Made by a program: the position numbers and the translations under genes. From positions 1 to 29,481 of the IMG/VR virus record IMGVR_UViG_3300042554_001574: DNA of 29,481 nt; one strand, 5' to 3'. The notes beneath the pieces are model-generated. The model worked only from the letters and a program-made list of their open reading frames with translations, ran no database searches and was not told the DNA's origin. The DNA comes from a virus. Shown here piece by piece: positions 1-29,481 of the stretch (the stretch's first letter is position 1; the number at the start of each line of letters is the position of its first letter).

Positions 1-59
1 GGACTTGTCTATCCCTATTTTTTTGTGTTTGAAACATCGAAACATGGTTACCACCATCA

Positions 60-539
60 ATGGCATTCAGAAAGCGAGTAAATCAGGCTGAGTTGTCGCG
101 GATTCTTGGCGTGTCACATCAGGCAATCGCCAAAATGAAGCCCGATCCATCGTTTCCCGAGTTCGACAAGAACGGACTGGCGGAAATTTATGCGGTTTGC
201 GTTTGGTGGTATCTCAGAAAAGAGGCAAACCCAGTCCCAACAGATGAGAGCCTGCTGGCTGGCGACGACTCAGACGGGCTTGAACGATACCGGCAAGCGA
301 GGGCAGCACAGGAAGAAATTAAGCTCGCTCAGACTCGCGGCCAAGTGATCATGCTGAATGACTTTGAGGATGCGGCACCAGCATTGTTTGGGCCGCTGAG
401 AAGGGTTGCGGAGCATGTGAAGCGAAAAGGCGATACCGACACGCTGGAGTTGATTGAGGAAGCAAATCGCGAGGTGCTGTCAAACCTAGAGCGAATTTAT
501 GGACATGATAGTTCCACAATCGAAACAGACGTGGACTGA
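60..539 (+). CDS. Terminase small subunit (Nu1-like)
   Basis: This 159-residue protein probably recognises the packaging site in phage DNA and recruits the large terminase. The N-terminus (about residues 8-40) reads as a winged helix-turn-helix, with QAELSRILGVSHQAIAKM as the HTH. It is followed by an acidic, helical segment containing ERYRQARAAQEEIKLAQTRG, typical of the Nu1/gp1 family, where this helix mediates dimerisation. Its position directly before a gpA-type large subunit, with a 41-base overlap, supports the call. The ATG at 60 has no clear Shine-Dalgarno; an earlier ATG at 44 in another frame ends quickly and is not an alternative. The function rests on motif style plus context and is fairly secure. 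Confidence 0.82.
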   Translation: MAFRKRVNQAELSRILGVSHQAIAKMKPDPSFPEFDKNGLAEIYAVCVWWYLRKEANPVPTDESLLAGDDSDGLERYRQARAAQEEIKLAQTRGQVIMLNDFEDAAPALFGPLRRVAEHVKRKGDTDTLELIEEANREVLSNLERIYGHDSSTIETDVD

Positions 540-2520
540 TTACGCGATCCCTGGAGCCAAAGCACTCCGGGAAGCGTTTCAGCGAATCGCAATCTTTGCG
601 CGTTATCGGTCAATCTCAGACTTCGCAGAGCAGGAAATTATTCTTCCGGATGGACCATTTCAGGGGCAGCGTTTCAGGATCTCACGACAACCGGCACATG
701 GAGCTTTTTTTCGCGAAGTGGACTCGGGCAACTGGTTTCGATATGCCTGCACCGGTCCGCAGCAGTCAGGCAAAACGCTGGCATTCGTCGTTATCCCGAT
801 TCTCTACCATTTGTTCGAAAGAAATCAGACGGTACTGTTCGGTTTGCCTTCAATGGATATGGCGAACGACAAGTGGAAACTGGACATTAAACCGGCAATC
901 GAGGCGAGCCAGTTTGCGAAGTATTTACCGCGGAAGGGTGCCGGATCTAATGGTGGAACGCCGGAGCTAATTCAATTCGGCAACGGTAGCAATTTGAAGT
1001 TCATCACGGCTGGCGGAGGCGATGAAAAGCGAGCGGGCTTCACAGGTCCGATTCTGGTCGTCACGGAGGTTTCCCACCTTGATCAAGTTGGCGGGACATC
1101 AGACGAAGCGACAAAGCTCAAGCAGATGGAAGGCCGCGTTAGGGCTTACCGTGCCAGTGGACAGGCTCGCATTTATCTTGAATCAACAGTGACGATTGAG
1201 CAGGGCCGCATCTGGCAGGAGTGGGGCAACGGGACGGCCGGAGAGGTCGTCATTCAATGCCACGCTTGTGACGAGTGGATGTGCCCAGGGCGAGACAACT
1301 TGATTGGCTGGCAGGATGCAACGACTGAGGATGTCGCGGAACTCAACAGTCGGTGGGCCTGTCCGTGCTGCGGAATTCTGTTTGATGATGCTGTGCGGCT
1401 GAAACAATTGACGAACTGCAAGGTCAGGCACAAAGGTCAGTCGATCCTGTCTGACGGAACAATCACGGGCCAGATCGTCGCATCGAAGACAATGGGGTTC
1501 AGGTATTCGGCAGCAACGAACACATTCGTAACGGCCGGGATCGTCGGGGCCGATGAATGGAAAGGGGCACGCGAAGTTGATCAGGACAACGCAGAAAAGG
1601 AACTCCTTCAATGGACGTGGGCACTACCAGCAAAGCCAAAAGAGCAAGACGTTGAACCATTGGATTTCCGGACGGTAATGCACCGGCAAAGCCAGTGGAA
1701 ACGCGGGTTAATGCCGTCCGATGTTGTCACGATCGCGGCTGGAGTTGACGTTCGAGAAAAGCAGCTCGATTGGTTTGTGACGGCAAAGCGGGCAAATGGT
1801 CAGCCACTTTGCATCGACTACGGTTTTGAGCCTGTTTTGAGAGAAGCGAGCGACCTGAAAACAGCATTGAAGCAGGCAATCAGATATTTGCAGGAGAAGT
1901 TCGATAAAGGGTGGGAGGTCGAGGGGCTGACAGGACTTCGCGGAATCGATATCGCGTTGATCGACATCGGATGGGAAACAGACACGATTCGAGAGGGGCT
2001 GAACGAACATCAGCTTTGGAGGCGTGCAAAGGGCTTCGGGTTTAAGCAGCACTCCGGATCTGCCTACGTGGCTCCGCAGAACAAGAATCGACAGATGCAC
2101 CAGATTGGCGAGGGCTGGCATGATGTGATTTTGACTCGCGGCAACAAACGTTTCCGGGAACTGGAGAACAACGCAGATCACTGGAAGCGAAGAGTTCACC
2201 AGTCGTTGACCGTGGCGGCTGACAGCTCGGCGGCGTTGCTCTTGCCGAAGTCTGAAAAGGTTGAAGGCCGGATTGAAGTAGCAAAGCAACTGACGGCCGA
2301 ACGCGAAACGACTCAATTCGAAGTTGGTAAAGGAACGGTCAGAAAATGGGTTCAGACATTCACGAGAAATCACTTGCTCGATGCGTGTTATATGTCGCTG
2401 GTGGGAATCAGCGTAGCGGAATATGAGTCAGAAAAGGCACGGAAAAGGGCAGAGAATACGCCGACAAATGGCGTGATTTCAGGGAAAAAAGCAGAGCCTT
2501 TTGTAAGGAAACGCAAGTGA
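499..2520 (+). CDS. Terminase large subunit (lambda gpA-type)
   Basis: This is the ATPase/nuclease motor subunit that cuts concatemers and drives DNA into the prohead. The 673-residue length is normal for the gpA family. A Walker A loop, TGPQQSGKT, lies at residues 85-93. A Walker B-like strand, ILVVTEVSHLD, lies at about 185-195, with E190 as the likely catalytic glutamate. A four-cysteine zinc-binding insert (CHAC ... CPCC) lies around residues 253-290. The C-terminal half carries the nuclease-type aspartates, in GVDVREKQLDW near residue 417 and ALIDIGWETD near 497. The gene overlaps the end of the small subunit, and an ATG at 505 is an equally possible start. Its stop overlaps the GTG of the next gene, indicating coupled translation. 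Confidence 0.93.
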   Translation: MDMIVPQSKQTWTDYAIPGAKALREAFQRIAIFARYRSISDFAEQEIILPDGPFQGQRFRISRQPAHGAFFREVDSGNWFRYACTGPQQSGKTLAFVVIPILYHLFERNQTVLFGLPSMDMANDKWKLDIKPAIEASQFAKYLPRKGAGSNGGTPELIQFGNGSNLKFITAGGGDEKRAGFTGPILVVTEVSHLDQVGGTSDEATKLKQMEGRVRAYRASGQARIYLESTVTIEQGRIWQEWGNGTAGEVVIQCHACDEWMCPGRDNLIGWQDATTEDVAELNSRWACPCCGILFDDAVRLKQLTNCKVRHKGQSILSDGTITGQIVASKTMGFRYSAATNTFVTAGIVGADEWKGAREVDQDNAEKELLQWTWALPAKPKEQDVEPLDFRTVMHRQSQWKRGLMPSDVVTIAAGVDVREKQLDWFVTAKRANGQPLCIDYGFEPVLREASDLKTALKQAIRYLQEKFDKGWEVEGLTGLRGIDIALIDIGWETDTIREGLNEHQLWRRAKGFGFKQHSGSAYVAPQNKNRQMHQIGEGWHDVILTRGNKRFRELENNADHWKRRVHQSLTVAADSSAALLLPKSEKVEGRIEVAKQLTAERETTQFEVGKGTVRKWVQTFTRNHLLDACYMSLVGISVAEYESEKARKRAENTPTNGVISGKKAEPFVRKRK

Positions 2521-2714
2521 AGCCACTGAAAGAGCCGGGATATGTGCAGAAACGAGTTTATCACCAGTGGCATCAGGTGCCAGGGCATGGACTATGCCCG
2601 ATCTGCGGACAATTCGCGAGGGTCGACGGAACACAAAGCGGTGCCGAGTTTAAGACTCAATACCGGGCGTGTGGTTGCGGGCATCGGTTTCAGACCGTGG
2701 TAAAGATCGGCTGA
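2517..2714 (+). CDS. Small zinc-ribbon protein
   Basis: This 65-residue protein starts at a GTG sharing bases with the terminase stop (GTGA), so it is probably translated by coupling. It contains CPIC at about residues 28-31 and a CGCG pair (ACGCGHRF) at about 53-56, a spacing suited to binding one zinc ion as a zinc ribbon. The specific function is unknown. Small zinc proteins often sit beside terminase or portal genes, but no partner can be named. Its stop codon directly abuts the stop of the antisense gene at 2715-2900. Confidence 0.6.
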   Translation: MKPLKEPGYVQKRVYHQWHQVPGHGLCPICGQFARVDGTQSGAEFKTQYRACGCGHRFQTVVKIG

Positions 2715-2900
2715 TTATTTCCCGCCACAAATAGAACAGCGATATCCCGGAGTAAACAGCCACCGCAGAATCAGCCACAGGCCGAGGGTAGCAATCACTA
2801 GCAGCAGATCACCGCATCCCATTGCCGTTACGTGGCGTTCGAACCGTGTTCTCTTGCGACATCGGCGGCATTTTCGGCTAATGATTTGAGTTCTCTGCAC
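2715..2900 (-). CDS. Antisense small membrane protein with CxxC pairs at both ends
   Basis: This 61-residue reading frame opposes the head operon. It starts at a GTG at 2900 preceded by GGAG with 6 bases of spacing. It begins with a basic stretch holding CRRC (residues 11-14) and continues FERHVTAMGCGD. One hydrophobic helix follows (about residues 31-49, DLLLVIATLGLWLILRWLF). It ends with PGYRCSICGGK, a second CxxC. The arrangement (zinc knuckle, membrane span, zinc knuckle) is too orderly for a random antisense frame, and the + strand here has no gene. If translation began at the internal ATG (2822), the first CxxC would be lost. The function is unknown. It may be an independently expressed accessory gene ('moron'). 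Confidence 0.55.
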   Translation of the reverse strand: MQRTQIISRKCRRCRKRTRFERHVTAMGCGDLLLVIATLGLWLILRWLFTPGYRCSICGGK

Positions 2901-2962
2901 AGCGTTCTCCAATGTTGGTTCCAGATGTCTGGAGGAGCAGCATACCGCCAATCGCGTAGCCA

Positions 2963-3211
2963 ATGCAACATGCTGGCATGGCACGCTCAGCATCTGAACG
3001 CTTAACGCTGTTTGAGAACATTCGCGACAAGGTTGAATCAGCCCTCGCGTCTGGATCTCCAGTAGTTTCGTATTCAGTCGACGGCCAAACTGTTCAAAAA
3101 GAGCCGACATCAACATGGCTCGCTGAGCTTGATGCACGAATCGCTGACCTCCGATCACAGGCTGGAACTGGCCTCGCTGGTCGCAAGAACCTTGTGAGGT
3201 TCCAACGATGA
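2963..3211 (+). CDS. Head-tail joining protein, gpW-like
   Basis: This 82-residue protein matches the small gpW-type joiner by size, by position just before the portal, and by its layout. A helical N-terminus (ERLTLFENIRDKVESAL) is followed by a short beta hairpin (VVSYSVDGQTVQKEPTS) and a helix (TWLAELDARIADLRSQ). In lambda, gpW plugs the portal and lets the tail connector bind. ATG 2963 and ATG 2978 are both possible; a GGAGGAG at 2931-2937 is rather far upstream of either. The end overlaps the portal start (ATGA). Confidence 0.68.
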   Translation: MQHAGMARSASERLTLFENIRDKVESALASGSPVVSYSVDGQTVQKEPTSTWLAELDARIADLRSQAGTGLAGRKNLVRFQR

Positions 3212-4851
3212 ACGAAGTGCAGGAAAAACAACAGTCGGATCTGGTTCGACAGGTCAAAGAAGCAGCACGGCAAACCCGCGAAGAAAAGAAGCTTTTTCGG
3301 ATTAATCCGGAAGAAGCATCCCGCCGAGTCAAAAGCCGAGTCGACCACGTCTTGCGCATGGCAATGGCTGAGCGGGTTGCGGAGCGATTTTCAGCTTACG
3401 AAGGTGCAGAAAACGATCGTCTTCGCGGCGAAAAGTGGCTCGCCAGCAAGTTGAGCAGCAACGATCAGTTGTCGACTGAGTTAGAAACGCTAATCGACCG
3501 ATCTTTGGACCTGTACCGAAACGACTGCTACGCATCGTCCGCAATCAATGGCCGCGTTGACAACGTCGTCGGCACAGGGATTCGCCCGCAATCGCGAGTT
3601 CAGCCAGAACGTGGAATTCTGACGCCAGCACAGGCTGAAGAATTTAATGTGATGGCGGAATGGCTGTTTTCTCGATGGGCAAAGATCGAGAAATTCTATT
3701 CCAAGCAACGACAGCTTGAGCGATGCAACGGGCTGTTTGGCGAGAATTGGCTTGAACTGGCAGATGATGATAATCCGCTAAAGCCCGTCACGCTCACTGT
3801 GCAGGTGATAGCGCCGCAGCGAATTCCAGTTGTGGGCTACGGGTCCATAAAGCCGGGACAGCGAAGGCGACTCGGTTTGCGTCTCGATCAGCAGGGATTC
3901 CCAGTCTCTGCCTACGTGCGGAAATCGCATCCAAACGACTCCGAAGCCTACGATCAGGGCGAAGACGAAAAAGACCTTGGAACGCAGATCCTGCATTCAT
4001 ACGAGGAACTTTTCCCAGGGCAACTTCGCGGAGTTCCGTGGCTGTCTCCTGCAATGGGGCGGCTGAAAGACCTGAAGGACTTCGTTTACGCAAACCTCGT
4101 AGCTGAACAGGTCGCAGCCTGTCATTCGGCTTTTATCACTGGCGTAACTGATCCGATGGTCCTTGCTGAGCAAGGTCGATCGAGAAGCAATCTCGAAGAC
4201 TTGTCCCCCGGAACTATTCAATATCTCGCTGACGGAGAAGGCGTGGCGTTCTCTGATCCAGCAAGACCGGGAACGACGCTCGCGCCGTATGTTGAGTGGG
4301 CTTTGCACGGCGTTGCGGCTGCAATTCGTTACCCTTATGAACTCCTTGCAAAGCAGTTTACGAACAACTTCAGCGGCGGACGACTCGCCCTGATCGATGG
4401 CCGCATTACGTTCAAGGTGTGGCAGCAATGCCTGATTGAGCGAACATTGGAGCCGGTTTGGCATCGTTTTATCGATCAATGCGTATTCGAAGGCGCAATC
4501 AAGATTGATCCCGTCAAGTACGAGGAAAATCGTGACCACTTCCTGCAACACGCATGGATTCCCCCAGGTTGGCCGTGGGTTGATCCTGAAAAAGAAGTCA
4601 CCGCAGACCTGGCGGCCATCGCTGGCGGACTGCAGACGGAAACAGAATCCCTTGCTGCAAGAGGCAGAGACTTCGACGAGACGTTGGCTCAGCGAGAACG
4701 CGAAGCGATGGCCAAGATGAAGTCAGAGGCCAGAATCATGAACGCGCGGCAAGCGTTAGGGCTACCAGATCCAAACGCGATGCCTGCACCAGTCGGCAAG
4801 CCATCGGCATCGGCAAAAGCAGTTCGGGGGGTGCAGAATGCCACAGCTTGA
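3208..4851 (+). CDS. Portal protein (lambda gpB family)
   Basis: The dodecameric portal forms the channel through which DNA enters and leaves the capsid. The length of 547 residues is close to that of lambda gpB (533). Family-typical blocks are visible: SLDLYRNDCYASSAINGRVDNVVGTGI near residues 93-120, the GLRLDQQGFPVSAYVRKSHP stretch, LFPGQLRGVPWLSPAM near 267-283, and YPYELLAKQFTNNFSGGRLALIDG near 375-400. The N-terminal 60 residues are strongly charged and probably coiled. The gene overlaps gpW by 4 bases and the protease gene by 14 bases. The call is secure from sequence and context. Confidence 0.93.
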   Translation: MNEVQEKQQSDLVRQVKEAARQTREEKKLFRINPEEASRRVKSRVDHVLRMAMAERVAERFSAYEGAENDRLRGEKWLASKLSSNDQLSTELETLIDRSLDLYRNDCYASSAINGRVDNVVGTGIRPQSRVQPERGILTPAQAEEFNVMAEWLFSRWAKIEKFYSKQRQLERCNGLFGENWLELADDDNPLKPVTLTVQVIAPQRIPVVGYGSIKPGQRRRLGLRLDQQGFPVSAYVRKSHPNDSEAYDQGEDEKDLGTQILHSYEELFPGQLRGVPWLSPAMGRLKDLKDFVYANLVAEQVAACHSAFITGVTDPMVLAEQGRSRSNLEDLSPGTIQYLADGEGVAFSDPARPGTTLAPYVEWALHGVAAAIRYPYELLAKQFTNNFSGGRLALIDGRITFKVWQQCLIERTLEPVWHRFIDQCVFEGAIKIDPVKYEENRDHFLQHAWIPPGWPWVDPEKEVTADLAAIAGGLQTETESLAARGRDFDETLAQREREAMAKMKSEARIMNARQALGLPDPNAMPAPVGKPSASAKAVRGVQNATA

Positions 4852-5971
4852 CACTATAGCAGATCCAGCATTGTTCAGAACAACACGTCAGGCCGAGTTG
4901 CCATCAAAGGTCGATCGAAAAGCTAACATCGTGTTCGGGGCCAATCTGATGCAGGTTGGCGACCTGAACAACGGCGATGCGAGGCCGTGGACCGTGGATG
5001 CAGAATCGTTGGCACAAGCTCAAAAGATGATGAGCAAAGGCAACAACGGTGCGAAGGCTCGATTCACTCATCCAAACATGTCCAGCGATGGCATGGGCAG
5101 TTATCTCGGTCGGTGGAAGAACGTTCGCGTCGACGGCGGAACGCTACGTGGCGACCTGCACTTGGCAGACGCTGCTTTTAAGAGCCCACAAGGCGACCTT
5201 GGCACCTATGTCATGGACTTGGCTGAAAGCGATCCTGAAGCGTTTGGCGTATCGCTGGCGACTCGGCTGGATTATGCAAGCCTCGAAGAGTTCGACAAGA
5301 AAAAGACGGGCGAAAAGTGGCCAATGCGATTTTCTGACATCCGGGCCGGAGACATCGTTGACGAGCCAGCCGCAACACGCGGTGGAATGTTCGACTTGAC
5401 TACGCCGGATCTGCGAAACCTGCCAGCGCAGGCGACAGTATTGCTTTCCACGTATTTTGGCGATGCGGAACCCGAAGTGGTCAGGGGTCGTATCAACAGT
5501 TTCCTTGACCGCTATCTATCAAACAGGGAGCCTGTAATGGCCGACGAAACACAAGTTGAGAAGCCAGAAGAAACACCGGTCGAAGAAACGACCACGACTG
5601 AGACGCCAGTTGAAGAGACAGCAGCAAGGCCTGACTTGTCAACGGACTTCGCAGCCGACGAACGAGCACGCTGCAAAAAGATTCGGGCGCTGGTTGACCT
5701 TGCGGGAGTTCCTGACAAGTTCAACCTGTTTGTGGACAACAATTTCAGCGTTGAAGAAACGCAGGCAGCTTTGCGTGACATCGTCGCAAAGAAAAACCCT
5801 GCACTCAGCAACGTGCCAGAAGCTCCCGCCGATCCAAACGCCAAATACAAGGCGGAATTTGCGGCCGAGCCTCGTTACGCTAAAAGCATGACCGTCGATC
5901 AGTTTGTTGCAATGCGTCGAGTTGACGAGGGTCTTGACGTTCTCAAAGCCCCAATGAACGCTGCAGGTTAG
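4838..5971 (+). CDS. Prohead protease with C-terminal scaffold domain
   Basis: This 377-residue protein probably matures the capsid by cleaving scaffold and shell proteins. The N-terminal protease-like domain (about 1-190) contains ARFTHPNMSSDGMGSYLGRW with H78, DPEAFGVSLATRLD with S139, and IRAGDIVDEPAATRGGMFDL with acidic residues near 172-175. These are plausible catalytic positions by analogy with phage serine prohead proteases. From residue 234 on the protein becomes acidic and proline/threonine-rich, then helical, which suits a scaffold. An internal start with its own ribosome site begins there. A GGGGGG run at 4826-4831 precedes the ATG. The exact peptidase family is inferred, not proven. 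Confidence 0.78.
   Translation: MPQLDTIADPALFRTTRQAELPSKVDRKANIVFGANLMQVGDLNNGDARPWTVDAESLAQAQKMMSKGNNGAKARFTHPNMSSDGMGSYLGRWKNVRVDGGTLRGDLHLADAAFKSPQGDLGTYVMDLAESDPEAFGVSLATRLDYASLEEFDKKKTGEKWPMRFSDIRAGDIVDEPAATRGGMFDLTTPDLRNLPAQATVLLSTYFGDAEPEVVRGRINSFLDRYLSNREPVMADETQVEKPEETPVEETTTTETPVEETAARPDLSTDFAADERARCKKIRALVDLAGVPDKFNLFVDNNFSVEETQAALRDIVAKKNPALSNVPEAPADPNAKYKAEFAAEPRYAKSMTVDQFVAMRRVDEGLDVLKAPMNAAG
5537..5971 (+). CDS. Nested scaffold protein (internal in-frame start)
   Basis: An ATG at 5537 lies exactly in frame at codon 234 of the protease gene. It is preceded by AGGGAG (5525-5530) with a 6-base spacer, a better ribosome site than most genes here have. The product would be 144 residues: an acidic low-complexity start (MADETQVEKPEETPVEE) followed by a helical region. 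In lambda (C/Nu3) and Mu (I/Z) the scaffold is made from just such an internal start. The site is visible in the sequence; the role follows from those precedents. Confidence 0.6.
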   Translation: MADETQVEKPEETPVEETTTTETPVEETAARPDLSTDFAADERARCKKIRALVDLAGVPDKFNLFVDNNFSVEETQAALRDIVAKKNPALSNVPEAPADPNAKYKAEFAAEPRYAKSMTVDQFVAMRRVDEGLDVLKAPMNAAG

Positions 5972-5974
5972 TCA

Positions 5975-5998
5975 CGCTCCGAAAGGGCGATTCTTTTT
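5975..5998 (+). terminator. Weak terminator-like hairpin
   Basis: CGCTC (5975-5979) pairs with GGGCG (5985-5989), including one G-T pair, around a CGAAA loop. A five-T run follows at 5994-5998. It sits directly after the protease/scaffold stop. A stem this short probably attenuates transcription or protects the RNA rather than fully stopping transcription. Confidence 0.3.
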
Positions 5999-6024
5999 CA
6001 ATCACTGTTTGAGGAGCGAATACC

Positions 6025-6624
6025 ATGGCTGTAACAGCCAATCAGGTTATCAAAGTTCAGGAAGGCGATCGACGGAGCTACCCTGTCGAGGAAAACACGC
6101 GGATCTACCAGGGAACGCTGGTCTATGTCAATGCGGCTGGATATGCCTGCGATGTAACGGCGACTGGCGTCAACGCCTTTGTCGGAATCGCGGTCGCGGA
6201 AGCCAATAACACTGGCGGTGCAGACGGTGCCATTGAAGTCGAAGTCTACACAGAAGGCGACTTCGAGTTGACTGGCACATTCAACTCAATCACTGACGTT
6301 GGAATGCCAGCGTATGGCGATGACAACTACGCCGTCGTGGTCGCTCTTGGCGCAACGTCTGTCCGAATCGGGCGTGTTGTGCGATTTATCAGCACAACGA
6401 AGGCGATTATTGCCATCCAGCCAAATGGCGTTGGTGCGTTGGAAGTTGCTCCGCTGACGACTATCACGCCTGCAGATGCGGCCGGAACGCCCGATTATGC
6501 GATTGCGGCGGTGACGAACTCCAGTCCTTTCGGATTTTCGAATGCGGCGGAAGCGATCACCGTGCTCTACGTGATTCAGAACCTTCAGCGTCGTGTTCTC
6601 GACCTTGAGGCACGCTTGAAGTAG
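6025..6624 (+). CDS. Capsid decoration / head-fibre-like protein
   Basis: This 199-residue protein starts at an ATG with a strong GAGGAG ribosome site (6010-6015). The N-terminal ~120 residues are beta-rich and Ala/Gly/Val-rich (YQGTLVYVNAAGYACDVTA, FVGIAVAEANNTGGADG), like capsid cement proteins. The C-terminus ends in FSNAAEAITVLYVIQNLQRRVLDLEARLK, a coiled-coil tail seen in phage head-fibre proteins. It stands between protease and major capsid gene, the usual place for a decoration protein. It probably coats or stabilises the expanded shell. The family assignment is by resemblance and position only. Confidence 0.6.
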   Translation: MAVTANQVIKVQEGDRRSYPVEENTRIYQGTLVYVNAAGYACDVTATGVNAFVGIAVAEANNTGGADGAIEVEVYTEGDFELTGTFNSITDVGMPAYGDDNYAVVVALGATSVRIGRVVRFISTTKAIIAIQPNGVGALEVAPLTTITPADAAGTPDYAIAAVTNSSPFGFSNAAEAITVLYVIQNLQRRVLDLEARLK

Positions 6625-6649
6625 TTCTTTTGTGTCTCCGTCGCGGGAG

Positions 6650-6746
6650 GCCGGTGCACGTTTGCAAGCGTCCCGGCTTACCCGCAACGAGTTTGATTTT
6701 TCCCAGTGTGATTTCACCGCGATGGAGGGTTTTAAGGAAACCTTCC
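6650..6746 (+). promoter_or_regulatory. Structured leader of the major capsid gene
   Basis: The 123-base gap before the capsid gene holds GCCGG (6650-6654) facing CCGGC (6673-6677). It also holds a tight hairpin ending two bases before the ATG: GGAGGGTTT (6724-6732) pairs with AAACCTTCC (6738-6746), with one G-T pair and loop TAAGG. Both ribosome-binding candidates, GGAGG and AAGGA, lie in this hairpin, one in the stem and one in or near the loop. Folding could therefore set capsid translation. AAGGA in a hairpin loop over the ribosome site is also the form of a CsrA target, and this genome encodes a CsrA. Confidence 0.5.
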
Positions 6747-6747
6747 G

Positions 6748-7668
6748 ATGCCTCTCGATACAGCAAAAGCAACAGTCACGCTGCGGACTTTGACGCAGAA
6801 ATTCGACAACCGAATCGGCACTGCGACTCCATTCTATCCGCAGGTTTCAACAATCGTCCCAAGCGACGGTGCGGATGAAGCCTACGGTATGCTCGGGAAT
6901 CATCCCGGCGTCCGTGAGTGGTTGGGCGATCGACAGTTTCACGAACTGCGAGCGGGAACATTTACCATTGCAAACAAGCACTGGGAAAACTCCCTCAAGA
7001 TTAAGAAGACTGACATCGCGGACGACCGCATGAACATGTACGGGCCGCTCATGGAGGATCTGGCGGTTGAGGCCAGTTATCACCCTGACGAGTTGTTCTT
7101 CACGACGCTCGTCAATGGTGAATCGACAGATTGTTTCGATGGTCAGTTCTTCTTTGACACTGACCACAGTTGGGGCGACTCTGGCACGCAGAGCAATGAC
7201 TTGACCAGCGCGGCAGCAACCGGCACAACGCCGACAGTGGCGGAAGCAAAGGCGGCATTCAACGCCGCTCGAAACGCAATGATGAAGTTCAAGAACGATC
7301 AGGGCAAGCTGCTGAATCGACCAATCAGCATGGGGCTGAGCAATCTGCTTCTGCTGTGCAATGTCGACTTCGAAGCAATCTTCAAAGAAGCGTTGCTGGC
7401 ACCTCTGGTAAGCACCGGCGGTACAAACGTCGTTGTTGACGCTCCGCAGATCATGTCCAGTGCTTACCTGACCGACACGAGCAAGTTTTACCTGTTCAAT
7501 CTGGATGGCCCATTGAAGCCATTCGTGTTTCAGGCTCGCGAGCCGCTTTCACGACAAATGAAAGGGCTTGACGACAGTGAAACGAAGGACGTGAAGTTCA
7601 TGACTGAGGCGCGTTATAACCTCGGTTACTTGGCATGGTGGAAAGCGGTTCTGCACACCTTCACCTAA
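6748..7668 (+). CDS. Major capsid protein (Mu gpT-like)
   Basis: This 306-residue shell protein closely follows the Mu-like gpT major head subunit. Visible blocks are VREWLGDRQFHELRAGTFTI (residues 54-73), NKHWENSLKIKKTDIADDRM, MYGPLMEDLAVEASYHPDEL, the FDGQFFFDTDHSW element, and a C-terminus with the FMTEARYNLGYLAWWKAV pattern. The fold is expected to be HK97-like. The gene follows the decoration gene and is followed by a strong hairpin. A Mu-type shell combined with a lambda-type portal and terminase shows mosaic ancestry. The start is set by the ATG directly after the leader hairpin. Confidence 0.9.
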   Translation: MPLDTAKATVTLRTLTQKFDNRIGTATPFYPQVSTIVPSDGADEAYGMLGNHPGVREWLGDRQFHELRAGTFTIANKHWENSLKIKKTDIADDRMNMYGPLMEDLAVEASYHPDELFFTTLVNGESTDCFDGQFFFDTDHSWGDSGTQSNDLTSAAATGTTPTVAEAKAAFNAARNAMMKFKNDQGKLLNRPISMGLSNLLLLCNVDFEAIFKEALLAPLVSTGGTNVVVDAPQIMSSAYLTDTSKFYLFNLDGPLKPFVFQAREPLSRQMKGLDDSETKDVKFMTEARYNLGYLAWWKAVLHTFT

Positions 7669-7670
7669 TC

Positions 7671-7731
7671 GGCGGCTGTGGATGAGAAACACCGGAAGCC
7701 GTGTCTTCCGGTGGCTCTGTGGTTATCCGCC
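7671..7731 (+). terminator. Strong hairpin after the capsid gene
   Basis: CACCGGAAG (7690-7698) and CTTCCGGTG (7705-7713) form a perfect 9-base-pair stem with a 6-base loop. An outer GGCGG (7671-7675) can pair with CCGCC (7727-7731). No T run follows, so it may stabilise the 3' end of the abundant capsid message or act as a processing site rather than a classical terminator. Confidence 0.5.
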
Positions 7732-7773
7732 ATAATCACAGGGCATTTTGTGGCGGCGGAATGAGGCTCAGTG

Positions 7774-8013
7774 ATGGCAGCAGCGGAAAAAACAAAGACG
7801 ATCACGGTTTCAAAAGGACCGAAGGCAACCGGCAAAGTGTTTGGTTTTCGGATTGCTCCGAAAGACAAGCCAAATGGTGGTCGAATCGAGATTGGCGACA
7901 AGCCGGTCAAGATTAACATTGAGACGCCAGAAGCGATCAAGTGCAACTTGAAAGCAGCAATCGAAGGGCACATCGGAATGGGATTTCTCAAACTGGTGGA
8001 CGCAACTGAATGA
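7774..8013 (+). CDS. Hypothetical protein, head region
   Basis: This 79-residue protein has no family I recognise. It is lysine-rich at the start (AAAEKTKTITVSKGPKATGK) and predicted mainly beta, without cysteines apart from one, membrane spans or known motifs. GAGG (7764-7767) supports the ATG at 7774; a GTG at 7771 is the alternative. It overlaps the next gene by ATGA and so is translated with the connector genes. A minor structural or head-completion role is possible from position only. Confidence 0.5.
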   Translation: MAAAEKTKTITVSKGPKATGKVFGFRIAPKDKPNGGRIEIGDKPVKINIETPEAIKCNLKAAIEGHIGMGFLKLVDATE

Positions 8014-8624
8014 ATCTTCGCGAGCAAATGGCCGTCGATGCGTGTGCGATCCTCAACACCGATGAACTCGGTGAACAGGCATTGTGGACGCCTTACGGCC
8101 AAAGCTCGGGACTCAATAGAACTGTTCGCCTGATCGAGCAGCAGGACCTGCAAACAATCAGGCGGGCATTCGTCTGGACAGTTCAAAAGGGCACAGCGAC
8201 GCGCCAAGGTGATTTGTTTCGCGTTAAGCGTGGCAACGTCACCAGCACATGGCGAGTTCTTTACACGGATCCGGCGGAGACAGCTTTGCAGCGGTCTCAT
8301 TGCCACCTGCAACTGACGGACACAATAAAAGCTGTTCGTCGGCCGAAGTACAAGCGAGCAAGCGGGGCAGACGCTTCAATTCCTTCCGAGGTGGCCGCGT
8401 CATATCGGTGCCAGTGGTTTCAGTCTTCGGCAGAAATCGACGTGGATAACAGACGACGAACCATGCAGGGTGAGTGGTATTGCGTTGTTGAGGAAGTTCC
8501 AGAACTAGATACGGATCTCACTTTGACAGATTCCAATGGCAGATCGTTTCGGGTGGATCGACTCGAAAAGGGATTCAACCGCGATGAGCTGCCATATTTG
8601 ATTTGTTCGAGGTCCGACGTATGA
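8010..8624 (+). CDS. Putative head-tail connector / head closure protein
   Basis: This 204-residue protein lies between the capsid and tail-completion genes, where head-closure (gpFII- or gp16-type) proteins are found. The N-terminus (LREQMAVDACAILNTDELGE) is followed by beta-rich segments such as YGQSSGLNRTVRLIEQQDLQ and a C-terminal LTDSNGRSFRVDRLEKGFNR. That ending resembles joining proteins that finish the head with a beta barrel. No catalytic motif is visible. It starts at an ATG overlapping the preceding stop (ATGA) and ends overlapping the next ATG. The role is inferred from order and size. Confidence 0.5.
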   Translation: MNLREQMAVDACAILNTDELGEQALWTPYGQSSGLNRTVRLIEQQDLQTIRRAFVWTVQKGTATRQGDLFRVKRGNVTSTWRVLYTDPAETALQRSHCHLQLTDTIKAVRRPKYKRASGADASIPSEVAASYRCQWFQSSAEIDVDNRRRTMQGEWYCVVEEVPELDTDLTLTDSNGRSFRVDRLEKGFNRDELPYLICSRSDV

Positions 8625-8809
8625 GCATCAAACGAATCGACAGAACGGTTCAAATGATGAGAGAGCTGCAGAAGGAAACGGCGGACGCATTGGAAGCAGC
8701 CGCATTGAAGTTGAAGACTATTTCTCAGCAGTCAGTCAGCAGGCGATACGTGAGACGGCCGGGGGTAAGAAGAACGGCAACACAACAAGATGGCCAGACG
8801 CAAACCTAA
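8621..8809 (+). CDS. N-terminal piece of a split tail-completion protein (HK97 gp10-like)
   Basis: This 62-residue frame starts at an ATG overlapping the previous stop. It reads as the helical N-terminus of gp10-type tail-completion proteins (DRTVQMMRELQKETADALEA, then LKTISQQSVSRRYVRRPGVRR) but stops at 8809. The rest of such a protein, containing the PGEPP...GKG region, is in the +1-shifted frame at 8790-9620. The two may be separate coupled proteins, a recoded fusion, or the result of a frameshift mutation. Confidence 0.5.
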   Translation: MSIKRIDRTVQMMRELQKETADALEAAALKLKTISQQSVSRRYVRRPGVRRTATQQDGQTQT

Positions 8810-9620
8810 AACGCTCCGATACCGTGCTGGAAAGCTGCTCTCGGCAACTTCCAAGGCAGGCCGTAAGCGGGTGAAAGCTGCGAAAAAAAACGTTGCAAAA
8901 AGAATCAAGGTAGTCAGCAAGAGGGTCAACAAAAGCAAGAGGCGAGCTGCGAGGTTTTTTAAGTCGAACTCGCTTTCCAAGGCGGTCACAAGACGAGCAA
9001 AAAAGGCGAATCGGCAAGCCAAGAAAACATCAAAGGTACTCAAGCGAATTGGAAAGCGAAGGTTACGAGAGGCACGGCGACGGTTGAAGAAGTTACCAGG
9101 GCAAACACGCAAAGCGAAACGATTTGCAAAGAAGACACTGAGGGCCGCATCGAAAAACACAACGCGGTTTTTTAAGGCTCGCAAAAAGGCGGCAAGACTT
9201 CGGGAACGCGAAAGAAAGATACAGGCCAGAGATCAACGCAGGGCATTGAGAGCACAGGAGAGAGCAAGAACTCAGTTTGATCTCGATGGCACTGTTGACA
9301 TCACTGGCGCTCGAGTCAGGACATCAAATGCAGATCCAGGGGCAAGCAAGCCGGGCGAGCCGCCAAAGATGAGGACGGGCAAAGGCAGGTCGGCAATCAA
9401 GGCTCAGTTAAGGCTCAAGGGCAAGAAGCTGGAAAGCCGCGTTTATGTCGACAAAAAAATCGCTGGATATATGGCGATGTGGGAGTTTCGAAAGGACGGC
9501 AAAGGAAGGCCATTTCTGAAACCTGCAGTCGAAGACAACAAAGAGGCATTTGGCAAAGTTATTGGAAGTGAACTCAAGCAGGCCAACAAAGGCGGCAAGA
9601 AGAAAGCGGTCGTCAAGTGA
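8790..9620 (+). CDS. Tail-completion protein with histone-H1-like polybasic N-terminal domain
   Basis: The C-terminal ~95 residues of this 276-residue protein carry the HK97 gp10-like signature: ASKPGEPPKMRTGKGRSAIK (185-204), SRVYVDKKIAGYMAMWEF (216-233) and RPFLKPAVEDNKEAF (240-254). That type of protein joins the tail to the head. Residues 1-160 are very different: by my count 69 of 160 are Lys or Arg, few are acidic, with Ala-rich helical patterns and the repeated RFFK motif (55-58 and 126-129). The look is of a histone H1 or nucleoid-protein tail. There is no strong ribosome site at ATG 8790; the frame is open upstream to 8769, so re-initiation or frameshifting from the 8621 gene is likely. 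Confidence 0.65.
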   Translation: MARRKPKTLRYRAGKLLSATSKAGRKRVKAAKKNVAKRIKVVSKRVNKSKRRAARFFKSNSLSKAVTRRAKKANRQAKKTSKVLKRIGKRRLREARRRLKKLPGQTRKAKRFAKKTLRAASKNTTRFFKARKKAARLRERERKIQARDQRRALRAQERARTQFDLDGTVDITGARVRTSNADPGASKPGEPPKMRTGKGRSAIKAQLRLKGKKLESRVYVDKKIAGYMAMWEFRKDGKGRPFLKPAVEDNKEAFGKVIGSELKQANKGGKKKAVVK

Positions 9621-10045
9621 GTACTGGGCTGGATCAATGTTTGATCGAACGATGGCGGAACACGGCGGGGTTGATCTCGCTAATTCCTGCCAATCGAGTC
9701 AGCACTGAGATTACCCAAACGAACGAAACGATCGACGCTGATAATGATCAGGACGGCCATTTTGATGACTGCGTTGTATTGCAGGTCGCCACTGAGCCGC
9801 ACTGGAGAACAAACAGCGGGCGAGGATGGAAAAGTCAAGTCAAGGTGTCGGTGCTGTCAATCGACTATGACCGGGGAAAAGCAGTTGCTCAGCGATGTGA
9901 AACCCTTTGGGACAGCGGGACATTTGCAGGATCAGAGTCAGTAATTACGTTCAGTCGTTCCGGTGGGATTTCATCTGAACAGGATGAGTCCACTGGAATA
10001 TGGGACAGCACTGTAAGTTTCGAAATTCATCACAATGGAGTCTAG
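9617..10045 (+). CDS. Putative tail terminator protein
   Basis: This 142-residue protein starts at a GTG overlapping the preceding stop (GTGA). Its order (after the gp10-like protein, before the tail tube) and its layout fit a tail terminator of the gpU/DUF3168 type. It has an N-terminal helix (LDQCLIERWRNTAGLISLI), then a beta-strand region, CVVLQVATEPHWRTNSGR, and SQVKVSVLSIDYDRGKAVAQ followed by a helix. Such proteins form the ring that ends tail polymerisation. No diagnostic residue can be named; the confidence comes from gene order. Confidence 0.58.
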   Translation: MSTGLDQCLIERWRNTAGLISLIPANRVSTEITQTNETIDADNDQDGHFDDCVVLQVATEPHWRTNSGRGWKSQVKVSVLSIDYDRGKAVAQRCETLWDSGTFAGSESVITFSRSGGISSEQDESTGIWDSTVSFEIHHNGV

Positions 10046-10048
10046 ATA

Positions 10049-10456
10049 ATGGCCGATTATTCAGTAACCGCTGCAAGTGTTGTGAAGACAGCAAACACAG
10101 CAATCAGCGAGGGAATTGCTGGCGGAACAATTACGGCTGGCATGGCCGTTTACATCGACACTGCCGACAGCAGCAAACTCAAGGCATGTGACGCGGACGT
10201 ATCAGCCACGAGCGTAGCGGCCGGAGTCGCATTGCATGGCGCGGCAAACGGGCAGCCGTTGAAATACGCCACAAGCGGCAACTTGACATTCAACACGGCA
10301 TTCACAACTGGCGACGTGGTTTGCGTCAGCACGACCGCTGGTGGAATCGCCCCTTATGCTGATTTGGCGTCAGGCGACTTTGTCACAGTGCTTGGAATTG
10401 CCACCTCAACATCGAATCTGCGGCTGCAAATTAACGCCAGCGAAACAGCGAAATAA
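10049..10456 (+). CDS. Cement/decoration-like structural protein
   Basis: This 135-residue protein is rich in Ala, Thr, Gly and Ser and lacks charged helices. It has a repeating beta pattern: ISEGIAGGTITAGMAVYIDT, AAGVALHGAANGQPLKYATS, GGIAPYADLASGDFVTVLGI. This style is common in phage capsid cement or decoration proteins. It lies between the tail terminator and tail tube rather than next to the capsid gene, so it could instead decorate the tail tube. Single translation unit with its own ATG three bases after the preceding stop. Confidence 0.6.
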   Translation: MADYSVTAASVVKTANTAISEGIAGGTITAGMAVYIDTADSSKLKACDADVSATSVAAGVALHGAANGQPLKYATSGNLTFNTAFTTGDVVCVSTTAGGIAPYADLASGDFVTVLGIATSTSNLRLQINASETAK

Positions 10457-10505
10457 TTTGACTGCTGTCTTGTTTCTTTTCTTGCATCAATAAGGAATCA
10501 CGCAA

Positions 10506-10910
10506 ATGCCAGCAGGCACACCGCTCACCGGCAATGAAATGACGTTCAAAATTTCCGGAACGGCAATCGACCACACGACAAAATGGACAGTGAAAGGCAC
10601 GGCAGCCAAAGGCCGATACGCCAGCAACTCGACAGCCGGCGGTCGCAAAACAACGATTGGCGTCAAAGACTGGTCGGGCACGGCGACACTGTTCATTCAT
10701 GCTGGGGCAACGATGGCGATGAAGATCGGCACCGAATACAGCGTTGTGTGTCATGGCACGGCATCCAGCGACACAATCACCGGGACGATCATCGTCACCG
10801 ATGTCGGTGACATCACGTTCGATGCTGATTCTGGGGAACCAGTAGCGTGTGATTTCGCCTTCGACTTCCAAGGCATTCCAACAGGTGCCGGTGCTTTCAC
10901 TCTCAACTAA
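10506..10910 (+). CDS. Major tail tube protein (putative)
   Basis: This 134-residue beta-rich protein lies directly before the frameshifted tail chaperones, the conserved position of the tail tube subunit in siphoviruses. FKISGTAIDHTTKWTVKGTA, TTIGVKDWSGTATLFIHAG and DSGEPVACDFAFDFQGIPTG match the strand-loop pattern of tube proteins. The ATG is preceded by AAGGA in AAGGAATCACGCAA. It has its own 49-base leader after the previous gene, consistent with high expression. The assignment is mostly from synteny and fold style. Confidence 0.68.
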   Translation: MPAGTPLTGNEMTFKISGTAIDHTTKWTVKGTAAKGRYASNSTAGGRKTTIGVKDWSGTATLFIHAGATMAMKIGTEYSVVCHGTASSDTITGTIIVTDVGDITFDADSGEPVACDFAFDFQGIPTGAGAFTLN

Positions 10911-10923
10911 TCAGGAGTAATCC

Positions 10924-11409
10924 ATGGCGGATGGATTGTTCAATCTTTGCGGTCGGCGGACTGCAGAACTCAGCAAAGACGGCAAGACCTACAGGCTCGA
11001 AATACGGTCGCTCGCTGACTACGCAAAAAAAGAGGAAGCGATTCTTGCCCGCGTTGGAAATCCTTACGCGGGTATCGAATCCATTAAAGACCGTTCAGTT
11101 CAGCAAATGGCAATGAAGATCGCGGCGGATACAGTGGCGCGTCCTCTGATTGCCACGATGGTTGATGAAGATCGGTTCGATAGGTCAATGCGTGGCCTAT
11201 CGTGGTCGATCTGGCGAGCGATGGGAAAGAATCATGCGGCAGAGTTCCCGCAGGATTTGCCTGCAGAACAAGGCATTCAGCTCGGGGCGGATTTCATTGA
11301 TTGGTTTGGCGACATTAACGGCATTGTCAATGCCATCCACGCGATTGAAGAAAAGACCGAAGTGGGAAACTCAAATGGCCCGACAGTAGCGGCGGCGTCG
11401 GGCCAGTAA
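10924..11409 (+). CDS. Tail assembly chaperone G
   Basis: This 161-residue protein is the zero-frame product of a lambda G/T-like pair. Such chaperones coat the tape measure before tube assembly and are absent from the virion. It is mostly helical (LADYAKKEEAILARVGNPYA, VQQMAMKIAADTVARPLIAT) and has AGG-type ribosome signals (TCAGGAGTAATCC) before the ATG. The tail end EKTEVGNSNGPTVAAASGQ is replaced by the T domain when ribosomes slip at 11364-11370. Confidence 0.75.
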   Translation: MADGLFNLCGRRTAELSKDGKTYRLEIRSLADYAKKEEAILARVGNPYAGIESIKDRSVQQMAMKIAADTVARPLIATMVDEDRFDRSMRGLSWSIWRAMGKNHAAEFPQDLPAEQGIQLGADFIDWFGDINGIVNAIHAIEEKTEVGNSNGPTVAAASGQ

Positions 11410-11564
11410 CGAGACGGACGATTCCGTGGGCTACGGTGTTTCGCAATGTTGCCGAAAAGTATGGCTGGACGTTCGAGGAAATCGGACGCATGACAATGTA
11501 TCAGGTGCTGGTCGCAGCCGGGGCATGGTGCCCGGAAGACATCTTTGAAAAGAGGCCAGGCTGA
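10924..11564 (+). CDS. Tail assembly chaperone G-T fusion (by -1 frameshift)
   Basis: Ribosomes that slip at 11364-11370 continue in the -1 frame from 11370 to the TGA at 11562-11564. The product is about 213 residues: 149 from G plus 64 of the T domain. The T part reads LKWPDSSGGVGPVTRRTIPW, then GWTFEEIGRMTMYQVLVAAG, WCPEDIFEKRPG, a clear chaperone T-type tail. It has no usable start codon of its own near its beginning. Its TGA overlaps the ATG of the tape measure gene. Lambda gpGT joins chaperone-coated tape measure to tube subunits, and the same job is expected here. Confidence 0.78.
11364..11370 (+). promoter_or_regulatory. -1 ribosomal frameshift site GGGAAAC
   Basis: The heptamer G GGA AAC, read in the frame of gene G as GTG GGA AAC, fits X XXY YYZ. 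It differs only at the last base from lambda's G GGA AAG. It lies 40 bases before the G stop and inside the open stretch of the -1 frame (open from 11349). Slippage makes the G-T fusion. Confidence 0.8.
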
Positions 11565-13054
11565 TGGCGATAACAGTTCAAGAAGCACAAGTTATTTTTT
11601 CTGCTGATGGACTTGCGCAGGTCCAGACGAAGGCGGGAATGGCTGGCAAGGCTCTCGACCGCACGACAACAGCGGCTAGTGGTTTGATAAACAAACTGCA
11701 AAGCGTTCGCTTGAACATTGGCGGTATGGGGTCAACGCTTGCGGGGCTAGGCGCAGGTGCTGCCGTGGGCGGCATGATGTCGCTAGCGGCCGGAGCGGAG
11801 CAGACTGCGATCGCTTTTGAAGTGCTTCTGGGATCCGCCGAAAAGTCAAAAGACATGATTGAGGCGATGCGAGCGCTCGACATGAAAACCGTGTTCGGAA
11901 TGCGGGAGCTGTCCGACTCAGCCAAGATGATGCTAAACTTTGGAGTTGCCGGAGAGGAAGTCGTTCCGATCCTGTCACAAATTACAGACATCGCTGCCGG
12001 TGACGCGCAAAAGCTGGAGGGAATGACGCGAGCGTTCGGGCAAATGTCTGGAGCGGGTCGACTAATGGGGCAAGACCTGAACCAGATGATCAACGCTGGT
12101 TTCAACCCTTTGCAGGAAATCAGCAAGCGAACCGGCGAATCCATGGCGGTCCTCAAGAAACGAATGGAGGACGGCAATATCTCAGTAGCCGAAGTCAAGC
12201 AAGCGTTTATCGATGCAACGTCTGCCGGAGGTCGCTTCGCGGGAATGAACGACCGCATGAGCCAGACGACCGCGGGCCAGTACGCAAAGCTGAAAAGCGA
12301 AGTCGAAATGCTGGCAATTGCAATGGGTACCACACTTTTACCAGAGGCCAACAAACTGTTGGAATGGGCTCGCAAGTTCTTCGACCAAACCGACGAAATG
12401 CCATCGACGTTCAACAAGTTGCAGACATCTGTTCGCGATTGGTTCACTGAAACGCAGGAAAAGTTCGAAGGCGTCGGCGTCATTGTCGGAGTGACTGCGG
12501 TTCACATTGCCGACAGGTTCCGCGATGCCTTTGACGACATCGTGAGTATTGCCAAAGCAGCCTTCGATTGGATTCAGGCAAACTCTGGCAAGATGGTCGA
12601 CAATCTCGGGGCCAGAATGCGAGCAATGAAACAAATGTTGCTAGGGCAGGAGGTCACAGAATTCACCGTGCCTCTGGATGAGTTTCAAATGCCGGAACTG
12701 AAAAGCGGTCGCGGTTCTTCGCTGATGGAAAAGATTGATGAGGAACTTGCGACAGCACGAAAAATCAAAGCAGATCAGATCGCAGCAGAGCAGGAAGCCA
12801 ACAAGCCGAAAGGCAAAGATGAGACCAGCGTTGACCCTAACAAAAGACTTCCAAAGCAATTCGCCACGCAAATGGCAGAAGCGGGACAGTCCAAAACATT
12901 TTCAGCAGAAGCGTTGTTTGCTTCGCTCCGTGAATCGACGTTAAACAAACAGTTGAATGTAGCACAGTCATCGCTGAGCGTGCAACAGCAGCAACTGAAT
13001 ATTCAGCAGCAACAATTGCAGGCTGTTCAGAACCTTGACATGGGGCTTGCATAA
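11564..13054 (+). CDS. Tape measure protein (short)
   Basis: This 496-residue protein sets tail length. The N-terminal region has the tape-measure-type layout: FSADGLAQVQTKAGMAGKAL, a Gly/Ala hydrophobic stretch LAGLGAGAAVGGMMSLAAGA (about 60-80), then the conserved pattern AFEVLLGSAEKSKDMIEAMR, DAQKLEGMTRAFGQMSGAGR, QMINAGFNPLQEISKRTGES. The C-terminus is helical and very Gln-rich (SSLSVQQQQLNIQQQQLQAV). If about 1.5 angstrom of tail corresponds to each residue, the tail would be near 75 nm, at the short end for siphoviruses. The start shares TGATG with the T stop. Confidence 0.85.
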   Translation: MAITVQEAQVIFSADGLAQVQTKAGMAGKALDRTTTAASGLINKLQSVRLNIGGMGSTLAGLGAGAAVGGMMSLAAGAEQTAIAFEVLLGSAEKSKDMIEAMRALDMKTVFGMRELSDSAKMMLNFGVAGEEVVPILSQITDIAAGDAQKLEGMTRAFGQMSGAGRLMGQDLNQMINAGFNPLQEISKRTGESMAVLKKRMEDGNISVAEVKQAFIDATSAGGRFAGMNDRMSQTTAGQYAKLKSEVEMLAIAMGTTLLPEANKLLEWARKFFDQTDEMPSTFNKLQTSVRDWFTETQEKFEGVGVIVGVTAVHIADRFRDAFDDIVSIAKAAFDWIQANSGKMVDNLGARMRAMKQMLLGQEVTEFTVPLDEFQMPELKSGRGSSLMEKIDEELATARKIKADQIAAEQEANKPKGKDETSVDPNKRLPKQFATQMAEAGQSKTFSAEALFASLRESTLNKQLNVAQSSLSVQQQQLNIQQQQLQAVQNLDMGLA

Positions 13055-13896
13055 TGCCGATCACAGTCCCATTCGTCGAACATGAAGAAAGCCCGATCGA
13101 GACCGGCAATCGCGACGGTGACTTTCAGTTTACGCGAATTTTTGTCACGGCGTTTGATGATCGCTGGGCGTTTGTTAATGGGATTTTCACTGGCGGCCCA
13201 CTTGGTTTGCCAATGGTTTACGGTCCTGGATTTCCCGGAGTGTTTGCCGACACATTCAGCATCGACAAGATTGCGCCAAACCCTCGGAATGCCACGATCT
13301 GGGATCCGCAATCGCAGGCTTTGACGCACGCAGGCGAAGCGAAGATTACCATCGGATACAAGCCGATGGTTCCAACAGAAAACGGCACGCTAATAACCTA
13401 TGAAATGCAGGAACAAGGCGAATTTGTCACCGTGCCGAGTCGCGGGTTAGTGTGGTTGTCGGACGCAGAATCCTTGCCTGCCGACGTCAACGCAGCATAT
13501 GGCACAACAACTACTCGGCATGTGGTGACGTGGTCGCAGGTGGTTGATCCTCCGTGGAGAGTTCTTTCGGAGTGCATTAATTGCGTCAATAGTGTTCCGT
13601 TTTACGTACCAATAACAAAGACATGGATGGAAACAGGGACATTGCTTTTTGCTGAAAAGTCAGCATCGATATCATTAAGCACGTCGGGGCAAACGACGTG
13701 GAAGCTAACCTTAACATTCTTAGAAAAAGCGCAGAGATCGTGGAGCAGTACCGGCAACCCTGCTTATGGAAACACTGGGCTCACAGTGTATGGATGGAAC
13801 TGGCAGTGGAGAGACGATATTGGCAACTATGACATTCCGGCATCGGGTGGCGCGATGACGTTTCCCGTGACTGACTTAAATAGAATATTCGCGTAA
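13054..13896 (+). CDS. Tail-tip-region structural protein, family not recognised
   Basis: This 280-residue protein follows the tape measure gene, where distal tail proteins are expected. It is beta-rich with many aromatic residues (AFDDRWAFVNGIFTGGPLG, GLPMVYGPGFPGVFADTFS, TVYGWNWQWRDDIGNYD). It resembles neither a collagen nor a peptidase by eye. The start overlaps the tape measure stop (TAATG), and its stop overlaps the next start in the same manner, so the three tail-tip genes are translated as a block. A distal tail or baseplate hub role is plausible from position but not proven. Confidence 0.5.
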   Translation: MPITVPFVEHEESPIETGNRDGDFQFTRIFVTAFDDRWAFVNGIFTGGPLGLPMVYGPGFPGVFADTFSIDKIAPNPRNATIWDPQSQALTHAGEAKITIGYKPMVPTENGTLITYEMQEQGEFVTVPSRGLVWLSDAESLPADVNAAYGTTTTRHVVTWSQVVDPPWRVLSECINCVNSVPFYVPITKTWMETGTLLFAEKSASISLSTSGQTTWKLTLTFLEKAQRSWSSTGNPAYGNTGLTVYGWNWQWRDDIGNYDIPASGGAMTFPVTDLNRIFA

Positions 13897-14585
13897 TGCC
13901 TAACAACTTTCAGCCGCATGTACCAGACTTCCAGCGAGGAGAACGACTCAGTGCCGCGCGGTTGAATGAATTGGCGGATGCGATAGCTAGGCTGCTTTGG
14001 CATAAGCAGCAGGCATCGAACGCCACTTTCGGAGTAAAGACACCGCTAGAGATTATTGGCAAACTGGATGACGATTTGCCAGCAGCAACAGATTTTAGCA
14101 CAGCTCCCGGCGAAGCGGTCATGTCTGTTTGGTTCAAAGACCAAAACGGGAACCTCATTGATTCTGGCCGCAATGAAAACATTAAGCAGCGTTTTGAATC
14201 CGCGGAAGCGAAGTCGGCGGGCGATGAGGTTCGGGCAGCGTGGATCGAAGGCGAATGGGTTGCTTTGCCAACTGGTGGTTCCGGCGGCGGTCACACGATC
14301 TGGTTCACGATCACTGATGTCCTTTGCCCCGAAACCGATTACGTCGCAGAGACTGCGCTCGTTGTCACGGCCACCTACTACAACCAGAGCTGCACAGGAA
14401 CCCCACCGGGGTCGGAGTACGGCGGCGAGTATTATGTCTATGACATCTGCAATTACCTGAGCGGATTGACCCCGCAGGACTTAATTGGAACGACAGGGCG
14501 AGCAACGTACCACTATCCACTGACGGGATATTGCGAACCTCGTTGGATCATCGACGACCTTTGTGCCCAGCCGGAGTGTGAATAA
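13896..14585 (+). CDS. Tail-tip-region protein with Cys-containing C-terminal domain
   Basis: This is a 229-residue protein of unknown function. Residues 1-50 contain a helical adaptor-like segment (RGERLSAARLNELADAIARL). The middle has SVWFKDQNGNLIDSGRNENI, followed by a GGSGGG linker near residue 132. The C-terminal ~95 residues form a separate beta domain with six cysteines (VLCPETD, QSCTG, DICNYL, GYCEPRW, DLCAQPEC). The N-terminal part may anchor to the tail and the C-terminal domain may be exposed. It is coupled by TAATG overlaps to both neighbours. Confidence 0.5.
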   Translation: MPNNFQPHVPDFQRGERLSAARLNELADAIARLLWHKQQASNATFGVKTPLEIIGKLDDDLPAATDFSTAPGEAVMSVWFKDQNGNLIDSGRNENIKQRFESAEAKSAGDEVRAAWIEGEWVALPTGGSGGGHTIWFTITDVLCPETDYVAETALVVTATYYNQSCTGTPPGSEYGGEYYVYDICNYLSGLTPQDLIGTTGRATYHYPLTGYCEPRWIIDDLCAQPECE

Positions 14586-15871
14586 TGCCTCCGCGTTATC
14601 TCCGCAAAGCATCGCCAACACGCTTGAAGCCATGTGCCGAGTTCACGATTGAGGCGTGCGATAACGCTCCGACAGATGGTTGCTGTGGAGCCACCGTTTG
14701 CCGCCTATGCCTAGAATGGGAAGTCTACGGCGAAGCGATCGCCTACGGCTCAGCAGTCTTCGCAGGCTCATCATGGACAGGCACAGTCGGCGGCGTTGCG
14801 TTTGTCTCGTACTGGGAACGGAATTACGAATCAGGCGAATGTGAGTACATTGTCACTCTCGACGACGAGGAAGTTTACCGCGCGACATGCTACGAGGGAG
14901 CCAGCTGCCGCAATCCATCCGGCGAAGTTGCAGTGTCAACGGCATACCTCGAAGGGACGCTGCGATGGAGCAAGCACGAACCACGCGAACTGGCACTTAT
15001 CGACAATCCGGACACGGGTTGCCGAGATTTCTTTTGCGGAACGTGCCGGTGTTCGTGTGATTGTCTATGCGTGACGATTACCGACGTAGGTATCATAGTC
15101 GGAGAAGGCGAAATCTGCGACGTGTCGTATCCGTGCGACGCCCCTGTTTGGGAGGGCACTGTCGGGTACTACGAGCTGTCGGTTGCCCTCGGCCGCGACG
15201 AGTACACTGGCGAGTGCATCGTCACACTGACCGTCAACGGCGAAGAACAAGATCCGGTCTTTGTCACGGGTTGTGCCGATATGTCGGCAAGCGTGACGCT
15301 CTATGATGGCACGATTATCAGCGTGGCGTGTAAGCAGTGTAGTTGCGAGGAAATCGGGCCTTTTGAATGCGAATGTCGCGCTGACTTTGACGCAACCATG
15401 CTCGGAACAGTCGTCTCTGGTGGGACTGCGTGTAATTTGTCTCCAATTGGCGGAGCGATTGGGTCCGGCGGCACATTGGTTCCACTTGCCGAACGTGCAT
15501 GGAATCCAGAGGACTGCGTATTTGCTTGCTCGGTGACTGACCTAATATTTCCGCTGCTTCCGAGTTGCCTCAATCCGGATAACGCAAAATACATCGTAAT
15601 TGTAAAAAAAGCATCGGACGCGACGAATCCATTCAGAGACGACACGATTGTTCAGAAGTACGAATACTATGGCGTAGTGTACCACTCCTCTGGATCACCT
15701 TTAAGGCATATTAGCTACGAGTATTCTTTGTGCTGTAAAAACGAAACGCCGGGCAATGCCGCAACATCGCATCTGATTTACATCACAATTCACAACATGC
15801 TGCTGGGTTCAGCCTATTACGATTTCACACTTCGCAATCCAACGCAAGAGGCAACCTACGGAGGATGCTGA
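14585..15871 (+). CDS. Cysteine-rich tail protein with internal duplication
   Basis: By my count this 428-residue protein has 32 cysteines (about 7.5%). Two similar units are seen. The first runs from about 38 to 160, with CLEWEVYGEAIAYGSAVFAG, SWTGTVGGV, YESGECEYIVTLDDEEVY and a strand ending in RW. The second runs from about 160 to 255, with CLCVTITDVGIIVGEGEICD, PVWEGTVGYY, YTGECIVTLTVNGEEQDP and VTLYDG. They are joined by a Cys cluster, FFCGTCRCSCDCLC. A third, less similar part follows. It may be a receptor-binding or tip protein held by metal or disulphide bonds. No family is recognised. Overlaps the preceding gene by TAATG. Confidence 0.55.
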   Translation: MPPRYLRKASPTRLKPCAEFTIEACDNAPTDGCCGATVCRLCLEWEVYGEAIAYGSAVFAGSSWTGTVGGVAFVSYWERNYESGECEYIVTLDDEEVYRATCYEGASCRNPSGEVAVSTAYLEGTLRWSKHEPRELALIDNPDTGCRDFFCGTCRCSCDCLCVTITDVGIIVGEGEICDVSYPCDAPVWEGTVGYYELSVALGRDEYTGECIVTLTVNGEEQDPVFVTGCADMSASVTLYDGTIISVACKQCSCEEIGPFECECRADFDATMLGTVVSGGTACNLSPIGGAIGSGGTLVPLAERAWNPEDCVFACSVTDLIFPLLPSCLNPDNAKYIVIVKKASDATNPFRDDTIVQKYEYYGVVYHSSGSPLRHISYEYSLCCKNETPGNAATSHLIYITIHNMLLGSAYYDFTLRNPTQEATYGGC

Positions 15872-15872
15872 C

Positions 15873-16028
15873 ATGAAGGAAATCTTTTTGATTTTGCTGG
15901 TCGAGTTCATCGCGTCATTGTTGTCGCATATTCCGATCACATTGCGACAGTATGAAGAACGTGATTGGTCGAATCGACTCGAAGAAATGGACCGAGTAAA
16001 GAGGGACTTCGATGCCTCTGGTCACTAA
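15873..16028 (+). CDS. Small membrane-anchored protein
   Basis: This 51-residue protein starts at an ATG with GGAGG (15860-15864) upstream. Residues 2-22 (KEIFLILLVEFIASLLSHIP) form one hydrophobic segment; the rest is highly charged (QYEERDWSNRLEEMDRVKRD) and probably helical. One N-terminal span plus a charged tail resembles small phage spanin- or holin-type proteins, but nothing diagnostic is present, and it could be any small membrane protein. It overlaps the glycosyltransferase-like gene by 17 bases. Confidence 0.6.
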   Translation: MKEIFLILLVEFIASLLSHIPITLRQYEERDWSNRLEEMDRVKRDFDASGH

Positions 16029-17208
16029 ACGATTACGCGAAGACGGGCAGTTCGTCAAAACGTTCGACGGAGATCCGGTCGGACTGAAACGGCGGTCGTG
16101 TTCAGCCGCGAAAAGACCGTGTCGAGACTGCTCAAACGCGGGCACGCTGATGTTGACGGCGGTCGAAGCGGAGATTGGCAATCGAGTAAACTGCGGAACG
16201 TGCCGCAACTACTTGATGGGGCTTAACGGAAAGCCTAATCACGATCATGCCGCAATCGTCCAGAAACTGTATGCCGAAATTGAATGGCCGCAACATTGGC
16301 GAGCAACGCACGGCGATAAGGACGGACAGCGAAAGAGGATTGGGGAAATCGTATCCAGTGTTCTGGCGAGTGCGACAACGACGTGTCCGACTCCGAGGCC
16401 AACACGAAGCCATCGAGTCACAAGCAAAGGCCGCAAGCCTTACGCGGGCTGGAGATCAGAGGCCGATGGGCCTCGCATCGAGCACGGGCCATTTGTTTCG
16501 TCGATTCGGCATCTGACCTATCACGTATGGGCGTCAAATCGAGGCGACTCTTGGCAATGGAATCTGGAGCAACTGGCAAAACGATGGAAGATATTTAACG
16601 GCACGCGAATTATCGGAGTGGTACACGATAAGGACTCACGGCCAGCCGATGAGGTGCTCACGTTTGCTGAATCGCTCGGCATGAATTTCGATCATCAGGT
16701 GATCAAGCCGAACGTGCCGAAACTTCGCGAAGTCGTTACGTGGATTCCGATGCTGAATCTCCTGAAGCCAGAGTCAGCCGGTGCAAATGAAGTCGTGTTT
16801 TCTGGACATGCAAAAGGGCAGAAATACGAAGACCCGAAGCATACTCGCGACTGGACGGATTTAATGTACCAATCCTGCTTGGACGATTGGGCATCGGTTT
16901 ACAATGCACTCCGAACGTCGCTGATGGCGGGATCATTTAAGGAATTTGGATTGCTCGGAAAATGGCACGACTGGGCATTCTCAGGAACATTCTTCTGGTG
17001 GCGACTAGCCGAGATCGGAAAAAGAAACTGGCGTCAGGTCGATCAGTGGTTCGCAGGAACTGAAAGCTGGCCAGGCAAGATGTGCGATCCCCGCGAAACT
17101 GCCTGTCTGTTTCTGAATGACAGCCGAAGAATGTATGACCAGCCATATTGGAGCGAAACAGTATGGCCAGAGTGGCAAAAGTATCAGGAGGCTCGCAGTG
17201 GGCGTTGA
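16012..17208 (+). CDS. Glycosyltransferase-like protein with N-terminal Cys cluster
   Basis: From about residue 165 on, this 398-residue protein resembles a glycosyltransferase-type domain seen in bacterial accessory proteins: HLTYHVWASNRGDSWQWNLE, IFNGTRIIGVVHDKD, KLREVVTWIPMLNLL, EVVFSGHAKGQKY, MAGSFKEFGLLGKW, WAFSGTFFWWRLAEIGKRNW. The first ~65 residues hold cysteines as CSAAKRPCRDCS and NCGTCRNYL, likely a zinc-binding domain; a Thr/Arg-rich linker follows. AGAGGGA (15998-16004) supports the ATG. It likely transfers a sugar to a virion protein, DNA or host component; the acceptor cannot be read from sequence. It leads a cassette with a hydroxylase and a methyltransferase. Confidence 0.62.
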   Translation: MPLVTKRLREDGQFVKTFDGDPVGLKRRSCSAAKRPCRDCSNAGTLMLTAVEAEIGNRVNCGTCRNYLMGLNGKPNHDHAAIVQKLYAEIEWPQHWRATHGDKDGQRKRIGEIVSSVLASATTTCPTPRPTRSHRVTSKGRKPYAGWRSEADGPRIEHGPFVSSIRHLTYHVWASNRGDSWQWNLEQLAKRWKIFNGTRIIGVVHDKDSRPADEVLTFAESLGMNFDHQVIKPNVPKLREVVTWIPMLNLLKPESAGANEVVFSGHAKGQKYEDPKHTRDWTDLMYQSCLDDWASVYNALRTSLMAGSFKEFGLLGKWHDWAFSGTFFWWRLAEIGKRNWRQVDQWFAGTESWPGKMCDPRETACLFLNDSRRMYDQPYWSETVWPEWQKYQEARSGR

Positions 17209-17749
17209 GATCATCAAGAACGCAATTCCTCGGTCGTTGTGCCTCGCTGCTGAAGCGGCGTGGCCCGATCCATCGTGGCCCTATTGGCATCGCTACAACG
17301 GAGCCACCGCGAACAAGTTTGGCAGCATGGACCGCAGCCGAATTCCACCAGCCTGCGTTGCGGCACTCGATGCGTTGGCTCTGGCTGTCGTTCCGCACAT
17401 CGGGGAGTCATTTATCGACTACGATTTGCACGCGGCCGGAATGCACATGATGCCGCCAGGCGGATTCCTTGGAAGACATCTCGATGCTGAGTGTCACCCA
17501 ATCCGGGGATGGCGGCGGACTCACTCGATTGTGATGTCACTGGGCGAAACATTTGGCGGGAACCTGATCCTTGAAGGAATCGGGAAGTTCGCCCCAGAGA
17601 TTGGGACGGCGATAGTATTTGAAACGGCAGGCCAGTGGCATGAGGTCACCCGAGTGGCCGATGATTCAGCATACAGAAAAACGCTGGCTCTGTTCGCGTG
17701 GGATCACGGGGACTGCTCTGGATCGACATCCGCAAACTTTGGGAAGTGA
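17198..17749 (+). CDS. 2-oxoglutarate/Fe(II)-dependent dioxygenase (prolyl-hydroxylase-like)
   Basis: This 183-residue protein probably hydroxylates an amino-acid side chain or nucleobase using 2-oxoglutarate, iron and oxygen. The iron-binding facial triad is visible: H94 and D96 in PPGGFLGRHLDAE, and H148 in GQWHEVTRV. R160 (AYRKTLALFAW) is suitably placed to bind 2-oxoglutarate. The start is GTG 17198, chosen because AGGAG (17186-17190) lies 7 bases upstream; longer in-frame starts lie deep inside the previous gene. It overlaps the glycosyltransferase-like gene by 11 bases and is followed 3 bases later by the methyltransferase, so the three are likely co-expressed. Confidence 0.82.
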   Translation: MGVEIIKNAIPRSLCLAAEAAWPDPSWPYWHRYNGATANKFGSMDRSRIPPACVAALDALALAVVPHIGESFIDYDLHAAGMHMMPPGGFLGRHLDAECHPIRGWRRTHSIVMSLGETFGGNLILEGIGKFAPEIGTAIVFETAGQWHEVTRVADDSAYRKTLALFAWDHGDCSGSTSANFGK

Positions 17750-17752
17750 ACT

Positions 17753-18244
17753 ATGCACCCTGGCGCATTTGAATTCCTAGCGAAGCATTCCACCCACGAC
17801 GCCCTGACCGTAATCGAAATTGGCAGTAGGGACATCAACGGCAGTGCTAGGGCACACTTTCCCGGAGCCACATGGATCGGCCTTGATCTGATCGCAGGCC
17901 CAGCGGTCGACGTTGTGTGTGACGCGATGGAATACGTTCCGCCGCAGTTGGTTGATTTCGTGATCTGCTGCGAGGTGCTTGAGCACTGCATGACATGGGA
18001 CTCGCTGATTTTCCATTCCGCAAGCTGGTTGAAGCCCGGCGGAAAAATCCTGATCACATGCGGCGGTCCCGGCAGAGATCCGCACTCAGCATTCGACGGT
18101 GGGGCATTGCAGGTCGACGAACATTACGGAAACATCAGCCAGGATGAGCTGGCCGAGGAACTGCATTACGCCGGGTTTGTGCAGATCGAAGTCAGCGGCA
18201 ATGAACACTGGCGAGACACTTACGCGGTGGCAGTGAAATCATAG
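17753..18244 (+). CDS. SAM-dependent methyltransferase (class I)
   Basis: This 163-residue protein is a minimal Rossmann-fold methyltransferase. Motif I is VIEIGSRDINGSAR (about 20-33). The acidic residue after strand 2 lies in WIGLDLIAGPAVDVVCDA, and a motif IV-like strand reads DFVICCEVLEHC, with a following SWLKPGGKILITCGG post-motif typical of small-molecule or protein methyltransferases. There is no DPPY, so it is not an adenine-N6 DNA methyltransferase. It ends the late operon and probably acts with the hydroxylase and glycosyltransferase-like protein. The substrate is unknown. Confidence 0.8.
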   Translation: MHPGAFEFLAKHSTHDALTVIEIGSRDINGSARAHFPGATWIGLDLIAGPAVDVVCDAMEYVPPQLVDFVICCEVLEHCMTWDSLIFHSASWLKPGGKILITCGGPGRDPHSAFDGGALQVDEHYGNISQDELAEELHYAGFVQIEVSGNEHWRDTYAVAVKS

Positions 18245-18272
18245 TTACGGCCCCGGCGTCATGAACCGGACC

Positions 18273-18325
18273 AACGCAGTCTGGGAAGGGCCGCATCCGA
18301 TCGGGTGCGGCTCACTGCGTTTTAT
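18273..18325 (+). terminator. Late operon terminator, probably bidirectional
   Basis: AACGCAGT (18273-18280) pairs perfectly with ACTGCGTT (18314-18321). Inside, CCGCATCC (18291-18298) pairs with GGGTGCGG (18303-18310) across a GATC loop, with one T-G pair. A short T run follows (to 18323). It separates the + late genes from the - strand gene whose stop begins at 18322, so it can serve both directions. Confidence 0.8.
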
Positions 18326-18594
18326 CTTCGTGGCTTCCAGTTCTCTGGCTGCTGCCAAGTGTCTGGCCTGCGTGGCTGCTGAGCCTCTCTAATTGCTCTT
18401 GTCATGTTGGTGGCAATTTGTTTTCGCTCAAGCGTAGCAGCATGGACGATCGAGCCAATGTGCAGAAAGATTCCCGGCAGAATGAACATTAGATAGCCGG
18501 TAAAGATGCCAACGCACCACAGCAAAGCTTGGCCGGGCTTACCTAAGATCAGATGTCCGAGGCCGGGAAACAAAAACGCGCAAAGCCCAGCCAT
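18322..18594 (-). CDS. TM2-like small membrane protein
   Basis: This 90-residue protein has two hydrophobic spans (AGLCAFLFPGLGHLILG, residues 2-18, and ALLWCVGIFTGYLMFILPGI, about 23-42) joined by GKPGQ. The pattern, including the GLGH...GK turn, is that of TM2-type membrane proteins. A cytosolic tail rich in Arg, Gln and Pro follows (REAQQPRRPDTWQQPENW). The ATG at 18594 is chosen because it overlaps the stop of the upstream 31-codon gene as TGATG; an in-frame start 8 codons earlier is possible. It converges on the late operon. Function unknown; a superinfection-exclusion or lysogenic-conversion role is only a guess. Confidence 0.68.
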   Translation of the reverse strand: MAGLCAFLFPGLGHLILGKPGQALLWCVGIFTGYLMFILPGIFLHIGSIVHAATLERKQIATNMTRAIREAQQPRRPDTWQQPENWKPRR

Positions 18595-18689
18595 CACACA
18601 CACCCTCTGGCAAACCACATCAGCAGCAGAATCGGGCCTGCGAAAATGCAGGCTTTCAGATCACGGGCGATTCGGCGGAGCGGGTTCAT
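18594..18689 (-). CDS. Tiny membrane peptide
   Basis: This 31-codon frame, ATG at 18689, encodes MNPLRRIARDLKACIFAGPI followed by LLLMWFARGCV: a basic, amphipathic start and one short hydrophobic span. Its stop shares TGATG with the next gene, a strong sign of coupled translation. No good ribosome site is visible. A -35-like TTGACA lies about 36-41 bases upstream on this strand (18725-18730), but no convincing -10 follows. Confidence 0.4.
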   Translation of the reverse strand: MNPLRRIARDLKACIFAGPILLLMWFARGCV

Positions 18690-18928
18690 GGTCAACAGGA
18701 TTGTCACGGTCGGGCAAAATGTCAATTGACTAGGGAAAACACGACTTTCCGAAATCGCTCACAGAAGCCATTAAGTGCGTATTGCACTGCGACACGTAGG
18801 CCAATAGAGTACCTCTGTCGACGCGAACGACACAAACCAGACGCGAGTGTGACCGGACACAGAGATAAAAACCGGCTGTTGGACTTCCCTACAGTCAGAG
18901 AGGAAGTCAGTCGACCGCTAAAAGGCAC
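18690..18928. other. Intergenic region, no convincing gene
   Basis: About 240 bases separate the small membrane genes from the integrase terminator. Frames on both strands lack ribosome sites and known motifs. A direct repeat, GACGCGA, occurs twice (near 18818 and 18840), and CTCTGT and ACAGAG flank that stretch as an inverted pair. These could be recombinase or regulator sites, but the evidence is thin. Confidence 0.3.
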
Positions 18929-18929
18929 A

Positions 18930-18960
18930 AAAGGGCCGCTCAGAAATGAACGGCCTTTTT
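18930..18960. terminator. Bidirectional intrinsic terminator
   Basis: GGCCG (18934-18938) pairs with CGGCC (18951-18955), extended by a G-T pair and flanking A-T pairs. A T run follows on the + strand (18956-18960 onward), and the flanking A run gives TTTT on the - strand. It ends the integrase transcript, whose stop is at 18970. Confidence 0.7.
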
Positions 18961-18969
18961 TATGCGCGG

Positions 18970-19896
18970 TCACCCCGCCGCGAGCCGTTCTGCCGTCATG
19001 CTGATCAGCCCCTGTGCAGACGGATCGAGACGGCGATAGGCCGACAGAAGGCTGTCTTCGGACGATTGAGCAGCCCCGAACGATTGCGGAACTCTCACGC
19101 GGTCCATTGCGGCGGTCAGGATTTCCAAAGCCGGCACGTAATGGTCCCGTGTTCCCAGTCCATGCCCGTGCAAAAGTGCCCCGGCATCAGATGACACCTT
19201 CGACCATTCGGTGATGCCTCGGTCCCGGATCTGACTCGGCAAGATTCGCGGGATCTTTGCGATTGTGCAGACTCGGTCAAGTTCGCCCCGGACGATGACC
19301 TGCGCGTGATCGTTGCTCAACTTGTAAGGTAGCCTTACGGGTTCGAGCCATTTGCGGAGCCACGGCGGAACTGGGATGCGGTGACGGTGGCCAGTCTTTT
19401 GAGCTTCCCAACTGATCGACCTGACAGCAGCGTCGGAGGCCAGTTGGAGCTTCAAGCAGTCCTCCAGCCTGGCACAGGACCAATACATCAGGACAACCAG
19501 TTGGCAGCTCCACGGCGCGAGCCACGGCCAGCAGGTATCGAGGTCAGCAATATCGCAAGGCTTCGGATCGGGCTTTGGCTTTTTCACCGTGTTGAGCAGC
19601 TCCGGTCCGCCTGCGTCGAGGACGATCGTGCGGACATCCTTGACGACGCCACGAATCGATGCCTCTGGGATCTGCTGCAATCTGGCTGCACTGACAAACG
19701 TTTCGACGTGGGCCTGCGTGATGGTCGAGCATTCGAGATTCTGCACGACTTTGGCAAATCTCCGGCAGTTGCTCAGCGGTGTTTTTGCGATGCTCTTTCG
19801 GTCGCAGTATTCGGCGGCATGTTCAACGATGTTCATAATGGACGTTCCAGTGATGTGAATCCATTCACTGGCAGGCGGGCGAGGGCATTGCGACAC
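18970..19896 (-). CDS. Tyrosine recombinase / integrase, divergent
   Basis: This 308-residue protein (if read from the GTG at 19896) carries the tyrosine recombinase core: R143 in YWSCARLEDCLKL, K167 in QKTGHRHRIPVPPWL, R224 in LPSQIRDRGITEW, H245 in LLHGHGLGTRDHYV, and the nucleophile Y253. The box II histidine of the usual HxxR is replaced by S221 (SQIR). The N-terminal ~110 residues form a SAM-like core-binding domain. ATG 19836 (MNIVEHAAEY) is an alternative start and would remove 20 residues of unlikely sequence. It probably integrates the phage genome, next to a tRNA-like sequence near 20030-20054. A terminator follows it. Confidence 0.82.
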   Translation of the reverse strand: MSQCPRPPASEWIHITGTSIMNIVEHAAEYCDRKSIAKTPLSNCRRFAKVVQNLECSTITQAHVETFVSAARLQQIPEASIRGVVKDVRTIVLDAGGPELLNTVKKPKPDPKPCDIADLDTCWPWLAPWSCQLVVLMYWSCARLEDCLKLQLASDAAVRSISWEAQKTGHRHRIPVPPWLRKWLEPVRLPYKLSNDHAQVIVRGELDRVCTIAKIPRILPSQIRDRGITEWSKVSSDAGALLHGHGLGTRDHYVPALEILTAAMDRVRVPQSFGAAQSSEDSLLSAYRRLDPSAQGLISMTAERLAAG

Positions 19897-20058
19897 CCTA
19901 AGATCGGTCGTATGGATTAAGTAAAAACAGCGTTTTTTGCGGGGTGTTTCCCCATTGTGGATGGCTAGCGCGGTCCTCTCCAGGGGGGATCGTCGCCCCT
20001 ATTTCAGGAGCTAGTGAGGTAAAACTCGTGCAGGTTCAACTCCTGTCTTGCGCAATGA
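19897..20058. other. Structured intergenic region with tRNA-like T arm (possible attachment site or ncRNA)
   Basis: No gene is seen here. GCAGG-TTCAACT-CCTGT (20030-20046) forms a perfect tRNA-like T arm and loop, followed by CTTGCGCA, which looks like the 3' strand of an acceptor stem. GCGCGG (19968-19973) could pair with it. However, no D arm or convincing anticodon arm can be fitted, and no CCA is present, so an intact tRNA is not supported. CAGGAG...CTCCTG and AAAAAC-AGC-GTTTTT are further hairpins. A phage attachment core copied from the end of a host tRNA gene, or a small structured RNA, would explain it. Confidence 0.4.
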
Positions 20059-20129
20059 CCCGAGGGTGCGACGGCTGATTGATCGACAAAGTCTGGTCAG
20101 CCTGAGCTTCTCACCCCTCGGGCTTTTTT
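20059..20129 (+). terminator. Branched intrinsic terminator
   Basis: CCCGAGGGTG (20059-20068) pairs with CACCCCTCGGG (20112-20122) with one bulged base. Inside it GGCTGA (20073-20078) pairs with TCAGCC (20097-20102). Six Ts follow (20124-20129). Something is therefore transcribed rightwards before it, though no gene is visible there. Confidence 0.7.
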
Positions 20130-20130
20130 C

Positions 20131-20158
20131 TTGCGTTACTATAGAGACACGCTACACT
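20131..20158 (+). promoter_or_regulatory. Promoter/operator of the HTH gene
   Basis: TTGCGT (20131-20136), a 16-base spacer and TACACT (20153-20158) form a modest promoter. The spacer holds CTATAGAGAC, nearly identical to the left half of the operator in the promoter at 20396. The likely transcription start (about 20165) would lie very near the gene's ATG codons (20166/20172), so the mRNA would have almost no leader. Confidence 0.55.
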
Positions 20159-20171
20159 TCGGAGCATGATC

Positions 20172-20390
20172 ATGACAGAAGAAAAAACATACTCGGTCAA
20201 AGAGGCCGCGAATGAGGTAAGGCTTTCGCGTGCGATCGTGTCACGTCTTTGCCAGCGTGGATTGATCGGAAAGAAGTACGAATTCCCTGAGTTTTCGCAG
20301 CATGTTTACAGGTTAACCGATGAAGACCTTGAGACACTGCGAGAGCGAAAAAGAGACTGGCAGAAAAAACTGCAAAAAAAATCTGCGTAG
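20172..20390 (+). CDS. MerR/excisionase-like HTH regulator
   Basis: This 72-residue DNA-binding protein has a winged helix-turn-helix at its start: TYSVKEAANEVRLSRAIVSR (about 5-24), then LCQRGLIGKKYEFPEF and HVYRLTDEDLETLRE, the usual MerR-N-terminal/excisionase layout. It ends in a very basic tail (RKRDWQKKLQKKSA). ATG 20172 is preferred because GGAG (20161-20164) is 7 bases upstream; ATG 20166 is also possible if the mRNA is leaderless. It lies between two operator-bearing promoters and beside an integrase. It is therefore either the repressor of the early operon or an excisionase; small Xis proteins often do both. Confidence 0.7.
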   Translation: MTEEKTYSVKEAANEVRLSRAIVSRLCQRGLIGKKYEFPEFSQHVYRLTDEDLETLRERKRDWQKKLQKKSA

Positions 20391-20395
20391 TGGTG

Positions 20396-20424
20396 TTGAC
20401 AGTCTGTAGAGACCTCTCTACAGT
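20396..20424 (+). promoter_or_regulatory. Early promoter with palindromic operator
   Basis: TTGACA (20396-20401, a perfect -35), a 17-base spacer and TACAGT (20419-20424) form the best promoter in the window. The spacer and -10 contain a perfect inverted repeat, CTGTAGAGA (20404-20412) and TCTCTACAG (20415-20423), two bases apart. A repressor bound there would block RNA polymerase. The operator-bearing design matches the promoter at 20131-20158. It should drive the early genes from 20598 on. Confidence 0.8.
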
Positions 20425-20430
20425 GCCGCC

Positions 20431-20597
20431 GTGTTGAGTTTACGGATAGCCGATTCGCGTGAGAACGAATCGGAAATCCATTCAATCAGACTTTGTCACT
20501 GGGCCGTCTTGGTCCTTCCGTCACGCATTGATTGCGGTCGGAGATGTGACGCAGATGGAATCTGCCTTTCGCATGGAAGGCGATTTAACGGTGTTGC
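20431..20597 (+). other. Structured 5' leader of the early operon
   Basis: Between the expected transcription start (about 20431) and the methyltransferase gene lie about 167 bases. CCGATTCG (20450-20457) and CGAATCGG (20466-20473) form a perfect 8-base-pair hairpin. GCAGA-TGGAA-TCTGC and CCTT...AAGG follow. Short frames run through it, but none has a ribosome site or recognisable product. Attenuation or translational control is possible. Confidence 0.4.
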
Positions 20598-21989
20598 ATG
20601 GGCACGCGCCAAAATGGCGAAGCGCCTGCGAATCTCGCATGGCATCCAGCAGCTTGCATTTTCCCGATGATGCCAGATGACGAGCTCCAGTCTTTGGCAG
20701 ACGACATCGCAAAGCATGGACTCCGAGAACCTGTCGTCATGTTCGACGGCAAAGTTCTTGACGGTCGAAACCGCAGTGCAGCCTGTGCAATCGCTCAAGT
20801 AAAGCCGAAGACGATCGAGTTCAATGGATCGGCATCAGATGCCCTGTCGTTTGTCTGGTCAAAGAATCGGACGCGAAGACATCTGAGCTCCAGTCAGGCC
20901 GCGATTGCAGACGCAAAGCGAGCTCAACTTGATGAGGAATATCAGAAGGCGATTGCCGCTACTGTTGCTGAACAGCCAAAAGGTGGAAGGCCGAAAACCG
21001 GTACAAATAATTGTACCAGTAAAAAGGACACGTCAGCACTGACAGATGAGAAGCGTGCAACAGCGGCGGGAACGAATCGAACATACATCAAGCCAGCCCA
21101 AAAGATCGTCGCGACTCGCCCTGACCTCGCCGAGAAAATCGAACAGGGCAAGCTGACTATCCCCCAGGCAACGGCAGAAATCAAGCGAACCGAAAAGGCG
21201 GTCGAGCTCCAGCAAAAGGCGGCAGCAGTTCAGGAGCTTAGCAACGATCAGCCATCGTGGACCCTGATCAATGACGATGTGATGACCGGGCTGGAATCAG
21301 TCCGCGACAATCACGGGCCTGCACGCCTGATCTTCACGGATCCACCCTACAACATCGGCATCGACTACGGCGACGGTGCTGAAGCCGACTCAATGCCTCA
21401 TGATAAGTTTGTCGGCTGGTGCAAAGACTGGCTGGCACTGTGCCGTGAATGCCTGACGGACGACGGTAGTCTGTGGTTGATGACGTGCGACGAGGTTGCC
21501 GCAGAGTCCTGTTTGATCCTAAAGGATCTGGGATTCAACATACGGAACTGGATCAAGTGGTACGAGACGTTTGGCGTCAACTGCTCCGGGAAGTTCAACC
21601 GAACCAGCCGCCACATCTTTTACGCGACCATGCACAAACGGGCAATGGTCTGGAACGCGGAGCCGGTGTCGCGGCCGTCTGATCGTCAGACGAAGTACAA
21701 CGACAAACGTGCTGCTGCTGGCGGAAAGATTTGGGACGACGTTTGGCAGATTCCGCGGCTGACAGGCTCCTGCGAAGAACGGATTCCGACGTTCCCGACA
21801 CAGCTTCCCTTGGCACTGGTTGAACCGATCGTGCTTTGTGCCAGTGAGTTGGGCGATTTGGTTGTGGATCCGTTTAACGGCAGCGGAACAACAGGTGTTG
21901 CTGCCATCCGGAACGGTCGTAAGTACATCGGAATCGACAAGAGCGAATCGTTTATTGATCTCGCTCAAAAACGGCTGGTGATTTCATGA
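20598..21989 (+). CDS. ParB-like domain fused to DNA methyltransferase (beta class)
   Basis: This 463-residue protein has a ParB/sulfiredoxin-like N-terminal domain (WHPAACIFPMMPDDELQSLA, VLDGRNRSAAC at 53-63, about residues 15-125), a basic/helical middle, and a C-terminal DNA methyltransferase. Motif IV is DPPY (248-251, in LIFTDPPYNIGIDYG) and the SAM-binding motif FNGSG is at 426-430 (VVDPFNGSGTTGVAAIRNGR). Catalytic motif before SAM motif marks the beta class, as in CcrM-type adenine or N4-cytosine enzymes. It probably marks phage DNA against host restriction; the site is unknown. There is no strong ribosome site before ATG 20598, the first start in its frame. The HNH gene overlaps its end by ATGA. 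Confidence 0.9.
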   Translation: MGTRQNGEAPANLAWHPAACIFPMMPDDELQSLADDIAKHGLREPVVMFDGKVLDGRNRSAACAIAQVKPKTIEFNGSASDALSFVWSKNRTRRHLSSSQAAIADAKRAQLDEEYQKAIAATVAEQPKGGRPKTGTNNCTSKKDTSALTDEKRATAAGTNRTYIKPAQKIVATRPDLAEKIEQGKLTIPQATAEIKRTEKAVELQQKAAAVQELSNDQPSWTLINDDVMTGLESVRDNHGPARLIFTDPPYNIGIDYGDGAEADSMPHDKFVGWCKDWLALCRECLTDDGSLWLMTCDEVAAESCLILKDLGFNIRNWIKWYETFGVNCSGKFNRTSRHIFYATMHKRAMVWNAEPVSRPSDRQTKYNDKRAAAGGKIWDDVWQIPRLTGSCEERIPTFPTQLPLALVEPIVLCASELGDLVVDPFNGSGTTGVAAIRNGRKYIGIDKSESFIDLAQKRLVIS

Positions 21990-22423
21990 CATTCAACGAG
22001 CTGAAGCTGGCCATCGCAATTCACAAAGCCCAACTCGGCGGTCGGGATCTGGTAACTGATCGAGAACGCAAAGAGGCAGCGTGCCTGATTTATGCCGAGT
22101 GGGTCATGCACTTTGAGGAAACGGTTTTCCCATTCGATCCGGACGACATCGATCGAATGCGGTTGAGTGTTCGCAAGAACAACAACACGAAGATTAAAGT
22201 CGATGTTGCGATTGCTCATGGTGTTCGATGTTTCTTTAGTAATCGCGGGAAAGGTCCGTGCTGCTCTGAAGCCGAATGTGGGCATCTGGTGCCACGTTCT
22301 AAGGGCGGCGGAATGACGGTTGAGAACTGTCAGATTGAGTGCAGGGCTCACAACAACCAGCGGCGTGAAATGCTTATCGAAGAATACTTGAACAGCGACA
22401 TGGTTACTGAGGAGGAGTTTTGA
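21986..22423 (+). CDS. HNH endonuclease
   Basis: This 145-residue protein carries the HNH beta-beta-alpha-metal site in its C-terminal half: H100 in CGHLVPRSKGGG, N114 in TVENCQIEC, H122 in CRAHNNQRREM. Zinc-holding cysteines lie at C92/C93/C98 and C115/C119. The N-terminal 80 residues are helical and of unknown role. Translation is coupled to the DNA methyltransferase (ATGA overlap), suggesting the two work on the same DNA sites or at least at the same time. It could be a restriction-type partner, a homing enzyme, or a nuclease acting on host DNA. Confidence 0.82.
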   Translation: MTFNELKLAIAIHKAQLGGRDLVTDRERKEAACLIYAEWVMHFEETVFPFDPDDIDRMRLSVRKNNNTKIKVDVAIAHGVRCFFSNRGKGPCCSEAECGHLVPRSKGGGMTVENCQIECRAHNNQRREMLIEEYLNSDMVTEEEF

Positions 22424-22629
22424 TGAGCCGCGACATCATCCTACTAATCAACGGCGTGATCTATCAGGCCAGCCCGTGGCCGTCGCAAATGCCGAATCCC
22501 GGCAAAAACAGGTATCTGGTTTATCGCGAATCTGAATTCGTCGCGACTGCAAAGACCAAAAAGGAATTTGAAGAGAAGTGCAAAGACGGCTGGTATGACG
22601 CTTGTGCATCGGAGGTGACAGCACCATGA
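22423..22629 (+). CDS. Small hypothetical protein
   Basis: This 68-residue protein (MSRDIILLINGVIYQASPWP ...) starts at ATG 22423 within a TGATG overlap with the HNH stop. The chain is beta-rich at first (RDIILLINGVIYQA), then RYLVYRESEFVATAKTKKEF and a helical, charged end. No motif or membrane span is recognised. Small unknown genes in this spot of temperate phages often counter host functions, but there is no direct evidence here. Confidence 0.5.
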   Translation: MSRDIILLINGVIYQASPWPSQMPNPGKNRYLVYRESEFVATAKTKKEFEEKCKDGWYDACASEVTAP

Positions 22630-22877
22630 ACCAAACAGCATCCGACAGAGCCAAAGAACTCCCTGCCCTGATGGCACGGTGGCGAAAGAAAACAGGCGTC
22701 TCGATGCCGATCGACATTGCTCAGTTGCCAATTGAGAAGATCAGGACGGCAGTAAAGCACATTGAACGTGGCGACATTGTCTGCGTTCCGAAAGGTCTGT
22801 CGCTGGGGGATCCGCGGCAGGCATCGATTTTCGGTGATGACTCCATGATGGAAAACGATCAGCACGGATTTTACTGA
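22626..22877 (+). CDS. Small hypothetical protein
   Basis: This 83-residue frame begins at an ATG overlapping the previous stop (ATGA) and ends one base before the next gene. It has a basic helical start (RAKELPALMARWRKKTGVSM), a middle ending HIERGDIVCVPKGLSLGD, and an acidic C-terminus (FGDDSMMENDQHGFY). I recognise no family. The coupling supports it as real. Confidence 0.5.
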   Translation: MNQTASDRAKELPALMARWRKKTGVSMPIDIAQLPIEKIRTAVKHIERGDIVCVPKGLSLGDPRQASIFGDDSMMENDQHGFY

Positions 22878-22878
22878 G

Positions 22879-23229
22879 ATGCGACAGACAACACTGTTCG
22901 ATGAGCCTGAAACGAAGGCCGCTCCGATCGCTCGGGCCAGTGATCCGGTGACAAGCCATAAGGCCGCGGCAAAGATTGAAAAGGTTGTCACTGCTCAGCA
23001 CGCTTTGGTTCTCGCAGTGCTGAAGCGGCGTGGTCATCCGATGACGGCGAAGGAACTGGCAAAGGCGTGCTGCGAAGAATACTGCAGTCACTTGGCAAGC
23101 GATCCAGAGGCCTACGCGGACAAGTTGAGCAACTACCGGAAACGTGCGGACGAGATCAAACGCAATCCAGACCTATGCGTGAAACTGGATGAAGAACGAG
23201 ACGGCGGGCAATTGTTCAGGGCTAGGTGA
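22879..23229 (+). CDS. Phage protein with winged-helix-like core
   Basis: This 116-residue protein begins RQTTLFDEPETKAAPIARAS and then has DPVTSHKAAAKIEKVV, a phrase often seen near the start of phage/plasmid HTH proteins. ALVLAVLKRRGHPMTAKELAKA (about 47-68) reads as a winged helix-turn-helix, followed by SNYRKRADEIKRNPDLCVKL. It may bind DNA and assist replication or regulation. It is coupled to the next gene by a TGATG overlap. Confidence 0.6.
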   Translation: MRQTTLFDEPETKAAPIARASDPVTSHKAAAKIEKVVTAQHALVLAVLKRRGHPMTAKELAKACCEEYCSHLASDPEAYADKLSNYRKRADEIKRNPDLCVKLDEERDGGQLFRAR

Positions 23230-23510
23230 TGCCAACGAAAAAGACAAAACCAATACCGCCAAAGAATTCATTGCTGACAGTTCTTTGGGAAGTTTCTGGA
23301 GAACTGGACAACAACGATCGGCGACCTGAAACGTGGCTCTGTCAGTGCAAATGCGGACAGACAAAGAAAGTCCTTAGCAAACGAATCAGAAACGGTGCGA
23401 CGAAATCATGTGGATGCCTGCGGGTTGCGATGGGGCATCAAAAGGCAGCAAAAGCCAGGGCGGCTTATTCAGAGCAGTGCAAAGCAAAGAGGGAGCGGAT
23501 CAATGGATAA
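23229..23510 (+). CDS. Zinc-ribbon-type phage protein
   Basis: This 93-residue basic protein contains ETWLCQCKCGQTKKVLSKRI followed by NGATKSCGCLRVAM. The two-part pattern (CxCxCG, then SCGC) is recurrent in phage proteins and HNH-linked DNA-binding modules and should bind one zinc ion. The N- and C-terminal tails are Lys/Arg-rich. It probably binds DNA. It starts at ATG 23229 (TGATG with the preceding stop); GTG 23226 is an alternative. Confidence 0.6.
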   Translation: MPTKKTKPIPPKNSLLTVLWEVSGELDNNDRRPETWLCQCKCGQTKKVLSKRIRNGATKSCGCLRVAMGHQKAAKARAAYSEQCKAKRERING

Positions 23511-23625
23511 GTGTATCGTCTATATGTGCGTTGTTGCCGTGCTCTGTGCCGCAGCAATCTGGATAGAACATGGAAGGTCAATCCTAACCATGTTGGGCCT
23601 GCAGGATGACGAGCGAGAACGCTGA
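23503..23625 (+). CDS. Tiny membrane protein
   Basis: This 40-residue frame starts at ATG 23503 with GAGGGAG just upstream and overlaps the zinc-ribbon gene. Residues 4-21 (CIVYMCVVAVLCAAAIWI) are a clear membrane span; the tail is charged (LGLQDDERER). Its end overlaps the next tiny frame. Function unknown. Confidence 0.5.
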   Translation: MDKCIVYMCVVAVLCAAAIWIEHGRSILTMLGLQDDERER

Positions 23626-23701
23626 AACAGTCCGCAGCTCACTCCCAGACTTTAAGTGCGTTCGAGTGAGACGATCTGGCGTGCTGTGCGGCAAGCAGTG
23701 A
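23606..23701 (+). CDS. Very short frame, possible peptide
   Basis: A 31-codon frame (MTSENAETVRSSLPDFKCVR...) overlaps the end of the membrane gene; CAGGATGA gives only weak initiation context. No motif is seen. It may be real because of the overlapping arrangement of this cluster, but the evidence is slight. Confidence 0.25.
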   Translation: MTSENAETVRSSLPDFKCVRVRRSGVLCGKQ

Positions 23702-23894
23702 CCAGAAGAACCGTGCGATCCGGTTTAACAAATCAACAGTGATCGCAAGCGGTGGAGTGTTTCCATCGTGGCCCCTTGCAACGGCGGGGGCCGAATACAT
23801 ACAAGCGGGCTCGGCATGGATCAAAGCCGATCGGGTGATCTCCGACGCAAACGATTTGCGGCCCGTTTTTAACAACAAGGCAAGGAGGTGTTTA
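23702..23894 (+). other. Untranslated stretch before csrA
   Basis: The csrA frame is open through this region without a credible start or ribosome site, and no other gene is seen. The end holds the hairpin and T run at 23832-23870, then the csrA ribosome site. It is probably a regulatory leader. Confidence 0.35.
23832..23870 (+). terminator. Terminator/attenuator before csrA
   Basis: CGCAAA (23846-23851) pairs with TTTGCG (23855-23860) around CGA. An outer CGGG (23832-23835) may pair with CCCG (23862-23865). TTTTT follows (23866-23870). It could reduce read-through into csrA or end the tiny-gene transcript. Confidence 0.45.
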
Positions 23895-24086
23895 GTGTTA
23901 GTTCTGAGCCGCAAGGCTAATCAGGAAATCTGCATCGGGGATGACATCCGCGTGATGGTCATCGAGATCAGGGGCGACAAAGTCAGGCTTGGAGTTACGG
24001 CTCCGCGGGACACGTCGGTCCATCGTCACGAGATATATGACGCTATCAAGCAAGTCATTGAGTCCAATGACAGTGATTGTGATTGA
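23895..24086 (+). CDS. csrA: CsrA/RsmA-type RNA-binding translational regulator
   Basis: This 63-residue protein is a full-length CsrA. It begins MLVLSRKANQEICIGDDIRV and continues EIRGDKVRLGVTAPRDTSVH, then RHEIYDAI. R6 and R44, the two arginines that contact GGA in the RNA, are both present. CsrA dimers bind A(N)GGA in hairpin loops, often at ribosome sites, blocking or protecting mRNAs. The start is a GTG (23895) with a perfect AAGGAGG (23882-23888) six bases upstream; longer in-frame frames extend the protein with no family-like sequence. A terminator-like hairpin precedes it. A phage-borne csrA could re-tune host metabolism or control phage genes; the capsid leader is a candidate target. 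Confidence 0.93.
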   Translation: MLVLSRKANQEICIGDDIRVMVIEIRGDKVRLGVTAPRDTSVHRHEIYDAIKQVIESNDSDCD

Positions 24087-24113
24087 GTCACACCTGCGGG
24101 CGGCTCGCCAGCG

Positions 24114-24176
24114 GTGGCGTTTACGGTCGTCAATGGCCGTCCGCAGGATGTGTTTTGTATGGAGCATTTCGAATGA
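24114..24176 (+). CDS. Possible 20-residue peptide between csrA and the next gene
   Basis: In the csrA frame after its stop, GTG 24114 opens a 20-residue frame ending TVVNGRPQDVFCMEHFE, whose TGA overlaps the next ATG (ATGA). The ending looks protein-like, and read-through of the csrA stop would also produce it. No clear ribosome site. Speculative. Confidence 0.2.
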   Translation: MAFTVVNGRPQDVFCMEHFE

Positions 24177-24409
24177 GTGGCAGCACAAAACGTTGCGATG
24201 CGAAGCTAAATACAACAGGCCGATACTTTCCACAGGAGTATCCAAGCCCAGAAGAGATCGCAGAGCAAAAGCGAATACAGGCTGAGATTCTTGCTGAAAA
24301 GATTGCAGCGGGGCCGGTGGATCCGGAAGGGAGGTTAGTAAGGTCAACAAAAGTTTATTCGCTGAAGATGTTGCCCGGTGGCCGTGGAGTGCTCCGGGGG
24401 CAAATGTGA
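24173..24409 (+). CDS. Small hypothetical protein (planctomycete-style)
   Basis: This 78-residue protein starts at ATG 24173 with GGAG (24160-24163) nine bases before. It contains LNTTGRYFPQEYPSPEEIAE followed by a charged helix (QKRIQAEILAEKIAAG) and DPEGRLVRSTKVYSL. Similar short proteins with a YFPQ/YPSPEEI pattern are, to my knowledge, common in Planctomycetota, one of the reasons for suggesting that host. Function unknown. Confidence 0.55.
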   Translation: MSGSTKRCDAKLNTTGRYFPQEYPSPEEIAEQKRIQAEILAEKIAAGPVDPEGRLVRSTKVYSLKMLPGGRGVLRGQM

Positions 24410-24455
24410 AAAACAGGAATTAAGGTAAGGCCAGCAAGTTTAGAAAGACAGCCAG

Positions 24456-25346
24456 ATGAGTAGTGTGTCAGGTTTGAAGTGCCCGGAGCCGGGTGTGTAT
24501 GAGAACGTTGCCGCAGAGGACTACTTTGCTTGGTCGGCGGTCAGCAACTCGAAGTTGAGTCTGCTGAAGCGGTCCCCGCGGCACTATCAGCACGGGTTTA
24601 GCGAAGCAACGCCGGCAATGCAGCTCGGCTCATTGGTCCACAGCGGTGTGCTCGAGCCGTTGGCCATCGCAAAGCGTTATGTGTTCATGCCGGACTATGC
24701 CAAGCATCCGGGCAACACGACGGCCAGCGGCGATCGTTCGTTTTCGTCAGCGACGAAGTTTGTAAAGCAGATGGAGGAGAACTTCCGCCAGTTGAACTTC
24801 GACAAAGAGATTGTCACGGAAGAGCAGTACAACACGATGGTCGGCATGGCGACCGCTTTGGCCGACAACGACAAGGCAAAGCATCTTCTGCGAGAAGGAC
24901 GGGCCGAAGTCTCTATGGTCTGGGACGATCCGGAAACCGGCCTGCGGTGCAAAGCTCGAGCGGACTGGCTCAAGCCCGGAGTCATGGCGGATCTGAAAAC
25001 CACGATGGATGCCGGCCAGTTTGAGCGGTCGATTGTGAAGTTCGGCTATCACAGACAGATGGCGTTTTACACTCGAGGATTGATGGCCAACGGCATTGAA
25101 GCGGAACCGTGGATCATTTGCGTTGAGAAGTCCGCTCCATTTGGCTGCCGATGTGCCCCGATGGACACGGAAGCACTTCGGATCGGGGCGAGCGAAATTG
25201 ATGATTTGCTGGACTTGTTGGTGGAGTGCCAGTCTCGCGACGTATGGCCGGGCTACGAAAACCCGTCAGTCTGGAGCGTTCCGGAGTGGTACGCGAAGAA
25301 TGAGCAGCTTGAACTGATCGTTGATGGTGAAACCGTTCTTATTTGA
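24456..25346 (+). CDS. PD-(D/E)XK exonuclease, RecE/Exo VIII-like
   Basis: This 296-residue protein probably resects dsDNA ends for phage recombination. It has the RecE-type order: SNSKLSLLKRSPRHYQHG, LGSLVHSGVLEP with H62, an acidic residue near E151 (RAEVSMVWDD), RCKARADWLKPGVMADLKTT with D170, D179 and K181 forming the D...DxK nuclease site, and FGYHRQMAFYTRG (196-208), the conserved helical Q motif. It is followed directly by an ssDNA-binding-like protein and RusA, completing a recombination module. There is no strong ribosome site before the ATG. Confidence 0.85.
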   Translation: MSSVSGLKCPEPGVYENVAAEDYFAWSAVSNSKLSLLKRSPRHYQHGFSEATPAMQLGSLVHSGVLEPLAIAKRYVFMPDYAKHPGNTTASGDRSFSSATKFVKQMEENFRQLNFDKEIVTEEQYNTMVGMATALADNDKAKHLLREGRAEVSMVWDDPETGLRCKARADWLKPGVMADLKTTMDAGQFERSIVKFGYHRQMAFYTRGLMANGIEAEPWIICVEKSAPFGCRCAPMDTEALRIGASEIDDLLDLLVECQSRDVWPGYENPSVWSVPEWYAKNEQLELIVDGETVLI

Positions 25347-25360
25347 TCTGGAGGTGTGTT

Positions 25361-25735
25361 TTGAAAGCGAATGAACTTTGCCCTAGTCCGAACCTGCAGG
25401 CGTTGGACATCGGGACGGATCTGGGTGACTCGGTCAATGTGACAATCAAGGGCTTCGACAAGTCGGAAGTCGGCAAGGAAAAGCAGGTCAGGTCGAGGCT
25501 GTTCGTCGAAGAGTTCGACAGGCCACTGGTGATCAATAGAACCAACGTAAAGGCGTTGATTGATCTGTTTGGGAACGACACGGCAGACTGGATCGGAGAG
25601 TCATTCAATCTGTACGTCTCGGAAACCTCGTTCAACGGTGACACCGTGCGATGTCTGCGAGTGCGAGCGGTGAAGGCGGAAAAGGTCGTCGATGATAAAG
25701 CGGCCGGCACAAAGTCGACACGCAAAACGAAGTGA
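25361..25735 (+). CDS. ssDNA-binding-like accessory protein of recombination module
   Basis: This 124-residue protein begins at a TTG (25361), supported by GGAGGTG (25350-25356); no ATG exists near the start. VNVTIKGFDKSEVGKEKQVR, RPLVINRTNVKALIDLFGND and DWIGESFNLYVSETSFNGDT match a phage family adjacent to exonucleases. It is beta-rich, OB-fold-like, with a conserved NKTN/NRTN and DWIG signature. An ssDNA-binding role fits but is not established. It ends in a lysine/threonine tail (AGTKSTRKTK) and overlaps rusA by GTGA. Confidence 0.6.
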   Translation: MKANELCPSPNLQALDIGTDLGDSVNVTIKGFDKSEVGKEKQVRSRLFVEEFDRPLVINRTNVKALIDLFGNDTADWIGESFNLYVSETSFNGDTVRCLRVRAVKAEKVVDDKAAGTKSTRKTK

Positions 25736-26208
25736 GAGCTGCTGTGATTCGATTGATCGTCAACGCGGTTCCGATCGCACAGCCACGAGCAAGGGCCACA
25801 AGCCGCGGGGCTCACGCTGCGATGTACTCGCCAACAACGGTGAAGACAAAAGCAGGCAGAAAAGCTCATCCGATCGTGGCCTTCAAGAATGCGGTGCGGG
25901 CCGCGGCTGTCAGCGGTGGAAATGATGGGACAAGCCTGATCGATTCTGCTGTCCGGGTTGACTGCTGTTTCGTATTTCCGAGGCCGCAAAGACTGCTCAA
26001 AAAGAGTTCTCCGAAGTGCCGTTTGCCTCACACGATCAAGCCAGACAGGGACAACCTTGACAAAGCTGTTCTGGATTCCCTGACTGGCTTGGTTTGGGTC
26101 GACGATTGTCAAGCGTATTCAGGGCTGGTTGAGAAATACTACGCGGCGGCTGGTGAGGATCCGCACGTTGTTATCGTTATCACAAAGATTGGATTGATCT
26201 GTGATTGA
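25732..26208 (+). CDS. RusA-like Holliday junction resolvase
   Basis: This 158-residue protein probably cleaves Holliday junctions and branched DNA formed during phage recombination and packaging. The family motif TIKPDRDNLDKAVLDSLTG holds D105, D107 and D110, with VWVDDCQ (D124/D125) completing the metal site. The N-terminus (IRLIVNAVPIAQPRARA) also matches the family. GTG 25732 overlaps the previous stop (GTGA); GTG 25744 would begin nearer to the family's usual start. Confidence 0.87.
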   Translation: MRAAVIRLIVNAVPIAQPRARATSRGAHAAMYSPTTVKTKAGRKAHPIVAFKNAVRAAAVSGGNDGTSLIDSAVRVDCCFVFPRPQRLLKKSSPKCRLPHTIKPDRDNLDKAVLDSLTGLVWVDDCQAYSGLVEKYYAAAGEDPHVVIVITKIGLICD

Positions 26209-26728
26209 TAAATTTCCTGTTTCATATCTTGCCAGGCCGTCATGGTTGCTCCCGCCGCTCGAGGAAATGACTCAGTTTCCGACAGAGCGAATCGCCACGA
26301 ATCTTTCGCGGTTAAATCGATATGCCGGGGCTGTTGAATGGACTGTTGCTCAGCATTGTTTGTTGGTTCATGAGTTGTGTGGAGGGTACTCAAACCGCGT
26401 GAAACTATGGGCCTTACTTCACGACGCTCACGAGTGCTGGATTGGAGATATGTTGCGGCCTGCTAAGCAGTTCGCAGGCCATGCGATCACGGAAGCTGAG
26501 CGGCATCATGACGAACACATTTGGCGGCTTTGCGGGTTTGTCCCGACGACTGAGGAACGGTTGATTGTCGCAGAAAAGGACACAGCCGCGCTGAATCACG
26601 AGTTCACCTTGGCGGAAACGCGGGGCACGGTGTTTGACGTTCCGGTAAGTCAATGGACGGTCAAATGGCGTTGGCACGATCGTGTTTCGTGCCTGCTGCT
26701 TGATGTGTCTCAGGAGTCTGGGCGATGA
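26201..26728 (+). CDS. HD-domain phosphohydrolase
   Basis: This 175-residue protein has the HD metal site: H52 (EWTVAQHCLLVHEL), H74-D75 (LWALLHDAHECWIGD) and D127 (VAEKDTAALNHEF). The layout (RLNRYAGAVEWTVAQH ... MLRPAK) resembles YfbR-like 5'-deoxynucleotidases and phage HD enzymes. It may act on deoxynucleotides or signalling nucleotides. The GTG start (26201) overlaps the rusA end by 8 bases. Confidence 0.82.
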   Translation: MIDKFPVSYLARPSWLLPPLEEMTQFPTERIATNLSRLNRYAGAVEWTVAQHCLLVHELCGGYSNRVKLWALLHDAHECWIGDMLRPAKQFAGHAITEAERHHDEHIWRLCGFVPTTEERLIVAEKDTAALNHEFTLAETRGTVFDVPVSQWTVKWRWHDRVSCLLLDVSQESGR

Positions 26729-27006
26729 GCGGCCATGCGTCACGGTTGGCTTGGCTGAAGGCTCACGGGTTTGAAGCGGACAACCGCTCCGTCGAGCTGG
26801 ACGAAATTGGGAATGTGATTTGGATTGACGGCCACAAGGGGAAAAGGATGGTTTCACTCTGGCTGTCGACTCGCGACGGCAGGGCGATCATTCACGGCAT
26901 CACGGATCCGGCACTGACGTGGGAGCAGGTTCAGGACTGGATCGATCCAAAGCCGGAACCGGAAAAAGAGCCGGTGAAAGTTCAGAAGAGTTTTTTTGAA
27001 GATTGA
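26725..27006 (+). CDS. Hypothetical protein
   Basis: This 93-residue protein is coupled by ATGA to the HD gene. MSGHASRLAWLKAHGFEADN is followed by a beta region with VELDEIGNVIWIDGHKGKRM and SLWLSTRDGRAIIHGITD, and a proline/glutamate-rich tail (PKPEPEKEPVKVQKSFFED). The short motif at the end (KSFFED) could bind another protein, as clamp-binding peptides do (QxxxxF-like), but that is only a suggestion. No family recognised. Confidence 0.5.
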   Translation: MSGHASRLAWLKAHGFEADNRSVELDEIGNVIWIDGHKGKRMVSLWLSTRDGRAIIHGITDPALTWEQVQDWIDPKPEPEKEPVKVQKSFFED

Positions 27007-27018
27007 TGGAGCATCTTT

Positions 27019-27786
27019 GTGGCTGGCGACTGGATCAAGATCGATATCTCGACACCGGATAAACCGGAAATCGACAGGATGGCCACCATCCTGAAACTGG
27101 ACCATGACTCCGTTGTTGGAAAGTGCATTCGTGTTTGGATATGGGCTGATTTGCAGAGCGTAGACGGTAACGCTCTGAGCGTTACAGAAACGTTTCTTGA
27201 TCGACTCACGTACTGTCCCGGATTCTCCGAGGCGCTCCGTCAAGTAGGCTGGTTGACAGGCCGCGAAGGCCGTCTGTCAATCCCCAACTTTGACCGACAC
27301 AACGGACAAACCGCAAAAAACAGGGCACTCACGTCGAAGAGAGTCAAGAAATCACGTAACGCTGAGACCGTTACAAAATCGTTACCAGAGAAGAGAAGAG
27401 AAGAGAAGAGTATCTCTCTTCCTTCAGACGCGAAAAACCCAGACGTGTTTGTTCCTGAAAAGATGCAAACGCCGGAAGTGCAGGAGGCCGCGGCGTTGTG
27501 GTGGTCACATCTCAGGCTTGAGCATCCAGACAAGGTGCCAGAGCCAAACAGCCCGCAGTTGCAGGCGTTTTGGAATGACGCCAATCGGATGGGGCCAAAG
27601 GTGTTTGTTGAGGCGGTGAACTGGTCAGCTAAAAACAGATGGGCCACTCTTCGGGAGCGTCCAGAGCATGAGCAGAAAGGAACAGGCGGTGGGAAATCTG
27701 GCAGTACAGCAGGCAACAGCACGGCAGATCGAGAGAAGGCAAAATTGCAACGAATCCTTTCCGGTCGTGGCTCTGAAGCTGTCTGA
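27019..27786 (+). CDS. Phage replication initiation protein (O-like)
   Basis: This 255-residue protein starts at GTG 27019 with GGAG (27008-27011) seven bases before. Residues 1-100 match a known phage/plasmid replication-type domain: GDWIKIDISTPDKPEIDRMA, VVGKCIRVWIWADLQSVDGN, LDRLTYCPGFSEALRQVGWL, LSIPNFDRHNGQTAKNRALT. A winged-helix fold is expected. A low-complexity linker (SLPEKRREEKSIS) is encoded by AAGAG repeats. The C-terminal part (VQEAAALWWSHLRLEHPDKV ... AKNRWATLRERP) may contact a helicase loader. As in lambda O, the origin may lie inside this gene; see the repeats at 27167-27410. Confidence 0.72.
   Translation: MAGDWIKIDISTPDKPEIDRMATILKLDHDSVVGKCIRVWIWADLQSVDGNALSVTETFLDRLTYCPGFSEALRQVGWLTGREGRLSIPNFDRHNGQTAKNRALTSKRVKKSRNAETVTKSLPEKRREEKSISLPSDAKNPDVFVPEKMQTPEVQEAAALWWSHLRLEHPDKVPEPNSPQLQAFWNDANRMGPKVFVEAVNWSAKNRWATLRERPEHEQKGTGGGKSGSTAGNSTADREKAKLQRILSGRGSEAV
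27167..27185. repeat. Iteron-like inverted repeat, copy 1
   Basis: GTAACGCTCTGAGCGTTAC: GTAACGC and GCGTTAC face each other across five bases. A 19-base relative with the same arms occurs at 27356, 189 bases downstream, in the same reading frame. Confidence 0.5.
27356..27385. repeat. Iteron-like inverted repeat, copy 2, plus extra CGTTAC
   Basis: GTAACGCTGAGACCGTTAC (27356-27374) has the same GTAACG/CGTTAC arms and 19-base length as copy 1. A further CGTTAC lies at 27380-27385. Five GTAACG/CGTTAC hexamers fall within about 220 bases of the replication gene. Confidence 0.5.
27387..27410. repeat. AAGAG tandem repeat (origin candidate)
   Basis: AGAG followed by four AAGAG units, an all-purine tract that encodes the EKRREEK linker. 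CTCTCTT after it can fold back on it. Such tracts beside iterons could ease strand opening; they could also just be a slippage-prone linker. Confidence 0.5.
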
Positions 27787-28126
27787 ACTGGCGATGGCGA
27801 AACCGACACTGAAACTTGACGACGACACCCATGTGTACTGGGCTCAAAAGTTGGCGGCTGATTACGAACTGGATGACATCCTCATGGCAATTGAACAGGT
27901 TATTCATTCCTCGGTCGAGTTCGTAAACCTTGGGACGATTGCAGAAGAGGCAAGGCGAGTGAAGGCAAAACGACCGACGACGGTCTACAGCCCGTTTGGT
28001 GATCCAAAGAAGCTGACAGTGTCACAGTTGCGAGATGCGGCGTTTAATGGGAATGAGTCGGCGGCACAGCTACTTAAACAGCAGCAAACGAAGGCATTGA
28101 GTATGCGGGACGATTCCGCACAGTAG
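27689..28126 (+). CDS. Putative helicase-loader-like replication protein
   Basis: This protein would have 145 residues from GTG 27689, chosen for AAAGGA (27676-27681) seven bases upstream. ATG 27668 (152 residues) and ATG 27794 (110 residues) are alternatives. It overlaps the replication initiator gene by about 100 bases. ALKLSELAMAKPTLKLDDDT, HVYWAQKLAADYELDDILMA and VNLGTIAEEARRVKA resemble the helical N-terminal domain of loader-type proteins following O-like initiators (compare the lambda O-P order). The C-terminus is charged and Gln-rich. The role is from context. Confidence 0.5.
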   Translation: MGNLAVQQATARQIERRQNCNESFPVVALKLSELAMAKPTLKLDDDTHVYWAQKLAADYELDDILMAIEQVIHSSVEFVNLGTIAEEARRVKAKRPTTVYSPFGDPKKLTVSQLRDAAFNGNESAAQLLKQQQTKALSMRDDSAQ

Positions 28127-28171
28127 AAAGTATTTTGAAAGATCGGACGGAGCGCCGAACACCTCACGGAT

Positions 28172-28186
28172 GATTCCAAAGGAATC
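28172..28186 (+). promoter_or_regulatory. Hairpin over the integrase ribosome site
   Basis: GATTCC (28172-28177) pairs with GGAATC (28181-28186) around AAA. AAAGGA, the ribosome site of the GTG at 28192, lies in the loop and stem. Folding could hold integrase translation low. Confidence 0.4.
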
Positions 28187-28191
28187 TTTGT

Positions 28192-29421
28192 GTGAGTCAT
28201 GCAATGTCCGCAGTTCAGTTAAGTGATTTTCAGTTTTGTTTTGATACCGGCTCGACCAATCCGGTTCCGCTGAAAGTGTTTCAGGAGCCACAAGTTCAGG
28301 CCGCTGAAGTTGTGAAACCGGAAGTAGTCGAGGCGAGAAGTTTGGTGGATCTGTACGACGAGCTGCTATCAGCCAGTGACAAGGAAAAGCGAGTGTCGAT
28401 GAAGACGATCAGAGACAACCGGGCCGCACTCGACAAGTTCGAGGTCTGGGGACGTACGCAGCATCGAGTTGTGGCCGGCAGATCTTTGAGCTTGCTTGAG
28501 CAGCCAAAGATTCTAAGAACCTACGCTGAGGTTTTGCGGGCGCAGCCGAAAGGGAATTCATCGGCGATGGCCAGCAAAGCCTTGTCCTCGGTCGGCAAGT
28601 TGGCCGGGGCTTGTGTGCGGGCTGGAATGCTGAAGCAGAAGCCGGAGACGGTTAGTAAATCAACGATCAATCTGCTGAGGCCGCGGACTGAGGAGCAGAG
28701 ACGAGTCAAAGCGGTTCCTGTCACGGTGGCTGAACTTCAGGCGATGCTGTCCGTTGTGGACGGCTGCAAATGGCCGCGACTGGGGAGCGTGAAGCCGTCC
28801 GTGTTCTGGCAAACAAGCCTGCTGGCTCACTACGTTTACGGGTTTCGGTCACAGGATTGGTTTGCGGCACGATCGGCGGAGAAGAAAGGGCTGTTGTGGT
28901 CTGGGGTGATCACCTCGAGTCAATGCCCTGCTCTGGATGATCTGCACAATGCCGCCGGTTGGGCATGGTACCTGGTACACAAGACAGCGAAAAAAGATGA
29001 AGCGGCTGAGCGGCCGTCAGACGTGTTAGTTCCGTTGTCGGCGAAAATGCGTGATCTGCTCGAGCAGTTCCGCGGGCTGGATCCAGACAGAGTGTTTCCA
29101 CTGGCGAACAATTCGCGGACATACTCGGAAGAGTTCGCGAGACTGCTCGACCGCGCTGGGCTGTCTGATGACGCGCGACGGAAGGAAAACAAGCCGATCA
29201 TTCGGCTGAGTCTTGGCCAGCGTAATGTGGCCAGCTTCCGGAAGGGATCGTCAGCACTGTGGGCGAAGTATGTGAGCCGCGCGGCTTCGAGCTACATGCT
29301 TCACCATGCAGTCAGCGAGGAAGGTGTGGCAAAGATGACCGCTGAATCGTACCTGCAGAGTGAAGAGATTCTGAGAGACATCGTCGCGAAGATTGAGAGT
29401 CTGCCGGTGTGGTCGCTTTAG
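28192..29421 (+). CDS. Tyrosine recombinase / integrase (second)
   Basis: This 409-residue protein has the tyrosine recombinase order: R219 (YVYGFRSQDWFAARS), K264 (YLVHKTAKKDE), R350 (QRNVASFRKGSSALW), H371/H372 (YMLHHAVSEEGVAK) and nucleophile Y387 (MTAESYLQSEE). The box II histidine is not in its usual place (ASFR). Residues 1-170 form an N-terminal arm and core-binding region, including DLYDELLSASDKEKRVSMKT. GTG 28192 has AAAGGA upstream; ATG 28204 is also possible. It differs clearly from the integrase at 18970-19896. It may integrate the phage, or resolve multimers of an unintegrated phage-plasmid. Confidence 0.78.
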   Translation: MSHAMSAVQLSDFQFCFDTGSTNPVPLKVFQEPQVQAAEVVKPEVVEARSLVDLYDELLSASDKEKRVSMKTIRDNRAALDKFEVWGRTQHRVVAGRSLSLLEQPKILRTYAEVLRAQPKGNSSAMASKALSSVGKLAGACVRAGMLKQKPETVSKSTINLLRPRTEEQRRVKAVPVTVAELQAMLSVVDGCKWPRLGSVKPSVFWQTSLLAHYVYGFRSQDWFAARSAEKKGLLWSGVITSSQCPALDDLHNAAGWAWYLVHKTAKKDEAAERPSDVLVPLSAKMRDLLEQFRGLDPDRVFPLANNSRTYSEEFARLLDRAGLSDDARRKENKPIIRLSLGQRNVASFRKGSSALWAKYVSRAASSYMLHHAVSEEGVAKMTAESYLQSEEILRDIVAKIESLPVWSL

Positions 29422-29481
29422 GATCGAAGTGGAACATCCGCTGCTCATGGTTGAACAGAGGTAATTGCATCCGCTGTTGGT
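29422..29481. repeat. Right edge with a short direct repeat
   Basis: CATCCGCTG occurs at 29435-29443 and again at 29468-29476. It may be an integrase arm-site or chance. No terminator or gene is visible in these last 60 bases. Confidence 0.3.

Follow-up and report, generated by a model that had tools for sequence, protein, structure and literature searches.

A small winged-helix protein gene and two operator-like sites as a likely exchangeable immunity cassette of a temperate phage

In a 29,481 bp stretch of viral DNA (IMG/VR virus record IMGVR_UViG_3300042554_001574; the whole stretch is called the window below), a gene for a small HTH protein lies between two promoters whose spacers carry related, operator-like sequences. 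Both sites persist in relatives that have the same type of protein, and in sister phages the protein and the site pair are replaced together by other small HTH genes with site pairs of their own. We consider it likely, from these sequence comparisons, that the region serves a temperate phage as an immunity cassette that can be exchanged, with a candidate repressor and the operators O1 and O2 behaving as a unit.

Results

Genomic context of the HTH gene

In order, the window encodes terminase, head and tail proteins and, on the minus strand, an integrase, followed by the HTH protein and an early operon on the plus strand. The early operon contains a methylase, HNH-like genes, CsrA, an exonuclease VIII-like PDDEXK gene, RusA, an HD phosphatase and a replication initiator. 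Among 50,697 phage records we found no relative of the large terminase (TerL) and nothing similar to the HTH protein, and the collection thus offers no cultured relative of the phage group. Genomic relatives of TerL are mostly Planctomycetota prophages (38-59% best-segment identity), from which we infer that the host is probably a planctomycete.

The contigs of L084, L086, L087, L090 and the window share one starting base, 498 bp 5' of the terminase large subunit gene, which suggests a fixed, cos-like genome end at the start of the window. At 28192-29421 the window encodes a 409 aa protein that looks by eye like a second tyrosine recombinase and matches nothing in Pfam or PHROG. Within the replication initiator gene, palindromic repeats GTAACGCTnnnAGCGTTAC occur at 27167-27185 and 27356-27374; repeats of this type stand at a near-constant distance from the start of the initiator gene in L004, L005, L006, L012, L013, L014, L036 and others, and are possibly a replication origin.

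The integrase gene (18970..19896, minus strand) is tyrosine-recombinase-like and diverges from the cassette. It belongs to no Pfam or PHROG family; its family alignment retains R143, R224, H243/H245, H252 and Y253, and a relative of it adjoins the cassette in nine cassette phages. The 3' half of a tRNA-Leu(CAG)-like sequence at 20003..20054 (plus strand) is the probable attP core. A 41-nt piece of this remnant differs from planctomycete tRNA-Leu genes by three mismatches, and complete tRNA-Leu(CAG) genes occupy the att region at L077:468-552, L078:4763-4847 and L080:3866-3951; ARAGORN detected no whole tRNA in the window. An exact search of genome contigs with the att core returned no integrated copy, the distant prophages found via TerL, mostly of Planctomycetota and with 38-51% identity over most segments, held no recognisable cassette, and in 397 genomes from a single planctomycete class the integrase had only distant relatives, with no adjoining cassette in the pieces read. 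Next to the att remnant, a terminator-like hairpin, CCCGAGGGTG...CACCCCTCGGG with a T run after it (20059..20130, plus strand), is conserved in L002 and folds as RNA at -31.2 kcal/mol (z -2.5). It would shield the promoter of the HTH gene from upstream transcription.

Two promoters carry related operator-like sequences

The initial annotation proposed twin promoters sharing an operator on either side of the HTH gene, and both are present in the sequence with the hexamers it gave. P1, the promoter of the HTH gene (20131..20158, plus strand), consists of TTGCGT (20131-20136), a 16-bp spacer containing CTATAGAGAC and TACACT (20153-20158). P2, that of the early operon (20396..20424, plus strand), consists of TTGACA (20396-20401), a 17-bp spacer containing CTGTAGAGAC and TACAGT (20419-20424). 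The operator-like sequence was likewise found in both spacers. Candidate operator O1 (20140..20156, plus strand), TATAGAG-ACA-CGCTACA, is a dyad of imperfect symmetry around a 3-bp centre; candidate operator O2 (20404..20423, plus strand) is the perfect 9+9 palindrome CTGTAGAGAccTCTCTACAG with a 4-bp centre, as had been claimed, and each site overlaps the -10 hexamer of its promoter.

The O2 palindrome is the sole match in the window at up to three mismatches, where 0.01 are expected. Perfect 9+9 palindromes whose centre measures 0-4 bp number two in the 29.5 kb, O2 included (shuffles expect 0.45). The block CT[AG]TAGAGAC is confined to the places of O1 and O2, and the half-sites TGTAGAG, TATAGAG and CTCTACA occur on the plus strand of the window at P1 and P2 only. 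From symmetry alone, O1 would be expected to be the weak site and O2 the strong one. The half-sites are set 3 bp apart in O1 and 4 bp apart in O2, a difference that would be hard for a rigid dimer to accommodate.

The hexamers of P1 are weak: a consensus promoter scan, in which about one such match is expected by chance, reports P2 alone. Planctomycete promoters are here assumed to follow a sigma-70-like consensus. We accept P1 because of its conservation, its position and the stronger -35 hexamer, TTGTCA, in L077. The P1 -10 hexamer ends 7 nt ahead of the first ATG, so close that the HTH transcript would have little or no leader.

The HTH protein has a predicted MerR-type fold

The gene of the winged-HTH repressor candidate (20166..20390, plus strand) encodes 74 aa. 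The length of 72 residues given at first is right if translation begins at the second ATG (20172), while the open reading frame from the first ATG (20166) is two codons longer. In a Pfam profile search the protein matches HTH_17 at E 9.7e-4 (19.8 bits, below the cut-off of 27) and has no HTH_3 (XRE) match; its best PHROG is 66, excisionase/transcriptional regulator (E 3.3e-4). An AlphaFold2 model built from four sequences (pLDDT 81) shows two helices and a two-stranded wing, with a further helix at the C terminus. The nearest solved structures in Foldseek are the MerR-type domains of HiNmlR, RacA and BldC, none at E <= 0.001, and VIA-align against the MerR-type regulator CvkR gives Z 8.4, at the margin of a common arrangement. 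The fold is thus predicted to be a MerR-type winged helix, a likeness that is no proof of function. In the predicted structure the protein ends after one helix, without the C-terminal effector-binding region of MerR, and the spacers of P1 and P2, at 16 and 17 bp, contrast with the long 19-20 bp spacer of the MerR family.

Relatives with the same protein keep both sites

We checked related phages for co-conserved palindromes. The HTH proteins of L002/L003 and L077 are 89% and 74% identical to that of the window, and these relatives retain the paired sites with the protein in the same layout. The P1 region of L002 is identical to the window's from the T run through the start codon, and O1 is identical in L002/L003. 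O2 of L002 reads TGTAGAG-GGT-CTCTACA, with a 3-bp centre and changed flanks; its left half is shifted by 1 bp, yet it still mirrors the right half, as in a compensated half-site. L077 has the O1 sequence TGTAGAG-ACA-CGCTACA and an O2 identical to the window's.

Sister phages carry other HTH genes and site pairs in the same slot

By following the methylase and the integrase, and not the HTH protein, we reached eight sister phages in which a different small HTH gene lies between the integrase/att region and the early leader, each with its own, different operator-like pair. The slot proteins comprise five XRE kinds and one other kind. Those of L068, L071, L078, L080, L083 and L072 have an HTH_3/XRE domain (E 8e-6 to 9e-13), and those of L069 and L204 are of another small HTH kind, L069 being 25% identical to the window's protein. 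With the XRE proteins, the O1/O2 pairs are TTTGTTGTATCAAACAAA / TTTGTTGGATACAACAAA in L071 (18 of 19 bases matching), ATAACGCTGATGGTATAT / ATAACGCTGGTGTTATAT in L068, TATTCCAATCGGTATA / ATATTCCGATTGGAATAT in L080 with a like pair in L078, CGGGTTCCATAACACCCG / CGGGTGGAATACCACCCG in L083 and TTTAGCAATGACTATA / TTTAGGAATCGCTATA in L072; the pairs of L069 and L204 share the half-site TWCCKC.

The types have the geometry of P2 in common: it starts at or just past the stop codon, and its spacer of 16-17 bp is taken up by the palindrome. The place of O1 varies; it is within the P1 spacer in the window type, L069/L204, L078/L080 and L072, and just 5' of the P1 -35 hexamer, touching it, in L068, L071 and L083. 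The P1 -10 hexamer ends 6-8 nt ahead of the start codon in every type (judged by eye in L204 and in L072, where it reads TATAAC), so the transcript should start at the AUG or within a few bases of it. By eye, O2 is more symmetric than O1 in five of the seven types, L069/L204 being mixed and L072 equivocal.

In L068, L069, L071 and L072, a terminator-like hairpin and T run stand right at the expected P2 transcription start; such a hairpin could stop read-through from P1 while sparing P2 transcripts, or could be an attenuator. At L067:5750-5900 the paired-operator cassette is replaced by an Xis-like HTH gene with two direct copies of TTCCGGAtACtGTCAGT ahead of it.

Sites from the same phage resemble each other

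With one representative for each of the seven protein types, pairing O1 with O2 of the same phage gives the highest summed similarity of all 5,040 permutations, and the result holds with the window, L002 or L077 standing for the first type. The signal is strong within the single phages L071, L068, L078/L080 and L077; L069, L083 and L072, taken singly, do not rise above non-cognate pairs. Since the cassettes were first recognised by eye, the permutation tests the pairing and not the discovery. A blind scan of 6,058 small open reading frames for matching flanks ranked each of the ten known cassettes within the top 4%. The scan does not cleanly separate cassettes from terminators and ribosome-binding-site repeats and so is not proof, which is why we used the permutation of cognate against non-cognate sites instead.

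A structured leader precedes the early operon

The early-operon leader (20425..20597, plus strand) contains a conserved three-way-junction RNA at 20495-20553, and the RNA fold of 20487-20600 has z -3.3. An outer stem, GUCAC/GUGAC, closes two hairpins; the junction occurs in nine cassette phages, in three length types, for example at L002:8331, L069:5900, L204:4999(-), L071:5901, L080:6644(-) and, in two copies, at L078:6641(-) and 7310(-). Many paired changes distinguish the phages, such as GCCCG/CGGGC to GCCUG/CAGGC. Because of the three length types, a MAFFT and RNAalifold consensus of the mixed leaders was poor; the helices were assigned by hand and then checked across phages. Rfam has no match in the window, the leader junction included. 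On the 3' side of the junction, hairpins that carry GGA in the loop or close to it precede the first early gene. A phage CsrA is encoded at 23739-24086 of the window (Pfam E 1.2e-22), and the GGA-bearing leader hairpins are possible CsrA targets.

The first early gene (20598..21989, plus strand) encodes a ParB-like N-terminal part and an N6/N4 DNA methylase (Pfam N6_N4_Mtase, E 2.9e-48). In L002, L078, L080 and L204, all of which keep the cassette, the methylase is replaced by other genes that read from their sequences as GIY-YIG-like or HNH-like.

Discussion

A likely exchangeable immunity cassette

In the working that we propose, transcription from P1 would yield a nearly leaderless mRNA for the small DNA-binding protein with its predicted winged helix. 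As a dimer, the protein would bind the imperfect O1 in the spacer of P1 and the perfect palindrome O2 in the spacer of P2, and would thereby exclude RNA polymerase from both promoters, so that its own level would be held low and the downstream early operon kept off. The candidate repressor, O1 and O2 are inherited jointly in this reading, and in sister phages all three are swapped together for unrelated sets; those phages would then be heteroimmune.

The initial annotation had taken the HTH protein to repress both itself and the early operon, and the paired sites that co-occur with the protein, together with the swapping of both in sister phages, speak for this. It had also placed a MerR/Xis-like protein where a CI repressor would stand. 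Sister phages hold Cro/CI-type (XRE) proteins with their own site pairs in the same slot, so the MerR/Xis-like protein does seem to replace a repressor of another fold. A separate CI-like repressor (HTH plus S24 peptidase) was not recognised among the early genes, several of which are without a family match. The description of the region as a lysogeny switch fares less well. A repressor cassette beside integrase and att fits lysogeny, but a circuit of purely negative feedback cannot be bistable by itself, and it would be a switch without a second input.

Several other roles for the protein could be imagined. One that we judge doubtful, and still the most substantial of them, is that of a Cro-like timer of the lytic cycle, negatively autoregulated and shutting off the early operon upon accumulation, with no part in maintaining lysogeny. 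It would suit a circuit of negative feedback plus P2 shut-off in which no divergent partner or activator site is seen, and the att-core, TerL and integrase searches found no lysogen. Set against this, the presence of an integrase and a tRNA-Leu att points to lysogeny, for which a repressor is needed, and no other was recognised among the early genes; moreover, the exchange of whole repressor-operator sets is the expected product of selection for immunity. It seems improbable that the protein is chiefly an excisionase or recombination directionality factor of the Xis, Cox or Apl type, with control of transcription as a second task, even though its gene adjoins the integrase and att, its best PHROG and its HTH_17 match point weakly that way, and Apl of phage 186 performs both jobs (PMC7498355). 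Apl binds direct repeats that are spaced by one helical turn and lie at att and between the promoters (PMC7498355), whereas the sites here are inverted repeats at the two promoters only, with none at att or int. It is on this difference in geometry and location that the excisionase role fails, and the Xis role implied by the protein's first name is likewise disfavoured; the XRE repressors in the slot of sister phages also argue against it.

The methylase gene directly after P2 raises the thought of a controller (C) protein, as in type II restriction-modification. C proteins are small, are autoregulated via palindromic C-boxes in their own promoter and are made from leaderless mRNA, and Esp1396I has two C-boxes of different affinity upstream of its C and methylase genes (PMC4824078). 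The methylase is nevertheless missing from this position in L002, L078, L080 and L204 despite the cassette, and since it is not conserved beside the cassette this explanation fails. None of the early genes was recognised as coding for a restriction enzyme, and the window protein, with its MerR-like model and no HTH_3 match, differs from the XRE fold of C proteins; we regard a controller role as very unlikely. We give least credence to the idea that the resemblance of the two sites is largely promoter sequence plus chance and that the protein binds elsewhere. The right half-site does overlap the -10 hexamer in both promoters, and the P1 score is at chance level, but the palindrome is expected 0.01 times, the same-phage pairing ranks first among the 5,040 permutations, and site pairing recurs independently in XRE cassettes, as in L071. 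An exchangeable immunity cassette therefore remains our preferred reading.

We can extend this reading only tentatively, to a one-direction, Cro-less slot in which MerR-type and XRE repressors would be interchangeable, with weak/strong operator pairs and leaderless mRNA, and in which the lysogeny decision would be post-transcriptional, via the structured leader and possibly the phage's CsrA, with no second repressor taking part. As a whole we think this extension rather unlikely.

If the proposed working holds, immunity would be cut to about 300 bp, one protein of 70-80 aa and two sites, without a partner repressor. The seven protein-operator sets in one slot provide a natural specificity set for protein-operator swaps. 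Because different folds fill the repressor slot, searches for CI-like proteins only would miss the immunity genes of such phages.

Comparison with known systems

The immunity regions of lambda, 434 and 21 resemble the cassette in that repressor and operators are swapped as a unit, the operators overlap the early promoter and an integrase lies nearby; the cI mRNA that lambda makes at PRM is also leaderless. Unlike those regions, this one has its repressor gene and early operon in the same direction, with the integrase as the only divergent neighbour in place of a divergent cI/cro pair, and it has single operators and no protease-sensitive domain. In the window phage, a MerR-type winged HTH replaces the XRE domain. 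With the MerR family (RacA, CvkR, HiNmlR) the window protein shares its predicted winged-helix fold and an operator in the -35/-10 spacer. MerR activators work at promoters with long spacers, whereas here the 16-17 bp spacers are normal, and the protein lacks an effector domain or long coiled coil.

Controller proteins such as those of Esp1396I and Csp231I are, as we propose for the window protein, small autoregulators with leaderless mRNA and paired sites, of different affinity, at their own gene and a second promoter (PMC4824078). What sets them apart is an exclusively XRE fold and a linkage to restriction; downstream of the present cassette the gene changes from phage to phage, and none of the early genes was recognised as a restriction gene. 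Apl of 186 and Cox of P2 are small HTH proteins near the integrase that repress early and lysogenic promoters, but they use direct repeats with spreading, also bind att and act alongside a separate immunity repressor (PMC7498355). Mycobacteriophage BPs has a small repressor, gp33, an OR with a palindromic half-site between the -35 and -10 of the early promoter, a second operator at the repressor promoter and an att that adjoins the repressor (PMC4557955), much as in the cassette proposed here. Peculiar to BPs are divergent Prep and PR promoters, an attP inside the repressor gene that makes immunity integration-dependent, a Cro-like gene and several further operators (PMC4557955). In the open-access literature searched we found no description of the layout reported here. 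Exchangeable immunity regions are already classical; what differs in these phages is that the layout runs in a single direction, that no partner is visible, that the cassette is small and that unrelated folds occur in one slot.
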